NCBI RefSeq assembly: GCF_004300825.1
Contig: NZ_CP036250.1
Location: forward strand, 3,235,001-3,299,000
Direction: 5' to 3'
Source: Egicoccus halophilus
GTDB taxonomy: Bacteria > Actinomycetota > Nitriliruptoria > Nitriliruptorales > Nitriliruptoraceae
DNA: 64,000 nt
Positions within the stretch are counted from its first letter, which is position 1. Every line of letters starts with the position of its first letter. Position numbers and translations under genes: made by a program. This document shows positions 1 to 64,000 of the stretch, in pieces. The notes under the pieces are model-generated. The model worked only from the letters and a program-made list of their open reading frames with translations, ran no database searches and had not been told where the DNA came from.

Positions 1-983
1 ACTCGGTGGTCGTCGACGGCCGCCGGGGCGAGCCGGCACGACCGTTGGTGCTGCTCGTCGGCCACCTCGACGTGGTCCCGCCCACCGACGCCGACCTCGA
101 ACCCCGCGTCGAGTCCCGCGACGGGGCCGAGGTGGTCGTGGCGCGCGGCGCGTCGGACATGAAGGCCGGCAACGTGCTCGCGATGGCGGCCTTCGAGGAC
201 CACGACCTGCGCGAGGCGTCGCCCTACGACCTGGCGCTGGTGCTCTACGCCGGTGAGGAGGGTGCGGCCGACGCCAACGAGTTGCGCGAGGTGCTCGCCG
301 AGGTGCCCTGGCTGCGCGGGGCGGCGTTGGCGATCGTGCTCGAGCCGACCGACGGCGAGGTACAGCTCGGCTGCCTCGGCGGCCTGCACGCGGTGCTGAC
401 CTTCGAGGGGCAGCAGGCCCACTCCGCCCGCCCCTGGCACGGCCGCAACGCGCTCACCATGGCCGGGGAGTTCCTGGCCGAGCTCGACCGTGACCACGTG
501 CGCGACGTGGAGGTCGACGGCATCGCCTACCGCGACGTCTGGTCGGCGACCCAGGCCTGGACCCCTGGGCTCGAGCCCGGTCCGCGTCCGGCGTCGTCCC
601 CGGTCCGCAACGTGGTCCCGGGCACATTCATGGTGAACGTCAATTTCCGCTTCGCCCCGTCGCGCGGGGTCGAGCAGGCCGAGGCGGAGCTGCGGGAGCG
701 GGTCGACGGACGCGCGTCGGTGGAGGTCGTCGACCGCTCCCCCGAGGCGCCGCCGCGGCTCTCGGACCCGATCGTCCAGGCCTTCGTCCGCCGTGTCGAC
801 GCGCCGGTGGCGGCCAAGCAGGCCTGGACCGACGTGGCCCGCTTCGCCGAGGTCGGGGTCCCGGCACTCAACTACGGGCCCGGACTGACCGGGCAGGCCC
901 ACCAGCGCGGCGAGTACGTGCCCGTCGACGCGCTGGTGGCGGCCGACGTGCGCCTGCGGGCGTTCCTGCAGGCCCCGGCATGA
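1..983 (+). CDS. dapE: Succinyl-diaminopimelate desuccinylase (M20 peptidase), 5' truncated by window edge
   Basis: Zinc-dependent M20 hydrolase that removes succinate from N-succinyl-LL-diaminopimelate in the lysine and peptidoglycan DAP pathway. The frame is open at the first base of the window, so the N-terminus lies upstream. Visible metal-ligand motifs in order are GHLDVVP, GASDMKAG, the acidic pair in YAGEEG, EPTDGE, and a late His in the GPGLTGQAHQ segment. The internal dimerisation/lid domain (LGGLHAVLTFEGQQAHSARP) is typical of DapE rather than carboxypeptidases. The stop overlaps the next start (ATGA), so the two genes are probably translationally coupled. Assignment to DapE rather than another M20 deacylase is by overall pattern. 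Confidence 0.85.
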   Translation, partial: SVVVDGRRGEPARPLVLLVGHLDVVPPTDADLEPRVESRDGAEVVVARGASDMKAGNVLAMAAFEDHDLREASPYDLALVLYAGEEGAADANELREVLAEVPWLRGAALAIVLEPTDGEVQLGCLGGLHAVLTFEGQQAHSARPWHGRNALTMAGEFLAELDRDHVRDVEVDGIAYRDVWSATQAWTPGLEPGPRPASSPVRNVVPGTFMVNVNFRFAPSRGVEQAEAELRERVDGRASVEVVDRSPEAPPRLSDPIVQAFVRRVDAPVAAKQAWTDVARFAEVGVPALNYGPGLTGQAHQRGEYVPVDALVAADVRLRAFLQAPA

Positions 984-1675
984 CGCGGGCCCGCTTCGTC
1001 GACCTCGACGCCGCGGCCCCCGACGACGCCGTGGTCGTGATCGACGTGCTACGCGCCTTCACGACGGTGCCCTGGGCACTGCACCGCGGCGTGACCCGGG
1101 TGTTGGCGGTCGACACGCCGCAGCGGGCACGGGCGTTGCGGAACCGTCCCGAGCTCGGCGAGGTGGTCCTCGCCGGCGAGGAGGGCGGCCGGCCGTTGGA
1201 CGGCTTCGACCTGGGCAACTCGCCCAGCGAGGTGTCCCGGACGGACCTGACCGGCCGCACCCTGGTGCACCGCACGTCCGCCGGGACCCAGGGACTGTGG
1301 CGCTGTCAGGACAGCCCGCTGCTGTTCGCCGCGTCGTTCGTCACGGCCGGGGCGACCGCCCGACGGTTGCGTGCCGCTGGCGTCGGACAGGTCACCTACG
1401 TCGTGACCGGCGCGTCGCTGGGACGCGACGGTGACGAGGACCTCGCCGCGGCCGAACTGATCGCCGCGCGGGTCGCCGGCGACGACCCCGATCCGCGCCC
1501 CTTCCTCGCCCGGGTGCCCACCAGCGACGCCGGTCGCCGCTTCGTCGACCCGCAGGGCCCCGACTGGCTGCCCGCCGTCGACGTCGAGCTGGCCTGCGAG
1601 CTCGACCGCTTCGACCTGGCCCTGCTCGCCCGTCCGGCCGCCGATCTGGCGGCGATCGAGGTGGGCGCCGGCTAG
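980..1675 (+). CDS. comB: 2-phosphosulfolactate phosphatase family protein (ComB-like)
   Basis: 231-residue protein of the ComB family, Mg-dependent acid phosphatases known from coenzyme M synthesis. The family is widespread in bacteria lacking coenzyme M, where its substrate is uncertain. Family hallmarks seen are VIDVLRAFTT near the N-terminus, the GEEGGRPLDGFDLGNSPSE segment and the HRTSAGTQGL loop. It starts inside the dapE stop codon (ATGA overlap). The family call is solid; the biological substrate here is not known. Confidence 0.75.
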   Translation: MTRARFVDLDAAAPDDAVVVIDVLRAFTTVPWALHRGVTRVLAVDTPQRARALRNRPELGEVVLAGEEGGRPLDGFDLGNSPSEVSRTDLTGRTLVHRTSAGTQGLWRCQDSPLLFAASFVTAGATARRLRAAGVGQVTYVVTGASLGRDGDEDLAAAELIAARVAGDDPDPRPFLARVPTSDAGRRFVDPQGPDWLPAVDVELACELDRFDLALLARPAADLAAIEVGAG

Positions 1676-1706
1676 ACCTGCCCCCGTGGCGGCGAGAGGT
1701 GGGGCG

Positions 1707-3254
1707 GTGCTGTTCTCGGAGCTGGTGGCCGTGTCGGCCGAGGTCGGCGCGACCCGCAGCCGCAAGGCGAAGACGGCCCTGCTGACGGCGGCGCTGCGGC
1801 GTCTGGCGGGCGACGAACTGGCCGCCGGGGTCGCGTTCCTGTCGGGCGAACCGCGTCAGGACCGGCTCGATCTCGGTCCTTCCGCCGTGGGTGGTGTCGA
1901 GGTCGCCGCGGCGGACACGGCCACCCTGACGGTCCGTGAGGTCGACGACGTCCTGCAACGGATCGCCGACGTGGCGGCCGGCACCGGTTCGCGGGCACGC
2001 CGGCTCGCGCTGCTGCGCGACCTGCTCGGCCGCGCCACCGCCGACGAGCAGGACTACCTGCGGCGGCTGGTGCTGCGTGAGCTGCGCCAGGGCGCGCTGG
2101 CGGGCGTGCTCACCCCGGCGATCGCGACCACGGCCGACGTGCCCGAGGCGGCCGTGCGACGCGCGGCGATGCTGACCGGTGACCTGCGCCGGACGGCGGT
2201 GGCGGCCCTGACCGGCGGTGCCGACGCCCTGGCCCGGTTCGGGCTCGAGATCGGCACGCCGCTGCAGCCGATGCTGGCGCGGACGGCGACGTCGGTCGCC
2301 GAGGCCGTGGGCGAGCTCGGCGAGGTCGTCGTCGACGCGAAGCTCGACGGCGCCCGCGTGCAGGTCCACCGCGACGGGGACCGGGTGCGGGTGTTCACCC
2401 GCAACCGGCTCGAGGTGACCTCCCGGGTGCCGGAGGTGGTGGCCGTGGCCCGGTCCCTCCCGCTGCAGGCGGTGGTGCTCGACGGGGAGACGCTCGCCCT
2501 CGACGGGCAGGGCCGGCCGCGCGCCTTCCAGGACACGATGCAGCGCTTCGGACGCGAACACGACCTCGAGGCGGCATCGGCGGACGTGCCGTTGCAGGTG
2601 CGCTTCTTCGACGTGCTGCACCTCGACGGCCGCGACGTGCTCGACCTGCCGCTGCGCGACCGGCTGGAGGTGCTGGCGCGGGCGGTGCCCGCGGCCCTGC
2701 GCATCGACCAGCTCGTCACCTCGGACGCCGCGGACGCCCAGGCGTTCCTGCGCGCGACACTCGAGGCGGGGCACGAGGGCGTGATGGTCAAGGACCTCGA
2801 CGCGCCCTACGAGGCCGGCCGACGTGGTGCCGCCTGGCGCAAGGTCAAGCCGGTGCACACCCTCGAGCTGGTGGTGCTCGCCGCCGAGTGGGGCTCGGGT
2901 CGTCGACGCGGTTGGCTGTCCAACCTCCACCTCGGGGCCTACGACCCGGACACCGACGGCTTCGTCATGCTCGGCAAGACGTTCAAGGGGCTCACCGACG
3001 AGCTGCTGGGCTGGCAGACCGAGCAGCTGCTGGCGCGACAGACCACGCGGGACGGACCGGTCGTGCACGTGCGCCCGGAACTGGTGGTGGAGATCGCCCT
3101 CGACGGGCTGGTGCGCTCGCCGAGGTACCCCGCCGGGCTGGCGATGCGCTTCGCCCGCGTTCGGGGGTACCGACCCGACAAGGCGCCGCGGCAGGCCGAC
3201 ACCATCGCCACGGTGCGGGCGCTGCACGCCGGGGAACTGCCGCCGCCGATCTGA
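1707..3254 (+). CDS. ligB: ATP-dependent DNA ligase, LigB type
   Basis: 515-residue ATP-dependent DNA ligase of the kind actinobacteria carry beside NAD-dependent LigA. The N-terminal half is the helical DNA-binding domain. The adenylation domain has nucleotidyl lysine K212 in DAKLDGARVQ, then motif III (VRFFDVLHLDGRD), motif IV (EGVMVKDLD) and motif V (WRKVKP). A C-terminal OB fold follows. I chose the GTG at 1707 because GAGAGG lies 7 bases upstream and the resulting LFSELVAVS start matches the usual family N-terminus; an in-frame GTG at 1686 is possible. The expected role is backup or stress DNA repair. A second ligase (LigC) is at 47508. Confidence 0.9.
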   Translation: MLFSELVAVSAEVGATRSRKAKTALLTAALRRLAGDELAAGVAFLSGEPRQDRLDLGPSAVGGVEVAAADTATLTVREVDDVLQRIADVAAGTGSRARRLALLRDLLGRATADEQDYLRRLVLRELRQGALAGVLTPAIATTADVPEAAVRRAAMLTGDLRRTAVAALTGGADALARFGLEIGTPLQPMLARTATSVAEAVGELGEVVVDAKLDGARVQVHRDGDRVRVFTRNRLEVTSRVPEVVAVARSLPLQAVVLDGETLALDGQGRPRAFQDTMQRFGREHDLEAASADVPLQVRFFDVLHLDGRDVLDLPLRDRLEVLARAVPAALRIDQLVTSDAADAQAFLRATLEAGHEGVMVKDLDAPYEAGRRGAAWRKVKPVHTLELVVLAAEWGSGRRRGWLSNLHLGAYDPDTDGFVMLGKTFKGLTDELLGWQTEQLLARQTTRDGPVVHVRPELVVEIALDGLVRSPRYPAGLAMRFARVRGYRPDKAPRQADTIATVRALHAGELPPPI

Positions 3255-3525
3255 CCTGGTCCGCCGCGCGAAGGGTGCCGGTGTCCGGACGCATCCGAAC
3301 GGCGGCGGTGCCGGGCGGCTGCCGCCGGGGGGATCGGCACGTTTTCCTTGCCGCCGTTGCCTCCCCCGCGGCGCGGTCGGGCTAGCGTCCGCGGCTCGGT
3401 CGTCGGATGTCAGGTGTCGGGTCCAGTCCCGTCGCGACCGTTCCCCGCAGGTGCCCGGGCGACCGGACGTGCGGACAGGCGCCCCGTCATCGCGGGCCGC
3501 CTCCCTTGCCCAGGAGGAGACACAC
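3255..3525 (+). promoter_or_regulatory. Upstream region of the amino acid ABC transporter with TAGCGT -10 element
   Basis: A 271-base gap without a gene. A TAGCGT hexamer at 3383-3388, in the GCTAGCGTC context seen ahead of several other genes here, is the best -10 candidate. TTGCCT at 3357-3362 is a poorly spaced -35 (20 bases). This gives a leader of about 130 bases. A strong ribosome site (AGGAGGAG, 3512-3519) sits 7 bases before the GTG at 3526. No clear riboswitch fold was recognised. Confidence 0.4.
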
Positions 3526-4500
3526 GTGAGCATGCGCACGAGCGCTGCCGGACTGGCGGTCCTCGCACTGACGGTCGGTGCGTGCGGTGGGGACACGACC
3601 GACGAGACGGCGACCACCGAGACCACGCAGACCACCGGGGACTCGGCGCCGGACGACGCCGCGACCGACGACGCCACGACCGACGACGCCGCGAGCGACG
3701 ACGCCACCGGCGACACGGCCGACGACGCGGTCGCCGGTGCCGACCCGTCCACCTGCGGCCCACAGGACCCCGACCTGCAGCAGCCGGGCCGGTTGACCGT
3801 CGCGACCGGCGAGCCGGTGTTCCCGCCCTGGATGCTCGACGACGACCCGTCCAGCGGCGAGGGCTTCGAGAGCGCGGTCGTGTACGCGCTGGCCGAGGAA
3901 CTCGGGTTCGCCGACGACGAGGTCGACTGGGTCCGCACCGGGTTCGACGAGGCGATCGCGCCGGGCGAGAAGGCCTACGACTTCAACATCCAGCAGTACT
4001 CGATCACCGAGGAACGCGAGCAGGTCGTCGACTTCTCCGTCCCCTACTACGAGGTCGAGAAGTCGCTGGTCACGCTCGCCGACAGCGACGCGGCGACCGC
4101 CCGCTCGCTCGACGACCTCGACGACGTCCGCTTCGGTGCCGTCGTCGGCACGACCGACCTCGCCTACATCGAGGACGTCGTCGGCGCGCAGGACGTGGCC
4201 GTCTACGACGACCAGGCCGGCGTGTTCCAGGCCCTGCAGGGTGGCCAGATCGACGCGACCGTGTTCGGTCTGCCGGGTGCCCTGTTCGTCACCGCCGTCC
4301 AGGTCGAGGGGTCCGTCATCGCCGGCATCCTGCCGGGCGAGCCGATGGACGACGGCCTCGGGCTGCTGTTCGCCGACGGCAACCCGCTGGTCGGGTGCGT
4401 CGACGAGGCCCTCGAGTCGCTGCGCGACGACGGCACGCTCGACGAGCTCGCCGACGAGTGGCTGGCCGGCGGTGGTGACATCCCGACGCTGACCGAGTGA
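3526..4500 (+). CDS. Amino acid ABC transporter substrate-binding lipoprotein
   Basis: 324-residue solute-binding protein of family 3 (PF00497), tethered outside the membrane and delivering a polar amino acid to the permease encoded next. The start is a GTG with AGGAGGAG 7 bases upstream. A short lipoprotein signal peptide ends in VGAC with the lipidated Cys near residue 20. A Thr/Asp-rich low-complexity linker of about 45 residues follows, then the binding domain beginning GRLTVATGEPVFPPW and containing FNIQQYSITEEREQVVDFS. The stop overlaps the permease start by four bases (GTGA). The acidic linker is a spacer between membrane and domain. Ligand specificity cannot be read from the sequence. 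Confidence 0.9.
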   Translation: MSMRTSAAGLAVLALTVGACGGDTTDETATTETTQTTGDSAPDDAATDDATTDDAASDDATGDTADDAVAGADPSTCGPQDPDLQQPGRLTVATGEPVFPPWMLDDDPSSGEGFESAVVYALAEELGFADDEVDWVRTGFDEAIAPGEKAYDFNIQQYSITEEREQVVDFSVPYYEVEKSLVTLADSDAATARSLDDLDDVRFGAVVGTTDLAYIEDVVGAQDVAVYDDQAGVFQALQGGQIDATVFGLPGALFVTAVQVEGSVIAGILPGEPMDDGLGLLFADGNPLVGCVDEALESLRDDGTLDELADEWLAGGGDIPTLTE

Positions 4501-5351
4501 TCCCACCCCGCCCTGCCGCGCCGGCGCCCCCGCCGGCGCGGCAGCGTGCGGTGACCCGTGAGAGCGTCCGCCCGCTGCTCGTCGGCGGCGTGAGCACGAC
4601 CGCGGTCCTGGCGCTGCTCGGCTGGTGGGTGACCACCTCGCCGCAGTGGCCCCGCATCCAGGCCCAGTTCTTCGACCCGGACGCCATGCGGGCGGCGTTC
4701 CCCCGCGTGCTCGACGGCTTCTGGCTCAACCTGCGCATCTTCGCGGTCGCGCAGGTCGCCATCCTCGTGCTCGCGTTGCTGGTGGCCGTGGTGCGGTCGC
4801 TCACGGGGCCGGTCGCCGCGCCGCTGCGGCTGGGCGCGGTCGTGTTCGTCGACCTGCTGCGCGGCGTGCCCTCGCTGCTGCTCATCCTGCTGTTCGGCTT
4901 CGGCATCCCGGCGCTGCAACTGCCGGGGCTCAGCCGCAGCAGCTTGTTCTGGGGCACCGTGGCGCTGGTGCTGAGCTACTCGGCCTACACCGCCGAGGTC
5001 TACCGCTCCGGCATGGACGCCGTGCACGGCGGACAACGGGCCGCCGCCAAGGCACTGGGGCTCTCGCAGTGGCAGACGCTGCGGTTCGCGATCGTCCCGC
5101 AGGCGATCCGCAACGTCACCCCGGCGCTGCTCAACGGCGCCGTCTCGCTGCAGAAGGACGTCGTGCTGCTGAGCGTCATCGGTGTGCGCGAGGCCGTCCG
5201 CGAGGCCCAGATCTACACGTCGAGCACGTTCAACTACTCGAGCTACCTGGTCGCCGCGGGACTGTTCCTGCTCGCCAGCGTGCCGCTCGCACGGTTCACC
5301 GACTACTACGCCCGGCGTGACATGCAGCGCCGGCTGCAACGGACGTTCTGA
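4497..5351 (+). CDS. Polar amino acid ABC transporter permease
   Basis: 284-residue inner-membrane permease of the HisM/GlnP family. Several hydrophobic helices are visible, with the cytoplasmic coupling (EAA) loop in the segment ALGLSQWQTLRFAIVPQAIR. It starts on a GTG overlapping the binding-protein stop and its own stop overlaps the ATPase start (TGATG), so the three genes form one tight operon. Only one permease is encoded, implying a homodimeric channel. Confidence 0.92.
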   Translation: MIPPRPAAPAPPPARQRAVTRESVRPLLVGGVSTTAVLALLGWWVTTSPQWPRIQAQFFDPDAMRAAFPRVLDGFWLNLRIFAVAQVAILVLALLVAVVRSLTGPVAAPLRLGAVVFVDLLRGVPSLLLILLFGFGIPALQLPGLSRSSLFWGTVALVLSYSAYTAEVYRSGMDAVHGGQRAAAKALGLSQWQTLRFAIVPQAIRNVTPALLNGAVSLQKDVVLLSVIGVREAVREAQIYTSSTFNYSSYLVAAGLFLLASVPLARFTDYYARRDMQRRLQRTF

Positions 5352-6097
5352 TGCGCCCCCGCGTCGAGGTGCAGCGTCTGACCAAGTACTACGGCGACCG
5401 CCTGGTGCTCGACCAGGTCGACCTGGCCGTGGCCCAGCACGAGGTGGTGTGCCTGATCGGCGCCTCCGGTTCGGGCAAGTCGACCCTGCTGCGCTGCGTC
5501 GCACGGCTGGTCGACCACGACCACGGCTCGGTGTTGCTCGACGGCGTGCCGCTCGAGACCGGGGAGCTGTCCGAGCGCGAGCTGCGCAAGCGGGTGGGCA
5601 TCGTCTTCCAGTCCTACAACCTGTTCCCCCACCTGACCGTGCTCGACAACGTGACCCTGGCCCCCCGCAAGGTGCACCGGGTGGGGCGCCGGCAGGCCGA
5701 GGCCCGCGCGCACGAACTGCTCGAGCTGTTCGGCATGGGCGGGTTCGCCGACAGCTATCCGGACCGGCTCTCGGGCGGACAGCAGCAGCGGGTCGCGATC
5801 GTGCGGGCCATGGCGACCGACCCGGACGTGCTGCTGCTCGACGAGGTCACCGCCGCGCTCGACCCGGAGCTGATCGGTGGCGTGCTGGCCGTCATCCGCG
5901 ACCTCAAGGACCGCGGCATGACCATGCTGATCGTCACCCACGAGATGGGCTTCGCCCGCGACGTCGCCGACCGGGTCGCGTTCCTCGACGAGGGGCGCAT
6001 CTGCGAGCTCTCCCCACCCGAGCAGCTGTTCACCGCCCCCGAGCACCCCCGGACGCGGCAGTTCCTGCAGCGCATCATCGAGTCCGGCCGGTTGTGA
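5351..6097 (+). CDS. Polar amino acid ABC transporter ATP-binding protein
   Basis: 248-residue ATPase energising the importer. All signature elements are present: Walker A GASGSGKST, Q-loop in IVFQSYNLFPHLT, ABC signature LSGGQQQRVAI, Walker B VLLLDEVTAALDP and the H-loop VTHEM. The order binding protein, permease, ATPase with overlaps of 4 and 1 bases supports coordinated production. It is a complete family member of normal length. Confidence 0.95.
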   Translation: MRPRVEVQRLTKYYGDRLVLDQVDLAVAQHEVVCLIGASGSGKSTLLRCVARLVDHDHGSVLLDGVPLETGELSERELRKRVGIVFQSYNLFPHLTVLDNVTLAPRKVHRVGRRQAEARAHELLELFGMGGFADSYPDRLSGGQQQRVAIVRAMATDPDVLLLDEVTAALDPELIGGVLAVIRDLKDRGMTMLIVTHEMGFARDVADRVAFLDEGRICELSPPEQLFTAPEHPRTRQFLQRIIESGRL

Positions 6098-6102
6098 GGC
6101 GC

Positions 6103-6108
6103 TAGCGT
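6103..6108 (+). promoter_or_regulatory. Putative -10 element (TAGCGT)
   Basis: TAGCGT in the GCTAGCGTC context, 31 bases ahead of the ATG of the decayed iminopeptidase. It is one of a recurrent set of similarly placed hexamers in this window. No clear -35 is seen. Confidence 0.35.
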
Positions 6109-6138
6109 CGACCGCGGACGTCGGCGGGGAGAGGTCGC

Positions 6139-6900
6139 ATGCCGCGGTACCCGGCGATCGAGCCGTACGACCACGGATGGCTGCCGGTCGGGAACGGCCA
6201 CGAGGTGTACTGGGAGAGTGCGGCACGCCCGCGGGCATCCCGGCGGTCGTCGTCCACGGCGGCCCCGGGTCGGGCTGCGGACCGGGCTGGCGCCAGTTCT
6301 TCGACCCGGAGCGCTACCGCGTCGTGCTGTTCGACCAGCGTGGCTGCGGCCGCTCGCGGCCCCATGCCGGGCAGGACGTCGCGGGACTCCGAGCGAACAC
6401 GACCGACCAGCTGCTCGATGACCTGGAGCGACTGCGCGACCACCTCGGCGTCGACCGTTGGGTGCTGCTCGGCGCGTCCTGGGGTTCGACACTGGGCCTG
6501 GCCTACGCCGTCCGTCATCCCGAGCGGGTGCGGGCGGCCGTGCTGTTCGCCGTCACCAGCGGCCGGCACGGCGAGGTCGACTGGGTGACCGGCGGGGTCG
6601 GCGCCTTCTTCCCCGAGGCACGCGAGCAGCAGCTGGCCGCGCTGCCCGAAGCACTGCGTGACCAGGACACCGTCACGGGTGCTGCTCGATGGTGCGCGCG
6701 CGCTCGGTCGGGTGCCCGCGGTGCCGATCCACGGGACCCTGGACCTGCAGGCGCCGCTCGACAACGCCTGGCAACTGCACCGGGCCTGGCCGGGCAGCGA
6801 CCTGCGCGTCGTGGACCGGGGCGGGCACGGCCGCGGTCTCGACGAGGCGGTCGTCGAGGCGCTCGACCGATTCGCCGGAGCGTCCGAGGTGCGACGGTAG
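6139..6900 (+). pseudogene. pip: Decayed proline iminopeptidase (prolyl aminopeptidase)
   Basis: The remnant of an alpha/beta-hydrolase aminopeptidase that removes N-terminal proline. The first frame (from ATG 6139, MPRYPAIEPYDHGWLPVGNG) breaks at GAGAG, 6214-6218, where two extra bases shift the reading. The next frame carries the family core HGGPGSGC, FDQRGCGRS and nucleophile elbow GASWGST. A second break near 6660-6690 moves to a third frame (PIHGTLDLQAPLDNAWQLHRAWPG, then DRGGHG) that ends at TAG 6900. Between the second and third parts the cap domain, about 70-100 residues in normal homologues, is largely missing. The frameshift alone could be a sequencing error, but the deletion makes true decay more likely. 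Confidence 0.8.
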
Positions 6901-6928
6901 TCACGCACGCGAACCGACCGGATGGGAC

Positions 6929-7141
6929 ATGGGGCTGGACGACGACCCGTTCGACTGGCAGCTGACCCGCGACGGGCGCGTGCTGGTGTTCCGCGGCGGA
7001 CGGCAGGTCGCCGTCGTGGCCGGACGCCGTGCCGAACGGCTGCGCAGCCGCCTCGAGGGCGATCCGGACACCGCGCAGCACGCCCTCGCGCGGGTCACGG
7101 GCAACTACCGCCGCGGCAACGAACGCCCCGGCCGTCCCTGA
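6929..7141 (+). CDS. Small conserved hypothetical protein
   Basis: 70-residue protein starting MGLDDDPFDWQLTRDGRVLV and ending in a TGNYRRGNE segment. I recognise the pattern (DPF, a short beta-rich GGRQVAVVAG stretch, then a helix and TGNY+xGNE) from uncharacterised actinobacterial proteins. No signal peptide or membrane segment is visible and no function is known. The start codon is the first ATG after the decayed iminopeptidase; the ribosome site is weak. Confidence 0.6.
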   Translation: MGLDDDPFDWQLTRDGRVLVFRGGRQVAVVAGRRAERLRSRLEGDPDTAQHALARVTGNYRRGNERPGRP

Positions 7142-7261
7142 CCGGGCGGCGGGGTGGTGGATCAGGTCGACCGAGGAGGCCGTACCCACGGCGGCGTCGG
7201 TGGCGCGCACGCAGGCCCCCGACGCGGTTGCGTCGCAGGGAGACCTCGACAGGAGCACCGC

Positions 7262-7507
7262 ATGAGCGACGAACAGCGCGACGAACAGGCGATCGTCGAC
7301 CACATCGACGAACTCGTGGCCGAGCAGGACCGGTTGCGCGACGGCGACACGTCCGCCGAGGACCGCGCCCGACTCGACGAGATCGAAACCGAGCTCAACC
7401 AGCACTGGGACCTGCTACGCCAGCGCCGCGCCGCCAAGGAGTTCGACGAGGATCCCGACGAGGCCGAGGTCCGCGACCCCGAGACGGTGGACAACTACCT
7501 CAACTGA
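7262..7507 (+). CDS. DUF2630 family small acidic protein
   Basis: 81-residue, strongly charged, probably helical protein matching the DUF2630 pattern: an N-terminal helix (IVDHIDELVAEQDRLR), then LDEIETELNQHWDLLRQRRA and the conserved acidic tail ending ETVDNYLN. Its function is unknown; such proteins are common in actinobacteria. AGGAG at 7251-7255 lies 6 bases before the ATG and fixes the start. Confidence 0.8.
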   Translation: MSDEQRDEQAIVDHIDELVAEQDRLRDGDTSAEDRARLDEIETELNQHWDLLRQRRAAKEFDEDPDEAEVRDPETVDNYLN

Positions 7508-7647
7508 CGCCGGCCACGTCGGCGGGACGCCGGGCCGTCCCCGGTCCGCGACCATCGGGGACGGTCGCGGTCCGGGTCGCCTGGCAGACTGCCGGTGGGC
7601 CGCCGACCGGCGGCCGGACGATCCGTGGGGGCGGGTCAGGACCCGAG

Positions 7648-8321
7648 GTGGGATGCCGAGAGGACGACTGCGACCGCACGACCTACGCCCGCGGCTGGTG
7701 CGCGATGCACTACAAGCGTTGGCTGCGCACCGGCAGCCCCATCCGCGGCGAACGGTTGTCCATCTGCAGCGTCGAAGGTTGTCACGGCGAGGCCAAGACG
7801 CGTGGCTGGTGTCATGCGCACTACCAGCGCTGGCGGGCAACCGGGGACGTACAGGCCCACGTTCCCGTCCGCCGTGCGGGCCGGTGCTCGGTCGACGGCT
7901 GTGACCGACAGCGATACGCCCGCGGGCTGTGCAACACGCACTACCGCCGCCTGTTGAACACCGGCGACGCGAAGCCGGACCAACCGATCCGCATCGTGAC
8001 CGGCCAGGGCTCCTCCACCACGGCTACTGGGTGGTTCCCGTGGCGCCCGACGAGCGTTGGCTGACCTCTGGGGAGACCAAGGTCGGTGAGCATCGGCTCG
8101 TCATGGCTCGAGCGCTCGGCCGACCGCTGTTCCCAGACGAAACGGTCCACCACCGCAACGGTGTCCGGACCGACAACCAGCTCGAGAACCTCGAGTTGTG
8201 GAGCAGCGCCCACCCGCAGGGGCAACGAGCGGAGGACAAGGTCGCGTTCGCGCGCGCGATCCTGGCGCGGTACGCGCCGGAACTGCTGGCCGAGCCGGAA
8301 CCGCGCGAGGAACAGAAATGA
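7648..8321 (+). pseudogene. HNH endonuclease with three zinc knuckles, interrupted by one frameshift
   Basis: The N-terminal part (frame of GTG 7648) has three tandem repeats of about 32 residues. Each has a Cys-x4-Cys-like pair, then a G-W/L-C-x2-H-Y signature (ARGWCAMHYKRW, TRGWCHAHYQRW, ARGLCNTHYRRL). The C-terminal part in the -1 frame carries a free-standing HNH fold of phage type: EHRLVMARALGRPLF, VHHRNGVRTDNQLENLELW and GQRAEDKVAFARAILARY. The frames meet at a GGG run, 8007-8009. Adding one G would fuse them as GQGLLHHGYWVVP, so a single base appears lost. It could be real decay, programmed slippage or a sequencing error. The stop lies inside a terminator hairpin. The likely role is a selfish homing-type nuclease. 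Confidence 0.75.
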
Positions 8322-8347
8322 GGGCCCACGAATGTGGGCCCTCATTT
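8316..8347. terminator. Bidirectional intrinsic terminator
   Basis: A perfect 14-bp stem (left arm 8316-8329, right arm 8334-8347) with GAAT loop, reading AAATGAGGGCCCAC on both strands. It gives A/T tails in both directions and separates the rightward HNH gene (whose TGA is in the stem) from the leftward tRNA-Glu. Confidence 0.9.
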
Positions 8348-8365
8348 CATGTTCTGCGTTTCACG

Positions 8366-8438
8366 TACCCCCGACCAGATTTGAACTGGCGTTACCGCCT
8401 TGAGAGGGCGGCGTCCTAGGCCGCTAGACGACGGGGGC
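8366..8438 (-). tRNA. tRNA-Glu (anticodon CTC)
   Basis: 73-nt cloverleaf. The acceptor GCCCCCG pairs with CGGGGGT (G1-U72 wobble, as is common in actinobacterial tRNA-Glu), and the discriminator is A. The anticodon stem CCGCC/GGCGG encloses loop CTCTCAA, giving anticodon CTC, which reads GAG. The T-arm contains the usual GTTCAAATC. CCA is not encoded. It lies last in the gltX, tRNA-Gln, tRNA-Glu series and is followed by the terminator at 8316-8347. Confidence 0.95.
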
Positions 8439-8526
8439 CGGACGTTGCCTCACCTGAGGTGAGGCGGGCGGAGACTAACCGAAGTCGGTCACCGGGTCGA
8501 ACTGGCGCCGGAGCGCCCTCGACCAG

Positions 8527-8598
8527 CTCGGGGGGAAGGACTCGAACCCTCAATAACTGGACCAGAACCAGTCGTGTTACCGATTACACCACCCCCGA
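8527..8598 (-). tRNA. tRNA-Gln (anticodon CTG)
   Basis: 72-nt cloverleaf. Acceptor TCGGGGG pairs with CCCCCGA, with discriminator G. The anticodon stem ACTGG/CCAGT encloses loop TTCTGGT, giving anticodon CTG, which reads CAG. The T-loop TTCGAGT is normal. CCA is not encoded. It is 88 bases upstream of tRNA-Glu and downstream of gltX on the same strand. Confidence 0.95.
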
Positions 8599-8693
8599 AA
8601 GGGCTCGGCACCGGCGTGGCGGTCGATCCCGCGTCGGGGTCCCGATCTGGTGCTCGGGTGACGTGGGCCGCCGTGGTCGGTGCGCGGTCGCGA

Positions 8694-8722
8694 AGGGTAC
8701 GCGGCCGGGTGCGTCGGCGCAA
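8694..8722 (-). promoter_or_regulatory. Putative promoter of the tRNA-Gln/tRNA-Glu unit
   Basis: On the minus strand, TTGCGC (8722-8717) and TACCCT (8699-8694) are separated by exactly 17 bases, a good match to a housekeeping promoter. It lies between the gltX stop and tRNA-Gln and would start transcription near 8687. Confidence 0.55.
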
Positions 8723-8778
8723 AGCGCCACCCTCGGCGGCCGGCGCGCGCACGCCCCGACCGCCGCGGTCGCGTCCCG

Positions 8779-10380
8779 TCAGCGTTCGCCGCGGGCGTCC
8801 CGGGCCACCGGCAGCGCGGCCTCGAGGCGGGCCAGCGTGCGCTGGCGCCCCAGCAACTCGATCGACTCGAACAGCGGCGGACTCACCGACGAGCCGGTCA
8901 CCGCCACCCGGATCGGCTGTGCGACCTTGCCGAAGCCGATGCCCAGCTCCTCGGGCAACCCGCGCAACGCCGACTCGATGGCCTCGACGTCGAAGTCGAC
9001 GTTGGCCAGCACCCGCCCGGCGGCCTCGATCGCCTCGACCGAGCCCGCCTTGCCGAACACCTTGGTCACGCTGTCGGCCTCGAAGTCGACCGCCTCGCGC
9101 AGGAAGGCCGGCGCGTAGCGCTGCACCTCGTCGAGACGCTGCATGCGCTCCTGCACCAGCGGCACGAGCCCGCGCAGCACCGCCACCTGCTGCTCGCTCG
9201 GCGGCGTGTCGACCAGCGCCTCGTCACCGTAGGTGCCGTCGAGGAAGGGCACCAGCCGCTCGGCGAGCTCGTCGGGGTCCAGGTCGCGGATGCGCTCGCC
9301 GTTGAAGGCGGTCAGTTTGTCGACGTCGAACGCCGCCGCCGAACGTCCGACCGCGGCGAGTTCGAACTCGGCCACGAGCTCGTCGTCGTCCAGACGCTCG
9401 CGACCGTCCTTGGGGGCCCAACCCAGCAGGGCGAGGTAGTTGCGCAACGTCTCGGGCAGGAACCCCTGCCGGGCGAACTCCTGGATCGACACCGACCCGT
9501 GTCGCTTGGACAGCTTCTTGCGGTCCATGCCGACCACCATCGGCAGGTGGGCGAAGGCCTGCGGGCGCGTCCAGGACGGGTCCCGTGCCGGCAGCCCCAC
9601 CTCGGCCAGGGCGGCGTCGAGGATCGTCGACCCCTCGCCGTCGTCGGCGGTCAGCAACTCGTGCAGCAGCACCTGGCGCGGGGTGACCGACAGCAGGTCC
9701 TCGCCGCGACAGATCAGCGTGATGCCCTGGGCGAGGTCGTCGACGGAGTTCGCCAGGGGGTAGGTCGCGCTGCCGTCGGAGCGGGCGATCACCGGGTCGG
9801 AGATCTGTGCCCAGTCCCAGCGCACCTCGCCGCGCACGAGGTCGTCGACCGCGACCGTCCCGGACTCCGGGGTGCGCAGTCGCAGCGACGCCGGGCGCCC
9901 CTCGGCGGCGAACCGCTCGAGCTCCTCGGGGGTGTGCTCGAACCTGGACGCCTTGACGACCGGCGGGCCCTCGCCCTGGCCGGCCCGCTGCGCCTCCCGC
10001 CACGCCTCGAGCTCCTCGGCGGTGCGATGGTCACGGTAGGTCGCACCCGCGGCCTCCAGGCGTCGGGCGACCGCGCCGTACAGCGCGGTCCGCTCCGACT
10101 GCCGGTACGGGCCGTACTCGCCGCGGGTGACGAAACCGTCGCCGGCGAGCTCGGGGCCCTCGTCGTGGGCGAGCCCGATCCAGGCCATCGCCTCCATCAT
10201 CGAGCGCATCGACTCCTCGGTCGCCCGCGAGGCATCGGTGTCCTCGATGCGGAACACGAACGTGCCGCCGTGCCGGCGGGCGTGGAGGTGGTTGTAGAGG
10301 GCGGCGCGGACGCTGCCGACGTGAAGCCAACCGGAGGGGGCAGGGCAGAAGCGGACGCGCGGGGCGGGAGCGGAAGACAC
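8779..10380 (-). CDS. gltX: Glutamyl-tRNA synthetase
   Basis: 533-residue class I synthetase charging tRNA with glutamate. The HIGH-type motif is in RFCPAPSGWLHVGSVRAAL near the N-terminus. The KMSKS-type motif appears as KKLSKRHGS in the middle, followed by the helical anticodon-binding domain. I chose the GTG at 10380, giving the usual short N-terminus (SSAPAPRVRF); longer in-frame extensions are Arg/Pro-rich and implausible. A TACCAT hexamer at 10434-10429 is a likely -10. Its two probable substrates, tRNA-Gln and tRNA-Glu, lie immediately downstream, as expected if this enzyme is the non-discriminating form used with GatCAB. Discrimination cannot be decided from this sequence. Confidence 0.95.
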   Translation of the reverse strand: MSSAPAPRVRFCPAPSGWLHVGSVRAALYNHLHARRHGGTFVFRIEDTDASRATEESMRSMMEAMAWIGLAHDEGPELAGDGFVTRGEYGPYRQSERTALYGAVARRLEAAGATYRDHRTAEELEAWREAQRAGQGEGPPVVKASRFEHTPEELERFAAEGRPASLRLRTPESGTVAVDDLVRGEVRWDWAQISDPVIARSDGSATYPLANSVDDLAQGITLICRGEDLLSVTPRQVLLHELLTADDGEGSTILDAALAEVGLPARDPSWTRPQAFAHLPMVVGMDRKKLSKRHGSVSIQEFARQGFLPETLRNYLALLGWAPKDGRERLDDDELVAEFELAAVGRSAAAFDVDKLTAFNGERIRDLDPDELAERLVPFLDGTYGDEALVDTPPSEQQVAVLRGLVPLVQERMQRLDEVQRYAPAFLREAVDFEADSVTKVFGKAGSVEAIEAAGRVLANVDFDVEAIESALRGLPEELGIGFGKVAQPIRVAVTGSSVSPPLFESIELLGRQRTLARLEAALPVARDARGER

Positions 10381-10535
10381 GACGGCAGGACCTCGAGGTC
10401 GCACGGTGGCGAAAGGGACGGGGCGCCGATGGTAGGGCCGAGCTCGGCAGGTTCGGGACCTTGGACCCTGGGTCACCCGACCACGAGGGTCCTACCGTCG
10501 GGAACGAGCCGTCGTCCACGCCGGGAGAGCCACCG

Positions 10536-10997
10536 ATGAGCGCCGTGACCCGCCGTTGCCACGTGTGCATCCCCGCTCGGGACCTGTGGGCACGACTCGT
10601 CGACGTCGAAGGGCTGGTCGTCGAGGACCACGAGCTCGACCTGGTCGAACTCGACGGGTCCGGTGCCCTCGAGCCGGGCGCCCGGATGGTGCTCAGCCGC
10701 CGACAGGGGCAGCGGCTGACCACCTACGACGTGCACGTGCTGGACGTGGTCGAGCAGGAGCTGCTGCGCCTGTCGGTGGAGACGGGACGGGACGCCTGGC
10801 TGGTCGAGGCGCGACTGCGCCGGAACGCCGAGGGCACCGCGATGTCGGTCACGGCCGACCTCGACCCGTCCCGCACGCCGCAGGCGGTCCTGCACGGCCT
10901 GACACGCCCGCTGGACCTCGGCCTGTACACGGCCATCGACGACCTGCTCGACCGGTGGGTCCACCGGGCGTGCCAGGCGCTCGCGGCCGCGACCTGA
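10536..10997 (+). CDS. SRPBCC-like protein of unknown function
   Basis: 153-residue protein. Alternating beta-rich segments and a long C-terminal helix (TRPLDLGLYTAIDDLLDRW) suggest a START/polyketide-cyclase (SRPBCC) fold, a small hydrophobic-ligand pocket used in many unrelated roles. The start ATG is preceded by GGGAGAG; a TACCGT hexamer at 10493-10498 is a likely -10. It is divergent from gltX and convergent with purB. The fold is inferred and the function unknown. Confidence 0.6.
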   Translation: MSAVTRRCHVCIPARDLWARLVDVEGLVVEDHELDLVELDGSGALEPGARMVLSRRQGQRLTTYDVHVLDVVEQELLRLSVETGRDAWLVEARLRRNAEGTAMSVTADLDPSRTPQAVLHGLTRPLDLGLYTAIDDLLDRWVHRACQALAAAT

Positions 10998-11017
10998 CGC
11001 CGGACCTCGTCGCGGCC
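10985..11017. terminator. Bidirectional terminator hairpin between convergent genes
   Basis: A perfect 9-bp inverted repeat, GGCCGCGAC (10985-10993) and GTCGCGGCC (11009-11017), spans the 3' end of the SRPBCC-like gene and the gap before the purB stop. There is no T-run, as is often the case in GC-rich actinobacteria. Confidence 0.55.
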
Positions 11018-11019
11018 CG

Positions 11020-12438
11020 TCAGAGGATCGCGCCGGGCCGGTAGGTCGCCGCCTGCGGGTGACGGTGGGTCAGTTCCGCCACCTCGTCGACGAACCGCGC
11101 GACCTGCTCGCCGGCCGCGCCGACGAAGCCGAGACGGTCGGCGAGCAGTGCGTCCAGGGCCGCCCGGTCGAGCGGGATCCGCTCGTCGGCGGCGAGCCGG
11201 TCCAGCAGATCGTTGTCGGCCTGCGCCGTCTCGCGCAGGGCCAGCGCCGACGCGACCGCGTGTTCCTTGATCGCCTCGTGGGCGCTCTCGCGTCCGACCC
11301 CGGCACGCACGGCGGCGACCAGCACCTTCGTGGTCGCCAGGAACGGCAGGTAGCGGGTCAGTTCACGCTCGACGACCGCCGGGTAGGCGCCGAACTCGAC
11401 GAGCACGGTCAGGAAGGTCTCGAACAGGCCGTCGAGGGCGAAGAACGCGTCGGGCAGCGCGACCCGCCGCACCACCGAGTCGGACACGTCCCCCTCGTTC
11501 CACTGGTGGCCGGCCAGGCCGGCCACCATCACGAGGTGGCCGTCGAGGACGACCTTGAGGCCGTTGACCCGCTCGCACGAACGCGAGTTCATCTTGTGGG
11601 GCATGGCCGACGAACCGACCTGACCGGGCTGGAAGCCCTCGGTGGCCAGCTCCTGCCCCGCCATCAGCCGGATCGTGGTCGCCAGGCTGGACGGCCCCGC
11701 GGCGACCTGGACCAGGGCCGCGACGACGTCGAGGTCGAGCGAGCGCGGATAGACCTGGCCGACGTTGTCGAGCCGCGCCGCGAAGCCGAGGTGCTGCTGC
11801 ACCCGCACCTCGAGTTCGTCGAGCCGTTCGGGTTCGCCCAGCAGGTCGAGCATGTCCTGCTGCGTACCGACCGGACCCTTGATGCCGCGCAGGGGATAGC
11901 GGTCCAGCAGTTCCTCGATCCGGCGGGTGGCCTGCAGCAACTCCTCGCCGGCGTTGGCGAACCGCTTGCCGAGCGTGGTGGCCTGCGCCGCGACGTTGTG
12001 GCTGCGTCCGGCCATCACCAGCCCGGTGTGCTCGGCGGCCCGGTCCGCGAGCAGCGCCAAGCTCGCCACGCAGCGGTCGCGTACCAGTTCCAGCGCACGG
12101 CGGACCTGCAGCTGTTCGACGTTCTCGGTCAGGTCACGCGAGGTCATGCCCTTGTGCACGTGCTCGTGGCCGGCCAGGGCGCAGAACTCCTCGATGCGCG
12201 CCTTGACGTCGTGGCGCGTCACGCGCTCGCGGGCGGCGATGGCCTCGAGGTCGACCTGCTCGACGACCGCCTCGTAGTCCTCGACGACTCCGTCGGGGAC
12301 GTCGACGCCGAGCTCGCGCTGCGCCCGCAGCACGGCCAGCCACAGCTGGCGCTCGAGCACGACCTTGCCCCGCGGCGACCACAGCTCGCGCATCGGCGGG
12401 CTGGCGTAGCGGGCGGCGAGCACGTTGGGGATCGACAC
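11020..12438 (-). CDS. purB: Adenylosuccinate lyase
   Basis: 472-residue fumarase/aspartase-superfamily lyase acting twice in purine synthesis: SAICAR to AICAR, and adenylosuccinate to AMP, each releasing fumarate. The superfamily signature is present as GSSAMPHKMNSRSCERV. Also seen are HVHKGMTSRDLTEN, GRSHNVAAQATTLGKR and GIKGPVGTQ. The GTG at 12438 is preferred because AGGA lies 9 bases upstream; a GTG two codons earlier (12444) is too close. It is divergent from the EAL-domain gene. Confidence 0.93.
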   Translation of the reverse strand: MSIPNVLAARYASPPMRELWSPRGKVVLERQLWLAVLRAQRELGVDVPDGVVEDYEAVVEQVDLEAIAARERVTRHDVKARIEEFCALAGHEHVHKGMTSRDLTENVEQLQVRRALELVRDRCVASLALLADRAAEHTGLVMAGRSHNVAAQATTLGKRFANAGEELLQATRRIEELLDRYPLRGIKGPVGTQQDMLDLLGEPERLDELEVRVQQHLGFAARLDNVGQVYPRSLDLDVVAALVQVAAGPSSLATTIRLMAGQELATEGFQPGQVGSSAMPHKMNSRSCERVNGLKVVLDGHLVMVAGLAGHQWNEGDVSDSVVRRVALPDAFFALDGLFETFLTVLVEFGAYPAVVERELTRYLPFLATTKVLVAAVRAGVGRESAHEAIKEHAVASALALRETAQADNDLLDRLAADERIPLDRAALDALLADRLGFVGAAGEQVARFVDEVAELTHRHPQAATYRPGAIL

Positions 12439-12615
12439 GGGCACGGGTCCTGTCGGCCGGAGGGACGCCGCATCCTTCCACGCTGCCGCTCCCCCGGCGA
12501 ACCGGTCGGCGCCGCAGTCCTCGAGCGGGGTCCCCGCCCGCCGACATGCCGACAGAACGACCGCCGACCCGACGGCGACCTTGGGCCGGCAGCCACCGGA
12601 CGGCAAGGACGACGG

Positions 12616-13410
12616 GTGCATCCGACCGACCTCGACTGGCGCGACGCGCTGGCGGCGACCATCGGCGGCCGACGTACGCCCCAACTGGCCCTGCAGCCGA
12701 TCGTCGACCTGCAGCGCGGCACCGTCGTCGGTCACGAGGTCCTCGCCCGCTTCCCCGGGCGGCCGGAGGCGACCCCCGACCGGTGGTTCGCCGCCGCCGA
12801 ACGGTTCGGGATCGGGCCCGCGCTGTCGCGAACGGTGCTCGAGGTGGCGATGGCCCGGTTGCCCGACCTGCCGCCCGACACGTTCCTGACGGTCAATCTC
12901 GAACCGGTGCACGTCACCGACGTCGACGTGCAGCGGGTCCTGCTGAGCGCTGGCCGGCTCGACCGGGTGGTGGTCGAGCTCACCGAACACGCCGCGATCG
13001 ACGACCTCGCACCCGTGCTGGACGGGATCGAGCTCCTGCGCAGCGCCGGCGCCCGCACCGCCATCGACGACGCCGGATCGGGCTACGCGGGCCTGCAGAC
13101 GCTGCTGCGCCTGCGACCCGACCTGATCAAGCTCGACCGCTCGCTGGTCCAGGACCTGGATCACGACCCGGCCAAGCGCGTGCTGCTGCGGGCGGTCGGC
13201 GAGATCGCGGACGGCATCGACGCGTGGGTCCTCGGCGAGGGCATCGAGACCCGCGGGGAGCTCGACGAGCTCGTCACCGCGGGCGTGCCTCTCGGGCAGG
13301 GCCATCTGCTCGGTCGGCCGGCGTGGAGCTGGACCACCGAGATCCCGCTCGACGTCGCGCGCGCCATCCTCGAGCGCATCGCCGTGCTGCGGCAGACCTC
13401 GTTGGTGTGA
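12616..13410 (+). CDS. EAL-domain protein (probable cyclic-di-GMP phosphodiesterase)
   Basis: 264 residues, essentially one EAL domain, the c-di-GMP phosphodiesterase fold. The signature triad is EVL at 41-43 (PIVDLQRGTVVGHEVLARF). Metal and catalytic residues look conserved: Asn in LTVNLEP, Glu in VELTEH, the Asp pair in AIDDAGSGYAGL, Lys in DLIKLDR and Glu in LGEGIET. Activity is therefore plausible. There is no GGDEF, PAS or membrane segment. AAGGA lies about 7 bases before the GTG start. The stop overlaps the start of a CBS-like gene (GTGA), which may supply a nucleotide-sensing module in trans. Confidence 0.88.
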   Translation: MHPTDLDWRDALAATIGGRRTPQLALQPIVDLQRGTVVGHEVLARFPGRPEATPDRWFAAAERFGIGPALSRTVLEVAMARLPDLPPDTFLTVNLEPVHVTDVDVQRVLLSAGRLDRVVVELTEHAAIDDLAPVLDGIELLRSAGARTAIDDAGSGYAGLQTLLRLRPDLIKLDRSLVQDLDHDPAKRVLLRAVGEIADGIDAWVLGEGIETRGELDELVTAGVPLGQGHLLGRPAWSWTTEIPLDVARAILERIAVLRQTSLV

Positions 13411-13733
13411 CGCTGCTCGAACGTCCCACCGACCGGGTCGGGGACGTGCTGACCTTCTCCGGTGACGTCGCCGTGGAGATCGACGACCTACGCCGACCGG
13501 TCGCGGTGTTCCTGCCGGGTCGGCGCCGCACCGTCGACCTGTGTGTGGCCAAGCCCTCGGACGGCATCCGGGAGGTCGCCCGACGCAGCGTCGCCCGCGC
13601 CCGCGGACACTGGTCGGATCCGGTGATCGTCACCGACGGCCGCGGTACGGCGGTCGGCATCGTGCCGGTCGCACGCTTGCTCGAGCGCCTGGCCGCGGGC
13701 AGCGGTCAGCCGGCAGCGAGCGCGACCGGCTGA
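13407..13733 (+). CDS. CBS-domain-like small protein coupled to the EAL gene
   Basis: 108-residue protein whose C-terminal half (DPVIVTDGRGTAVGIVPVARLLERLA) matches the last strand-helix unit of a CBS domain, a module that usually binds adenine nucleotides. The N-terminal half would be the preceding CBS elements but is divergent. It overlaps the EAL gene by four bases, so the two products are probably made together. This resembles EAL-CBS fusions split into two chains. The nucleotide and partner are inferred. Confidence 0.55.
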   Translation: MTLLERPTDRVGDVLTFSGDVAVEIDDLRRPVAVFLPGRRRTVDLCVAKPSDGIREVARRSVARARGHWSDPVIVTDGRGTAVGIVPVARLLERLAAGSGQPAASATG

Positions 13734-13748
13734 CCTCGGGCGCGACCG

Positions 13749-13922
13749 TCAGACCAGCGCGATGTGGTCGACCACCGACTGGGCCAGGGCGTCGGGGATC
13801 TCGACCAGGCCGTGGTCCACGCGGGCGTGCGCGCCGACCTGCAGGAGGATCGCCTCGTCGTCGATGCCGACGAACGAGGCCTGACAGCCGGGGACGACGT
13901 CCCCGCAGGCGAACTGCTTCAC
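13749..13922 (-). CDS. DUF1059 family small protein
   Basis: 57-residue protein with the complete DUF1059 pattern: KQFACGDVVPGC at the start, a central acidic turn, then AHARVDHGLVEIP. The two Cys and the His pair suggest metal binding, but the function is unknown. The GTG at 13922 has GGAG 7 bases upstream; a longer frame to 14024 is Arg-rich and rejected. It is convergent with the CBS-like gene, only 15 bases apart. Confidence 0.85.
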   Translation of the reverse strand: MKQFACGDVVPGCQASFVGIDDEAILLQVGAHARVDHGLVEIPDALAQSVVDHIALV

Positions 13923-14147
13923 GTGCCATCTCCGATGGGTGAGGAAGGACTCGCACGCCCGTCGGCCACGACGCCGGCGGATCAACCGCTCGCGGCCCGG
14001 TGTCCCGGGCCCCTCCCGACGCACCGGTCGGCACTCGAGGCAGGCCGACCTCGGCGGACCGGACGGAACCGGCCGAACGGCCCGCGCGGTCGCCGACGGA
14101 GCCCAGCCAGTACCTGCACGATGCAGACAATCGTCGAGGAGGCAACG

Positions 14148-14660
14148 GTGGGGGTCGAGGTCGAGCAGCGGTCGCGGACGGGTGACACGCGGCGCAACGT
14201 GGTGGCGTTGCTGGTCCTCGTGGTCGTCGCCGCAGCGGCCGGATTCGTCGGCAACCTGCTGCAGGGCGACGACGTCGGCGAGCGCTACCTCGCGCTGGAC
14301 CGTCCGGCGTGGGCGCCACCGCAGGAGGCCTTCGGCATCGTCTGGCCGGTTCTGTACCTGCTGATCGCGATCGCCGCCTGGCAGGTGTGGCGCACGTCGG
14401 GCGGGCTGGCGGCGGCGCGGGGGCCGCTGACGCTGTGGGCCGCGCAGCTGGTCGTCAACGCCGTCTGGCCCGGCGTGTTCTTCGGTGCCGGGGCGTTCTG
14501 GCCGGCGGTCGCCGTGATCCTGCTGCTCGACGTGCTGGTCGTGGGGACGCTCGTGCAGTTCTGGCAGCGCTCGATGCTGGCCGGTGTCCTGCTGCTGCCC
14601 TACCTCGCGTGGATCTTCTACGCCACCGGGCTCAACCTCGCGATCGCACTGGCGAACTGA
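14148..14660 (+). CDS. tspO: TspO/MBR family membrane protein
   Basis: 170-residue five-helix membrane protein related to the mitochondrial translocator protein; bacterial forms bind tetrapyrroles. Family marks are the Trp-rich PAWAPPQEAFGIVWPVLYLL loop and helix, AAWQVWR, QLVVNAVWPGVFF and the C-terminal YLAWIFYATGLNLAIALAN. The GTG at 14148 has GAGGAGG 5-6 bases upstream; an ATG at 14121 is in frame but has no ribosome site. The exact ligand here is unknown. Confidence 0.88.
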   Translation: MGVEVEQRSRTGDTRRNVVALLVLVVVAAAAGFVGNLLQGDDVGERYLALDRPAWAPPQEAFGIVWPVLYLLIAIAAWQVWRTSGGLAAARGPLTLWAAQLVVNAVWPGVFFGAGAFWPAVAVILLLDVLVVGTLVQFWQRSMLAGVLLLPYLAWIFYATGLNLAIALAN

Positions 14661-14684
14661 CCCGGGCGGCGCCCCGGCGCACGT

Positions 14685-15509
14685 TCACGGGGTGTCGTGG
14701 CCGTTGCTGCGGGTCTCGGCGGTCGCGCCGGCCTGCCGGTCGACGACCGGGTTCTCGAGCGTGCCGACACCGTCGATCTCGACCCGCACCCGCTGCCCGG
14801 GCAGGAGCGGACCGACCCCGGCCGGCGTTCCGGTGAGCAGCACGTCGCTGGGCAGCAGGGTGACCACCTGGGACGCCTCGGCGACCAGCCGCGCGACGTC
14901 GAACACGAGGTCGGCGGTGGTGCCGTCCTGGCGCAGCTCGTCGTCCACCCAGCACCGCACGCGCAGGTCGGCGGCGTCGAGGCCGGTCGCGATCGCCGGA
15001 CCCAGCGGACAGAAGGTGTCGAAGCCCTTGCCGCGGAACCACTGGCTCTCGCGACGCTGCCAGTCGCGGGCGGTGACGTCGTTGGCGGCCGTGTAACCGA
15101 GGATGCCGTCGAGGGCCTGCTCGGGCGTGACCCGCTGCAGCAGCTTGCCGATCACCACCGCCACCTCGGCCTCGTGGTGCACCTCGTCGCTGAGGTCGGT
15201 GGGCAGTCGGATCGGCTCACCCGGACCGATCACCGACGAGGACGGCTTGAGGAACAACAGCGGCTCCGCGGGGACCTCCCCACCCATCTCGGCGACGTGG
15301 TCGCGGTAGTTCTTGCCGACACACACGATCTTGGACGGGATGACCGGCGCGAGCAGGTGCAGCCCCTCGAGCGGGACCCGTGCCCCGGACGGGGTGAACC
15401 GGGTGAAGGGGTGCGGCTCGATCACGGCCACCTGCCCGTCGTCCTCGAGCACCCCGTAACGCGGCGACGGGCCGGTCTGGGCATGGACGAAGCGGACGAT
15501 GCGGGCCAT
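14685..15509 (-). CDS. Fumarylacetoacetate hydrolase (FAH) family protein
   Basis: 274-residue member of the FAH family, which cleaves or isomerises 2-oxo acids such as acylpyruvates and homoprotocatechuate intermediates. The metal-binding pattern is visible: KIVCVGKNYRDHVAEMG, then LPTDLSDEVHHEAEVAVVIG with the acidic ligands, GYTAANDVTARDWQ and the GTPAGVGPLLPGQ loop. The length is normal. A TAGCGT -10 lies at 15556-15551, 41 bases before the ATG. The specific substrate is not indicated by neighbours. Confidence 0.85.
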   Translation of the reverse strand: MARIVRFVHAQTGPSPRYGVLEDDGQVAVIEPHPFTRFTPSGARVPLEGLHLLAPVIPSKIVCVGKNYRDHVAEMGGEVPAEPLLFLKPSSSVIGPGEPIRLPTDLSDEVHHEAEVAVVIGKLLQRVTPEQALDGILGYTAANDVTARDWQRRESQWFRGKGFDTFCPLGPAIATGLDAADLRVRCWVDDELRQDGTTADLVFDVARLVAEASQVVTLLPSDVLLTGTPAGVGPLLPGQRVRVEIDGVGTLENPVVDRQAGATAETRSNGHDTP

Positions 15510-15563
15510 CGGGAGGGCTCCTGGGACGCTCGGGGCGGGGAAGAAGACGGACGCTACCCGCCG

Positions 15564-17210
15564 TCAGACCTCGGCTGTTTGCTGCCAGTGGACCCGCAGG
15601 ATCGCATGGGTGTAGGCGTCCGAGAGCGCGAGCCACGACGCCTCGACGACGTTGGGGTGCACGCCGACGGTGTCCCAGACGTCCACGCCGTCGGTCGAGG
15701 TGACCAGCACCCGCGTGACGGCGTCGGTGCCGGCGGAGGCCTCGAGCACACGGACCTTGTAGTCGGACAGGTGCACCCGGTCGAGCTGCGGCCAGGTGCC
15801 GTTCACCGCGTTGCGGAACGCCCGGTCGAGCGCGTCGACGGGCCCGTTTCCCTCCCCTGCCCCGAGCCGACGCTGTCCGGCGACCTCCACGGCCAGGATC
15901 GCCTCGGCCGGCCCCTCGGTCGCGGCCGAGGCCTCGTCGGCACCACCGGCGACGCTGACCCGGTAGTGACGCGATCGGAACGGCTCGTCGGCCGCCGGCA
16001 GGGACCCGGTGACCCGGCGCAGCAGCAGGTCGAACGAGGCGTCCGCCGCCTCGTAGGTCCACCCTGCCGCTTCCCGCCGCTTGACCTCGGCCAGCACCGT
16101 GCGGGCCTGCTCGTCGTCGACGGCGACCCCCAGCTCCCTGGCCTTGAGCACGATGTTGGAGCGGCCGGCGAGTTCGCTGACGACGAGACGCTGCCGGTTG
16201 CCGACGTCCTCGGGCTCGACGTGCTGGTACATGTCCGGTGCCTTGGCCAGCGCGGAGGCGTGCAGGCCGGCCTTGTGACTGAACGCGGTGTGCCCGACGT
16301 AGGGGGCGACCGACGGGGTGGTCTGGTTGCACAGTTCGGCGACGGTGTGGCTGATCTCGGTGAGCCGCTCGAGCCGGTCGGGCGGGACCAGCCGCAGACC
16401 CCGCTTGAGCTGCAGGTCGGCCAGGATCGTGAACAGGTTCGCGTTGCCGCACCGCTCGCCGAGACCATTGGCGGTGCCCTGCACGTGGGTCGCGCCGGCC
16501 TCGATGCCCAGCAGCGAGTTGGCGACCGCGCAGCCACCGTCATCGTGGAAGTGCAGGCCGACCGAGCTCGGCAGGTCGTGCACCAGGCCGCCGACGAGTT
16601 CGGCCACGTCCCAGGGCATCGCGCCGCCGTTGGTGTCGCACAGCACCACGCACTCGGCGCCGGCCTCGGCCGCGGCGGTCACCACCTCGCGGGCGTAGGC
16701 GCCGTCGCGGGCGACGCCGTCGAAGAAGTGCTCGGCGTCGAAGAACACGCGCTTGCCGAGCGAGGTGAGGTGCCGGACCGAGTCGGCGACCATCGCGAGG
16801 TTCTCGGCACGCGGGACCCCGAGTGCCTCGTCGACGTGGTAGCCCCAGGACTTGCCGACGAGGCAGATCACCTCGGTGCGGGCATCGACCAGTGCCTGCA
16901 GCAGCGGGTCGGCCTCGGCGGGACGCCCGGCGCCACGGGTCATGCCGAAGGCGACCAGGGTGGCGTGCTCGAGCGCGAGTTCGCCGTCGGCGGCGCGCGC
17001 GAAGAAGGCGGTGTCCTTCGGGTTGGCGCCCGGCCAGCCGCCCTCGATGTAGGCCACGCCGAGCTCGTCCATGCGGCGGGCGACCCGCAGCTTGTCCTCG
17101 ACCGACAGGCTCACGCCCTCGCGCTGGGTGCCGTCCCGCAGCGTCGTGTCGTACAGGTCCAGTCCTGCTGCCGGGGCCGGGAGCGGGCTGTGCGCGGTGG
17201 CGTCCGTCAC
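15564..17210 (-). CDS. cimA: (R)-citramalate synthase
   Basis: 548-residue DRE-TIM metallolyase condensing pyruvate and acetyl-CoA to citramalate, the threonine-independent entry to isoleucine. It has YDTTLRDGTQREG around residue 20, the HFHDDGGCAVANSL metal loop, GLGERCGNANL, HKAGLHASALAKAP and a C-terminal LeuA-type regulatory domain. The longer length and the TQREG variant favour citramalate over isopropylmalate synthase; a separate true leuA exists at 38098. The GTG start has AGGAG 6 bases upstream. A leader peptide and hairpin lie just ahead, suggesting attenuation by isoleucine. LeuCD and LeuB elsewhere in the window can carry the product on to 2-oxobutanoate. Confidence 0.93.
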   Translation of the reverse strand: MTDATAHSPLPAPAAGLDLYDTTLRDGTQREGVSLSVEDKLRVARRMDELGVAYIEGGWPGANPKDTAFFARAADGELALEHATLVAFGMTRGAGRPAEADPLLQALVDARTEVICLVGKSWGYHVDEALGVPRAENLAMVADSVRHLTSLGKRVFFDAEHFFDGVARDGAYAREVVTAAAEAGAECVVLCDTNGGAMPWDVAELVGGLVHDLPSSVGLHFHDDGGCAVANSLLGIEAGATHVQGTANGLGERCGNANLFTILADLQLKRGLRLVPPDRLERLTEISHTVAELCNQTTPSVAPYVGHTAFSHKAGLHASALAKAPDMYQHVEPEDVGNRQRLVVSELAGRSNIVLKARELGVAVDDEQARTVLAEVKRREAAGWTYEAADASFDLLLRRVTGSLPAADEPFRSRHYRVSVAGGADEASAATEGPAEAILAVEVAGQRRLGAGEGNGPVDALDRAFRNAVNGTWPQLDRVHLSDYKVRVLEASAGTDAVTRVLVTSTDGVDVWDTVGVHPNVVEASWLALSDAYTHAILRVHWQQTAEV

Positions 17211-17270
17211 GGGGGTCTCCTGGATGGTCGACACGTGGGCGACCGGACGAGCAGGAGGGACCGTGACCGG

Positions 17271-17311
17271 GCCGCTCCCGCAACCCGGTCGACACCGGCT
17301 ACGGGAGCGGC
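17271..17311 (-). terminator. Candidate attenuator hairpin ahead of cimA
   Basis: A perfect 10-bp inverted repeat, GCCGCTCCCG (17271-17280) and CGGGAGCGGC (17302-17311), with an inner 5-bp stem CCGGT/ACCGG (17285-17298). On the minus strand its 5' arm overlaps the last four codons of a leader peptide, immediately after two Ile codons. The stem ends 60 bases before the cimA start. There is no U-run, as in many actinobacterial terminators. Confidence 0.65.
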
Positions 17312-17391
17312 GGAATGATCGCGGAGGCGAGTGCGCTGCGCCGGCGCACGACACGAGGACGTCGGCCCCGTGCGGTGGTGGCGGCACGCAT
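17299..17391 (-). CDS. Putative cimA leader peptide with tandem Ile codons
   Basis: 30-codon reading frame starting ATG at 17391, with a good ribosome site (GGGAG, 6 bases upstream). The peptide is Arg/Ala-rich, then ends SAIIPPLP. The two Ile codons (ATC ATT, codons 25 and 26) lie directly before the 5' arm of the hairpin at 17271-17311, and the stop is inside the hairpin. ATT is a rare codon in such a GC-rich genome. The arrangement suits a ribosome-stalling attenuator that senses charged tRNA-Ile and controls citramalate synthase. It is inferred from layout only. Confidence 0.6.
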   Translation of the reverse strand: MRAATTARGRRPRVVRRRSALASAIIPPLP

Positions 17392-17421
17392 CGTGTGCTC
17401 CCGGTGGTGACGTGCACGACG

Positions 17422-17451
17422 ACGGTAGCGACCGCGTCGCGGCACTGTCGA
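17422..17451 (-). promoter_or_regulatory. Putative promoter of the cimA leader transcript
   Basis: On the minus strand, TCGACA (17451-17446) and TACCGT (17427-17422) are 18 bases apart, 30 bases before the leader-peptide ATG. Transcription would start near 17415, giving a short untranslated leader with its own ribosome site. Confidence 0.5.
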
Positions 17452-17494
17452 CTCGCACGCCCGGTGCGCGGCAACGCGCATCGGTCCGACCGGT

Positions 17495-17713
17495 TCAGTC
17501 GTCGGCGTCCCCGTCGATGCGGAACCCGACCTGGAGCGTCACCTGGGTGTGCTGGACGTTGCCGTCCTGGATCCACCCGCGGATCTCCTTGACCTCGAAC
17601 CAGTCGAGGTTGTGCAGCGACTCCGAGGCCTTGCTCACGGCCCGACGGATGGCGTCGTCGACGCCTTCACGGCTGGACCCGACGAGTTCGACCTTCTTGT
17701 AGACGTGCGACAT
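17495..17713 (-). CDS. Dodecin family flavin-binding protein
   Basis: 72-residue dodecin: small proteins forming hollow dodecamers that store or scavenge riboflavin/FMN. The full pattern is present: HVYKKVELVGSSREGVDDAI, RRAVSKASESLHNLDWFEVK with the flavin-stacking Trp, then IRGWIQDG and VTLQVGFRI. GGAG lies about 7 bases before the ATG. A TACGGT -10 lies at 17754-17749. The spacing and the promoter at 17451 make it a unit separate from cimA. Confidence 0.93.
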   Translation of the reverse strand: MSHVYKKVELVGSSREGVDDAIRRAVSKASESLHNLDWFEVKEIRGWIQDGNVQHTQVTLQVGFRIDGDADD

Positions 17714-17746
17714 GGCCTGCTCCTTGGCTCGGTCGAGGCGTTGGTG

Positions 17747-18874
17747 TCACCGTAGCGACGACGCCGGCGCGGGCTCGCGCCAGGCACCGCCGGCGAGGAA
17801 GGTCGCGATGGTGGCGGCGTACGGGGCCGGGTCGAGGCCCTGCGCGGCCACCCAGCCGTCGTCGAGGTAGGTGTCGGTGTAGGCCTCCGCGCCGTCGCAC
17901 AGCAGCGTGACCACCGAGCCGGTGTCTCCCGCGTCGCGCAACTCGGCGACGAGACGGAACGCGCCCCACAGGTTGGTGCCGGTCGACCCGCCGACCGGGT
18001 GACCGAGCGGCTCGGCGGCGGCACGCATGGCCGCGATGCTGGCCGCGTCGGGGACGTGCAGCATGCGGTCGATGACGGTCGGGACGAAACTCGGCTCGAC
18101 GCGCGGCCGGCCGATGCCCGCGATGCGCGAGGGCAGGCCGGTGGTGTGACCGGCGTCACCGGTCGCGTAGCCGCCGAGGAAGGCCGAGTCGTCCGGGTCG
18201 ACGACGGCGACCCAAGTGTCGTACTGGCGGTAGCGGACGTAGCGCCCGAAGGTCGCCGAGGTCCCTCCGGTCCCGGCCCCGACCACGATCCAGGTCGGGA
18301 CGGGATGACGCTCGCGTGCCATCTGCTGGAACACCGACTCGGCGATGTTGTTGTTGCCGCGCCAGTCGGTCGCCCGCTCGGCGTAGGTGAACTGGTCGAG
18401 GTAGTGGCCGCCGCACTCGTCGGCCAGTCGCCGCGCCTCGTCGTACATGTCGGGAGCGCGTTCGACGAGGTGGCAGCGCCCGCCGTAGCGCTCGATGACC
18501 GCGATCTTGGCGGGGGAGGTCGTGCGTGGCACGACGGTCACGAACGGCAGCCCGAGCAGGCGGGCGAAGTACGCCTCCGAGACGGCGGTCGATCCTGACG
18601 ACGCCTCGACGACGGTGGTGTCGGGCCCGAGCCAACCGTTGGCGAGGGCATAGAGGAACAGCGAGCGGGCGAGCCGGTGCTTGAGCGACCCCGTCGGGTG
18701 GACCGACTCGTCCTTGACGTAGAGGTCGATCCCCCAGTCGGGCGGCAGCGGGAACACGTGCAGGTGGGTGTCCGCGGACCGGTTGGCGTCGGCCTCGAGC
18801 AGCCGCACGGCCTCCGCGATCCAGGCGCGCCGCGCCGGGTCGCTGCGGTCGATGTCACCAGCCGCCACGTCCAC
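17747..18874 (-). CDS. cds1: PLP-dependent L-cysteine desulfhydrase, Cds1-like
   Basis: 375-residue fold-type II PLP enzyme closely matching mycobacterial Cds1, which releases H2S, ammonia and pyruvate from cysteine. The PLP Schiff-base lysine is K65 in [15 protein letters not shown]. The substrate/phosphate loops [19 protein letters not shown] and [16 protein letters not shown] are intact. The [13 protein letters not shown] segment is characteristic of this subfamily rather than of CysK/CysM. A TAGGTT -10 lies at 18902-18897. It would function in cytoplasmic sulfide and redox homeostasis. Confidence 0.85.
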
Positions 18875-18946
18875 CTCCGCGTCGTCTCGGGCCGGGAACC
18901 TAGCCAGCCCGGGGCGCGCTCCGTCGCGCCCGGCCGACGGGCGGTG

Positions 18947-19279
18947 TCAGGCCGAGGCGTCGTGGACGAGGCAGAAGGGATGACCGGCGGGGTCGAGGTA
19001 GACCCGGAACCCGTCCCCGCCGGGTTGGTGCCCGGCCTTGCGGGCACCGATGGCGAGCACCTGTTCCTCGCCGCGGTCGAGGTCGACGACGTCGAAGTCG
19101 AGGTGCAGTTGCTGCGGGTGGTCCTGACCCGGCCACTGCGGCGGCCGGTAGTCGTCCCCGACCGGCTGGAACGCGATCGTCGCACCGCCGTCGGCGCGCA
19201 GCTCGACCCAGTCACCTTCGCCGGCTGCCGTTTCCGTCGCCGGCGCGGGGAAACGCGAGGTCACGGCTGCCGACGACAC
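18947..19279 (-). CDS. VOC (glyoxalase-like) protein, apparently missing its N-terminal part
   Basis: 110-residue frame whose residues 24-110 match the later part of a vicinal-oxygen-chelate protein: WVELRADGGATIAFQPV, PPQWPGQDHPQQLHLDFDV, DLDRGEEQVLAIGA and the end RVYLDPAGHPFCLV. Homologues normally begin with a beta-alpha unit of about 35-40 residues ending in FYxxLLGW. Here the preceding residues are an unrelated Ala/Thr-rich stretch coinciding with a repeated sequence (19228-19254). It is therefore probably a truncated, perhaps non-functional copy. The start codon is uncertain. Confidence 0.55.
   Translation of the reverse strand: MSSAAVTSRFPAPATETAAGEGDWVELRADGGATIAFQPVGDDYRPPQWPGQDHPQQLHLDFDVVDLDRGEEQVLAIGARKAGHQPGGDGFRVYLDPAGHPFCLVHDASA
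19228..19254. repeat. 26-27-bp repeat with hairpin potential, copy 1
   Basis: CCGTTTCCGTCGCCGGC followed by GCGGGGAAAC. The ends GTTTCC and GGAAAC are inverted repeats, so each copy could fold. A second, almost identical copy begins 62 bases further on. This copy lies inside the presumed N-terminus of the clipped VOC gene. Confidence 0.6.
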
Positions 19280-19289
19280 GAACGCACCA

Positions 19290-19315
19290 CCGTTTCCGTC
19301 GCCGGCACGGGAAAC
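19290..19315. repeat. 26-27-bp repeat with hairpin potential, copy 2
   Basis: CCGTTTCCGTCGCCGGC followed by ACGGGAAAC, differing from copy 1 by one substitution and one base of G-run length. It lies between the first Eis-like gene and the clipped VOC gene. It could mark a small duplication that disrupted the VOC gene, or act as a terminator for the gene upstream. Confidence 0.6.
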
Positions 19316-19369
19316 CGCACGTCCGCGCCTCGGGCCCGACTTCGCCGCGAAGAACCGGCGTGACCCGGT

Positions 19370-20590
19370 CTAGAACTCGAACGGCATCCAGGGGGCGTGG
19401 TCGGTGGCGACGAGGCGGTCGAGGCGTGCGGCGGCACCGGGGGTGTGCTCCACGAGGCGTCGGGCGTCACGCAGCTGTACGGCCCTGACGCCGCCGAGCC
19501 AGACGGACGCGAGCGCGTCGACGGGGAGGGCGAGGTCGCCGGCGTCGGCGGTGCGACGCGTCTCGACACCGCCGGGGGACGCGTCGAGCGACCACGTGCC
19601 GCCCTGGTCGCGGAGGTCGTCGGTCACGTCGAGGACGAGACGGTCCGTGACGGCGTAGGCGCGGGCGTCGAAGGCGGCGGCGACGTCGAGGAGGCGGGCG
19701 TAGAGGGGCGAGGCCGCGGTCGGTCGCAGCCGCAGCCGGTCGGTGACGAGTTCGGGCAGCGGGCAGTCGACCGGGCGAAGACCGGCAGTGACCGTGGTGG
19801 TGAGGTCGAGGTCGGTGACGTGCTGCCAGAGGGCGGCTTCGGCCTCGGGGTCGACGGCGACGACCTCGGCGAGGCGGACCTCGCCCGCCGGCAGGTTGTC
19901 CTTCCAGTCGTCCTTGATGCGGTAGCTGGTGTAGCCGCGGCCGGGGACGTGGACCAGGCGGCGTCCGCTGGCGCCGTGGCGCCAACTGGCGGGGTCGTGC
20001 ACGAGCGTGTTGCGCCACCACTCCGGGGTGCGCGTGGCGGCACCGGGTCGGTGGTCGCGGACGGCGTCGAGGACGGCGGGCCACTCGGCGAGCGCCTGCT
20101 CGGGCGTGGCGGGCCGCACCAGGGTGGGGTCGACCGCGTCCCGGAAGCGGATGCCGCGGTCGATGCGGTAGTTGAGCATCGGGACGGCGACCCCGAACCC
20201 GTAGCGGCCGTAGATGGCGGACTCGGACGCGTAGAGCATGGCGACCGGTTCGCCGCGTTCGGCGGCGTCGTCGAGGCCGGCGCGCATCAGACGGCCGAGG
20301 ATCCCGCGGCGGCGATGGGTCTGGGTGACGCCGACGGCGGTGACGCCGGCCATGGGCACGCGCGCACCGCCGGGCACGGAGACGTCCATCGTGTAGATGC
20401 CGTAGTTGCCGACGATCTGCTCGCCGTCCCGCACGGCCCAGCCGCGGAAGTCCCCGGCCGGCTCGCGCAGGAGCCGGAGCCAGGGCGCGAGGTCGTCGTC
20501 GCTCTCGTCCTCGTAGAAGTTGCGGGAGACCGAGCGTGCGAAGGCGAGGTACTCCTCGGGCGGAACGCGGTGCAGCGGTAGTTCGGACAT
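19370..20590 (-). CDS. Eis-like GNAT acetyltransferase (first of tandem pair)
   Basis: 406-residue protein with the three-part Eis layout: an N-terminal GNAT domain (acetyl-CoA loop VGVTQTHRRRGILGRLM), a second degenerate GNAT domain, and a C-terminal SCP2-like domain ending in the conserved C-terminus (ATDHAPWMPFEF). In Eis proteins the terminal carboxylate takes part in catalysis. Characterised relatives acetylate aminoglycosides or peptide amines; the natural substrate here is unknown. GGAG lies about 7 bases before the ATG. A paralogue lies 71 bases upstream on the same strand. Confidence 0.85.
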   Translation of the reverse strand: MSELPLHRVPPEEYLAFARSVSRNFYEDESDDDLAPWLRLLREPAGDFRGWAVRDGEQIVGNYGIYTMDVSVPGGARVPMAGVTAVGVTQTHRRRGILGRLMRAGLDDAAERGEPVAMLYASESAIYGRYGFGVAVPMLNYRIDRGIRFRDAVDPTLVRPATPEQALAEWPAVLDAVRDHRPGAATRTPEWWRNTLVHDPASWRHGASGRRLVHVPGRGYTSYRIKDDWKDNLPAGEVRLAEVVAVDPEAEAALWQHVTDLDLTTTVTAGLRPVDCPLPELVTDRLRLRPTAASPLYARLLDVAAAFDARAYAVTDRLVLDVTDDLRDQGGTWSLDASPGGVETRRTADAGDLALPVDALASVWLGGVRAVQLRDARRLVEHTPGAAARLDRLVATDHAPWMPFEF

Positions 20591-20661
20591 GACGGACTCC
20601 GGCGACGGGTGGGAGCGGAGGCGTGGCAACGAGCGCAGCGAGACGAAGGTGGTGGCAACGG

Positions 20662-21873
20662 TCAGAACATCACGTGGTGCCAGGGGGCGACGTCGGTGGC
20701 GACGAGACGGTCGAGGCGGGCGGCGGCGCCGGGCGTGAGGACCTCGAGCCGCCCGGCAGCGGCGTAGGCGGTGGCGCGCTGTCCGCCGAGGCTCAGCGCC
20801 GCGAGCACGTCGGCGGACAGCTCGAGGTCGGCGTGAGCGTCGGTGCTCTCGCAGGTCGCGCGCCCGTCGGTGACCGCGAGCCGCCAGGTGCCGTCGTTGC
20901 GGGCCTGGAACGGGTCGTGGACGCGCAGCGTGAGCGTGTCATCGACCGCATAGCTGCGGGCACCGAGCGCGGTCGGAAGATCGACCAGGGCGACCATGAG
21001 CGGCCACTCGAGCTGCCGCTTGGCGAGTCCCTCGTTGGCCAGCAGCAGCGGCAGCGGCTCGTCGACGGCCCACCGGTGGGCGCTGATGGTGGTGGCGAGG
21101 TCGGTGTCGAGCACGAACTGCCACATCGTGGCGGCGGCCTGCGGGTCGCGCGCATACAGGTCGTGCAGCTGCACGGTGCCGGTCGGCAGGCCGTCCGCCC
21201 AGTCACCCTTGAGGCGGTAGACGGCGACGGCGCGGTCGCCCAGGCGGGCGAAGCGCTTCTCCCCCGCACCGTGGCGGTCACCGGGGTCGTCGTCGACGAG
21301 CCGCTCCCACCACCCCTCGCCGAGCCCGAGCATGCCGGGACGGTGCCGCCGGACGGCGTCGTACACGGTCGGCAGGAGGTCGGTCGCGGTGGCCGCGTCG
21401 ACGAGTTCGACCTCGGACACGTCGACCGGCGTCCGCAGCCGCGCGGCGCGGGGCACCTCGAGGGTGATCGTCGGCGCGGCCGGACCGAAGCCGTAGCGGC
21501 CGTAGATGGGCGCCTCGGACGCCCACAGGGCGGCGAACGGCTCGCCGCGTTCGTCGGCGTCCTCGAACAGTTGGCGCATCATGCGGGTCAGCACCCCACG
21601 GCGACGGTGGTCGGCGCGGACGCTGACGACGGTGACGCCGGCGCAGCCGACGGGCTCGGCGCCGGGCAGCGAGAGCTCGAAGGTGTAGGCGCCGGAGGTC
21701 CCGACGACCTGGTCGCCGGCGAACGCGGCGACCATCCGGTCGCGCTCGTGCCACGGGCGCAGCTGGCCGAGCCGTTCCTCGGACATGCTGTGCCCGAAGG
21801 TCTGCGCGAACACGCGCCGGAAGTCGGGCAGGGTGTCGGCGTCGATACGACCGATCCGGACGTCGGTGGCCAC
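20662..21873 (-). CDS. Eis-like GNAT acetyltransferase (second of tandem pair)
   Basis: 403-residue paralogue of the neighbour at 19370 with the same architecture: acetyl-CoA loop VSVRADHRRRGVLTRMM, shared ASE-PIYGRYGFG segment, and the C-terminal SCP2-like part ending ATDVAPWHHVMF. The start is GTG. A TAGCGT -10 at 21909-21904 is 30 bases upstream, so the pair is probably transcribed from here. Divergence between the two in the middle domain suggests different substrates. Confidence 0.85.
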   Translation of the reverse strand: MATDVRIGRIDADTLPDFRRVFAQTFGHSMSEERLGQLRPWHERDRMVAAFAGDQVVGTSGAYTFELSLPGAEPVGCAGVTVVSVRADHRRRGVLTRMMRQLFEDADERGEPFAALWASEAPIYGRYGFGPAAPTITLEVPRAARLRTPVDVSEVELVDAATATDLLPTVYDAVRRHRPGMLGLGEGWWERLVDDDPGDRHGAGEKRFARLGDRAVAVYRLKGDWADGLPTGTVQLHDLYARDPQAAATMWQFVLDTDLATTISAHRWAVDEPLPLLLANEGLAKRQLEWPLMVALVDLPTALGARSYAVDDTLTLRVHDPFQARNDGTWRLAVTDGRATCESTDAHADLELSADVLAALSLGGQRATAYAAAGRLEVLTPGAAARLDRLVATDVAPWHHVMF

Positions 21874-21957
21874 GGCAGGCTCCTGGAGGTGGCGAGCCGG
21901 CCAACGCTAGTCGCCGATGCGGACGAGCACCACCCGGTGCTCGTCGCGCCGAGCCGC

Positions 21958-22935
21958 TCAGGCCGACCGACGGTGGGCGAGGACGACGTCGTCGCCGGTG
22001 TGACGACGCATGAAGGCGCCGATCTCCCGCAGGGCCCGGCGCGACTCGGGGAAGCCGGGGAAGGCGTGGAAGACGTGCCACAGACCGGGGAACTCGCCCA
22101 GCGAGGCGTCGACACCGGCCTGCCGGGCGCGGGCGACCAGCCGGCGGGCGTCGTCGCGCAGGATCTCGTGACCGCCGACGTGGACGAGCATCGGCGGCAG
22201 GCCGGTGAGGTCGGCGTAGTGCGGGGAGATGCGCGGGTCGTCGAGCTCGAGCTCACCGGCGTAGGCCCGGGCGGCGGGGGCGACGAGTCCGGCCGTGAGC
22301 CAGGGATCGATCTCGTCGAGCTCCTGCATGGAGCCGCCGGTGCCGGCCAGGTCGGTCCACGGCGACATGCCGACGTAGCAGCCGGGCAGGGGTCGGCCCT
22401 GGTCACGCAGGTGGACGAGCAGCGACAGGCCGAGCCCACCGCCGGCCGAGTCCCCGCTGACCGCGACGCGACCCGGTTCGGCGCCGTACTCGCCGGTGAG
22501 CCAGTTCCAGGCGCTCAGCACGTCCTCGAACGCGGCCGGGTACACGTGCTCGGGCGCGAGCCGGTACTCGGGCAGCAGCACCGGCGCCCGGGCGGTGCGC
22601 GAGAGCGACGCTCCCAGGCCGCGGTGACTGCGCGGCGACCCCATCGCGTACGCCCCGCCGTGGACGTGGAGGACGACCCGGTCGGTGTCCCCGGCGGCCT
22701 CGTCGCGGACCCACTCACCGAGCACCCCCGGCAGGTCGCACGCCTCCCAGGACGCGGTCCGGGGGAGCGGCAGGCGGTCGCCGAGCTCCTCCATCTGCTC
22801 CCGCATCCGCAGGGCGTAGGCCTCGAGCTGCTCGAGCGGCCCGTCGGGATCCGGAGCACCGGATCCGCGGGCACGCATCAGCCGGACCGAGGTGGCCAGA
22901 CCCTGTCGGACGAGGCGGGCGCGCAGCGACGGCAC
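21958..22935 (-). CDS. Alpha/beta hydrolase, HSL-type esterase/lipase
   Basis: 325-residue hormone-sensitive-lipase-family esterase. The oxyanion motif is VVLHVHGGAYAMG and the nucleophile elbow is SGDSAGGGL. The catalytic Asp lies in EILRDDARRL and His in GLWHVFHAFPGFPE. There is no signal peptide, so it is probably cytoplasmic. The start is GTG 22935; its upstream region is the 23-bp repeat array. The substrate, some short-chain ester, is undetermined. Confidence 0.88.
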   Translation of the reverse strand: MPSLRARLVRQGLATSVRLMRARGSGAPDPDGPLEQLEAYALRMREQMEELGDRLPLPRTASWEACDLPGVLGEWVRDEAAGDTDRVVLHVHGGAYAMGSPRSHRGLGASLSRTARAPVLLPEYRLAPEHVYPAAFEDVLSAWNWLTGEYGAEPGRVAVSGDSAGGGLGLSLLVHLRDQGRPLPGCYVGMSPWTDLAGTGGSMQELDEIDPWLTAGLVAPAARAYAGELELDDPRISPHYADLTGLPPMLVHVGGHEILRDDARRLVARARQAGVDASLGEFPGLWHVFHAFPGFPESRRALREIGAFMRRHTGDDVVLAHRRSA

Positions 22936-22982
22936 GTTCGTGGCTCTCCGGTCGGCGGGCGGACGGGTCGACGCAGCAGGAT

Positions 22983-23097
22983 GCGTCCGTCGACGAGACG
23001 AGTCTGCGTCAGTCGACGAGACGAGTCTGCGTCAGTCGACGACCGAGTTTTGCGTCAGTCGACGACCGATTTTTGCGTCAGTCGACGACCGTCAGCC
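22983..23097. repeat. Tandem array of 23-bp units at the 3' end of ilvE
   Basis: Five head-to-tail units of exactly 23 bases start at 22983, 23006, 23029, 23052 and 23075, each based on GCGTCAGTCGACGA. Units 1 and 2 differ by one base and end GACGAGTCT. Units 3 and 4 end in GAGTTTT and GATTTTT. Unit 5 is the ilvE coding end with its stop codon. Each unit contains GTCGAC, and units 1-2 also contain AGAC/GTCT arms. There are no spacers, so it is not CRISPR. It fills most of the gap between ilvE and the esterase gene. Confidence 0.9.
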
Positions 23098-24004
23098 AGT
23101 CGGCGTACCGGTCGTTCCGCCCATGGATCGCGTCGAGGAAGGCGGACTGGATCCGTTCGGTCACCGGTCCCCGTGGGCCGACCACGCGGCCGTCGACCTC
23201 ACGCACCGGGGTCAGCTCCGCGGCGGTGCCGGTGAGGAAGACCTCGTCGGCGAGGTACAGGTCGGTGCGCACGAGGCTGGTCTCGTGGACGTCGATGTCG
23301 AGGTCGCGGGCGATGGTCATGACGCTGGCTCGCGTGATGCCGCCCAGTGGGCCGTCGGCGAGCGGCGGGGTCAGCACCGCACCGTCGCGGACGACGAACA
23401 GGTTCTCCCCGGTGCCCTCGGCGACGTAGCCGTCCTCCGACAGCATGATCGCCTCGTCGTAGCCGGCCCGCAGCGCCTCGACCTTCGCGAGCGAGGAGTT
23501 GAGGTACTGCCCGTTGGCCTTGCCGGCCGGCGGGATGGTGTTCTTGCCGATGCGGCGGTAGGAGCTGATGCCGACCCTGACCCCGTTGACCGCCGAGTCC
23601 TCGCCGAGGTAGGCGCCCCACTCCCACGTGGCGACGATCGTCTGCGGCTTGGACGGGAGCGGGTTGAGGCCGATCTCGCCGTAGCCGAGGATGATGGTGG
23701 GCCGGATGTAGCAGCCGCCCTCGTGGCCGTTGACGCGGATGAGGTCGCACACGACCTCGCACAACTCGTCGACCGTGTAGGGGATCGTGTCGAGCGGCGG
23801 GTAGATCTTGGCGGACTGCAGCAGCCGTTCGAGGTGCGCCCGTAGGTGGAAGACGGCCGGACCGGCATCCGTGGGATAGGCCCGGATGCCCTCGAAGACC
23901 CCGTAGCCGTAGTGGAGCGTCGGCGTGAGGACGTGGACCGTGGCACGGTCCCAGTCCACGAGTTCGCCGTCCATCCAGATCTTGTCGGACGTCGGAAACG
24001 GCAT
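23078..24004 (-). CDS. ilvE: Branched-chain amino acid aminotransferase
   Basis: 308-residue fold-type IV PLP aminotransferase making Leu, Ile and Val from their 2-oxo acids. It starts MPFPTSDKIWMDGELV, then has TLHYGYGVFEGIRAY. The PLP lysine is in the KANGQYLNSSLAKVEA segment, followed by EGTGENLFVVRDG and PLGGITRASV. It is the form common beside leuB. It lies 49 bases downstream of leuB on the same strand, so the two are probably co-transcribed. The stop codon forms part of the terminal unit of the 23-bp repeat array. Confidence 0.93.
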   Translation of the reverse strand: MPFPTSDKIWMDGELVDWDRATVHVLTPTLHYGYGVFEGIRAYPTDAGPAVFHLRAHLERLLQSAKIYPPLDTIPYTVDELCEVVCDLIRVNGHEGGCYIRPTIILGYGEIGLNPLPSKPQTIVATWEWGAYLGEDSAVNGVRVGISSYRRIGKNTIPPAGKANGQYLNSSLAKVEALRAGYDEAIMLSEDGYVAEGTGENLFVVRDGAVLTPPLADGPLGGITRASVMTIARDLDIDVHETSLVRTDLYLADEVFLTGTAAELTPVREVDGRVVGPRGPVTERIQSAFLDAIHGRNDRYADWLTVVD

Positions 24005-24053
24005 GTCGGTCGTTCCTCCCGGCTCGTCGGTCGCCGGCCTCCCCTGCCGACGC

Positions 24054-25109
<1,056 letters not shown>

Positions 25110-25197
25110 GGTCCCCTCGTCGGTCGCCGTCGGTGGAGCGCGGATCCTAGAGGCGATCCCGCCGCGACAACGCCCGCGTCGACCGGCCCGCAGCGCG

Positions 25198-25203
25198 TAG
25201 GGT
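25198..25203 (+). promoter_or_regulatory. Putative -10 element (TAGGGT)
   Basis: TAGGGT, 34 bases before the GTG of the first RDD gene. It lies back to back with the leuB -10 (TAGGAT, 25149-25144) in the 127-base divergent gap. No convincing -35 is seen. Confidence 0.4.
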
Positions 25204-25236
25204 GCGGACGACGACACGTCGGCCGACGAGGGCATC

Positions 25237-25725
25237 GTGAGCTACCAGTCAGAGGTTCCACCGACCGGTCCGAGCGGCGGCCCTGCGCCCGCCTTCGCGG
25301 GGACGGCCGGGTTGGGCGCCCGCATCGGCGCCCGTCTGCTCGACGTGCTGATCGTCGGGATCCCGGCCGGCATCGTGCTCGGCCTGTTCGGTCTGCTGGG
25401 GGTCGCCCCGGGGGGTGACACCTGGATCGGCAACGCCGTCTTCAGCCTGCTGTGGTTCGGCTACTTCGTGTTCCTCGAGTCCAACCAGGGCGCGACGCTC
25501 GGCAAGCGGCTGCTCAACCTGCGGGTCGTGGTCGCCAGCGGCGCCAACCCGCCGGTCGACGTGGCCGCCAAGCGCAACGCGTGGATGCTGTTCGGGCTGA
25601 TCCCGCTCCTGGGAGGTCCGCTCAGCGTGATCGCGACGATCGCGATCATCGTCACGATCGGCGCGAACGACCACAACCGTGGGGTGCACGACAACGTCGC
25701 CGGTACCGCGGTCATGCGCACCTGA
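25237..25725 (+). CDS. RDD family membrane protein
   Basis: 162-residue membrane protein with an N-terminal Pro/Gly-rich tail, then the RDD signature ([18 protein letters not shown]) and about three hydrophobic helices. The second conserved motif is in [14 protein letters not shown]. The function of RDD proteins is mostly unknown; some have been linked to ion or proton exchange. It is the first of three tightly spaced genes (2-base gap, then overlap). Confidence 0.85.
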
Positions 25726-25727
25726 CG

Positions 25728-26168
25728 GTGCCGGCCTCCACCACCCTGCCCGGGGAACCGGCGGCGCTCGGCAACCGCTTCGTCGCCAAGCTGGTCGACG
25801 CGCTGGTGATCCTCGCCGTGCTGGTGCCGCTGTTCCTGCTCGGCGGTCCCGACGGTACGGACCGGGTCGTGACCGTCACCTCCGCCCTGCTCGGCTACGT
25901 CTACTTCGTCGTGGCCGACGCGACCGGCGGCACGCTGGGCAAGCGGCTGCTGCAGCTGCGGGTGGTCGGCCCGGACGGCCGGCCCCCGGGCATGGGCCCG
26001 TCCGCGGTGCGCAACCTGTGGGCATTGACGTCGCTGCTGCCGACCGTCGTCGGGCAGCTCGTCGCCGTGGTCGTCAGCGTCGTGATCGCGGTCACGATCG
26101 CGCGCTCGCCGGCCGACGTCGGGATCCACGACCGGTACGCGGCGACGTTCGTCCGTGCCGGACGATGA
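25728..26168 (+). CDS. RDD family membrane protein (second)
   Basis: 146-residue paralogue of the preceding gene: ALGNRFVAKLVDALVILAV (the Arg and Asp of RDD), hydrophobic helices and GGTLGKRLLQLRVVG. It starts at GTG 25728, two bases after the preceding stop, and its own stop overlaps the next start (ATGA). The two RDD chains may form a heteromeric membrane unit. Confidence 0.8.
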   Translation: MPASTTLPGEPAALGNRFVAKLVDALVILAVLVPLFLLGGPDGTDRVVTVTSALLGYVYFVVADATGGTLGKRLLQLRVVGPDGRPPGMGPSAVRNLWALTSLLPTVVGQLVAVVVSVVIAVTIARSPADVGIHDRYAATFVRAGR

Positions 26169-26575
26169 TGCGGGACACGGAGGTCGACCCGCCGGCGCTG
26201 CGGCGCGCGCTGCTCGAGCTCGCTCCCTGGCTCGCCGGGACCGAGGTCGGTCCCGCCGTGGTCGAGGCCGGCGACTGCGACCGCTGCGGGGGCGCCCCCC
26301 GGCTGCTGCCGCTGTGCGGACCGGTGTCCTGGACGGCCGTGTGCCGCGACTGTGGACTCGCGCTGGGCGAGGACGGCTGGTGCGACGGTCACGCCGACCA
26401 GGGCGCGGCGGCGCGCGACTGGGCGGCGGCACTGCCCGACACCTGGCCGACGCTCGTCCTGCTGTGGTGGCTGGCGACCGGGGAGCTGCGGGCGATCGAC
26501 CCGACCGCACGGCGCCGGACGGATTTCGAGCCCCTGCCGGCGCCGGTGCGTGCCGCGCTGGGCACCGCCGACTGA
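26165..26575 (+). CDS. Hypothetical protein with four-cysteine (zinc-ribbon-like) cluster
   Basis: 136-residue soluble protein of unknown function. A cluster CDRCGG followed about 22 residues later by CRDCG, then DGWCDGH, looks like a treble-cysteine zinc ribbon. A hydrophobic Trp-rich stretch follows (WPTLVLLWWLATGELR). It is translationally coupled to the upstream RDD gene (ATGA). No family was recognised. Confidence 0.6.
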   Translation: MMRDTEVDPPALRRALLELAPWLAGTEVGPAVVEAGDCDRCGGAPRLLPLCGPVSWTAVCRDCGLALGEDGWCDGHADQGAAARDWAAALPDTWPTLVLLWWLATGELRAIDPTARRRTDFEPLPAPVRAALGTAD

Positions 26576-26626
26576 CGTGAGGCCGGCACCGTCGCGGCCA
26601 CTGGACGGCTGCGCGCGACACCTCTA

Positions 26627-26641
26627 CCTTGCTGTGCAAGG
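26627..26641 (+). promoter_or_regulatory. Candidate PadR operator
   Basis: A perfect inverted repeat CCTTGC-TGT-GCAAGG, 25 bases before the padR-like start. PadR regulators that travel with a membrane partner are usually autoregulated through a palindrome in their own promoter, so this is the obvious operator candidate. Confidence 0.55.
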
Positions 26642-26665
26642 GAGCGGGTCCGGGAGGAGCGCCGG

Positions 26666-27034
26666 ATGGCCGATGCGGGCACCTCGCGGACGTCGCTGTT
26701 GCTGCGCGGCATCCTCGACGCCTGCCTGCTCGCGCTGGTGGCCGAACGCGACCGCTACGGCTACGAGCTGGCCACCGCCCTGCGCGACGCCGGGCTGCCG
26801 CTGGTCGCGGACGGGACCATCTACCCGGCGTTGTCACGGCTCGAGAAGCGCGGACACGTCGAGAGCTACCGCGTCCCGGCCGCCGGCGGACCGCCCCGCC
26901 GTTACTACCGCCTGACGCCCGCCGGACACGAGGAGCTGGCGACGGCCCGGGCGGTGTGGCGCACCGTGACCGGCGGCGTCGACGCCGTGCTCGCCCGAGG
27001 AGACGACCATGTCCTCACAACGCCCACTGGCTGA
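26666..27034 (+). CDS. PadR family transcriptional regulator
   Basis: 122-residue winged-helix repressor of the short PadR class: LLLRGILDACLLALVAERDRYGYELATAL for helices 1-2, then DGTIYPALSRLEKRGHVES for the recognition helix and wing, and RRYYRLTPAG. It overlaps the following membrane-protein gene by 26 bases, a typical PadR/HAAS two-gene unit in which the pair responds to membrane or envelope signals. GGAGGAG lies upstream of the ATG. Confidence 0.9.
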   Translation: MADAGTSRTSLLLRGILDACLLALVAERDRYGYELATALRDAGLPLVADGTIYPALSRLEKRGHVESYRVPAAGGPPRRYYRLTPAGHEELATARAVWRTVTGGVDAVLARGDDHVLTTPTG

Positions 27035-27638
27035 CCCGCCGCCGATGGAGCGACGGATCGAGCAGACCGTCCGTCGTGCCCGCCGGCACTGGTACCGCGT
27101 CGGGATGCCGCTCGGCGAGCGTCGACGCCACGCCGCCGAGCTGCGCGACCACCTCGTCACCGTCACCGAACGCGGTGGCAGCATCGAGGACGTCGTCGGG
27201 ACCGACCTCGAGGCGTTCGCCAACGACTGGTTCGTCGCGGGGCTGCGGCGGCCGGTGCTCGACGTCACACTGCAGCTCGCGGCCGCGGTGCTGCTCGTGC
27301 CCGCGCTGCTCGTGCTGCTGGCACCGCTGCTCGGCCACGACCGGTTCGGTTTCGCGCCCGCGGCGCTGGCCTACACCGGCGGGATCGCCGGCGCCGCGGT
27401 GAGCGCGAACGTCCTGCGCCGGTTCCGTCACCGGCTGGACGGGGCCGCGTTCACCTGGGCCGTGCTCGGCCTGTGCCTCGCCGGAGCGGTGGTCGGCACG
27501 ACCCTGCGGGCCTGGCTCGAGGCGCGCGACGCCGCCTTCGTGACCGTGCCCGTCTGGCTCGCCGTCGGCCTGCTCGTCGGGTCGATGGTGCTCCTGCTGG
27601 CCGCTCGTCGGCTACGTCGATCCGGCGCCGTCCGGTGA
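27009..27638 (+). CDS. HAAS-type membrane protein, PadR partner
   Basis: 209 residues: a charged N-terminal domain of about 75 residues (RRHAAELRDHLVTVTERG pattern of HAAS-type helices) followed by about four hydrophobic helices. Such proteins are commonly encoded with PadR regulators and are thought to pass signals to them. The start (ATG with GGAG upstream) lies inside the padR-like gene. The 3' end overlaps the convergent HAD gene by 27 bases. Confidence 0.7.
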   Translation: MSSQRPLADPPPMERRIEQTVRRARRHWYRVGMPLGERRRHAAELRDHLVTVTERGGSIEDVVGTDLEAFANDWFVAGLRRPVLDVTLQLAAAVLLVPALLVLLAPLLGHDRFGFAPAALAYTGGIAGAAVSANVLRRFRHRLDGAAFTWAVLGLCLAGAVVGTTLRAWLEARDAAFVTVPVWLAVGLLVGSMVLLLAARRLRRSGAVR

Positions 27639-28226
27639 GACGTCCCCGGGCCGCACGCCGTGCTCGGCGAGGAAGGCCCGGACCCCGTCCGCGTCGCGGT
27701 AGCGGTGGGCCGCGATGCCCAGCTCGCGCGCACCGGTGACGTTCTCCTCGCGGTCGTCGACGAACAACACCTCGTCGGCGCCGACGTCGAGCGCCCCGAG
27801 CAGTGCGGTGTAGAAGCCGGCGGCGGGCTTGCGGACACCGAGGTGACAGGAGGCGAGCACACGCTCGAATCGTCCCGCGAGCAGGGTCCCCGCCAGGCCG
27901 TCGATCCACCGCGGATAGTTGCTCGCGGTCGCCCGCACGACCACACCGTCGAGTCCGTCGAGCAGTTCGGCCATGCCCGGCAACCAGGTCGTGCCGGCGA
28001 GCCGGGTGCGGTGGAAGGCGTCCGCGTCGACGGCGATGCCACAGGTCGCGAAGCTGGACCAGTAGTCGGACTCGGCCAGCTCGTCGCGCTCCAGTGCCGG
28101 GTACGCACCCGGCGGCCGGCGGGCGAACAGCTCGTCGAGCGACAGCCCGGTCGCGGCGCGCAGCGCGTCGCGATAGGGGTCGCGGACCACGGTGTCCATC
28201 AGGTCGAAGGCCACGACCCGGATCAT
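27612..28226 (-). CDS. HAD family hydrolase
   Basis: 204-residue haloacid-dehalogenase-type phosphatase. Nucleophile motif VAFDLMDTVV at the N-terminus, motif II in VVVRATASNYPRW, the motif III Lys in GVRKPAAGFY and motif IV LFVDDREENV. A helical cap lies between motifs I and II. The substrate is unknown. Its ATG overlaps the stop of the thioredoxin-like lipoprotein gene (ATGA), so the two are co-translated. The 3' end overlaps the convergent membrane-protein gene. Confidence 0.87.
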   Translation of the reverse strand: MIRVVAFDLMDTVVRDPYRDALRAATGLSLDELFARRPPGAYPALERDELAESDYWSSFATCGIAVDADAFHRTRLAGTTWLPGMAELLDGLDGVVVRATASNYPRWIDGLAGTLLAGRFERVLASCHLGVRKPAAGFYTALLGALDVGADEVLFVDDREENVTGARELGIAAHRYRDADGVRAFLAEHGVRPGDVSPDGAGST

Positions 28227-28849
28227 CCGTCGCCGCCCGCGCCGCCCGCCGCCCCGTCCGTGCCGTCGCCATCGCCGCCCGCCGCGGCGGCCAGGACCGC
28301 CAGGCGGCGGTCGATCTGCTCGGCGGAGAGCTCGCCCAGCACCCGGTCGAGTTCCCCGTCCGGGGAGACGAACAGCCACGCCGGCTGCACGCGGACGCCG
28401 AGCGCGGACCACGCCGAACCGTCGTCGTCGACCAGTGTGGTCATGTCGGCCAGCCCGTGGCGGTCGCGGAAGTCGTGCATGGCCGCGTCGTCGTCCTGCG
28501 CGGCGATGCCGACGACCTCGACCCGGTCGCCGTAGCGTGCCAGCGCCTCCGCGACCGCGGGGGCCTCACGGTTGCACTGCGTTCACCACGGCGTCCACAG
28601 CCACAGCGCGGCGGCCCGGCCGCGCAGGTCGCCGAGATCGATCTCCCCGCCGTCGAGCGAGCGGCCGGAGACGGCGTACACCGGTGCCGCCGGCGCGGCC
28701 GTCGAGGACCCGGGGGCGTCCGCCGGGGCCTCCTCCGTCGCGCCCCCGTCGGCCGTCTGTGGCGGGTCCTGCCCGTCGTCGCACCCGCTCAGCACCCACG
28801 CGCAGACCAGCGCGACCGCGGTCACACGACGGCGGTGGGGGGTGGGCAC
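28223..28849 (-). CDS. Thioredoxin-like (TlpA-type) lipoprotein with in-frame UGA at active site; candidate selenoprotein
   Basis: 208 codons read through one TGA (28585-28583). GTG 28849 follows GAGG by 6 bases. The signal peptide ends LSGC (lipid Cys23), then a Pro/Ala linker and a thioredoxin fold from about residue 57: AALWLWTPW, UGA at residue 89, TQCNREAP with Cys92, VEVVGIAAQDDDAAMHDF, cis-Pro156 in VQPAWLF and a Gly/Asp-rich tail. The UGA falls exactly on the first Cys of W-C-x-x-C, and homology is continuous on both sides. A hairpin with G in its loop follows (28550-28576). I read it as Sec (U-x-x-C); a TGC-to-TGA nonsense mutation is the alternative. Likely role: extracytoplasmic thiol/peroxide redox. 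It is coupled to the HAD gene. Confidence 0.75.
28550..28576 (-). promoter_or_regulatory. Candidate bacterial SECIS hairpin after the in-frame UGA
   Basis: On the minus strand, downstream of the UGA: a 3-bp lower stem (TGC/GCG), an A-C mismatch, a 6-bp upper stem ACCGTG/CGCGGT and a 7-base loop AGGCCCC. The first G of the loop is 17 bases after the UGA, within the range usual for bacterial SECIS elements, which need a G in the first two loop positions. It was found by hand; no folding energy was calculated. Confidence 0.5.
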
Positions 28850-28883
28850 CGGCAACCTCGGGGTCGGTCACGTAGGTTCGTCG

Positions 28884-28889
28884 ACCCTA
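28884..28889 (-). promoter_or_regulatory. Putative -10 element (TAGGGT)
   Basis: TAGGGT read on the minus strand, 34 bases ahead of the GTG of the UGA-containing lipoprotein gene. It faces a possible plus-strand TAGGTT (28873-28878) for the amidohydrolase. Confidence 0.4.
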
Positions 28890-28985
28890 GCGCCGCCGGA
28901 CGCCCGCGACCGACGCGCCGTCGTACGGCCGTCGTGCCGACGCGCGACCGGCGGACCAGCCGACCCGACGACGCCAGGAGCGCCC

Positions 28986-30164
28986 ATGGACGCCCGTCAG
29001 CGACTCGAGACGACCACCGACGGCCGCCGCGACGAGCTGGTCGCGTTGTCGCACGGCGTGCACGGCGACGCCGAGGTCGGGTTCGAGGAGCACCGCTCCT
29101 CGCAACGGGTGGCCGAGACGCTGGCCGCCGGCGGCTTCACGGTCGAGCACGGGGTCGCCGGTCTCGACACCGCGGTGGTCGCCCGCGCCGGCTCCGGCCC
29201 CCTGCGCATCGGGATCTGTGCCGAGTACGACGCCCTGCCCGGCATCGGCCACGCGTGCGGGCACAACGTCATCGCCGCCGCGGCCGTCGGTGCCGGGCTC
29301 GCCCTCGCCGAGGTCGCCGACGACCTCGGGATCGAGGTCGTGGTGCTCGGCACGCCCGCCGAGGAGGGTGGCGGCGGCAAGGTGCTGATGATGGACGGCG
29401 GCGCCTTCGACGGCCTGCACGCCGCGATGATGGTGCACCCCGCCCCCTTCGAGGCCGCGCAGATGACGTGCCTGGCCGTGCAGCACTTCGAGGTCCGCTA
29501 CCGCGGCCGCTCGGCCCACGCCTCGGCCTACCCGCAGCTCGGCGTCAACGCCGCCGACGCGCTGACGGTGGCCCAGGTCGGCATCGGCCTGCTGCGCCAG
29601 CACATCCGTCCGACCGACCGCATCCACGGCATCGTGACCGACGGCGGCGACGCGCCCAACATCGTTCCCCACCGCACCGGCGGCACCTGGTACGTGCGTT
29701 CGCGCACCCTGACCGAACTGGCCGACCTGTACCCGCGGGTGCAGCGCTGCTTCGAGGCGGGAGCGCTGGCGACCGGGGCGACCGTCGGCTTCGACGAACC
29801 GGGGCCCGCCTACTCGGAGTTCCTCGCCGACCAGGCACTGTGCGAGCTCTACACGGCCGAGGCCGAGGCGATCGGCCGGCAGTTCCCCTCCCCCGAGCAG
29901 GAGGACACGGCACTGGCGGGATCGACCGACATGGCCAACGTGTCGCTCGCGATGCCGTCCATCCACCCGATGCTCGGCATCGACGCGCGGGGCGCGGTCA
30001 ACCACCAGCCGGAGTTCACCGCGGCGTGCGTGACCCCCACGGCGGACCGGGCCGTTCGCGACGGGGCGCTCGCGATGGCCCGCACGGTGGTCGCCGCCAC
30101 CGAGGACGACGCCGTGCGCGACCGGCTGCTCGCCCGTGCGTACGAGGCGCCGCGTAGGTCCTGA
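28986..30164 (+). CDS. M20D family amidohydrolase
   Basis: 392-residue M20D peptidase/amidohydrolase (AbgB/IAA-amino acid hydrolase type), cleaving an N-acyl or p-aminobenzoyl amino acid bond. Metal motifs are CAEYDALPGIGHACGHN, GTPAEEGGGGK and MMVHPAPFE; the dimerisation domain begins near YRGRSAHASAYPQLGVNAAD. AGGAG lies 5 bases before the ATG. The HACGHN motif separates it from DapE at the left edge. The substrate is not defined by neighbours. Confidence 0.87.
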   Translation: MDARQRLETTTDGRRDELVALSHGVHGDAEVGFEEHRSSQRVAETLAAGGFTVEHGVAGLDTAVVARAGSGPLRIGICAEYDALPGIGHACGHNVIAAAAVGAGLALAEVADDLGIEVVVLGTPAEEGGGGKVLMMDGGAFDGLHAAMMVHPAPFEAAQMTCLAVQHFEVRYRGRSAHASAYPQLGVNAADALTVAQVGIGLLRQHIRPTDRIHGIVTDGGDAPNIVPHRTGGTWYVRSRTLTELADLYPRVQRCFEAGALATGATVGFDEPGPAYSEFLADQALCELYTAEAEAIGRQFPSPEQEDTALAGSTDMANVSLAMPSIHPMLGIDARGAVNHQPEFTAACVTPTADRAVRDGALAMARTVVAATEDDAVRDRLLARAYEAPRRS

Positions 30165-30203
30165 GGTCGCCGGACGCCGCGTCGGTCCGTGGTGTGCGTG
30201 GCG

Positions 30204-31028
30204 TCAGGCGCTGACGCGCCGGCCGGTGACGTCCCAGACGTGACCGCGCACGTCGTCGAGCGGGGTCCCGAGGAAGCGTTGGCCGAGTTCGGCGAACCGC
30301 GACGGGCTGCCGGAGGTGACGAACGTGCGCCGACCGTCGCGGCGCCGCTGGGACAGCCAACCCGTGCGCTGCAGGAGGTCGCGGACCTCGAAGGCCGTCT
30401 CGTCGGCGCTCGACACCAACGTCACGTGACGACCGACGACCCGGCCGATCGCCCGCGCCAGCAGCGGGTAGTGGGTGCAGCCGAGCACGAGCGTGTCGGT
30501 GCGGGCCCGCAGCAGCGGCGCGAGCCGGTCGTGCACGACCCGGACGGCCTCGGGCGTGTCGGTGCGACCCTCCTCGACCAGCTCGACGAACCCGGGACAC
30601 GCGAGCACCTCGAGATCGAGCGCGAGGTCGAGCCCGGCGGCCGTGCGCTCGTAGATGCCGCTGGCGGCGGTCATCCGGGTACCGATGACCACGGTCCTGC
30701 GGCTGCGGGACACCTTGGCCGCCGCCCGCAGACCCGGCTCGACCACGCCGATGACCGGCACGGTCAACCGCGCGCGCAGCGGCTCGAGGGCGGCGGCGGT
30801 CGCCGAGTTGCAGGCGACCACCAGCATCTTCGCCCCGGCCGCGACGAGCAGGTCGGCGATCTGGTCGCTGAACCGGCGCAGCTCGGGCGCGGTCCGGTCG
30901 CCGTAGGGGTAGCGGGCGGTGTCGCCGAAGTAGACGAGATCCTCGTGCGGGAGCAGGTCCGCGAGGGCCTGCAGCACGGTCAGTCCACCGAGCCCGCTGT
31001 CGAAGACCCCGATGGGGCCGTCGTGCAC
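30204..31028 (-). CDS. murI: Glutamate racemase
   Basis: 274-residue cofactor-independent racemase supplying D-glutamate to peptidoglycan. Catalytic Cys residues are in VVACNSATAAA and VLGCTHYPLL; the N-terminus is IGVFDSGLGGLTVL with the catalytic Asp-Ser. I chose GTG 31028 because GAGGA lies 8 bases upstream; a TTG at 31052 has no ribosome site. A TATCGT hexamer about 30 bases upstream is the -10 candidate. Confidence 0.95.
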   Translation of the reverse strand: MHDGPIGVFDSGLGGLTVLQALADLLPHEDLVYFGDTARYPYGDRTAPELRRFSDQIADLLVAAGAKMLVVACNSATAAALEPLRARLTVPVIGVVEPGLRAAAKVSRSRRTVVIGTRMTAASGIYERTAAGLDLALDLEVLACPGFVELVEEGRTDTPEAVRVVHDRLAPLLRARTDTLVLGCTHYPLLARAIGRVVGRHVTLVSSADETAFEVRDLLQRTGWLSQRRRDGRRTFVTSGSPSRFAELGQRFLGTPLDDVRGHVWDVTGRRVSA

Positions 31029-31137
31029 GTCTGCGGTCCTCGGGGTGCGCAAGGAGGCAACGATACCCCGCCCGCCACCCCCCGTTCCCCGGTCCGCTGG
31101 CCGTCGGCCTGCCGAGGCCGCTCGGGCCCCGGTGGGC

Positions 31138-31143
31138 TAGCGT
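31138..31143 (+). promoter_or_regulatory. Putative -10 element (TAGCGT)
   Basis: TAGCGT in the context GGCTAGCGTCG, 51 bases before the GTG of the 2-hydroxyacid dehydrogenase. It matches the elements at 3383, 6103 and 43963. Confidence 0.4.
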
Positions 31144-31193
31144 CGATGCGCCCGGCCTCCGGGAACGGGGCCGAGCACACAGAGGAGCTCGCC

Positions 31194-32108
31194 GTGGCCC
31201 GTCCGCGTATCGCCGTCCTGCCCGAGTCCAGTCCGCAACTGCTGCGCGACGCGGTCGAGGAGGGCGGTGGCCACCTCGTCGAGGTCGACCGTGCGGACGC
31301 GGTCATGTGGACCGACTCGAGCGATCCGGGCGCGCTGCGGGCCGCGCTCGACGCCCATCCTGCCATCCGCTGGGTGCAGCTGCCGTGGGCGGGCATCGAA
31401 CCGTTCGTCGACGTGCTCGACGACGACCGGACCTGGACCTGCGGCAAGGGCGTGTACGCCGAGCCGGTCGCCGAGCACGTGCTGGCGCTCGCGCTGGCGG
31501 GGATGCGCGGCATCGGCCGCTACGCCCGGGCGAGCCGTTGGTCGGGCCCGTACGGCGTCAACCTGCTCGGGGGCCGGGTGACGATCCTCGGCGGCGGGGC
31601 CATCACCACCTCCCTCGTGCGGCTGCTGCGGCCGTTCGGCGCCCACCTCACGGTCGTGCGACGCCATGCCGAACCGATCGACGGGGTCGCCGAGGTCCTG
31701 ACCCTCGACCGGCTGCACGAGGCGCTCGAGGGTCGCGACCTGGTCGTGTTGGCCCTGGCGCTCACGCCGGAGACGGAGCAGGTGATCGACGCGGCCGCAC
31801 TCGACGCCATGGCCGACCACGCCTGGCTGATCAACGTCGCCCGCGGCCGTCACGTGGTCACCGACGACCTGGTCGCCGCGCTGCGCGAGGGGCGCATCGG
31901 CGGTGCGGCGCTCGACGTGACCGATCCCGAACCCTTGCCCGAAGGGCACCCGCTGTGGTCGCTCGAGAACGCGATCGTCACCCCGCACGTCGGCAACACC
32001 CCGGAGATGGGGCGCAAGCTGTTGGCCAACCGGATCCGCGAGAACGTGCAGCGCTTCGGTGACGGCGAGGACCTGCTCGGGCCAGTCCACGTCGAGCTGG
32101 GGTACTGA
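31194..32108 (+). CDS. D-isomer-specific 2-hydroxyacid dehydrogenase
   Basis: 304-residue NAD(P)-dependent dehydrogenase of the D-2-hydroxyacid family. The Rossmann loop is present as VTILGGGAITTSLVRLL (GGGAIT rather than the commoner GxGxxG). Catalytic residues lie in NVARGRHVVTDDL (Arg), ALDVTDPEPLPEGHPLW (Glu) and TPHVGNTPE (His). AGAGGAG lies 6 bases before the GTG. The substrate is unknown. The following LLM oxidoreductase begins one base after its stop. Confidence 0.87.
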   Translation: MARPRIAVLPESSPQLLRDAVEEGGGHLVEVDRADAVMWTDSSDPGALRAALDAHPAIRWVQLPWAGIEPFVDVLDDDRTWTCGKGVYAEPVAEHVLALALAGMRGIGRYARASRWSGPYGVNLLGGRVTILGGGAITTSLVRLLRPFGAHLTVVRRHAEPIDGVAEVLTLDRLHEALEGRDLVVLALALTPETEQVIDAAALDAMADHAWLINVARGRHVVTDDLVAALREGRIGGAALDVTDPEPLPEGHPLWSLENAIVTPHVGNTPEMGRKLLANRIRENVQRFGDGEDLLGPVHVELGY

Positions 32109-32109
32109 C

Positions 32110-32946
32110 GTGCGGTTGGGGGTCGCGATCTTCCTGACCGACCGCACGCCGACGCCGGTCGATCTCGCGCGCGCGGTCGAGGAGCGGGGGCTGGACCACC
32201 TGTTCGTCCCCGAGCACACGCACATGCCGCTGGCCCACGACCCGCACCCGTCGGGCGAGCCGCTCCCCGACCCCTACCGGCGCACGCTCGACCCGTTCGT
32301 GGCGCTGGCCGCCGCCGCGGCCGTCACGGAGCGCATCGAGCTGGGCACGGGCATCTGCCTGGTGGCGCAACGGGACCCGATCGTGACGGCGAAGGAGGTC
32401 GCCAGCCTCGACCTGGTGTCCGGCGGCCGCTTCGTGCTCGGCGTCGGCTACGGCTGGAACCGGCCCGAGCTCGAGGCACACGGGGTCGCGTGGGCCGACC
32501 GCCGCGACGTCGTGCGTGACCGGCTGCGGGTGCTGCGGGCCCTGTGGACCGAGGACGTCGCATCGGTCGACGCACCGCACGCGCAGCTCGCACCGTCGCA
32601 GGCCTGGCCCAAACCGTCGCGTGCGCCGCACCCGCCGGTGCTGCTGGGTGCCGGACTCGGCCCGCGCACGCTCGCGGACCTGGTGGACGTCGCCGACGGC
32701 TGGATGCCGATGGGCGCCTCGGCGACCCGCGAGGGCCTGCCGCGACTGCGCGACGGCTGGGAGCGGGCCGGCCGCGACGGGTCCCCGACGGTGCACGTCT
32801 ACGGTACGCGGCCCGACCTCGACGGCCTGCGCGAGCTCGCCGGGCTCGGTGTGGACGCGGTCAGCCTGTGGCTCCCCTCGGCCGGTGCCGACGAGGTCGT
32901 GCCCGCGCTGGACCGCATCGCCGAGCTGCGCGCGCGGCTGCGCTGA
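32110..32946 (+). CDS. LLM-class (F420-type) oxidoreductase
   Basis: 278-residue luciferase-like TIM barrel of the subfamily that usually uses coenzyme F420 in actinobacteria. Marks are GLDHLFVPEHTHMP, ELGTGICLVAQRDPIVTAKEVASLD, GGRFVLGVGYGWNRPELEAHG and PPVLLGAGLGP. The start is GTG, one base after the preceding stop, so the two genes form an operon. Substrate unknown; F420 use is inferred from the family. Confidence 0.87.
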   Translation: MRLGVAIFLTDRTPTPVDLARAVEERGLDHLFVPEHTHMPLAHDPHPSGEPLPDPYRRTLDPFVALAAAAAVTERIELGTGICLVAQRDPIVTAKEVASLDLVSGGRFVLGVGYGWNRPELEAHGVAWADRRDVVRDRLRVLRALWTEDVASVDAPHAQLAPSQAWPKPSRAPHPPVLLGAGLGPRTLADLVDVADGWMPMGASATREGLPRLRDGWERAGRDGSPTVHVYGTRPDLDGLRELAGLGVDAVSLWLPSAGADEVVPALDRIAELRARLR

Positions 32947-32977
32947 CCCGAAAAGCGAGAACGATCAAGGAGGCGAC

Positions 32978-33472
32978 GTGGACCCGTCCCGTGCCGTGGA
33001 GGCCGAGGTGCTGCGGGCGCTCGAGACGACCGGTACGCCGTTCGATGCCATCGAGATCGACCCGGACCTCGCCGACACGGCCGAGTTCTGCGCCCACTAC
33101 GGCTACGACCCGGCAGCCTCCGGCAACTGCATCCTGGTCGCCTCGCGGGACGAGCCACCGGTGCTCGCCGCCTGTCTCGTCCTCGCGACGACGCGGTTGG
33201 ACGTCAACAAGCGGGTCCGCAAGCTGCTCGGGGTCCGCAAGCTGTCGTTCGCGCCGGCCGAGCTCACGCGGGAGGTCACCGGCATGGAGATCGGCGGGGT
33301 GACGCCATTCGCGCTCCCCGCCGACGTGCCGCTGTACCTCGATGCCCGGATCCGTGACCTCGACCGCGTGATCGTCGGCGGCGGCAGCCGCGCGCTGAAA
33401 CTGCTCGTCACCCCGGACGCACTGGCCGCCGTGGGGGGCGAGTTCGTCGACGAGCTGGCCGTCGAGGTCTGA
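32978..33472 (+). CDS. YbaK/EbsC family aminoacyl-tRNA deacylase
   Basis: 164-residue single-domain protein of the YbaK/ProX fold, which clears mischarged tRNA in trans. The conserved pocket is represented by GNCILVASRD, a Lys-rich VNKRVRKLLGVRKLSFAP stretch, TGMEIGGVTPFALP and YLDARI...VIVGGGSR. A strong ribosome site (AAGGAGG) lies 4 bases before the GTG. The tRNA substrate (Pro or other) cannot be told. Confidence 0.87.
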   Translation: MDPSRAVEAEVLRALETTGTPFDAIEIDPDLADTAEFCAHYGYDPAASGNCILVASRDEPPVLAACLVLATTRLDVNKRVRKLLGVRKLSFAPAELTREVTGMEIGGVTPFALPADVPLYLDARIRDLDRVIVGGGSRALKLLVTPDALAAVGGEFVDELAVEV

Positions 33473-33492
33473 ACGCCACGGAGGGGCCGATC

Positions 33493-33924
33493 ATGGACCG
33501 GTTCACGGAGCAGCGCCGTGCCGACGCACCGATCGAGGACTGCTGGGACGTGCTCGTCTCGCCCGACGACGCACCGCGCTGGGCGCCGTTCGTGTCCCGC
33601 GCCAGCGCCTCCGGCGACCCGGGTGTCAGCCGGCGGCTGACCGTGACCGGCTCCCTGCTCGGCATGACCATGGACGTCGAGCAGACCGTCGACGTCTGGG
33701 ACGCTCCCACCGCCTACGGGTGGCGCATGGCGTCGCCGTTCCCGGTCCGCCTGCGGGTCGAGCTGGTCGAGGTCGACCCCGCCACCACCGACGTCGAGGC
33801 GACCCTGGAGGTGGCGCTCGACCGGCTCCCGGTCGGCCGCCGGATCGCCGGCGCCACCATCCGCCGGCAGATCGCGCGCTCGGCCGACAACCTGGTGGCG
33901 CTGGTGGAGGGCCGCACCCCCTGA
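33493..33924 (+). CDS. SRPBCC family protein
   Basis: 143-residue START-like lipid/ligand-pocket protein: EQRRADAPIEDCWDVLVSPDDAPRW at the start, RRLTVTGSLLGMTMDVEQTV strands, and a C-terminal helix. This is the polyketide-cyclase/dehydrase-like pattern; function unknown. It lies 20 bases after the YbaK gene and ends the rightward run. Confidence 0.75.
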   Translation: MDRFTEQRRADAPIEDCWDVLVSPDDAPRWAPFVSRASASGDPGVSRRLTVTGSLLGMTMDVEQTVDVWDAPTAYGWRMASPFPVRLRVELVEVDPATTDVEATLEVALDRLPVGRRIAGATIRRQIARSADNLVALVEGRTP

Positions 33925-33957
33925 CCCGAGCGCGGCCACGGCGCCGAGCGCCCTGGT

Positions 33958-34881
33958 TCAGGCGGGCTGGCCGACGCGCTCCGCGGCCCAGCGCGTGACG
34001 TGGGCGGTGACGCGCGGATCGAGGGGTTGCGAGCGGACCTGCCGCTTGTACCCGAGTGAGGGCGCGCCCGCGGTGTGGCGCAGGATGTGGTTGAGGTCGG
34101 GCAACTCGAGCACCTCGATCGGTGCCGCCACGAGCGCCGCCATGCGCGGCAGGTCGGCCGGGTTCGCCTGCAGGTCCTTGCTGCCGGTCAGCGCCAGCAC
34201 GGGCGCGGTGATCCGGGCGAGGTCGGACGCCGCGTCGTGGTCGAGGAAGCCACGCATCCAGGCCGCGTTGATCCGTGCGCCCTGGACGCGCTGCACGGCG
34301 GCGTCCGAGGCCCGCAGCTTCGCGAACAGCTTCTCCTGGGCGTTGGCCGGGTCCTGGCGCAGCAGTCGCAGCAACCCGCGCACCGGCGCCGGCAACGTGG
34401 GCAGGATCTGCCGCCCCTGCCAGCGCAGCACCTCGGCGCCGGTGGTGGCCGTCCCGGCGAGCAGCACGACCCCCACCAGCCCGCCGTCCTCGGCAGCCAG
34501 CGACGCGGCGTGCACGGCTCCCTCGCTGTGGCCGACGAGCAGCACACGCTCGCGGTCGACGTCCGGTTGGTCGCGCAGTGCAGCCAGCGCCGCCCGGGCG
34601 TCGGCGCGGCTGTCGTCGAAGCTGGCCGTGAGGAAGTCTCCCTCGCTGGCGCCCACGCCCCGCTTGTCGAAGCGCAGGCTCGCGATGCCGGCCTCGGCGA
34701 GTGCGGTGGCGAGCTCGCGGGTGACCCCCAACGGCAGCTTGCGGTGGTCGCTGTCGCGGTCGACCTGGCCGGAGCCGGGGATCAGCAGGGCTGCCGGTGA
34801 CCGGTCGTCCCGGTCCGGCAGCGTGAGGGTGGCGTGCAGGGTGAGGCCGTCGACGACGAAGGTCAGCTCGCGCGAACGCAT
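33958..34881 (-). CDS. Alpha/beta hydrolase (acyl-esterase/dienelactone hydrolase-like)
   Basis: 307-residue hydrolase with GSGQVDRDSDHRKLPLG and SLRFDKRGVGASEGDF ahead of the nucleophile elbow VGHSEGAVHA. The Asp is in LTGSKDLQANP and His in LPDLNHILRH. The FDKRGVGxS plus GHSEG pattern is that of broad-specificity carboxylesterases. The ATG at 34881 is chosen on homology; its ribosome site is weak. It is divergent from an HTH regulator, with an AT-rich gap between them, suggesting local control. Confidence 0.82.
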   Translation of the reverse strand: MRSRELTFVVDGLTLHATLTLPDRDDRSPAALLIPGSGQVDRDSDHRKLPLGVTRELATALAEAGIASLRFDKRGVGASEGDFLTASFDDSRADARAALAALRDQPDVDRERVLLVGHSEGAVHAASLAAEDGGLVGVVLLAGTATTGAEVLRWQGRQILPTLPAPVRGLLRLLRQDPANAQEKLFAKLRASDAAVQRVQGARINAAWMRGFLDHDAASDLARITAPVLALTGSKDLQANPADLPRMAALVAAPIEVLELPDLNHILRHTAGAPSLGYKRQVRSQPLDPRVTAHVTRWAAERVGQPA

Positions 34882-34949
34882 GGAGGTGTCGGTTTCTCGC
34901 AGGACCGGCGCGATCGCCGGTCGGACCGAAACGTCCCGCACCCGTCGCG

Positions 34950-34985
34950 GAACGTTATCAACAATGAGAATAATACGGTAAGGTT
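34950..34985. promoter_or_regulatory. AT-rich divergent promoter/operator
   Basis: A markedly AT-rich island (AACGTTATCAACAATGAGAA, then TAATACGGTAAGG) in a very GC-rich region, midway in the 159-base gap between the esterase and the HTH regulator. It offers a good -10 for the regulator (TAATAC 34971-34976 or TACGGT 34974-34979). Imperfect GTTAT...ATAATAC symmetry would suit a dimeric winged-helix repressor. Confidence 0.5.
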
Positions 34986-35040
34986 CCGGCCGGCGGCAAC
35001 ACCAAAGACGTCGACGGCCCCGGCGAGCGAGGACGTGAAC

Positions 35041-35667
35041 GTGGGCGACGACCGGGCGGACCTGCTGCTACACCCGTTGCGGCTGCGCATCCTGCAGGCC
35101 GCAGCCGGGCGCGACGTGACCACTGCCGATCTCGCCGCCGCCCTGCCGGAGGTCGCGACGGCGACGCTGTACCGCCACGTCAGGCGACTGCTCGACGGTG
35201 GCGCGCTACAGGTCGTCGCCGAGCGGCCCGTGCGTGGAACGGTCGAGCGCACCTACCGCCTGGCCGCGGCCGCGTCGCCCCTGACCGCCGACGAGATCGC
35301 GGACCTCTCCCCCGACGACCATCGCGCGGCGTTCACCACGTTCGCGGCCGGCCTGCTGCGGGCCGTCACCGACTACCTCGACGACCCGGCGGCCGACCCG
35401 GCGCACGACGGGTTCGGCTACCGCCATCTGGCGTTGTGGGCCGACGACGCCGAGTTCGAGGCGTTCGCCGCCGACCTTCGCGCGGTGGTGCTGCGGGCGG
35501 TCGAACGGGGGCCCGGCCCGGGACGGCGTCGCCGCACCCTGACCACGGTCGTGGTCCCGGACCCCGGTCCGACGACGCCCGCTCGCCCGGACCGGCACGG
35601 AGCCGGACCCGGGAACCGGACGACGCACGTCGACGCGGCTCAGCGGGCCGGGACGCGGGGCTTGTAG
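35041..35667 (+). CDS. Winged-helix (ArsR/HTH_20-like) transcriptional regulator
   Basis: 208-residue regulator. The N-terminal wHTH is clear: LLLHPLRLRILQAAAGRDVTTADLAAAL, then recognition helix ATLYRHVRRLLDGGALQVV and wing GTVERTYRL. The following helical region (about residues 85-160) is the usual effector part; the last 50 residues are disordered and Pro/Arg-rich. The GTG at 35041 has GAGG 8 bases upstream. It probably controls the divergent esterase. Its 3' end overlaps the end of leuD by 28 bases. Confidence 0.78.
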   Translation: MGDDRADLLLHPLRLRILQAAAGRDVTTADLAAALPEVATATLYRHVRRLLDGGALQVVAERPVRGTVERTYRLAAAASPLTADEIADLSPDDHRAAFTTFAAGLLRAVTDYLDDPAADPAHDGFGYRHLALWADDAEFEAFAADLRAVVLRAVERGPGPGRRRRTLTTVVVPDPGPTTPARPDRHGAGPGNRTTHVDAAQRAGTRGL

Positions 35668-36269
35668 GCCGCACGGTCGGCCTCGTAGGCATCGATCGCG
35701 TCGGCGTCCTGCAGCGTCAGACCGATGTCGTCGAGACCGTGGAGCAGGCAGTGCCGGGTGTGCGGGTCGATGTCGAAGTGCGCGTCGACCCCGGCGAGGT
35801 CCCCGACCTGCGGGACGCGGACCAGCTGCTGCTCGAGGTCGACGGTGATCTCCACCGACGGGTCGGCGTCGACCACGGCGAAGAGCTGCCGGACGATCGG
35901 CTCGCCGAGCTGGACCGCGAGCACCCCGATCTTGCCGCAGTTGGTGCGGAAGATGTCGGCGAAGCTCGACGCGATGATGGCGCGGAACCCCGCGTCCTCG
36001 AGCGCCCAGGGCGCGTGCTCGCGCGACGAACCACAGCCGAAGTTGCGCCCGGCGAGCAGGATGTTCGCGCCCGCGTGCTCGGGTCGGTTCATCGCGAAGT
36101 CGGGGTTGGGGCTGCCGTCGTCGAGGTAGCGCCACTCGGAGAAGGCGAACGGCCCGAACCCGGTGCGCTCGACGCGCTTGAGGAACTGCTTGGGGATGAT
36201 CGCGTCGGTGTCGACGTCGTTGGCGTCGATGGGGCAGGCACGGCCCCGGACCACGGTGACCGGTTCCAT
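35640..36269 (-). CDS. leuD: 3-isopropylmalate dehydratase small subunit
   Basis: 209-residue swivelling-domain subunit of isopropylmalate isomerase, which pairs with LeuC. Marks are IDANDVDTDAIIPKQFLK, the GRNFGCGSSREHAPWAL loop, and IIASSFADIFRTNCGKIGVL. With LeuC it moves the hydroxyl group of 2-isopropylmalate, and of citramalate in the CimA route. The start overlaps the leuC stop by one base (TGATG). Confidence 0.95.
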   Translation of the reverse strand: MEPVTVVRGRACPIDANDVDTDAIIPKQFLKRVERTGFGPFAFSEWRYLDDGSPNPDFAMNRPEHAGANILLAGRNFGCGSSREHAPWALEDAGFRAIIASSFADIFRTNCGKIGVLAVQLGEPIVRQLFAVVDADPSVEITVDLEQQLVRVPQVGDLAGVDAHFDIDPHTRHCLLHGLDDIGLTLQDADAIDAYEADRAAYKPRVPAR

Positions 36270-37705
36270 CAGACCGTCGCCTCCTGGGTCACGAGCTGGC
36301 GGACGTCGGCGAGCCGGCCGGTGAGTGCCGCGGCGGCCGCCATGGCCGGCGACACCAGGTGGGTGCGGCCCTTGAACCCCTGCCGGCCCTCGAAGTTGCG
36401 GTTGGACGTCGACGCGGCCCGCTCCCCCGGCGCCAGCTGGTCGGGGTTCATGCCCAGACACATCGAGCACCCCGGCGAGCGCCAGTCGAAGCCGGCCTCG
36501 ATCAGCACGTCGGCGATCCCCTCGGCCTCGGCCGCGGCCTGCACCAGTCCGGAGCCCGGCACGACCATCGCCCGGATCCCGTCCCTGACCCGCTGACCCG
36601 CGACGATCTCGGCGACCGCGCGCAGGTCCTCGAGGCGTCCGTTGGTGCACGAACCGATGAAGACGGTGTCGACCTCGATGTCGGTCATCACCTCGCCACC
36701 GACCAGGCCCATGTAGTCCAGCGCCCGCTGCCACTGCTTGGCGGTGCTCTCGTCGGGCGCGTCGGTGACCCGCGGGACGGATCCGGTCACCGGCACCGAC
36801 TGCGCCGGCGTGGTGCCCCAGGTCACGGTCGGGACCACGTCGGCGGCGTCGATGTGCACGACGCGGTCGAAGGTGGCGCCCTCGTCGGTGCGCAGCTCGC
36901 GCCAGGCGGCGACGGCCGCGTCCCAGTCGTCGCCCTGCGGCGCGTAGGGCTTGTCCTTCAGGTAGGCGAAGGTGGTCTCGTCGGGCGCGACCAGGCCCGC
37001 GCGCGCCCCGCCCTCGATGGACATGTTGCAGACCGTCATGCGGCCTTCCATCGACATCTCCTCGAAGGCCCGGCCGCGGTACTCGATCACGTGGCCGGTG
37101 CCCCCGTCGACACCGATGACCCCGAGGATGTGCAGGATCAGGTCCTTGGGGGTCGTCCCGGCCGGCAGCACACCGTCGACCTCGATCGCCAGGGTGCTGG
37201 GCAACCGCTGCGGCAGCGTCTGCGTGGCGAGCACGTGCTCGACCTCACTGGTGCCGATGCCGAACGCCAGCGCCCCGAACGCCCCGTGGGTGGCGGTGTG
37301 CGAGTCTCCGCACACGATCACGGCGCCGGGCTGGGTGAGCCCGAGCTCGGGGCCGATGATGTGCACGATGCCCTGGTTGCGGCTGCCCATCGGGAACAGC
37401 CGGATGCCGAACTCGTCGCAGTTGCGCCGCAACGCCTCGAGCTGCGCGGCCGACAGCTCGTCCTCGAGCGGTAGCTCCCCACGGACCTGCCGCGGGTCGG
37501 TGGGGACGTTGTGGTCGGCGGTCGCGAGCGTCAGGTCGGGACGCCGCACGCTACGACCGTTGACGCGCAGGCCGTCGAAGGCCTGCGGTGAGGTCACCTC
37601 GTGGACGAGGTGCAGGTCGACGTAGAGCAGGTCGGGCTGTCCCTCGGCGGACCGCACGACGTGCTGGTCCCAGATCTTCTCGACGATGGTCCTCGGCGTG
37701 CTCAT
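36269..37705 (-). CDS. leuC: 3-isopropylmalate dehydratase large subunit
   Basis: 478-residue aconitase-family subunit carrying the [4Fe-4S] cluster. The cluster Cys residues are in FIGSCTNGR and [13 protein letters not shown]. Substrate elements are [32 protein letters not shown] and [18 protein letters not shown]. The length and motifs are normal. It lies downstream of leuA and a small unknown gene, with a strong hairpin (37749-37773) about 45 bases ahead of its start. Confidence 0.95.
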
Positions 37706-37748
37706 CAGGCCTCTTCTCTTCCCGCGGGAACGGTCACGGGCCGGGCCG

Positions 37749-37773
37749 GCCGGGGCGCATCGAGCGCCCCGGC
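37749..37773 (-). terminator. Hairpin upstream of leuC
   Basis: A perfect 10-bp stem, GCCGGGGCGC/GCGCCCCGGC, with a 5-base loop ATCGA. It lies between the small gene at 37823 and leuC. It could terminate leuA transcripts or act as an attenuator; no leader peptide was recognised here. Confidence 0.6.
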
Positions 37774-37822
37774 GACGGCACCGTCAGGGCCGGCGACCCC
37801 GTGACCGCGTCGACGACGGCGA

Positions 37823-38014
37823 TCAGCCCGCCCAGCGCGACGACTGCATCGCGGCGACGGCGCGGTAGTCGACCTCCTCGCTGCGACGCACCTCGACGGT
37901 CACGTCGTCCGAGCCGGTCGACTCGGTGTAGGAGGCGGCGACGGCGGCGACCAGGGCGGCCTCGTCCTCGACGGTCTGGTCCGGCGGGACGTTGAGACGG
38001 ATGACGTTGTTCAT
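37823..38014 (-). CDS. Small conserved-looking hypothetical protein between leuA and leuC
   Basis: 63-residue acidic protein (NNVIRLNVPPDQTVEDEAAL, then a Thr/Ser/Asp-rich middle and VDYRAVAAMQSSRWAG). The ATG has GAGGAG 9 bases upstream, supporting translation. The helix plus terminal SSRW segment loosely resembles the small epsilon subunits of acyl-CoA carboxylases, but I could not place it. Its position inside the leucine cluster on the same strand suggests co-transcription with leuA. Confidence 0.5.
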   Translation of the reverse strand: MNNVIRLNVPPDQTVEDEAALVAAVAASYTESTGSDDVTVEVRRSEEVDYRAVAAMQSSRWAG

Positions 38015-38097
38015 GGCGTGGTGCTCCTCGGGATGCGGGGCCGGGAACGACCCCTGGGTGTCGATGGGCTGTTCGCTGGCAGCTGCCGTCGGCCGGG

Positions 38098-39780
38098 TCA
38101 CGGCCGGAACTCCGAGCTGCGGTGGACGAGTCGACGCGAACGGTTCAGCGCGTCCACGTAGGCGCGGGCGCTCGCCTCGACGATGTCGGTGGAGACGCCG
38201 CGCCCGGTGAAGCGCTGCCCGTCCTCCACTGCCACCGTGACGGTGACCTCGCCGAGGGCGTCGATGCCCCCGGTGACGGCCGCCACCTGGAACGAGACCA
38301 GTGCGACCCCGTCCCGGCCGACCGCGCGGCGGATCGCGCCGCAGGCTGCGTCGACCATGCCGTCCCCGCTCGCCTCGGCGGTGACCGTGGCACCGACGTC
38401 CCGGCCGGCCTCGGCCGCGACGTCGGCGCCGGCGAGTCGGACCACCACGGTGGCGCTCGGCTCGGCGTCGGTCCCGCCGGTGACGGCGAGGGAGACGAGT
38501 TCGTAATCGTCGTCGGCCTTGACGTGCGTCTCGGCGATGACGATCGCGGCGACGTCCTCGGAGCTGACGATCCCCTTGCGGTCCGCCAGGTCCTTGAAGC
38601 GCCGGAAGGCGTTCTGTGCCTCGGCCTCGTCGAGCTCGAACCCGAGGTCCTCGACGGCCTTGAAGAAGGCGTGCCGGCCGGAGTGCTTGCCGAGCACGAT
38701 CTGCGAGCCGTCGGCACCGACGTCCTCGCTGCGGATGATCTCGTAGGTGAGCCGGTCGGCCAGCACGCCGTGCTGGTGGATACCCGACTCGTGTGCGAAG
38801 GCGTTGGCGCCGACCACCGGCTTGTTCTTCTGCACGGAGTAACCGGTGAGGCTGGACACCAGGCGCGAGGTCCGGGTCAGTTCCGGGGTGTGCAGCGCGT
38901 GATCGACACCGAGCAGGTCGGCCCGGGTACGGATCGCCATCACGACCTCCTCGAGCGAGCAGTTGCCCGCGCGCTCGCCGATGCCGTTGACCGCCACCTC
39001 GATCTGCCGGGCGCCGTTGCGCACCGCCTCGAGGGAGTTGGCGACCGCGAGGCCGAGGTCGTTGTGACAGTGGACGCTGATCACGACGTCCTTGGCGGCG
39101 ATGTCGGGGATGCGCCGGTGCAGTTCGGCGATCCAGCCGCCGAAGTCGTGCGGCAGGGCATAACCGACCGTGTCGGGGATGTTGACCGTCGTGGCCCCGG
39201 CCTCGACCGCCGCGGCGACGATGTCGACCAGGAACGGGAAGTCGGTGCGCGTGGCGTCCTGCGGGCTGAATTCGACGTCGTCGGTGAACGTGCGGGCGAG
39301 CTCGATCGCCCGCACCGCCTGGGCGAGGATCTCGTCCTCGGACGCCTGGAGCATGTACCTGCGGTGGATGTCGGAGGTCGACAGGAAGGTGTGGATGCGG
39401 TGGCGCCTGGCGGGGGCCAGCGACTTGGCCGCCGCCTCGATGTCGGCCGGGATGGCGCGGGCCAGCGCGGCGATGACCGGCGGCTCGCGGTGGTCGGACT
39501 CCCCTTGCGAACCGCCGGGTCCCTGGGCGGCGCGGGGTGCGTTGCCCACGATCTCGGCGACGGCCTTGACCGCGTCGAAGTCGCCGGGCGAGGCGGCCGA
39601 GAAGCCGGCCTCGATCACGTCGACCTGCAGTCGGGCGAGTTGCTCGGCGATCTCGACCTTCTCGCGGGCGTCGAGCGAGATGCCGGGTGACTGCTCACCG
39701 TCGCGCAGCGTCGTGTCGAAGATGGTCACGCCGTCGGGGACGACGCTGGCGGCCTGGGATACGTCCGTGGGGCGGCCCAT
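38098..39780 (-). CDS. leuA: 2-isopropylmalate synthase
   Basis: 560-residue DRE-TIM metallolyase joining 2-oxoisovalerate and acetyl-CoA, the committed step to leucine. The N-terminal catalytic barrel has IFDTTLRDGEQSPGISL, SVHCHNDLGLAVANS and GIGERAGNCSLEE. HESGIHQHG and GKHSGRHAF precede the C-terminal leucine-binding regulatory domain. An unusual Gly/Glu-rich insertion of about 20 residues follows AEIVGN near residue 76. AGGA lies 9 bases before the ATG. A Leu-rich leader peptide and a hairpin lie upstream, indicating attenuation in addition to feedback inhibition. Confidence 0.95.
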   Translation of the reverse strand: MGRPTDVSQAASVVPDGVTIFDTTLRDGEQSPGISLDAREKVEIAEQLARLQVDVIEAGFSAASPGDFDAVKAVAEIVGNAPRAAQGPGGSQGESDHREPPVIAALARAIPADIEAAAKSLAPARRHRIHTFLSTSDIHRRYMLQASEDEILAQAVRAIELARTFTDDVEFSPQDATRTDFPFLVDIVAAAVEAGATTVNIPDTVGYALPHDFGGWIAELHRRIPDIAAKDVVISVHCHNDLGLAVANSLEAVRNGARQIEVAVNGIGERAGNCSLEEVVMAIRTRADLLGVDHALHTPELTRTSRLVSSLTGYSVQKNKPVVGANAFAHESGIHQHGVLADRLTYEIIRSEDVGADGSQIVLGKHSGRHAFFKAVEDLGFELDEAEAQNAFRRFKDLADRKGIVSSEDVAAIVIAETHVKADDDYELVSLAVTGGTDAEPSATVVVRLAGADVAAEAGRDVGATVTAEASGDGMVDAACGAIRRAVGRDGVALVSFQVAAVTGGIDALGEVTVTVAVEDGQRFTGRGVSTDIVEASARAYVDALNRSRRLVHRSSEFRP

Positions 39781-39847
39781 GAAGTTGTCCTGTCTGCTCG
39801 CCGCGTGTGCGGCTGATCCGTTTCGTTGGATCCCCTTCGATGTGCCT

Positions 39848-39886
39848 CCGCGTCGCCGTGTGTCAGGGGTGGAAACGGCGCCGCGG
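39848..39886 (-). terminator. Candidate attenuator hairpin ahead of leuA
   Basis: On the minus strand CCGCGGCGCCGT (39886-39875) and ACGGCGACGCGG (39859-39848) pair over 12 positions with one G-A mismatch around a 15-base loop. It begins 2 bases after the stop codon of the Leu-rich leader frame and ends about 67 bases before leuA. Smaller hairpins (GATCC/GGATC, CCGC/GCGG) lie between it and leuA. Confidence 0.65.
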
Positions 39887-39888
39887 CA

Positions 39889-39996
39889 TCAAAGGATGAG
39901 CAGAACGACAACGAGCCCGAGAAGGAGCTCGAGCGCGTGCTGCAGCCCACGGCCGGCGTCGAGCCGGTCCAGAACGGGGCTGCTGACAGTGCGCAT
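39889..39996 (-). CDS. Putative leuA leader peptide (Leu-rich)
   Basis: 35-codon frame starting ATG 39996 and ending TGA at 39889, with 11 Leu residues and the run ALELLLGLVVVLLIL at its end. The stop is 2 bases from the hairpin at 39848-39886. A promoter (TTGCGT, 18 bases, CACACT) would start RNA at the A of the ATG, so the peptide is probably translated from a leaderless message, as known for several actinobacterial amino acid leaders. Ribosome stalling at Leu codons would prevent termination. A tiny membrane protein is the alternative reading. Confidence 0.65.
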   Translation of the reverse strand: MRTVSSPVLDRLDAGRGLQHALELLLGLVVVLLIL

Positions 39997-40002
39997 GATC
40001 CG

Positions 40003-40032
40003 AGTGTGTCGGCCGGTCGGGCACGAACGCAA
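40003..40032 (-). promoter_or_regulatory. Putative promoter of the leuA leader transcript
   Basis: On the minus strand TTGCGT (40032-40027), an 18-base spacer, then CACACT (40008-40003). The ATG of the leader peptide starts 7 bases after the -10, which places the transcript start on its first base. Confidence 0.5.
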
Positions 40033-40133
40033 ATGGTGCCGCGCGCTGCGCGTGCGCCGGCCGCGTTCGGTGCACACCTGCGGCCGGTGCCCGGCGCGCC
40101 GAGCGGCCGGGTCGGCGACCGTGGCACCGTCGC

Positions 40134-40139
40134 TACGGT
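40134..40139 (+). promoter_or_regulatory. Putative -10 element (TACGGT)
   Basis: TACGGT, 26 bases before the GTG of the lipoprotein at 40165. With the leuA leader promoter (40003-40032) it occupies the 384-base stretch 39781-40164, which otherwise holds the leuA leader frame and hairpin. Confidence 0.35.
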
Positions 40140-40164
40140 GGTCGGACCCGGACAGGAGGCACCG

Positions 40165-40737
40165 GTGCGCTCCCTCGGACCGCGACTGGTCGCTACGGCC
40201 ACGCTCCTCACGCTGCTGGCCGGGTGTGAGGGCGGCAACGGCGCGACCACACCCGGGGCCGGACCCGCGCCCGCGGACCCGGCTCCCGACGACCCCGCGG
40301 CGGACGAACCGGGCACCGGCGACCCCGGCGCGGACGAGCCGGACGCGGGAGCGCCGGACGCCGAGGGGAACGGGGAGCAGGAGGAGGCCGATCCGGGCCT
40401 GTCTCCCCCGCCCGGGGCGATCGTGCTCACCGAACGCGACGACGGGGCCGAGGTCGCCGTCGCCCCCGGCGAGGAGGTCGTGCTCCGGCTCGCGCACGAC
40501 TGGAGCTGGGACACGCCCCGGACCGGTGCGGCGCTGCTCGAGGTCGCCACGGTCGACCACCTCGTCGATCCCGGCTACGCCGAGTGGCTGCTGCGCGCGG
40601 TCGGAGAAGGGCGCGCCGAGGTGCACGTGGACGGCGAGCCGGCCTGTGACGATCCCGAGGACTGCCCGCCGCGGACCCTGACCTACCTGGTCGAGGTCGG
40701 CCCCGGCGAACCGCTGTCGGCGCCGACCGGGGACTGA
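40165..40737 (+). CDS. Putative lipoprotein with Pro/Asp/Glu-rich linker
   Basis: 190-residue secreted protein: a signal peptide with lipobox LLAGC, then about 60 residues of Pro/Asp/Glu/Ala low complexity, then a compact beta-rich domain. That domain (GAEVAVAPGEEVVLRL, HDWSWDTPR, ending TLTYLVEVGPGE) carries a Cys pair in ACDDPEDCPPR. The domain loosely recalls Ig-like protease inhibitors (I42) but lacks their signature loops. CAGGAGG lies 5-6 bases before the GTG. It is convergent with a secreted metalloprotease. Confidence 0.65.
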   Translation: MRSLGPRLVATATLLTLLAGCEGGNGATTPGAGPAPADPAPDDPAADEPGTGDPGADEPDAGAPDAEGNGEQEEADPGLSPPPGAIVLTERDDGAEVAVAPGEEVVLRLAHDWSWDTPRTGAALLEVATVDHLVDPGYAEWLLRAVGEGRAEVHVDGEPACDDPEDCPPRTLTYLVEVGPGEPLSAPTGD

Positions 40738-40760
40738 ACCCGGCCGGCCGGTACACACGA

Positions 40761-40792
40761 GCGGGGGCGCCCGGTTCCCCGGACGCCCCCGC
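40761..40792. terminator. Bidirectional terminator
   Basis: GCGGGGGCG (40761-40769) pairs with CGCCCCCGC (40784-40792), with an inner CCGG/CCGG stem and a TTCC loop; one C-A mismatch separates the two stems. It lies between the convergent lipoprotein and M36 protease genes. Confidence 0.8.
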
Positions 40793-40811
40793 GAGTGGTG
40801 CGGTGGTGGGC

Positions 40812-43652
40812 CTACTCGAAGCGGAAGAAGGCCCGGTACTGGATGCCGTCCTGCATCGTGAACACGAGCTCACGGCAGGTCCCGGCCCAGTCGGCGTCGG
40901 TCTCCCATCGGTAGTTGTAGACGCCACGCGCGTTCACGTTCAGCCCGCTGTTGCCGGGCATCTGCGTGGCCACGGGACGGGCCCGCGGCGTGTGGAACTC
41001 ACCCTCGCTGACGACCTGCCGCGTGTCGCAGTCGACCTGCCGCGAGAACGGCGCGTTGGCGGCGAACACGTCCAGCCCCTGGTTGCGACCGAGGTCGAAC
41101 CGTGCCGGGATCACCTCACCCGCGTCCCGGACCGTCATCCCGGTCGCCGAGATCGGCGTCATGAAGCTCCGGACGCAGTCCGGGTGGGTGTCGAAGCCCT
41201 CGACGGCCGCAGCCCGGCTGTTGTTCACCGACGACGCGCTGTAGCCGAGCCCACGCCGGGCGAACGACGCCCACAGGGTGCAGAAGTTCTCGCCACCGGT
41301 CAGCACGGTCTCCGCTGCGATGATCGCGTCACGGCCGGTGACGAAGTTCGGGTTGCAGCCCTGGAACTTCAGCCCGTCCATGACCAGCTGCTGCGCGAGG
41401 TTGTTCCCGCCGGTCGACCAGTCACCGTAGACGTCGGGGTTGAATCCGTGGACGTCGATCAGGTCCCAGGTCATGTCCCACAGGATGGTGTTCCAGCCGT
41501 GGCCGACGCCGTGCGGCGCGGCCAGCGTCCCACCGTTGAGCCAGGCGCCGGTGCCGACGCTGCCGTAGGTGAACGGCTGGAGTTCCATGTTGCGCGAGTA
41601 CGGCGCAGGACGGATGCCGGCGCCCTGACGCGGGGGCTCGTCCTGCCACAACGCGTACGGACCCATGCCGCGGGGACCGTCCGGGTCGTCGAGCGCCGGG
41701 TCGATCAGCGTGACGACACCGTGGTAGTCGCTCCAGCCCTCACCCATGCGCTGGTCACCGCCGAGGCAGTTCACGCCGGGGCCACCGGTCAGCCGGAGCG
41801 AGATGCCGTGGCTGTACTCGTGCAGGATGATGCCGGCTTCGAGGTCACCGTCGCGGAAGGGCTCGTCGCGGTTCCACAGGTACATCTGCATCCGCGGCGC
41901 ACCGCCGTCGGCGGCCGGGGTGGAGAAGTTGGCGTTGTTGAAGCCGCCGCCGTCCTGCGCCTCGCAGTTGACGGCGTCACCGCCGACGCCACCACGCCCG
42001 TAGTTGTTGTGCTGGAAGTTGCCCGACGGCTCGTCGAAGCCGTAGTGCCAGAACACGTCGTGGGCGACGTTGCACCAGTAGAACAGGTTGGTGGTGGCGG
42101 CCTCCCAGTACTCGTGCGGGTGCTGCGTGAGGTCGAGCCCGAAGTCGAAGGTCAGGCGGTCGCCGCCCTCCGGCTGCGAGGCGAAGACCTGGCTCTCGAT
42201 GCTGCCGGTCGCGGGCTGCCCGGCCCGGATCGCCGCACCGGCGTCCTGGGTGACCATCACCGACGGGATCGTGATGCTCGGGTCGGCCCCGCCCATGGCG
42301 GTGGGGTTGCCGGCCACGTTGTTGGCGACGACGACACCGACCGCCCCGGCCGCCTGCGCGTGGCCGACCTTGTCGACGAACGGGCAGTCGCCCCGGTCGA
42401 TCAGCGCGATGGCGCCGGCCGGGAAGTCGACCAACGGCTGGCAGCCGAGGGTCGGGGCGTCGGTCCCGTCGCTGGCCGGCACGATGTCGCCGTGCACGCC
42501 GCCGGCCGGGGTGGACGGGCCGAACGAGGCCGCGACCGCGGTGTAGGAACCGGCTGCGCCCGAGGGCTCGTCGACGACCACGGACAACCGCGCGTTGGTC
42601 GGGTTGTTGCTGTTGTTCCAGTCGGTGTAGGTGTTGGTGTTGTTGCCCCGGGTGATGGTGTAGTCCGGCTCGGGCGTGGCGGAGACGTCGTGCCAGCCGA
42701 ACGGCGAGGCGTCGGCGTCGGCCGGGTTCGTCACCAGGGTGCGTCCGCCGTCGTTCGGGCTCTCGAACGGCAGGGCGAACACCCGGTAGCTCGACCCGTC
42801 GTTCACCGGGTTCGGGGTCACGATCGGGCCCGAGGAGCGCGACGACGCGCTCGCGAGCGAGGTCGCGTCGGCGTCACCGTGGTCGTGGTCGTGGTCGTGG
42901 CCGTGGTCACGGCCGATGCGGGACGCCGTCTCGTCGTGGTCGTGCTCGATCGTCCAGTCGTCGAGGTCGAGCAGGTCACCGGTGGCGGCGTCGACGACGG
43001 CGCTCCACAGGTGCACGTCGGTGGCGTCGTCGATCACGACCTGCCACGCCAGGCGCAGGCCGTCCTCGTGCGGCTGCCAGCCGAGCTTGGCCGGGATCGG
43101 CTCGTCGGAGATGCCGCCGTCGGAGACCAGCGCGTCGGCGTCGAGGTCGGCACTCATCACGACCGGCAGCTGCTCCAGACCGACCGGTTCGGGCAGGTCG
43201 AGCTCCTCGGCCGCAGACTCGACGGCGTCGACCGGGTCGAGCTCGGGGGCCGGGCCCGCGGCGCGGGCGCGGGCGCCCGGCAGCCCGGACACCGCGGAGC
43301 CACCGACATGGACGACGCTGCCGTCCGCCGCGATGTTGATCGTGGTGTCGGCGCCGAACACCTCGAGCCCCGCGTACTGCTGGTTGACGTTGACGTGCGT
43401 GACCCCGTTGTGCTGACTCTCGTAGCTCGAGCGGACCACGAGCTCGGCCACGTCGGCCGGCGCGAGTTCGAACAGCGCCGCCTCGTCGCGGAAGTATCCG
43501 AGCGCGATCTCCTCGGGTTCGCCCTCGTTGGGCCCGGTGAGGAACTGGTACGCCGGCGATCCGGTCGTGGGGTTCGCGCTGACGGGCGCGGCCCACAGGC
43601 CGGTCGCGGCGAGCGACAGGGCGGTGACCGCCCCGAGCGTTCTGCTGCGCAT
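40812..43652 (-). CDS. Secreted M36 (fungalysin) metalloprotease with PA domain
   Basis: 946-residue extracellular zinc protease. It has a Sec signal peptide (about residues 1-27), an FTP-type propeptide, and a striking His/Asp-rich stretch at about 235-260 (GRDHGHDHDHDHGDAD). A PA domain inserted at about 395-470 (AGAIALIDRGDCPF, AGAVGVVVANN) precedes the M36 catalytic domain. The zinc motif is HEYSHG (His611, Glu612, His615), and the third ligand is in MGEGWSDYHG. The ATG has AGGAGAG 6 bases upstream. A TTGACA promoter lies about 140 bases upstream. It is expected to mature outside the cell and degrade proteins for nutrition. Confidence 0.93.
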   Translation of the reverse strand: MRSRTLGAVTALSLAATGLWAAPVSANPTTGSPAYQFLTGPNEGEPEEIALGYFRDEAALFELAPADVAELVVRSSYESQHNGVTHVNVNQQYAGLEVFGADTTINIAADGSVVHVGGSAVSGLPGARARAAGPAPELDPVDAVESAAEELDLPEPVGLEQLPVVMSADLDADALVSDGGISDEPIPAKLGWQPHEDGLRLAWQVVIDDATDVHLWSAVVDAATGDLLDLDDWTIEHDHDETASRIGRDHGHDHDHDHGDADATSLASASSRSSGPIVTPNPVNDGSSYRVFALPFESPNDGGRTLVTNPADADASPFGWHDVSATPEPDYTITRGNNTNTYTDWNNSNNPTNARLSVVVDEPSGAAGSYTAVAASFGPSTPAGGVHGDIVPASDGTDAPTLGCQPLVDFPAGAIALIDRGDCPFVDKVGHAQAAGAVGVVVANNVAGNPTAMGGADPSITIPSVMVTQDAGAAIRAGQPATGSIESQVFASQPEGGDRLTFDFGLDLTQHPHEYWEAATTNLFYWCNVAHDVFWHYGFDEPSGNFQHNNYGRGGVGGDAVNCEAQDGGGFNNANFSTPAADGGAPRMQMYLWNRDEPFRDGDLEAGIILHEYSHGISLRLTGGPGVNCLGGDQRMGEGWSDYHGVVTLIDPALDDPDGPRGMGPYALWQDEPPRQGAGIRPAPYSRNMELQPFTYGSVGTGAWLNGGTLAAPHGVGHGWNTILWDMTWDLIDVHGFNPDVYGDWSTGGNNLAQQLVMDGLKFQGCNPNFVTGRDAIIAAETVLTGGENFCTLWASFARRGLGYSASSVNNSRAAAVEGFDTHPDCVRSFMTPISATGMTVRDAGEVIPARFDLGRNQGLDVFAANAPFSRQVDCDTRQVVSEGEFHTPRARPVATQMPGNSGLNVNARGVYNYRWETDADWAGTCRELVFTMQDGIQYRAFFRFE

Positions 43653-43992
43653 GCGACTCTCCTGGTATGCGACATGCGCCCCGGGACCGACGACCTCCCC
43701 TCGAGGCGCCGGAGTCCTCACGTGCGTCCGTCCGCGTTCCCACCGCGGTACGGACCCCCTCGACCACCACCCGGGACGGTCGCGACGCGGACACAAGTAG
43801 CCCGTTCGTACCCTGTCAACGCGTACTAGTCCGTTCGCTCGCGCCAGCGCACACCTTCAGCATGTATTCAGCTATCACGAAGTGCGCTCCGCGGAACTGC
43901 CGGCCACCCGGTCGTCGGGCCCGCGTTCGCGCCCACCCGCTTCCACGCCGCTCGCGGCGCAGTAGCGTGCCCCGCCACGCAGGAGGGCGTCC
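43653..43992. promoter_or_regulatory. Divergent promoter region between M36 protease and GNAT genes
   Basis: 340 bases without a gene. On the minus strand TTGACA (43819-43814) and TTGTGT (43796-43791), 17 bases apart, form the best -35/-10 pair, giving the protease a leader of about 130 bases. On the plus strand TAGCGT (43963-43968) is 25 bases before the GNAT ATG. The middle (43815-43880) is relatively AT-rich and could hold regulator sites; none was identified. Confidence 0.5.
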
Positions 43993-44889
43993 ATGGCCGA
44001 GGCGGGCATGATCGAGCAGGCGTTGGCCACGGCCGCGCGGGCGGCCGACGCCGCCGGGGTACACGTGGTCGAGCGCCACGGCCACGCGGACATGCCGGCG
44101 GTCACGGACCTGTTCGACGCCGTGTGGGGCCGGGACGCCACCAGCGGCGGGACCCTGCCGCCCGAGGCGCTCACGGCACTCGCCGGCGCCGGCGGGCAGG
44201 TCTCGGGTGCCCTGCGTGGCGTGGAGCTGGTGGGGGCGACCGCCGCCTTCGTCGGGCTGGCCGAGGACGGCGAGGTGTTCCTGCATTCGCACGTCACCGG
44301 CGTGGCGCCGGGCGCCGCCGGCGCCGGCGTCGGCCGGGCGTTGAAGTGGCACCAGCGGGGCTGGGCGCTGCAGCGCGGCATCCGACGGGTGCGATGGACC
44401 TTCGATCCGCTCGTGCGCCGCAACGCCGTGTTCAACCTCGTCGTACTGGGCGCCGGCGTGAGTGGATACGCGGAGGACCACTACGGTCGGCTGCGTGACG
44501 CCCGCAACGCCGGCGCTCCCACCGACCGCCTGATCGTCGACTGGGAGCTGGGCGCGCCCCGGGTGCAGGCCGCCGCGACGGGCCGGACCGCCGAGCCCGA
44601 CGTCACCGCCATGCGCCGTGCCGGGGCCGCGCCGCTGCTGCGCCAGGAACCCGACGGCACGCCCCACCTGACGCCCACGGATGCCGAGCGGCTGCTCGTG
44701 CAGATCCCGGCCGACATCGAGGCGATACGGGGGCAGGACCCCGACCTCGCCGTCGCCTGGGCCGCCGCGCTGCGGGCGACCCTCGGGCACGCCGTGCGAC
44801 GTGGACTGCGGGTCACCGGCTGCACCCGTGACGGCTGGTACGTGCTCAGCGCCGACCGCGCGGTGCACGAGCTGGCGGCTCGGGCATGA
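43993..44889 (+). CDS. GNAT acyltransferase of the menC-linked (COG3375-like) type
   Basis: 298-residue predicted acyltransferase. The GNAT acyl-CoA region is GEVFLHSHVTGVAPGAAGAGVGRALK; also RWTFDPLVRRNAVFNLVVLGA, a motif typical of the family encoded beside N-succinylamino acid racemase/o-succinylbenzoate synthase genes. It probably N-succinylates or N-acylates an amino acid for the neighbour. AGGAGG lies 8 bases before the ATG. The stop overlaps the next start (ATGA). Confidence 0.82.
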   Translation: MAEAGMIEQALATAARAADAAGVHVVERHGHADMPAVTDLFDAVWGRDATSGGTLPPEALTALAGAGGQVSGALRGVELVGATAAFVGLAEDGEVFLHSHVTGVAPGAAGAGVGRALKWHQRGWALQRGIRRVRWTFDPLVRRNAVFNLVVLGAGVSGYAEDHYGRLRDARNAGAPTDRLIVDWELGAPRVQAAATGRTAEPDVTAMRRAGAAPLLRQEPDGTPHLTPTDAERLLVQIPADIEAIRGQDPDLAVAWAAALRATLGHAVRRGLRVTGCTRDGWYVLSADRAVHELAARA

Positions 44890-46022
44890 GCGCCGCCCTG
44901 CCGGCGGTGACCGTCGAGCGCCTCGAGCTCGTGCGGGTCTCGCTGCCGCTGGTCACCCCGTTCCGGACCTCGTTCGGGGTGCAGCACGAACGCGACGCCC
45001 TGCTCGTCCACGTCCGGGCGCGGGAGGCGCAGGGTTGGGGCGAGTGCGTGACCCCGGCGGCGCCGGTCTACTCCGAGGAGTACACCGGCGGCGCCGCGCA
45101 CGTCCTCGAGCACCAGCTGGTGCCCCGGCTGTTGGCCCCCGGACGCACCCTGCGGGCCGAGGACGTCGGCCTGCGCCTCGCCGGCGTCCGCGGGCACCGC
45201 ATGGCGCGTGCCGCGCTGGAGTCGGCGCTGCTCGACGCACAGCTGCGTGCCGCCGGACGCTCCCTGGCCGTGCACCTCGGCGCCACCCGCGACCGGGTCG
45301 CGGCCGGGGTCTCGGTCGGGATCCCCGACGGGGGGATCCCGGAGCTGCTCGAACAGGTCGAGGGCTACCTCGACGCCGGCTACGTGCGGGTCAAGGCCAA
45401 GGTGGCCCGCGGCAGCGACGTCGCCCCCATGCAGGCCCTGCGAACCCGGTTCGGTGCCCGACTCCGACTGCAGGTCGACGCCAACGCCGGCTACGACCCC
45501 GACACGCCGGCCGACGTCGCTGCCCTCGACGCGCTCGACGAGCTCGGGCTGCTGCAGATCGAGCAGCCGTTCGCTCCCGATCGACTGCTCGCCCACGCCG
45601 CCCACGCCGCCCGGTGGCGTACGCCGGTGTGCCTGGACGAGTCGATCACCGACGCGGCGCGGGCCGTCGAGGCCCTCGCGCTGCGGGCCTGCCGCATCGT
45701 CAACGTCAAGCCGGGCCGGGTCGGAGGTCCGTTCGAGACCGTACGGATCCACGACGCCTGCCGGGACCGGGGCATCCCCGTGTGGTGCGGCGGCATGCTC
45801 GAGACCGGGATCGGTCGGGCACTCAACGTCGCGGTCGCCGCGATGCCCGGATTCGAACTGCCGGGTGACACCTCCGCCTCCGACCGCTACTTCCGCGAGG
45901 ACCTGACGGACCCGTTCGTGCTCGTCGACGGCCACCTCGCCGTCCCGACGACGCCCGGGATCGGGCGCGAACCCCGCGACGAGGTGCTCGCGACCGCCAC
46001 CCGGCTGCCCCTGGCGGGCTGA
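44886..46022 (+). CDS. menC: o-Succinylbenzoate synthase / N-succinylamino acid racemase (enolase superfamily)
   Basis: 378-residue enolase-superfamily barrel. The first catalytic Lys pair is in YVRVKAKVARG. Metal ligands follow in LQVDANAGYDPD, LLQIEQPF and PVCLDESI, and the second catalytic Lys is in IVNVKPGRVGG. Sequences of this kind may be menaquinone MenC, racemases, or both. Coupling to the GNAT gene argues for the racemase role (acylation plus racemisation gives D-to-L amino acid conversion). No other men genes are in the window, so the symbol is provisional. Confidence 0.82.
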   Translation: MSAALPAVTVERLELVRVSLPLVTPFRTSFGVQHERDALLVHVRAREAQGWGECVTPAAPVYSEEYTGGAAHVLEHQLVPRLLAPGRTLRAEDVGLRLAGVRGHRMARAALESALLDAQLRAAGRSLAVHLGATRDRVAAGVSVGIPDGGIPELLEQVEGYLDAGYVRVKAKVARGSDVAPMQALRTRFGARLRLQVDANAGYDPDTPADVAALDALDELGLLQIEQPFAPDRLLAHAAHAARWRTPVCLDESITDAARAVEALALRACRIVNVKPGRVGGPFETVRIHDACRDRGIPVWCGGMLETGIGRALNVAVAAMPGFELPGDTSASDRYFREDLTDPFVLVDGHLAVPTTPGIGREPRDEVLATATRLPLAG

Positions 46023-46038
46023 CCGGTCGACGCGGACG

Positions 46039-47385
46039 TCACACCTCCGACTGCACCGTCGGCGGGCGGCGCCCCTCGTCGAGCGTGCGCAACGCCACGT
46101 CGGCGCAGGTACGCACGCGCTGCTCGTCGGCGGGGTCGTCGAGGTCGGCCAGCGCGACGGTGCGTCGCACCTGGTCGCGGACGTCGGCCGCCCGGTCCCC
46201 GTGATCGGCCACGCGTTCGGCCACGTCGGTCAGTGCCTGCAGGACCGCGAGCAGCACGGCCGGCTCCGTGGCGCCGTAGCGGCGGACCTGCCCGACGGCG
46301 AGCTCGAGGTGGTCGGCGAACGTTGGCCGCGGGGCCGCGACACGGATCCTGCCCTGGTCGTCGTGTCCGAGGTCGGCACCCAGCGGATGGTCGGCGAGCA
46401 CGATCAGCACCGCGCCGATCTGTCCGACGGCCTGTGCGGCGGTCGTCGGGTCGTTGACGCCGGTCGACAGCGCCCGCCCCGCGATGTCCTCGAGCTGGCG
46501 GATCCCGAAGGCGATGTCGCCGGTCTCGGTGCGCTCGGGTCCCAGGTGCAGCGCCCCGTGGAGGTCCGGCGCGAGGCGGTCGTCGTCCGCCGACGGCGGA
46601 CGCCCGTCGACGCCCCACACCCAGGCCAGCGTGGTGCCCTTGGCGACCCACGAACCCGGCAGCGGACGCAGCCGTACCACCACGCCGTGCCGTTCGGCGA
46701 CCGCCACCAGGGCCGCGGCGTCGACCGTCTGCAGATAGCCGCCGGTGCGTGCCCGTACCACGCCGGCCGTGGCCGGCGGCTCCGGCGGCGGGGCGTCGGG
46801 CAGGTCCCCGCGGTCGGCGGCCAGCTCCCGCAGGTGCCCGAGCGTCTCGCGCCGGATCGAGGCCATGATCACCTCGACCCGCAGCTGACTGGACAGGTGG
46901 TGCAGGAAGTACACCACCAGCCCGACGGCGACCAGGGCGTAGAGCAACGCGAAGGTGGTCGCGAGTTCGGGCACGAAGGCTTCGCCCTCCTCGGGCGAGC
47001 GCACGTGCCGGAGCACCGAGACGTGGAACACCCCCGAGCCGACCAGGCCCGTGAGCACCAGTTGGACGCTGCGGTCCTTGAGGAAGGTCCGCAGCAGGCG
47101 GGGCGAGAACTGCGACGAGGCCATCTGCAGGGCCACGATCGTGAGCGAGAACACCACGCCCATCACGGTGAACGTGGCACCGGTCAGCTGGCCGAGCACC
47201 TCGTGGGCGCCGGCCGCGTTGCCCGTGAAGGCGATCGCGTCCGGGACGCCGCCCCCCTCGGGCTCGAGGGCCACCAGGATCCGCGCGAGCGCGATCGAGA
47301 GCACGACCCCGACGGCCGGCAACAGCCACAACGAGTCCTGCAGGTCCTCCCACCATCCATGCACGCGTACCGGCAGGCCGGGCAC
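46039..47385 (-). CDS. DUF2254 family membrane protein
   Basis: 448-residue protein with four hydrophobic helices in the N-terminal half (SLWLLPAVGVVLSIALARIL, TFTVMGVVFSLTIVALQMA, VQLVLTGLVGSGVFHVSVL, TFALLYALVAVGLVVYFL) and a large soluble C-terminal domain. The conserved SSQFSPRLLRTFLKDR motif and DIAFGIRQLEDIAGRALSTGVNDPTTA are those of DUF2254, whose function is unknown. AGGAG lies 5 bases before the GTG at 47385, which I prefer over longer Arg-rich frames. Confidence 0.85.
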   Translation of the reverse strand: MPGLPVRVHGWWEDLQDSLWLLPAVGVVLSIALARILVALEPEGGGVPDAIAFTGNAAGAHEVLGQLTGATFTVMGVVFSLTIVALQMASSQFSPRLLRTFLKDRSVQLVLTGLVGSGVFHVSVLRHVRSPEEGEAFVPELATTFALLYALVAVGLVVYFLHHLSSQLRVEVIMASIRRETLGHLRELAADRGDLPDAPPPEPPATAGVVRARTGGYLQTVDAAALVAVAERHGVVVRLRPLPGSWVAKGTTLAWVWGVDGRPPSADDDRLAPDLHGALHLGPERTETGDIAFGIRQLEDIAGRALSTGVNDPTTAAQAVGQIGAVLIVLADHPLGADLGHDDQGRIRVAAPRPTFADHLELAVGQVRRYGATEPAVLLAVLQALTDVAERVADHGDRAADVRDQVRRTVALADLDDPADEQRVRTCADVALRTLDEGRRPPTVQSEV

Positions 47386-47507
47386 GGTCGCTCCTCGGTC
47401 GTCGGGCAGCGTCCACGTCGGCGTCCGCCCCCGATCAGGACCCCGTCGGCGTCCGAGCATGGCAGGCTGTCCTCCCCGCCGCCGGCCGGTGCCCCCGGAG
47501 GACGTCC

Positions 47508-48566
47508 ATGCCCCTGCCCCTGGCTCCCCCCGTCGACCCCATGCTCGCCACGCTCGCCCGCGAGCTGCCGACCGGTCGGTTGTACTACGAACCGAAGTGG
47601 GACGGCTTCCGGTGCCTGGTCTTCCGCGACGGCGACGAGGTGGTGCTCCAGAGCCGCAACGGCAAGCCGCTCGACCGCTACTTCCCGGAACTGTCGGCAC
47701 CGCTGCGCCGGCTGCTGCCGCCACGGTGCGTGGTCGACGGCGAACTGGTGGTCCCCCGCGGCGGCGTGCTCGACTTCGACGCGCTGTCCGAGCGGATCCA
47801 TCCGGCCGCGTCCCGGGTGCGGATGCTCGCCGAACGCGACCCGGCCCGCTTCGTGGCCTTCGACCTGCTCGCGCTGGAGGACGAGACGTTGCTGGACGCG
47901 CCCTTCACCGTTCGGCGGGCCAGGCTGGCCGACGTGCTCGGCCGGGTCGAGGCACCGGTGCACCTCACCCCGGTCACCGACGACCCGGCCACGGCGGCCG
48001 ACTGGTTCGCCCGCTTCGAGGGCGCCGGACTCGACGGGGTGATCGCCAAGCCGGCGGACGGTCCGTACACCCCGGGCCGACGCACGCTCGTCAAGGTCAA
48101 GCACCAGCGCACCGCCGACGTGGTGGTGGGTGGCTTCCGCTGGCACAAGGACGGCCAGGGGGTGGGGTCACTGCTGCTGGGGTTGTACGACGACGGCGGA
48201 ACGCTGCGGCACATCGGCGTCGCAGCGGCGTTCGCCGCCGGACGACGTCGCGAGCTCGTCGAGGAACTCGCGCCCTACCGGCCGACCGACGAGGCCCCGC
48301 TGGGCGAGCACCCCTGGGCCGACGGCGACGGGGTGGCCGGGACCCCGCGGGGACCCTCGCGGTGGAACCAGGCCAAGGACACCAGTTGGCAGCCGCTGCG
48401 CCCCGAGCTGGTCGCCGAGGTCGCCTACGAGCAGTTGCAGGGCGACCGGCTCCGCCACGGCGCCCGCCTGCTGCGGTGGCGGCCGGACCGCGACCCGACG
48501 TCCTGCCGCTACGACCAGCTCCAGACGCCACCGCCGGCCGAGCTGGCCCAGCTGTTCGCCGTCTGA
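47508..48566 (+). CDS. ligC: ATP-dependent DNA ligase, LigC type
   Basis: 352-residue compact ligase: adenylation domain with nucleotidyl Lys30 in EPKWDGFR, motif Ia SRNGKPLDRYFPEL, motif III VAFDLLALEDETL, motif IV DGVIAKPADGPY and motif V LVKVKHQRTAD, then an OB fold. No extra N-terminal DNA-binding domain, unlike LigB at 1707. LigC enzymes act in base-excision or end-joining repair. GGAGG lies about 9 bases before the ATG. No Ku gene is adjacent. Confidence 0.93.
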   Translation: MPLPLAPPVDPMLATLARELPTGRLYYEPKWDGFRCLVFRDGDEVVLQSRNGKPLDRYFPELSAPLRRLLPPRCVVDGELVVPRGGVLDFDALSERIHPAASRVRMLAERDPARFVAFDLLALEDETLLDAPFTVRRARLADVLGRVEAPVHLTPVTDDPATAADWFARFEGAGLDGVIAKPADGPYTPGRRTLVKVKHQRTADVVVGGFRWHKDGQGVGSLLLGLYDDGGTLRHIGVAAAFAAGRRRELVEELAPYRPTDEAPLGEHPWADGDGVAGTPRGPSRWNQAKDTSWQPLRPELVAEVAYEQLQGDRLRHGARLLRWRPDRDPTSCRYDQLQTPPPAELAQLFAV

Positions 48567-48630
48567 ACCGGGACGGCCGCACTGCGCGCCCGTTTCGGCG
48601 CGACGGTCCAGCCGGACACCGGCCGCCGGC

Positions 48631-48636
48631 TACCGT
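48631..48636 (+). promoter_or_regulatory. Putative -10 element (TACCGT)
   Basis: TACCGT in GGCTACCGTCC, 33 bases before the lgt start, in the 102-base gap after ligC. Confidence 0.35.
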
Positions 48637-48668
48637 CCCCGGACGACTCCCGTCGTCCGAGGACCATC

Positions 48669-49709
48669 GTGCTGCCGCTGCTCGCCACCATCCCGCCCCC
48701 GCCGGGCACCGGCGGGTTCGAACTCGGACCGCTCGACGTCCGTCTCTACGGGGTGCTCATCGCCCTGGGCGCCTACCTCGGCCTGCGTCTGACCGTGGCC
48801 CGCTACCAGCGCCTGGGCGGCGACGCCGACGTGGCCGAGAAGGCGGCCCTGGTGGCGTTGGCCGGTGGCTTCGTCGGCGCCCGCATCGGCTACGTCATCC
48901 CGCGTCTGGACCACTTCCTGGCCAACCCGCAGGAGATCCTGGCGATCTGGCAGGGCGGGTTGACGCTGTTCGGTGGGCTGTTCGGTGGCAGCCTCGCGGG
49001 ACTCCTCTACGCCCGTGCGCGGTCGATGGACGTCGCCGGCTTCGCCCACGCGATCGCACCGGCGCTGCCGCTGGCGCAGGCCATCGGGCGCTGGGGGAAC
49101 TACTTCAACCAGGAACTGTACGGGCGCCCCACCGACCTGCCGTGGGCGCTCGAGGTCGAGCCGGCGCACCGGCGGCCCGGCTTCGAGCAGTTCGAGACGT
49201 TCCACCCCACGTTCCTGTACGAATCGATCTGGAACGCCCTGCTGGTGCTGGTCCTGCTGCGCATCGACCGCACCGGTCGCGTCCGCCGAGGCGGACTGCT
49301 GTTCGTCTACCTGATCGGCTACGGCATCGGCCGGGCATGGATCGAGGCGCTGCGCATCGACACCGCCGAGCGGTACCTCGGCTGGTCGCGCAACAACTGG
49401 ATCGCGCTGCTCGTGGTCATCGGCGGGGCCATCGGCCTGTGGTGGTGGCAACGTCGACCGGTGACCGCGACGCCGGACACGGCAACCGGGCCGACCGACC
49501 ACGCCGCCGACGCCGGGGATCCGGACCACACCGGACACGCCGAGCACGCCGAGCACGCCGAGCACGCCGATGCTCGGCAGCGTCCCGGGGACGACACCGG
49601 TCCCGCGTCCTCACGTCCCCACGACCCGACCCGCTCGCGTCCCGGGTCCTCCGAGCTGGGCGCCGCCGGCTCCGGTGACACCGACGCCGCCGACGACGAT
49701 CCCCGTTGA
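48669..49709 (+). CDS. lgt: Prolipoprotein diacylglyceryl transferase
   Basis: 346-residue inner-membrane enzyme that moves diacylglycerol from phosphatidylglycerol to the lipobox cysteine of prolipoproteins. The window encodes at least three substrates (3526, 28223, 40165). Family marks: VRLYGVLIALGAYLGLR, GGFVGARIGYVI, QGGLTLFGGLFGG and the Lgt signature GRWGNYFNQELYGRPT, then HPTFLYES. After the last helix (near residue 260) there is an 80-residue hydrophilic tail containing a His/Glu/Ala repeat, not needed for the known fold. The start is GTG. Confidence 0.95.
   Translation: MLPLLATIPPPPGTGGFELGPLDVRLYGVLIALGAYLGLRLTVARYQRLGGDADVAEKAALVALAGGFVGARIGYVIPRLDHFLANPQEILAIWQGGLTLFGGLFGGSLAGLLYARARSMDVAGFAHAIAPALPLAQAIGRWGNYFNQELYGRPTDLPWALEVEPAHRRPGFEQFETFHPTFLYESIWNALLVLVLLRIDRTGRVRRGGLLFVYLIGYGIGRAWIEALRIDTAERYLGWSRNNWIALLVVIGGAIGLWWWQRRPVTATPDTATGPTDHAADAGDPDHTGHAEHAEHAEHADARQRPGDDTGPASSRPHDPTRSRPGSSELGAAGSGDTDAADDDPR
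49535..49570 (+). repeat. 9-bp tandem repeat in the lgt C-terminal tail
   Basis: About four copies of CACGCCGAG in frame, encoding His-Ala-Glu units in the disordered C-terminal tail of Lgt. It is a slippage-prone microsatellite-like tract that could vary in length between strains. Confidence 0.75.
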
Positions 49710-49746
49710 CACGACAGCCGGGCCGCCAGACCCGAAGGAGCGCGCC

Positions 49747-50376
49747 GTGACGACCACCCGACCGAGTCGCCGCGAGGAACAGCGGGCACACACCCGCGAC
49801 GAACTGCTCGACGCCGCCGCCCGGGTCTTCGCCGAGCGTGGCTACCACGCCGCGTCGGTCGACCTGGTGGCCGAGGCCGCCGGCTACACCAAGGGCGCGG
49901 TCTACTCGAACTTCGCCTCCAAGGAGGAGCTGTTCCTCGAACTGCTCGACCGCCGCATCGAGACGGCGATCGCCTCGACCGAACAGCTGCTGTTCGAGCG
50001 ACCCGCCGACGAGCGCGACGGGCTCTTCGACGGCGAGCAGCCCGAGGTCGAGGTGGCCGACCGGGAGTGGTTCCTGCTCGAGACGGAGTTCCTGCTCTAC
50101 GCGGCGCGCAACGAGCAGGTGCGCGAACGCGTCGCCGAACGGCAACGCCGCATCCTGGCCAGCGTCAGCGAACTGATGCGGCGTCACCTCGACGAGCTGG
50201 GGGTCGAGGAGGACCGCCTGCCGGCGCAGGAGTACGCGCGGGTGCTGCTCGCCGTCAGTTCCGGCATGCTCCGGGCGTCCCTGGCGCAACCCGAACTGGC
50301 CGCCATGGTCGGCGAGATGATGACGACGGTGGGTCGCGCGATGGTGCACCAGGCCACGCAGGCACCCGCGTCCTAA
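49747..50376 (+). CDS. TetR family transcriptional regulator
   Basis: 209-residue TetR: HTH RDELLDAAARVFAERGYHAASVDLVAEAAGYTKGAVYSNFASKEELF, then a helical ligand-binding domain of normal length. The start is a GTG with AAGGAG 6 bases upstream, 37 bases after lgt. Its target is not obvious. The 3' end overlaps the convergent GNAT gene by four bases, leaving no terminator. Confidence 0.92.
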   Translation: MTTTRPSRREEQRAHTRDELLDAAARVFAERGYHAASVDLVAEAAGYTKGAVYSNFASKEELFLELLDRRIETAIASTEQLLFERPADERDGLFDGEQPEVEVADREWFLLETEFLLYAARNEQVRERVAERQRRILASVSELMRRHLDELGVEEDRLPAQEYARVLLAVSSGMLRASLAQPELAAMVGEMMTTVGRAMVHQATQAPAS

Positions 50377-51230
50377 CGCGGCCGTCGGTGCCGCCGGCCG
50401 TGCACGACCACGCCGGCCGCCGCCAGTGACCGGCGCCAGGCGTCCTGCGGCACGCGCAGGAGTGAGGGATCCACGTGCCGCTGCGCGAGGTGGCCGGCCG
50501 GCGCCATCCACAGATGCGGCTCGCGGTAGCGCCCCTCGTCGCGCTCGAGTTCGACGACGGCCGGCTTGATCGCACCCGGGAGCAGGTAGGGCCCCGACGT
50601 CGGGACGGCACGTCCATAGAACCGCTCCACGTCCGCGAGCGGTGCGCGGGCCTGGAGCGAGCGTTCCACCACCAGCACCGGGTGCATCCCGGCCTCCCAG
50701 GCAGCGGCCAGCCAGCCGTCGCGTGGGCGCCCCGCCGCGTCGGTGGCGGCGAGGTAGCGCGCGAAGGGCACCAGGGGATGATGCCGCTTGTCGTGGGGAC
50801 GGACCAGCACGAGCAGGCGTTCGAGCCCCGCTCCGGCGGCCAGCTCGGGCAGGATCCGCAGCACCCCGCTGCCGATCCCCTGCCCCCGGTGATCGGCCGC
50901 GACGGTCACGTCGGCGACGGCGAGGCAGTCGGCATCGCCACGCCGGTCGGCGAGCTCGGCGGCGTCCACCACGTCCCCGGCCCCGCCGACGGGCGCCCCG
51001 GCGCTGGTTCCGTCCCAGGCGAGCCGAACGGCGCGGACGACGGCCACCGGCGCTCCGTCGAGGCGCCCGAGCCACTGGCTGTCGGCTGCGACCGCGTCGA
51101 GGTGGGCGCGGTGCCGGGCCGTCGCCGCGGCGAGGAAGGGCGACACCTGCCCGGCCTCGACGCGCCGGAACTCGTCGCGGAGTTCCGGCGCGTCGGCCAG
51201 CGGCGTCCAGTCGAGCCGTGCGGGCGGCAC
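50373..51230 (-). CDS. GNAT family N-acetyltransferase
   Basis: 285-residue protein with one GNAT domain: VADVTVAADHRGQGIGSGVLRILPELA is the acetyl-CoA-binding strand and loop. It has extra N- and C-terminal regions of about 100 residues each. The start is GTG, 9 bases after the lpdA stop and without a clear ribosome site, so it is probably coupled to lpdA as the last gene of the dehydrogenase-complex operon. The substrate is unknown. Confidence 0.72.
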   Translation of the reverse strand: MPPARLDWTPLADAPELRDEFRRVEAGQVSPFLAAATARHRAHLDAVAADSQWLGRLDGAPVAVVRAVRLAWDGTSAGAPVGGAGDVVDAAELADRRGDADCLAVADVTVAADHRGQGIGSGVLRILPELAAGAGLERLLVLVRPHDKRHHPLVPFARYLAATDAAGRPRDGWLAAAWEAGMHPVLVVERSLQARAPLADVERFYGRAVPTSGPYLLPGAIKPAVVELERDEGRYREPHLWMAPAGHLAQRHVDPSLLRVPQDAWRRSLAAAGVVVHGRRHRRPR

Positions 51231-51239
51231 CGACGACGC

Positions 51240-52691
51240 TCAGGCGCCGTGGAAGGGGAGTCCGGCCGCGCTCTGGAACGCCTCACCCATGGCCTCGTAC
51301 AGCGACGGGTGGGCGTGGGTGATGGCGGCCAGTTCGACCGGCAGCGCCTCCCAGGTCGTCGCCAGGGTCGCCTCGGCGATGAGGTCGGTGGCGTGCGGAC
51401 CGACGATGTGGACGCCGACGACCGGTCCGCCCGAACCGGTCGCACCCGTCGGCGTGCCGTCGGTGCGGTGCACGACCTTCACGAACCCGTCCGTGCCGGC
51501 CAGGATGCCCTTGGCGTTGTGCTTGAACGAGCTGGTCTCGGTCGCCACCGCGTCCCCGAAGGCCTCGCGGGCCTCGGCCTCGGTCAACCCGACCGAGGCG
51601 ACCTCCGGGTGGCAGTAGGTCACCCGCGGCGTGTGCGTGTGGTCGACGGGCTGGACCGCGTCGAGGCCGTCGCCCTCGACGCCGGACGCGAGCGCGATCC
51701 GATCGGCCACCACGAAGCCCTCGGCGAAGGCGGCGTGGGCGAGCGCGAGCGTCGGACGGACGTCACCGACCGCCCACACGCCGTCGAGCTTGGTCGCGCC
51801 CCACTCGTCGGTGGTCACGAAACCCCGTTCGTCGAGCAGGCCGAGCTCGTCGGCGCCGATGTCGGCGGTGTTGGGGCCGCGCCCGGTGGCGACCAGTACC
51901 CGGTCCACCTCGAGGACGCGGCGCTCGCCGTCCACCTCGACCTCGACCCGGGCGAGGTCCCCGTCGCGCTCGACCGACTGCACCCGTGCCGAGGTCAGCA
52001 CCTCGATGCCACGCGCGGCATAGGCCTTGGCGATTGCGGCCGAGCTGTCGGTGTCCTCGAGCGGCAGGACGCGCTCGAGCGCCTCGACGACCGTGACCTC
52101 GCTGCCCATGGGGCGCCACATGGAGGCGAACTCCATGCCGATCGCCCCCGCACCGATGACCACGGCACGCGCCGGCGGCTCGGTGAACCACAGGGCGTGG
52201 TCGGAGGTCTGCACGACCTCCCCGTCGATCTCCACCCCGGGCAGGCCGCGCGGCACCGACCCGGTGGCGATGACGACATGACGGCCCTGCACCCGGGTTG
52301 TCGAGCCGTCCCCGGCGCTCACCTCGACCTCGACCCGGCCGTCGGCGCCCTGGAGCAGGCGTCCGCGGCCGGCGTGGCGGGTGGTGCGCTTGGACACCAG
52401 GAAGTCGAGCCCCTTGAACATCCGGGTGATGACGCCGTCTCGGAAGCCGGACAGTGCGTCCCCGTCGAGCCCCTCGTAGGAGACCTTCAGACCCATGATG
52501 TCGGCCCGGTGCACCTCCTCGAGGACCTCGGCCACGTGCAACAGCGCCTTGGACGGGATGCAGCCGCGGTGCAGACAGGTCCCGCCGACCTTGTCGGACT
52601 CGACCAGGGCGACGTCCAGACCACGGGCGGCGGCGCGGAAGGCGGTCGCGTACCCGCCCGGGCCGCCACCGACGACGACGATGTCGTGCAT
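51240..52691 (-). CDS. lpdA: Dihydrolipoamide dehydrogenase (E3)
   Basis: 483-residue FAD/NAD disulfide oxidoreductase that reoxidises the lipoyl arm of E2. FAD loop VVVGGGPGGYATAFRAA, redox disulfide in GGTCLHRGCIPSKALLH, NAD loop VIGAGAIGMEFASMW, second FAD motif VWAVGDV, and the C-terminal active base in HAHPSLYEAM. It lies 12 bases downstream of the E2 gene in the complex operon. Confidence 0.95.
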   Translation of the reverse strand: MHDIVVVGGGPGGYATAFRAAARGLDVALVESDKVGGTCLHRGCIPSKALLHVAEVLEEVHRADIMGLKVSYEGLDGDALSGFRDGVITRMFKGLDFLVSKRTTRHAGRGRLLQGADGRVEVEVSAGDGSTTRVQGRHVVIATGSVPRGLPGVEIDGEVVQTSDHALWFTEPPARAVVIGAGAIGMEFASMWRPMGSEVTVVEALERVLPLEDTDSSAAIAKAYAARGIEVLTSARVQSVERDGDLARVEVEVDGERRVLEVDRVLVATGRGPNTADIGADELGLLDERGFVTTDEWGATKLDGVWAVGDVRPTLALAHAAFAEGFVVADRIALASGVEGDGLDAVQPVDHTHTPRVTYCHPEVASVGLTEAEAREAFGDAVATETSSFKHNAKGILAGTDGFVKVVHRTDGTPTGATGSGGPVVGVHIVGPHATDLIAEATLATTWEALPVELAAITHAHPSLYEAMGEAFQSAAGLPFHGA

Positions 52692-52703
52692 GGGTCGTCC
52701 TCC

Positions 52704-54236
52704 TCAGCTGTGCAGCAGGATACGGGCGGGGTTCTCGCACAGGTTCGCCACGTAGGTGACGAACCGGCCGGCCTCGCCGCCGTCGCTGATGCGGTGGTCG
52801 AACACGAGCGAGAACTTGCAGGTGCGCCGCACGGCGAGCTCGCCCTGCACGACCCACGGCCGCTCCTCGATCGCGCCCACGCCGAGGATCGCGCCCTCGG
52901 GGTGGTTGATGATCGGGTTGCCGTCGTCGTTGCCGAACGCCCCGTAGTTGGACACGGTGAAGGTGCCACCGGTCATGTCCCCCGCACCGATCGAGCCGTC
53001 CCGGGCCGCCGTGGCGAGCCGGTTGAGCTCGGCGGCGATCTGCAGCGTCGACTTGCCGTGGGCGTCCTTGATGTTGGGCACCACCAGGCCACGGTCGGTG
53101 TCGGCCGCGAAGCCGAGGTTGACGTGCTCGTGGAGCCGGATCTCGCCCGCCTCGCGGTCGATCATCCCGTTGAGCGTCGGGAAGCGCCGCAGTCCGAGCA
53201 CCACCGCGCGCAGGATCAGCGCGAACGGGGTCACCTTGACGTCGAAGCCGTCGGCCCGGGCCTGCTCGGTGAGGTCCTTGCGCAGCTCCCACAGCTCGGT
53301 GAGGTCGGCCCACTTGGTGCAGGTGGCCTCGGGGATCTCGCGGCGCGAGACCTCCATCTTCTCCACGATCCGCTTGCGGATGCCGCGGATCGGCTCCACC
53401 TCGCCCGGGGTACGCCCGCGGAAGCCCGGCACGACCTTCTCGCCCCCGCCGGCGAAGCCGGCGAACGGATCCGCGGCCGACGCGGCGGCCACGCCCGCGG
53501 TGGGCGCCGGCGCGCTCGCCGGGGTCTGGGTGGCGGCGGCCGTCGCCTGGGCGCCCTGGCCGCCGCTCGCGGCGGCGTGGACGTCCTCGCGGGTGATCAC
53601 GCCCTCGGGGCCGGACCCGGGCGCGATGTCGGCCAGGTCGACGCCGAGGTCCTTGGCGAGCTTGCGCACCGGCGGCTTGGCCAGCGGCCTGACCGGCGCG
53701 GCCTGCGCCTGACCGTCGTCCGCCGCGTCGGCCGCGGCGCCACCCCGACGGCGGCGGCGTGCCCCACCCTTGCCCTGTCCGTAACCGACCAGCGGCTGGG
53801 GCTCCTCGTCGGCGTCGAGGCCGGTCGACTTCGCTCCCGCCTCGCCCTGGTGGACCTCGCCGTAGAGCCCGGCGTTCTCCTCCACGGACTTGGCGGCGGC
53901 GGCGGCACCTGCCTCGAACCCGCCCTGTGCCGGGGATGCCTCGGTCGCGGCCAGCGTTGCCGGCTCGTCCTCGACCACGGCGCCGCCCTCGACGTCGAGG
54001 TCGATGCGCAGGAACACGGTGCCGACCTGCAACGCCTCACCGACCTCGCCGACCTGCTCGACCACGCGGCCGGCGAAGGGCGAGGGCACGTCGACGACGG
54101 CCTTGGCCGTCTCGACCGAGGCCACGGTCTGGTTGAGCTCGATCACATCGCCGACCGCGACGTGCCACTCGACGATCTCGCCCTCCTCGAGGCCTTCCCC
54201 GAGGTCGGGCAGCTTGAAGTCCTTCACGTCTGCCAT
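52704..54236 (-). CDS. 2-oxo acid dehydrogenase E2 (dihydrolipoamide acyltransferase)
   Basis: 510-residue E2. It has a single N-terminal lipoyl domain (lipoylated Lys45 in VETAKAVVDVPSP), a long Ala/Gly/Glu-rich linker with an Arg patch, a peripheral-subunit-binding domain (VRKLAKDLGVDLADI, GSGPEGVITREDV), an Ala/Pro linker, and a catalytic core ending LVFDHRISDGGEAGRF with the active His and Asp. It could be the pyruvate or the branched-chain complex; the single lipoyl domain does not decide. It is separated from E1-beta by 100 bases containing a strong hairpin. Confidence 0.92.
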   Translation of the reverse strand: MADVKDFKLPDLGEGLEEGEIVEWHVAVGDVIELNQTVASVETAKAVVDVPSPFAGRVVEQVGEVGEALQVGTVFLRIDLDVEGGAVVEDEPATLAATEASPAQGGFEAGAAAAAKSVEENAGLYGEVHQGEAGAKSTGLDADEEPQPLVGYGQGKGGARRRRRGGAAADAADDGQAQAAPVRPLAKPPVRKLAKDLGVDLADIAPGSGPEGVITREDVHAAASGGQGAQATAAATQTPASAPAPTAGVAAASAADPFAGFAGGGEKVVPGFRGRTPGEVEPIRGIRKRIVEKMEVSRREIPEATCTKWADLTELWELRKDLTEQARADGFDVKVTPFALILRAVVLGLRRFPTLNGMIDREAGEIRLHEHVNLGFAADTDRGLVVPNIKDAHGKSTLQIAAELNRLATAARDGSIGAGDMTGGTFTVSNYGAFGNDDGNPIINHPEGAILGVGAIEERPWVVQGELAVRRTCKFSLVFDHRISDGGEAGRFVTYVANLCENPARILLHS

Positions 54237-54300
54237 TTGCGATTCCCACCTTGACGGCGCCGCCGTGGGCGCCTCGAGCACGGCTTGGGCACGACCGCGT

Positions 54301-54325
54301 CGGGGCGCCCCGCCGGGGCGCCCCG
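54301..54325 (-). terminator. Hairpin inside the 2-oxo acid dehydrogenase operon
   Basis: Two copies of the self-complementary GGGGCGCCCC (54302-54311, 54315-54324) separated by GCC form a perfect stem of 10-11 bp. It lies in the 100-base gap between the E1-beta stop and the E2 start. It may partly terminate transcription or stabilise the upstream E1 message, so setting E1:E2 ratios. Confidence 0.65.
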
Positions 54326-54336
54326 CGCGATCGGGA

Positions 54337-55308
54337 TCAGTAGGCGAGCGTCCGCTCGACGAGGTCGAGGATCCGGTCGACGTCCGGGAGCCAGAACTCC
54401 TCGAGCTTGGCCGGCGGGTAGGGCGTGTCGTAGCCCGTGGCGCGCAGGACCGGGGCCTCGAGCGAGTAGAAGGCCCGCTCCTGGATCCGTGCCGCGATCT
54501 CCGCGCCCATGCCCAGCGTCTGCGCCGCCTCGTGCACCACGACCGCGCGGCCGGTGCGCTGCACCGACGCGACGATGGTGGGCGTGTCCAGCGGGTTGAG
54601 CGAGCGCAGGTCGACGACCTCGAGCGACCAGCCCTCGTCGGCCGCCGCCTCGGCAGCCTCCATGGCCGTGCGCACCATCGGGCCGTAGCAGAACACCGAC
54701 ACGTCGGTGCCCTCGCGCCGGACGACCGCCCGGTGCGGCGCCTCGGTCTGCACCGGCAGTTCGGTCTCGGACTTCATCCAGTAGCGACGCTTGGGCTCGA
54801 GGAAGATGACCGGGTCGTCCATCGCGATGGCGGCCCGCATCATCGAGTAGGCGTCGTCGGGCGTGCCCGGCGTGAACACCTTGAGGCCCTGGGTGTGGGC
54901 CCAGTACGCCTCGGGCGACTCGGAGTGGTGCTCGACCGCGCCGATGCCGCCGCCGTAGGGGATGCGGATGGTCACGGGCAGCTTGACCGTGCCACGCGAC
55001 CGGTTGGGCATCTTCGCCAGGTGGCTGACGATCTGCTCGAAGGCCGGGTAGGTGAAGCCGTCGAACTGCATCTCCGGCACCGGCCGGTAGCCGTACATGG
55101 CCAGGCCGATGGCGGTGCCGATGATCCCGGACTCGGCCAGCGGGGTGTCGAAGCAGCGGGCCTCCGAGAAGGTCTCCTGCAACTTGTCGGTGACCCGGAA
55201 GACGCCGCCGAGCTTGCCGACGTCCTCACCGAAGACGAGCACGCGCTCGTCCTCGGTCATCGCGTCGTGCAGGGCCTGGTTGATCGCCTGTGCGAGTGTG
55301 ACCGCCAT
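54337..55308 (-). CDS. 2-oxo acid dehydrogenase E1 beta subunit
   Basis: 323-residue TPP-enzyme subunit: VFGEDVGKLGGVFRVTDKL, TPLAESGIIGTAIGLAMYGYRPVPEMQF, then the PYGGGIGAVEHHSESPEA loop that completes the thiamine site, and EPKRRYW. It starts two bases after the E1-alpha stop. The substrate (pyruvate or branched-chain 2-oxo acids) is not resolved. Confidence 0.94.
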   Translation of the reverse strand: MAVTLAQAINQALHDAMTEDERVLVFGEDVGKLGGVFRVTDKLQETFSEARCFDTPLAESGIIGTAIGLAMYGYRPVPEMQFDGFTYPAFEQIVSHLAKMPNRSRGTVKLPVTIRIPYGGGIGAVEHHSESPEAYWAHTQGLKVFTPGTPDDAYSMMRAAIAMDDPVIFLEPKRRYWMKSETELPVQTEAPHRAVVRREGTDVSVFCYGPMVRTAMEAAEAAADEGWSLEVVDLRSLNPLDTPTIVASVQRTGRAVVVHEAAQTLGMGAEIAARIQERAFYSLEAPVLRATGYDTPYPPAKLEEFWLPDVDRILDLVERTLAY

Positions 55309-55310
55309 CC

Positions 55311-56414
55311 TCAGCCCTCCTGCGCCGCGTCGAGCTCGGCCCGCAGCTGTTCGCGCTGCCCCTCGAAGTGCCCGGTCGGATCCACGTAGACGTGCTCGAA
55401 CAGCTCCATCGGGTCGCCGTGCGGCGCGTCGTAGATGCCCGCACGCACGTAGGAGGCGACCTCCTTGGCCTGGTCCTCGACGGCCTGCTCGAGTTCGGCG
55501 TCGTACAGGTCCCGCTGCTGCAGGAAGTTGCGCATCCGTACGATCGGGTCGGTCTTGGCGGCCTCGTCGAGCTCCGTCTGTGTGCGGTAGCGCGACGGGT
55601 CGTCGGAGGTGGTGTGCGCCTCCATGCGATAGGTCAGCGCCTCGATGAAGGTCGGGCCCTCACCGCTGCGGGCGCGCTCCACGGCCTTCCTGGTGACCGC
55701 GTAGGTCGCCAGCACGTCGTTGCCGTCGCAGCGGCGGCCCGGCAGTCCGTAGCCGACGGCCTTGTGGGCCAACGTCGGCGCAGCGGTCTGCTTGTCCAGC
55801 GGCACGGAGATCGCGTACTGGTTGTTCTGGACGAAGAAGATGACCGGCGACTTCATCACGCCGGCGAACGTCATCGCCTCGTGCGGGTCGCCCTCCGACG
55901 TGCCGCCGTCCCCGTAGTAGGTCATCGTGACGATCGGGTTGCCGTCGAGCCGGGCGCCCATGGCGAACCCGGTCGCGTGCAGGGCCTGCGTGCCGATCGG
56001 GATCGACATCAGCGCGAAATGGTGCTTGTAGGGGTCGTGGTCGCTGAGCCACGTCCCGCGGTAGAGGTGCAGCAGACCGGCGGCGTCGCACTGGCGCACG
56101 AGCGCGGCGCCGAGCTCGCGGTAGGACGGGAAGATCCAGTCCTCCTCGCCCAGCGCGTAGGCGGAGCCGACCTGGGCGGCCTCCTGGCCCATGCACGACG
56201 CGTACACGCCGAGCTGGCCCTGGCGCTGCAGGTTGATCGCCTCGCGGTCGACCTTGCGGGTGACCAGCATCAACCGGTACAGCTCCCGCAGACCCGCGTC
56301 GTCCAGGTCGATCGGGTGCTCGGGATCCTCGTGGTAGGTCCCGTCCGGGTCCAACAGGTGCACGGGTTCGTCGGGAGGCAACAGCTCCCGGGGATCGATG
56401 GCAGCGTCGGCCAC
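55311..56414 (-). CDS. 2-oxo acid dehydrogenase E1 alpha subunit
   Basis: 367-residue E1-alpha. It has GQLGVYASCMGQEAAQVGSAYAL, DWIFPSYRELGAALVR, the TPP/Mg motif TYYGDGGTSEGDPHEAMTFA through NNQYAIS, and the TYRMEAHTTSDDPSRYR phosphorylation-loop region. The PSYRE...G pattern leans to pyruvate dehydrogenase of Gram-positives, but branched-chain enzymes share it. GAGGAG lies 8 bases before the GTG at 56414; longer upstream frames are unsupported. A palindrome and a TAGGGT -10 lie upstream. Confidence 0.93.
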   Translation of the reverse strand: MADAAIDPRELLPPDEPVHLLDPDGTYHEDPEHPIDLDDAGLRELYRLMLVTRKVDREAINLQRQGQLGVYASCMGQEAAQVGSAYALGEEDWIFPSYRELGAALVRQCDAAGLLHLYRGTWLSDHDPYKHHFALMSIPIGTQALHATGFAMGARLDGNPIVTMTYYGDGGTSEGDPHEAMTFAGVMKSPVIFFVQNNQYAISVPLDKQTAAPTLAHKAVGYGLPGRRCDGNDVLATYAVTRKAVERARSGEGPTFIEALTYRMEAHTTSDDPSRYRTQTELDEAAKTDPIVRMRNFLQQRDLYDAELEQAVEDQAKEVASYVRAGIYDAPHGDPMELFEHVYVDPTGHFEGQREQLRAELDAAQEG

Positions 56415-56762
56415 GTGCCCACTCCTCGTTGTTGGGGCGGCACTCGGGATGACCGGCGACGCCCGACCGTTCGCGACGACGCCGCAGCTCCCTGGCGCCG
56501 CCACGCACCACCATCTGCCGCACAGGCGGCCCGCCGGTGGCGCTCGCTCCACCGGGACGCGCGCGGGGTCACCGCCCTCGTCCCGATCCCACGGCTCGGG
56601 CCGAGCCGTGTGACCGAGGACCCTAGTCGGCGTGGACGACGGAGCGCACCCTGAGGTCGCAGGGACCGCACGGCGGCGACCGGCGCGCGACCCGTCGCGC
56701 GCGGGTCGCCGGCACTAGCATGCCGACGACCCGACGGGCGGGTCATGGGAGGACAGTCACCA
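56415..56762. promoter_or_regulatory. Divergent promoter region between E1 alpha and the universal stress protein
   Basis: 348 bases without a gene. The minus-strand -10 candidate TAGGGT (56625-56620) is followed at once by a 21-base palindrome, CACGGCTCGG (56590-56599), one G, CCGAGCCGTG (56601-56610). The plus-strand -10 candidate TAGCAT (56716-56721) serves the stress protein. Nothing else was recognised in 56415-56585. Confidence 0.5.
56590..56610. promoter_or_regulatory. Palindromic operator-like site of the 2-oxo acid dehydrogenase operon
   Basis: Perfect 10-bp arms around a single central base. It sits just downstream of the presumed transcript start of the E1-alpha operon, where a bound dimeric repressor would block RNA polymerase; it could also fold as a 5' RNA hairpin. 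Confidence 0.55.
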
Positions 56763-57173
56763 ATGCGGATCGTCGTCGGTTTCCTGCGCTCACCGGAGGG
56801 TCGCGCCGCGCTGGACGCGGCCGTCGCCGAAGCGCGGTTGCGGGATGCGGAACTGCTGGTCGTGCACTCGTTCCGCGGGGGGTCCCGCGACGACGAGGCC
56901 GACATCGTCGCCTACCGCGACGAGTTCGAACGGCTCGAACAGCAACTGGCGCAGGAGGGCGTCCGGTACGCGTTGCGCGAGTTCGTCCGCGGCAACGCGC
57001 CGGACGAGGACCTGCTGCAGGCGGCCCGCGACGAGCAGGCGGACCTGATCGTGATCGGCATCCGCCGCCGCTCGCCGGTCGGCAAGCTGGTCCTGGGCAG
57101 CAACGCGCAGGACATCCTGCTCCAGGCCGACTGCCCGGTCCTGGCGGTCAAGGCACCGGCCGACCGGAGCTGA
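56763..57173 (+). CDS. Universal stress protein (UspA family)
   Basis: 136-residue single-domain Usp: RIVVGFLRSPEGRAALDAAVAEA at the start, then the ATP-type signature near the end (DLIVIGIRRRSPVGKLVLGSNAQDILLQADCPVLAVK). The G-2x-G-9x-G-S/N pattern is G-x-x-x-KLVLGS-type, so nucleotide binding is plausible. GGAGG is about 9 bases before the ATG, and a TAGCAT -10 lies 42 bases upstream. Confidence 0.92.
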   Translation: MRIVVGFLRSPEGRAALDAAVAEARLRDAELLVVHSFRGGSRDDEADIVAYRDEFERLEQQLAQEGVRYALREFVRGNAPDEDLLQAARDEQADLIVIGIRRRSPVGKLVLGSNAQDILLQADCPVLAVKAPADRS

Positions 57174-57208
57174 GCGCCGGCTCGGCCCGCCCGACCGGGC
57201 ACCCACCA

Positions 57209-57249
57209 CACGACGACGCCGCGCCCTGGCAGGGCGCGGCGTCGTCGTG
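57209..57249. terminator. Bidirectional terminator with 19-bp perfect stem
   Basis: Arms 57209-57227 and 57231-57249 are perfectly complementary, with a GGC loop. It is the longest perfect hairpin noticed in the window. It lies between the rightward stress-protein gene and the leftward small membrane-protein gene. Confidence 0.92.
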
Positions 57250-57276
57250 GTCGGTGGCGTGGTGCTCCCACGCCGG

Positions 57277-57441
57277 TCAGACGCTGGTCCCGCCACCTCG
57301 ACTCCGGCTGCGCCCGAAGATGGCGCCGGCGATCAACAGCACGACCGAGATGATCAGCAGCCACCACAGCGCTTCGACGAACAGGCCGATGCCGCCGATG
57401 ATCAGGGCCAGGATGAGCAACAGAATGGCCAGTCCACCCAT
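57277..57441 (-). CDS. Small hydrophobic membrane protein
   Basis: 54-residue protein: two closely spaced hydrophobic helices (LAILLLILALIIGGIGLFVE, ALWWLLIISVVLLIAGAIFG) and a short Arg/Ser/Gly tail. The ALWWLLII centre is shared with small hydrophobic proteins widespread in Gram-positive bacteria and often tied to general stress. The ribosome site is excellent (GGAGGAAG, 5-6 bases before the ATG). It falls below the length usually called automatically. Convergent with the universal stress protein across the 19-bp terminator. Confidence 0.82.
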   Translation of the reverse strand: MGGLAILLLILALIIGGIGLFVEALWWLLIISVVLLIAGAIFGRSRSRGGGTSV

Positions 57442-57614
57442 GATTCTTCCTCCGCTCGCAGGTCAGGGTCCGTGCCACGAGTTTCGGTGGTGCCGCCGAC
57501 GAAGGCGGAGCCGCCACACCGGCCGACGGGGACGTTTCCCGGCCGGACGCACCGATGGCGGGGCCGTCCCTTCCGTTCGACCAGCGTCCACACGGCCCTG
57601 ACCGGCATTGACGT

Positions 57615-58424
57615 TCAGGACGAACCCAGCTCTGCCGCCGGAGCGGTCGGCGTTCCTGCCCCCATGGCGTGCAGACCGCCGTCCACGTGCAGGATCTCTC
57701 CCGTGACCCCCACCACCCAGTCCGACAGCAACGCACAGACGGTCCGGGCCACCGGCGTCGGGTCGGCGAGGTCCCAGCCCAGCGGGGCGCGCTCCTTCCA
57801 GACCGTCTCGAAGTCGGCGAACCCGTCGATGGACCGCGCCGCCATGGTGTTGAGCGGGCCGGCAGCGACCAGGTTCACCCGGATGTTGCGGGCACCGAGT
57901 TCACGGGCCAGGTAACGGTTGGCCGACTCCAGGCCGGCCTTGGCGACGCCCATCCAGTCGTAGCCGGGCCAGGCGACCTGGGCGTCGAAGTCGAGGCCGA
58001 CCACCGAGCCACCACCGGCCTGCCCGAGCAGGTCCGCGAACCCGTTGGCCAGTGCGGGGTAGGAATAGGTCGACACCTGCAACGCCGTGGCCACGTCCTC
58101 CCAGGGCGCGTCCAGGAATCCACCGCCCAGGCAGCTCGCGGGCGCGAAGCCGATGGCGTGCAACAGCCCGTCGAGACGGCCCCAGCGCTCGGCCACCTGC
58201 TCGGCGGCCGCGGCGATGTCCTCGGGACGGGTCACGTCGAGTTCGAGCACCTCGACGTCACCCGGCAGCCGCCTCGCCGAACGCTCGGTGAGGCGGCGGG
58301 TGCGGCCGAAGCCCGTCAGCACGACCTCGGCCCCCTCGCCGAGCGCGGTCTCGGCGACGGCGAACGCGATCGAACGGGGGTCGAGGACGCCCGTGAGGAG
58401 CAGCTTCTTGCCGGCGAGGAGCAT
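57615..58424 (-). CDS. fabI: Enoyl-ACP reductase, InhA/FabI type
   Basis: 269-residue short-chain-dehydrogenase-like enzyme for the last step of each fatty acid elongation cycle, using NADH. LLTGVLDPRSIAFAVAETALGEGAEVVLTGFGR matches the InhA N-terminus. Catalytic Tyr and Lys lie in WPGYDWMGVAKAGLESANRY, and RVNLVAAGPLNTMAARSI is the substrate loop region. ATG 58424 (AAAGG upstream) gives the same length as InhA; an ATG at 58448 is in frame without a ribosome site. It lies 54 bases after acpS, probably in the same operon. Confidence 0.93.
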   Translation of the reverse strand: MLLAGKKLLLTGVLDPRSIAFAVAETALGEGAEVVLTGFGRTRRLTERSARRLPGDVEVLELDVTRPEDIAAAAEQVAERWGRLDGLLHAIGFAPASCLGGGFLDAPWEDVATALQVSTYSYPALANGFADLLGQAGGGSVVGLDFDAQVAWPGYDWMGVAKAGLESANRYLARELGARNIRVNLVAAGPLNTMAARSIDGFADFETVWKERAPLGWDLADPTPVARTVCALLSDWVVGVTGEILHVDGGLHAMGAGTPTAPAAELGSS

Positions 58425-58478
58425 GACGGAGCCTTTGTGCGAGGACATCGTGGTCTGGTGGCGGCGGTGTCGTGTCGT

Positions 58479-58874
58479 TCAGTCGGTCGCAGCATCGAAG
58501 GCGGGGCCGACGACGACGGCCATGGCCACGCCCCCGTCGTGCGCCAGCGAGCAGGCGAGCGGGCTCGGCCGGCCGTGGACGAACAACTGCGGCGCTCCGG
58601 ACGCCGCGGTGCGGACCTCGACCGCGTGGAACGGCAGCCGCAGGTCCCCCAGGGCCTTGCGGGTGGCTTCCTTGGCCGCGAAGCGGGCGGCGAGTCGGGA
58701 GCGCTCGACCGGCGAGCCCGCCGCGACGTCACCGCGGCGGGCGTCGGCACGCTCGCGGTCGGTGAAGACCCGCTCGAGGAACCCGGCCCGCCGGTCGATC
58801 GCGGCCGAGAGGCGGGCGATGTCGACCACGTCACAGCCGGTGACCAGCGTCGCGGTGGGCGGTGGAAGCGTCAT
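58479..58874 (-). CDS. acpS: Holo-[acyl-carrier-protein] synthase
   Basis: 131-residue phosphopantetheinyl transferase that activates ACP. Motifs: TGCDVVDIARLSAAI at the start (Mg-binding Asp), FTDRERADA, then RLAARFAAKEATRKAL with the Glu-Lys pair, and SLAHDGGVAMAVV. The start overlaps the plsC stop (ATGA). Its ACP substrate is encoded four genes upstream at 62437. Confidence 0.93.
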   Translation of the reverse strand: MTLPPPTATLVTGCDVVDIARLSAAIDRRAGFLERVFTDRERADARRGDVAAGSPVERSRLAARFAAKEATRKALGDLRLPFHAVEVRTAASGAPQLFVHGRPSPLACSLAHDGGVAMAVVVGPAFDAATD

Positions 58875-59608
58875 CCGACCGCTCCCCCAGCGAACGGGGA
58901 GAAGTCGTCGGCGCACGTGGTGCGCCCCAGCGCGGCCAGTCGGCACTGCAGGTCGTCGTTGAACTCGCGACGGGCACGTGGTGTGGCCGCCGGGGGTGGC
59001 AGCGCCGGTCCGAAACGCACCGTCACCTCGCCGCCGAGCAGGCGGGGCCGGGCGCCGATGGGCCACACGTCGTAGATGCCCGCCACCGCCGCGGGCACGA
59101 CCGGGACGCCGGTCTCGGCGGCCAGCCGGCCCAGTCCGCTGCGCAGCCGGTGCACGCGACCGTCACGGCTGCGTGAGCCCTCGGGGTAGACGGCCACGGC
59201 CCGGCCGTCGGCGACGAGGCCGCGCAGGACCGCCATCGCCTCGGCGTCGCCCTCCCCCCGGCGCAGCGGCACCATGCCGAGCCCGGGCAGCAACGGGCCG
59301 AGCAGCGGCCACTGCGTCAGCCGTACGTCACCGAGGAAGTGCACCGGTCGGCGGACGGCGACCCCGAGGGCGAGCGAGTCGGCGTGGGACTGGTGGCTCG
59401 AGGCGATCAGCACCGGCCCGTCGTCCGGGACGTGGCGGGTCCCCTCGATCTGCAACCGCAGCCACCGTCGGAGCACCGGCCGCAGCGCCGATCGGACCAC
59501 CGATCGGGCACCGGGGACCATCGCCGTCGGCGTGGACGGGAATCCCGGCCCGCCGGCCGGCCCGCCCAACGGCGCGGCGGCCGGGGGTACGGGCAGGGAC
59601 GCACTCAC
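58871..59608 (-). CDS. plsC: 1-acyl-sn-glycerol-3-phosphate acyltransferase (PlsC-like)
   Basis: 245-residue membrane-associated acyltransferase. The HX4D motif is SSHQSHADSL, the glycerophosphate site is YPEGSRSRDG, and VPVVPAAVAGIYDVWP is the usual fourth block. The first 30 residues are Pro/Gly-rich and an internal start (MVPGARS) is possible. The GTG overlaps the upstream carboxyltransferase stop (GTGA). It uses the acyl chains made by the surrounding fab genes for phospholipid synthesis. Confidence 0.87.
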   Translation of the reverse strand: MSASLPVPPAAAPLGGPAGGPGFPSTPTAMVPGARSVVRSALRPVLRRWLRLQIEGTRHVPDDGPVLIASSHQSHADSLALGVAVRRPVHFLGDVRLTQWPLLGPLLPGLGMVPLRRGEGDAEAMAVLRGLVADGRAVAVYPEGSRSRDGRVHRLRSGLGRLAAETGVPVVPAAVAGIYDVWPIGARPRLLGGEVTVRFGPALPPPAATPRARREFNDDLQCRLAALGRTTCADDFSPFAGGAVG

Positions 59609-61086
59609 TGCGGCAGGTTGTCGTGCACGAACGCGGGCTGCCGCGCGCCGCGCAGCGAGCGCAGCACGGCGACGAGCGCGTCGCGGGTCTCCTCGGGTGC
59701 GACGATCTCGTCGACGCTGCCACGACGGGCGGCGAGGTCGACGTGCATCGCGTCGGCCCGGTAGCTGTCGACCATCTCGTCGCGACGGTGCGGTTCGGTG
59801 TCGAGCTGCCGGCGGAAGATGATGTCGGCGGCCCCCTCGGCGCCCATCACGGCCAGCTCCGCGTTCGGCCAGGCGAGCACCGCGTCGGCACCGAGGCTGC
59901 GGGAGTTCATCACGATGTAGGCGCCGCCGAACGCCTTGCGCAGCACGACGGTCACCCGCGGCACGGTGGCGGAGGCGAACGCGTGCAGCAGCTTGGCGCC
60001 CTTGCGGATCACCCCGCCGTTCTCCTGGGCCGTGCCGGGCAGGAACCCGGGGACGTCGACCATCACGACCAGTGGGATGCCGAACGCGTCACAGAAGCGC
60101 ACGAAGCGGGCGCCCTTCTCCGACGCGGTCAGGTCGAGCACCCCGGCGAGCCACTTGGCCTGGTTGGCCACGACCCCGACGGTGCGCCCGTCGACGCGGG
60201 CGAAGCCGACCACGAGGTTGCGAGCCCAGTGCTCCTGGACCTCGAGGAACCTCCCACCGTCGACGATGCCGCCGATGACGTCGCGCACGTCGTAGGGCTC
60301 ACGGCCGTCGACGGGGACGACGTCGCGCAGGTCGACCGACGCGGGTGCCTCGGGGACGAGCTCCGGCAGCGGCGCGGACGAGGACGAGGGCAGGTAGCCG
60401 AGCAGGTCGCGGGTGAGCGCGAACGCTGCCTCGTCGTCGTCGACGACGAAGGAGGCACAGCCCGAGCGCTCGCCGTGGACCTCGGGTCCACCGAGGGAGC
60501 GGGCGTCGACGTCCTCACCGGTGACCGCCTTCACCACCCGCGGGCCGGTGAGGAACATGTACGACTCGTCGGTCATGACGGTGAAGTCCATCAGGGCCGG
60601 CGAGTACACGGCCCCGCCGGCACAGGGGCCGAGGATCAGCGCGAGCTGCGGAACACGTCCGGAGGCACCGACGTTGGCCCGGAACACCTGGCCGTACCCG
60701 TCGAGGGCCGCCACGCCCTCCTGGATCCGCGCGCCACCCGAGTCGTTGATGCCGACGACCGGCACACCACCGCGGCCCGCCTGCTCGATCGTGCGGGCGA
60801 TCTTGTCGGCGTGGGCCTCACCGAGCGAGCCACCGAGCACACGACGGTCCTGCGCGTAGACGTTGACGGGCCGACCGCCGATGGCACCGGTGCCGGCGAC
60901 CACGCCGTCGGTGTCGGGCCGGCGCTTGTCGAGGCCGAACTGGTTGGCACGGTGCTGCCGCTGCGAACCGAGCTCGAAGAAGCTGTCGCGGTCGAGCAGC
61001 CGGGACAGGCGCACACGGGCACCGTCACCGGGCTGCAGCGCGGTCGGGTCGAGCGCGGGGGTCTCGACGGAAAGGGTGTCGGTCAC
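59605..61086 (-). CDS. accD: Acyl-CoA carboxylase carboxyltransferase (beta) subunit
   Basis: 493-residue biotin-dependent carboxyltransferase of the actinobacterial AccD/PccB type, with both crotonase-like halves in one chain. The N-half has GGSLGEAHADKIARTIEQA, INDSGGARIQEGVAAL and GPCAGGAVYSPALMDF; the C-half has VANQAKWLAGVLDL, VDVPGFLPGTAQENGGVIRKGAKLLHAFA and KAFGGAYIVM. Placement in the fatty acid operon suggests malonyl-CoA supply. The biotin-carrying alpha subunit is not in the window. Confidence 0.92.
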   Translation of the reverse strand: MTDTLSVETPALDPTALQPGDGARVRLSRLLDRDSFFELGSQRQHRANQFGLDKRRPDTDGVVAGTGAIGGRPVNVYAQDRRVLGGSLGEAHADKIARTIEQAGRGGVPVVGINDSGGARIQEGVAALDGYGQVFRANVGASGRVPQLALILGPCAGGAVYSPALMDFTVMTDESYMFLTGPRVVKAVTGEDVDARSLGGPEVHGERSGCASFVVDDDEAAFALTRDLLGYLPSSSSAPLPELVPEAPASVDLRDVVPVDGREPYDVRDVIGGIVDGGRFLEVQEHWARNLVVGFARVDGRTVGVVANQAKWLAGVLDLTASEKGARFVRFCDAFGIPLVVMVDVPGFLPGTAQENGGVIRKGAKLLHAFASATVPRVTVVLRKAFGGAYIVMNSRSLGADAVLAWPNAELAVMGAEGAADIIFRRQLDTEPHRRDEMVDSYRADAMHVDLAARRGSVDEIVAPEETRDALVAVLRSLRGARQPAFVHDNLPQ

Positions 61087-61108
61087 GGAATACCTCGGGA
61101 GGTCGCGG

Positions 61109-62374
61109 TCAGGCGCGGGTGAGGACGAGGGCGGCGTTCTGCCCGCCGAAGCCCATGGAGGTCGACAGCACGGCGTCGAGTTCGACCGTGCGGGGCTCGC
61201 CGGTCACGACGTCGAGCGCGATGTCGGGATCCTGGTTGGTCAGGTTGGCGGTCGGCGGCACGAGCCCCTCGCGCATGGCCTGGATGGCGAAGATCGCCTC
61301 GACCGCACCGGCCGCGCCGAGCAGGTGCCCGGTCACGCCCTTGGTCGAGGTGACCACCATGCGGTCGGTGTGGTCGTCGAACACCGCCCGCAGCGCCCGC
61401 GCCTCGGCCGCGTCGTTGAGCGGGGTCGAGGTGCCGTGCGCGTTGAGATGGCCGATGCTGGCCGGGTCGATCCCGGCGTCCTCGACGGCACGGCGGATGG
61501 CGAGCACCGCTCCGCCGCCGTCCTCGGGTGGCGCGGTGGCGTGGAAGGCGTCGGCCGACGCACCCGCGCCGGCCACGACCGCGTACGCGGTGGCGCCACG
61601 GCGGCGCGCGTGCTCCTCGGACTCGAGCACGAGCACCCCGGCGCCCTCGCCCATCACGAACCCGTCGCGGTCGACGTCGAAGGGACGCGACGCCGCAGCG
61701 GGGTCGGGGTTGCGGGACAGGGCCCCCATCTGCGCGAAGGCACTGATGGACAGGGCGGTGATGCCGGCCTCGACGCCACCGGCGAGCACCACGTCCGCCA
61801 CGCCGGAGCGGATCAGGTCGCGGGCGACGTGGATCGCCGAGGCCCCGGCCGCGCAGGCGGTGTTGACCGTCATGTTCACCCCGCGGGCGCCCGTGCGGAT
61901 GGCCACGGTGCCGGCCGCGGTGTTGGACAGCATCTTCGGCACGAACATCGGGCTGGCCCGGCTGGGACCCTTGTCGAGGAAGCGCGGGTACTCCTCCGCC
62001 CACGTCTCCGCGCCGCCGATCCCCGAGCCGAGCAGGATGCCGACGCGGTCGGGGTCGGTGGCGACGATGCGCTCGGGATCCTCTGCGTCGGGATCCCCGA
62101 GCCCGGCGTGTGCCACCGCCTCGCGGGCCGCGATCACGCCGAGGTGGGTGAAGCGGTCCAGCCGCCGCTTGGCGCCGCGGCCGATCTCGGCGTCGGCGTC
62201 GTAGGCCGGCACGCGACAGGCGATGGTCACCGGCGTGCCGGCCGCGGCCAGTTGCTCGTCCACCGCGGCCGCGGCCTTGCCGGCCAGGACACCGTTCCAG
62301 GCGTCCGCCAGCCCACGGCCGGCCGGTGTCACCAGGCCCATGCCGGTGACCACGACGTTGCGTTGCGAGTTCAT
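61109..62374 (-). CDS. fabF: 3-oxoacyl-ACP synthase II
   Basis: 421-residue condensing enzyme (KasA/FabF type) elongating acyl-ACP with malonyl-ACP. Catalytic Cys in MTVNTACAAGASAIH, first His in LNAHGTSTPLNDAAE, Lys and second His in TSTKGVTGHLLGAAGAVEA, and the glycine-rich end STSMGFGGQNAALVL. One copy only, whereas mycobacteria usually have kasA and kasB. Spacing to accD is 22 bases. Confidence 0.95.
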   Translation of the reverse strand: MNSQRNVVVTGMGLVTPAGRGLADAWNGVLAGKAAAAVDEQLAAAGTPVTIACRVPAYDADAEIGRGAKRRLDRFTHLGVIAAREAVAHAGLGDPDAEDPERIVATDPDRVGILLGSGIGGAETWAEEYPRFLDKGPSRASPMFVPKMLSNTAAGTVAIRTGARGVNMTVNTACAAGASAIHVARDLIRSGVADVVLAGGVEAGITALSISAFAQMGALSRNPDPAAASRPFDVDRDGFVMGEGAGVLVLESEEHARRRGATAYAVVAGAGASADAFHATAPPEDGGGAVLAIRRAVEDAGIDPASIGHLNAHGTSTPLNDAAEARALRAVFDDHTDRMVVTSTKGVTGHLLGAAGAVEAIFAIQAMREGLVPPTANLTNQDPDIALDVVTGEPRTVELDAVLSTSMGFGGQNAALVLTRA

Positions 62375-62436
62375 CGCGGACTCCTCTCGTGCCCGATCGG
62401 GCGGGCGGGGTGGACGTGCGCCCCCGTGGTCATCGG

Positions 62437-62682
62437 TCAGGCCGCGGCCTGCTGCTTCTCGGCGACCTTGTCGATCGCGTCCTGGACGGTGCGGACGTCC
62501 TCGAGCTCCTCGTCCTCGAGCTTCACGCCGGTCTCCTCCTCGAGGACCAGCGTCAGCTCGACGACGTCGAGGGAGTCGAGGCCCAGCGTCTCGAAGGTGG
62601 CGTCGGGGGCGACGTCGTCGGCCGGCACGCCGAAGGTGTCGACGAGGATGGTCTGGAAGGTGGCGAACAGGTCCTGGCTCAT
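62437..62682 (-). CDS. acpP: Acyl carrier protein
   Basis: 81-residue acidic helical carrier. The phosphopantetheine attachment Ser37 lies in LGLDSLDVVELTLVLEEE. AGGAGA lies about 7 bases before the ATG. It lies between fabG and fabF in the same operon. The length and acidity are as expected, with the extended Lys/Gln/Ala C-terminus common in actinobacterial AcpM. Confidence 0.95.
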   Translation of the reverse strand: MSQDLFATFQTILVDTFGVPADDVAPDATFETLGLDSLDVVELTLVLEEETGVKLEDEELEDVRTVQDAIDKVAEKQQAAA

Positions 62683-62794
62683 GGCGATCTCCTGTGGATC
62701 TTCGGTTCCCGACGGGGCGTCGGGCAGGGCACCGACCCGCGGGGGCCGGAGAACGAGCGAACGGGTGCGTACGGGGAGGGAGCGGCCGGGATCG

Positions 62795-63517
62795 TCAGAT
62801 ACCGGCGCCGCCGTCGACGGGGATGACGGCGCCGGTGGTCGAGCCGGCCACGTCGGAGGCGAGGAAGGCGACGGTCGCCGCGACCTCGTCGGGCTCCACG
62901 GCCCGGCCGGTCGGCGCCTGCGAGCGCAGCGCCTCGCGGGCTTCGTCACCGAGCGCGTCGGTCATCGGCGTGGCGACGAAGCCGGGTGCCACGACGTTGA
63001 CGGTGACGCCCTTGCGGCCGACCTCGCGCGCCAACGACTTGCTGAACCCGATCAGTCCGGCCTTGGAGGCGGCGTAGGCGGTCTGCCCCACGTTGCCGCG
63101 CAGGGCGACGACCGACGCGATGTTCACGATGCGCCCGAACCGGGCCCGCAGCATCGGCCGCATCGCGGCACGCGAGACGAGGTAGGCGCCGCGCAGGTTG
63201 ACCTCGATGGTGCGGTCGAAACGCGCCGGGTCGAGGCGCAGCAGCAGGTCGTCGTCGGCGACGCCGGCGTTGTTGACCACGACCGCGAGCGTGCCGCGTT
63301 CGGTGGCGTGGGCGACCGCGGCGGCGACCGAGTCCTCGTCGGTGACGTCGACGTGCAGCGGGCTCGCCTCGCCGGGGGCGTCGGCCGCGACCTTCCCGGC
63401 TGCATCGGCGTTGCTGCCGTAGCCGACGAGCACGGTGTGCCCGGAGGCGGCCAGGGCGTGGCACGTGGCCGCGCCGATGCCACCGCTGCCGCCGGTCACG
63501 AGTGCGATGCGGGTCAT
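62795..63517 (-). CDS. fabG: 3-oxoacyl-ACP reductase
   Basis: 240-residue NADPH-dependent SDR enzyme: cofactor loop VTGGSGGIGAATCHAL, VVNNAGVADDDLLLRL, catalytic Ser in IVNIASVVALRGNVGQ, Tyr/Lys in YAASKAGLIGFSKSLARE, and VAPGFVATPMTDAL. The order after fabH (2-base gap) and before acpP, fabF and accD confirms a fatty acid role over other SDRs. Confidence 0.95.
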   Translation of the reverse strand: MTRIALVTGGSGGIGAATCHALAASGHTVLVGYGSNADAAGKVAADAPGEASPLHVDVTDEDSVAAAVAHATERGTLAVVVNNAGVADDDLLLRLDPARFDRTIEVNLRGAYLVSRAAMRPMLRARFGRIVNIASVVALRGNVGQTAYAASKAGLIGFSKSLAREVGRKGVTVNVVAPGFVATPMTDALGDEAREALRSQAPTGRAVEPDEVAATVAFLASDVAGSTTGAVIPVDGGAGI

Positions 63518-63519
63518 GG

Positions 63520-64000
63520 TCAGCTCTCGTCGCGGGTCGGGGACGGGTTCCAGGTCAACAGGCAGGCGCCCCAGGTCAGGCCGGCCCCGAACGCGGTCAA
63601 CAGCACCGTGTCGCCCGGGTGCAGCCGGCCCCGGTCACGGGCGTCGGCGAGGGCGAGGGGCACCGAGGCCGCCGAGGTGTTGCCGTGCTGGTCGACGGTG
63701 ACGTGACAGCGGGCGGCCTCGATGCCGACACGCTGGGCGACCGCGTCGAGGATGCGCACGTTGGCCTGGTGGCCGACGAACAGGTCGACGTCGTCGATGG
63801 TGCGTCCAGCCTGCTCGAGCACGTCGCGGGACGCAGCGGTCATGCGTGCCACGGCGTTGCGGTAGACGTCGCCGCCGCGCATGGTCAGGAAGTGCGTGCG
63901 CGCGTCCACCACGTCGTGGCTCACCGGGGTGCGGGTGCCGCCGGTCTGGGTCCACAGCATCGACGGGTCGCGGCCGTCGGCGCCGAGGGAGAACGGCCCC
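63520..64000 (-). CDS. fabH: 3-oxoacyl-ACP synthase III, N-terminal part beyond the window
   Basis: The C-terminal 159 residues of the initiating condensing enzyme. The frame is open through the last base of the window. Catalytic His is in LFVGHQANVRILDAVAQRVG and Asn in VDQHGNTSAASVPLALADA. The active Cys lies outside the window. The C-terminal GAGLTWGACLLTW is typical. It is the first visible gene of the leftward fatty acid operon; the promoter is not in the window. Confidence 0.93.
   Translation of the reverse strand, partial: GPFSLGADGRDPSMLWTQTGGTRTPVSHDVVDARTHFLTMRGGDVYRNAVARMTAASRDVLEQAGRTIDDVDLFVGHQANVRILDAVAQRVGIEAARCHVTVDQHGNTSAASVPLALADARDRGRLHPGDTVLLTAFGAGLTWGACLLTWNPSPTRDES

Follow-up and report, generated by a model that had tools for sequence, protein, structure and literature searches.

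The window analysed here, a 64,000-nucleotide (64-kb) stretch of DNA, contains on its minus strand a gene (28223–28849) that, judged by sequence comparison, almost certainly reads an internal UGA as selenocysteine (Sec) and encodes a real selenoprotein. Five lines of sequence evidence are in hand: a conserved UGA, the Sec machinery, covariation in a recoding hairpin, a fold relationship and counterparts with Cys. The best reading of the product is a lipid-anchored thiol-disulfide oxidoreductase of the DsbE/DsbF type that carries Sec, its lipidation being predicted from the sequence. The window corresponds to positions 3,235,001–3,299,000 of a host genome assembled as a single contig (3.98 Mb, estimated completeness 97.5%).

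The reading frame starts at a GTG (28849), ends at a TGA (28223), and comprises 208 codons plus the stop. As the preliminary description had stated, it is broken only by the TGA at 28583–28585, which is codon 89 and recurs in relatives. The surrounding sequence, LWLWTPW-U-TQC-NREAP, places this codon where a W-x-P-W-[C]-x-x-C active site has its first Cys, so that the site reads W-T-P-W-U-T-Q-C-N-R-E-A-P, with Sec89 in the first position of UxxC. The second active-site residue, Cys92 (codon 28574–28576), is invariant in the homologue alignment A1. Protein-like sequence continues across the TGA, as had been proposed from inspection: the Pfam matches span the codon without a break (AhpC-TSA, residues 61–168, E 9e-14). 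In the 208-residue product, a hydrophobic N-terminus that ends in LSGC is followed by a low-complexity linker and then by a thioredoxin-like domain. The LSGC lipobox (28781–28792) forms a predicted signal peptidase II site at Cys23, and a Cys follows the hydrophobic stretch in most homologues. Pro156 (28382–28384) lies in an invariant Q155-P156-A157 segment and is the probable cis-Pro of the loop facing the active site, a geometry expected from the thioredoxin fold.

Fold, closest relatives and reaction direction

A profile built from eight homologues matched the solved structures 3ios (E 3.5e-46) and 1lu4 (E 4.6e-35) best, with ResA next at 7.7e-19. The AlphaFold2 model, computed with Cys in place of Sec, has pLDDT values above 90 across the domain, and a Foldseek search with it returned the same two structures at the top with an rmsd of 1.1 Å; ResA was also matched. 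These structures are Mycobacterium tuberculosis DsbF (3ios; TM 0.93 by target length, 38% identity) and DsbE/MPT53 (1lu4; TM 0.92 by target length, 35% identity). Both are secreted, like the window protein, and share with it the frame W-x-P-W-C-x-x-C-x-x-E-A-P, but have Cys where it has Sec. The earlier view of an extracytoplasmic lipoprotein with a thioredoxin fold thus agrees with the lipobox and the structural matches, and its label of TlpA-like can be made more precise, the closest relatives being the actinobacterial DsbE/DsbF proteins. Because the window protein has UxxC through its UGA rather than the CxxC that characterises the DsbE/DsbF group, we name it a Sec variant that would work like these enzymes and not a canonical member. 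It scores 60.8 bits against the ResA model NF002854, whose cut-off is 170. The NCBIfam family NF041054, a WAxxUGC ResA-like selenoprotein, likewise combines a ResA-like thioredoxin fold with a Sec near a WA motif, but its motif is UGC instead of UxxC, and the window protein, at 20.8 bits, stays below the model's cut-off of 300.

In the mechanism that we propose, SelB bound to Sec-tRNA-Sec would recognise a hairpin located 26 nt downstream of the UGA, inserting Sec as residue 89. Sec89 would be the exposed attacking residue of U-x-x-C and Cys92 the resolving residue, so that exported proteins would undergo dithiol/disulfide exchange by way of a selenenylsulfide intermediate. In M. tuberculosis, VKOR has been proposed as the oxidase of a DsbA-type protein; a search of the host genome for a VKOR homologue gave no match. 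The M. tuberculosis DsbE and DsbF proteins are oxidants that carry out oxidative folding in vitro, and their proposed partner is of the DsbD type rather than VKOR (PMC3853704). Given this comparison, an oxidant role appears somewhat the likelier one for the window protein, although oxidative folding as the direction of the reaction is held with moderate confidence because of the missing VKOR match.

A reductase that supplies apocytochrome c or other oxidised thiols with electrons, in the manner of ResA, TlpA or CcmG, would differ from the DsbE/DsbF-type enzyme solely in the direction of the reaction, and is a plausible if not the favoured reading. The NCBIfam and Foldseek matches to ResA, the missing VKOR and the redox chemistry of selenenylsulfides, whose low potential favours reduction, are consistent with it. 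Against it, DsbF and MPT53, the in vitro oxidants, are the closest relatives by a wide margin, and the host genome has a better ResA candidate in a Cys paralogue that adjoins a CcdA-like frame. This uninterrupted thioredoxin-like paralogue (L016; G000:C1:594875-595423) is followed by a frame with an ASPCVVP motif, and the two form a candidate ResA/CcdA pair for cytochrome c biogenesis.

Conservation of the TGA and the selenium machinery

The gene is present in all three other congeneric genomes, each time with TGA as the Sec codon, at 58–62% protein identity. Within the family the gene is present in 8 of 35 genomes (E < 1e-20) from five genera, with identity down to 35%, and every copy has the TGA. 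Close relatives, which were to be inspected for additional lesions, keep the same TGA and show none. When profiles were searched without requiring a TGA, every match better than 1e-37 in the class (66 genomes) had it, and TGA forms as well as uninterrupted forms were recovered across the phylum (396 genomes). The uninterrupted relatives whose site was read have Cys there, for instance W-A-P-W-C-T-S-C or W-T-P-W-C-P-F-C, and the preliminary expectation of Cys in some homologues and an in-frame TGA in others is thereby borne out. A DNA pattern that required TGA, and was hence blind to Cys forms, found 42 named genome loci, mostly of Acidimicrobiia, Acidimicrobiales or Nitriliruptoria lineages. 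The corresponding locus search with the Cys-for-Sec protein returned no genome loci, as a back-translated active-site pattern cannot match TGA.

Chance does not explain the codon: among related loci, 55 distinct 54-nt segments have TGA at the same codon, and within the genus the flanking substitutions look coding, pN being lower than pS in every pairwise comparison both upstream and downstream of the TGA. Explaining the Sec/Cys label on an 81-row tree takes four changes, and well-supported branches force at least three of them. One genome holds Sec (WAPFUSVC) and Cys (WAPWCSVC) copies in tandem (L105; G208, C154:60424-61722), and another (G057) has two TGA-containing copies (L090 and L098).

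The genes selA, selB, selC and selD, for which a search had been suggested, are all present in the host genome. SelA is encoded at 203845 (E 1.1e-121) with SelB directly behind it at 206700, and SelD at 1204182 (E 6.1e-98). The tRNA-Sec scores 56.5 bits, over the Rfam cut-off, and was assigned the anticodon TCA (UCA) by ARAGORN; a second match to RF01852 over the cut-off is a tRNA-Gly. The formate dehydrogenase alpha homologues of the host genome (L118–L123) have no in-frame TGA, so this enzyme is not evidently a client of the machinery, and a search by motif for the residue occupying the Sec position of FdhA found chance frames only. Of 37 genomes with the TGA gene, 35 have SelB, versus 5 of 11 with Cys forms only (Fisher p 8e-4, a value that ignores shared ancestry), several Cys-only carriers of the DsbE/DsbF-like group being without SelB altogether. 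The two TGA carriers without a SelB match (G013 and G299) are MAGs of 71% and 73% completeness. Taken by itself, the family shows a weak association (7 of 8 carriers versus 15 of 27 non-carriers, p 0.21), and SelB in those 15 implies other selenoproteins.

The recoding hairpin

Downstream of the TGA lies a bSECIS hairpin, designated type A, with the sequence GCC.CCGC-GGUC-GCGG.GGC (28545–28564, minus strand) and an apical loop at 28556–28553, 26 nt after the UGA. Type A occurs in the window gene, its genus and most Acidimicrobiia loci, with the consensus GCC.CYKC[GGUC]GMRG.GGC at columns 22–41 of alignment A2 and an invariant GGUC loop. Compensatory changes are seen in 24 sequences, and three pairs change on both sides (UA/CG, GC/UA and CG/UA). 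In this set 98.2% of cells are paired, a value inflated by selection on a four-base-pair apical stem, and 18 cells are double-changed; the invariance of GGUC and the alternating pair types lie outside the selection criterion. The covariation score was reached by none of 500 shuffles, and sliding the pairing partner abolishes the covariation. Some double changes alter the protein, as in Ala-Val-Ala to Ser-Val-Glu, where two codons change together and the stem is kept. Synonymous difference among genus members is 0 to 0.16 in the hairpin stretch versus 0.24–0.46 downstream. Within the window, the Sec89 TGA is the only one of 920 TGA triplets that has a type A hairpin at this spacing. Folded alone, the 48 nt of the window gene do not exceed shuffles in stability (z −0.34), and their minimum-energy fold is a different hairpin; the support for type A is comparative.

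Other Nitriliruptoria and some further lineages have a second form, type B, whose stem occupies columns 31–49 of alignment A3; its loop has five bases and lies 34 nt after the UGA, and two of its pairs show compensatory changes. The published bSECIS model places a small apical loop, with G in its first two positions, 16–37 nt after the UGA on an upper stem of 4 bp or more, and both types conform to it (PMC13188914). The two loop positions are 8 nt apart relative to the same Sec codon (L011 and L026 are examples).

The preliminary proposal that UGA stands for Sec in place of the first active-site Cys is thus backed by the conserved TGA, the machinery and the hairpin. Insertion of another amino acid, by Trp suppression or Cys insertion, or a programmed stop yielding a functional truncated lipoprotein, is very unlikely. 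Some truncated 88-residue product is indeed expected, as recoding is never complete, but it would stop short of the catalytic motif, and neither form of this explanation accords with a full Sec machinery that includes SelB and a UCA tRNA-Sec, with a bSECIS-type hairpin, or with orthologues that have Cys, the usual counterpart of Sec, at the site. A lesion in an ordinary Cys gene, whether nonsense mutation or sequencing error, is exceedingly improbable, as nothing but the in-frame stop itself speaks for it, and the recurrence of this TGA across dozens of independent genomes (35–62% protein identity), the coding-like substitutions downstream and the hairpin covariation speak against it. The conservation of the TGA led us to reject both a pseudogene and a sequencing error.

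Relation to known selenoproteins and gene neighbourhood

The general kind of protein is already known, since selenoproteins that combine a UxxC motif with a TlpA-like or AhpC-TSA-like fold have been catalogued as 'thiol-disulfide isomerase-like protein' (cd02966) and 'Prx-like thiol:disulfide oxidoreductase' (pfam00578) (PMC13188914, PMC9312934). By description, these likewise have Sec first in UxxC, a thioredoxin fold of the TlpA/AhpC-TSA type and a bSECIS. The window protein stays below the cut-off of every model in NCBIfam 20.0, and no UxxC selenoprotein model is among the families that the eight homologues match; a literature search found no paper on selenoproteins of Nitriliruptoria or Acidimicrobiia. 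We give even weight to the proposal that the gene represents an undescribed, clade-wide Sec form of a secreted Dsb enzyme in these two classes, one that has long had Sec, and whose bSECIS occurs in two registers (26 and 34 nt), the signal having moved within the gene while the Sec codon stayed. The clade-wide conservation and the two registers are the notable parts. Little has been published on selenoproteins of these actinobacterial classes, to which the gene contributes a conserved one; genes of this kind appear truncated unless Sec is considered. Natural Sec and Cys orthologues, including the tandem pair, offer a way to test the benefit of selenium to a secreted disulfide enzyme, and the pair of hairpin registers provides a natural series for SelB recognition.

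The gene is followed on the same strand by that of a HAD-like hydrolase (27612–28226; PF00702, E 3.6e-8), which overlaps its stop by 4 nt (ATGA). The order of the two genes is kept in 7 of the 8 family members examined. The overlap (ATGA or GTGA) is shared by the genus and by G014 from another genus, and in two more genera of the family a HAD frame lies close behind the gene. At loci outside the family the HAD neighbour was not seen and other genes follow, so that, of the coupling to a HAD phosphatase described earlier, the overlap stands and the functional link is putative. Upstream of the selenoprotein gene, an M20 peptidase is encoded on the plus strand.
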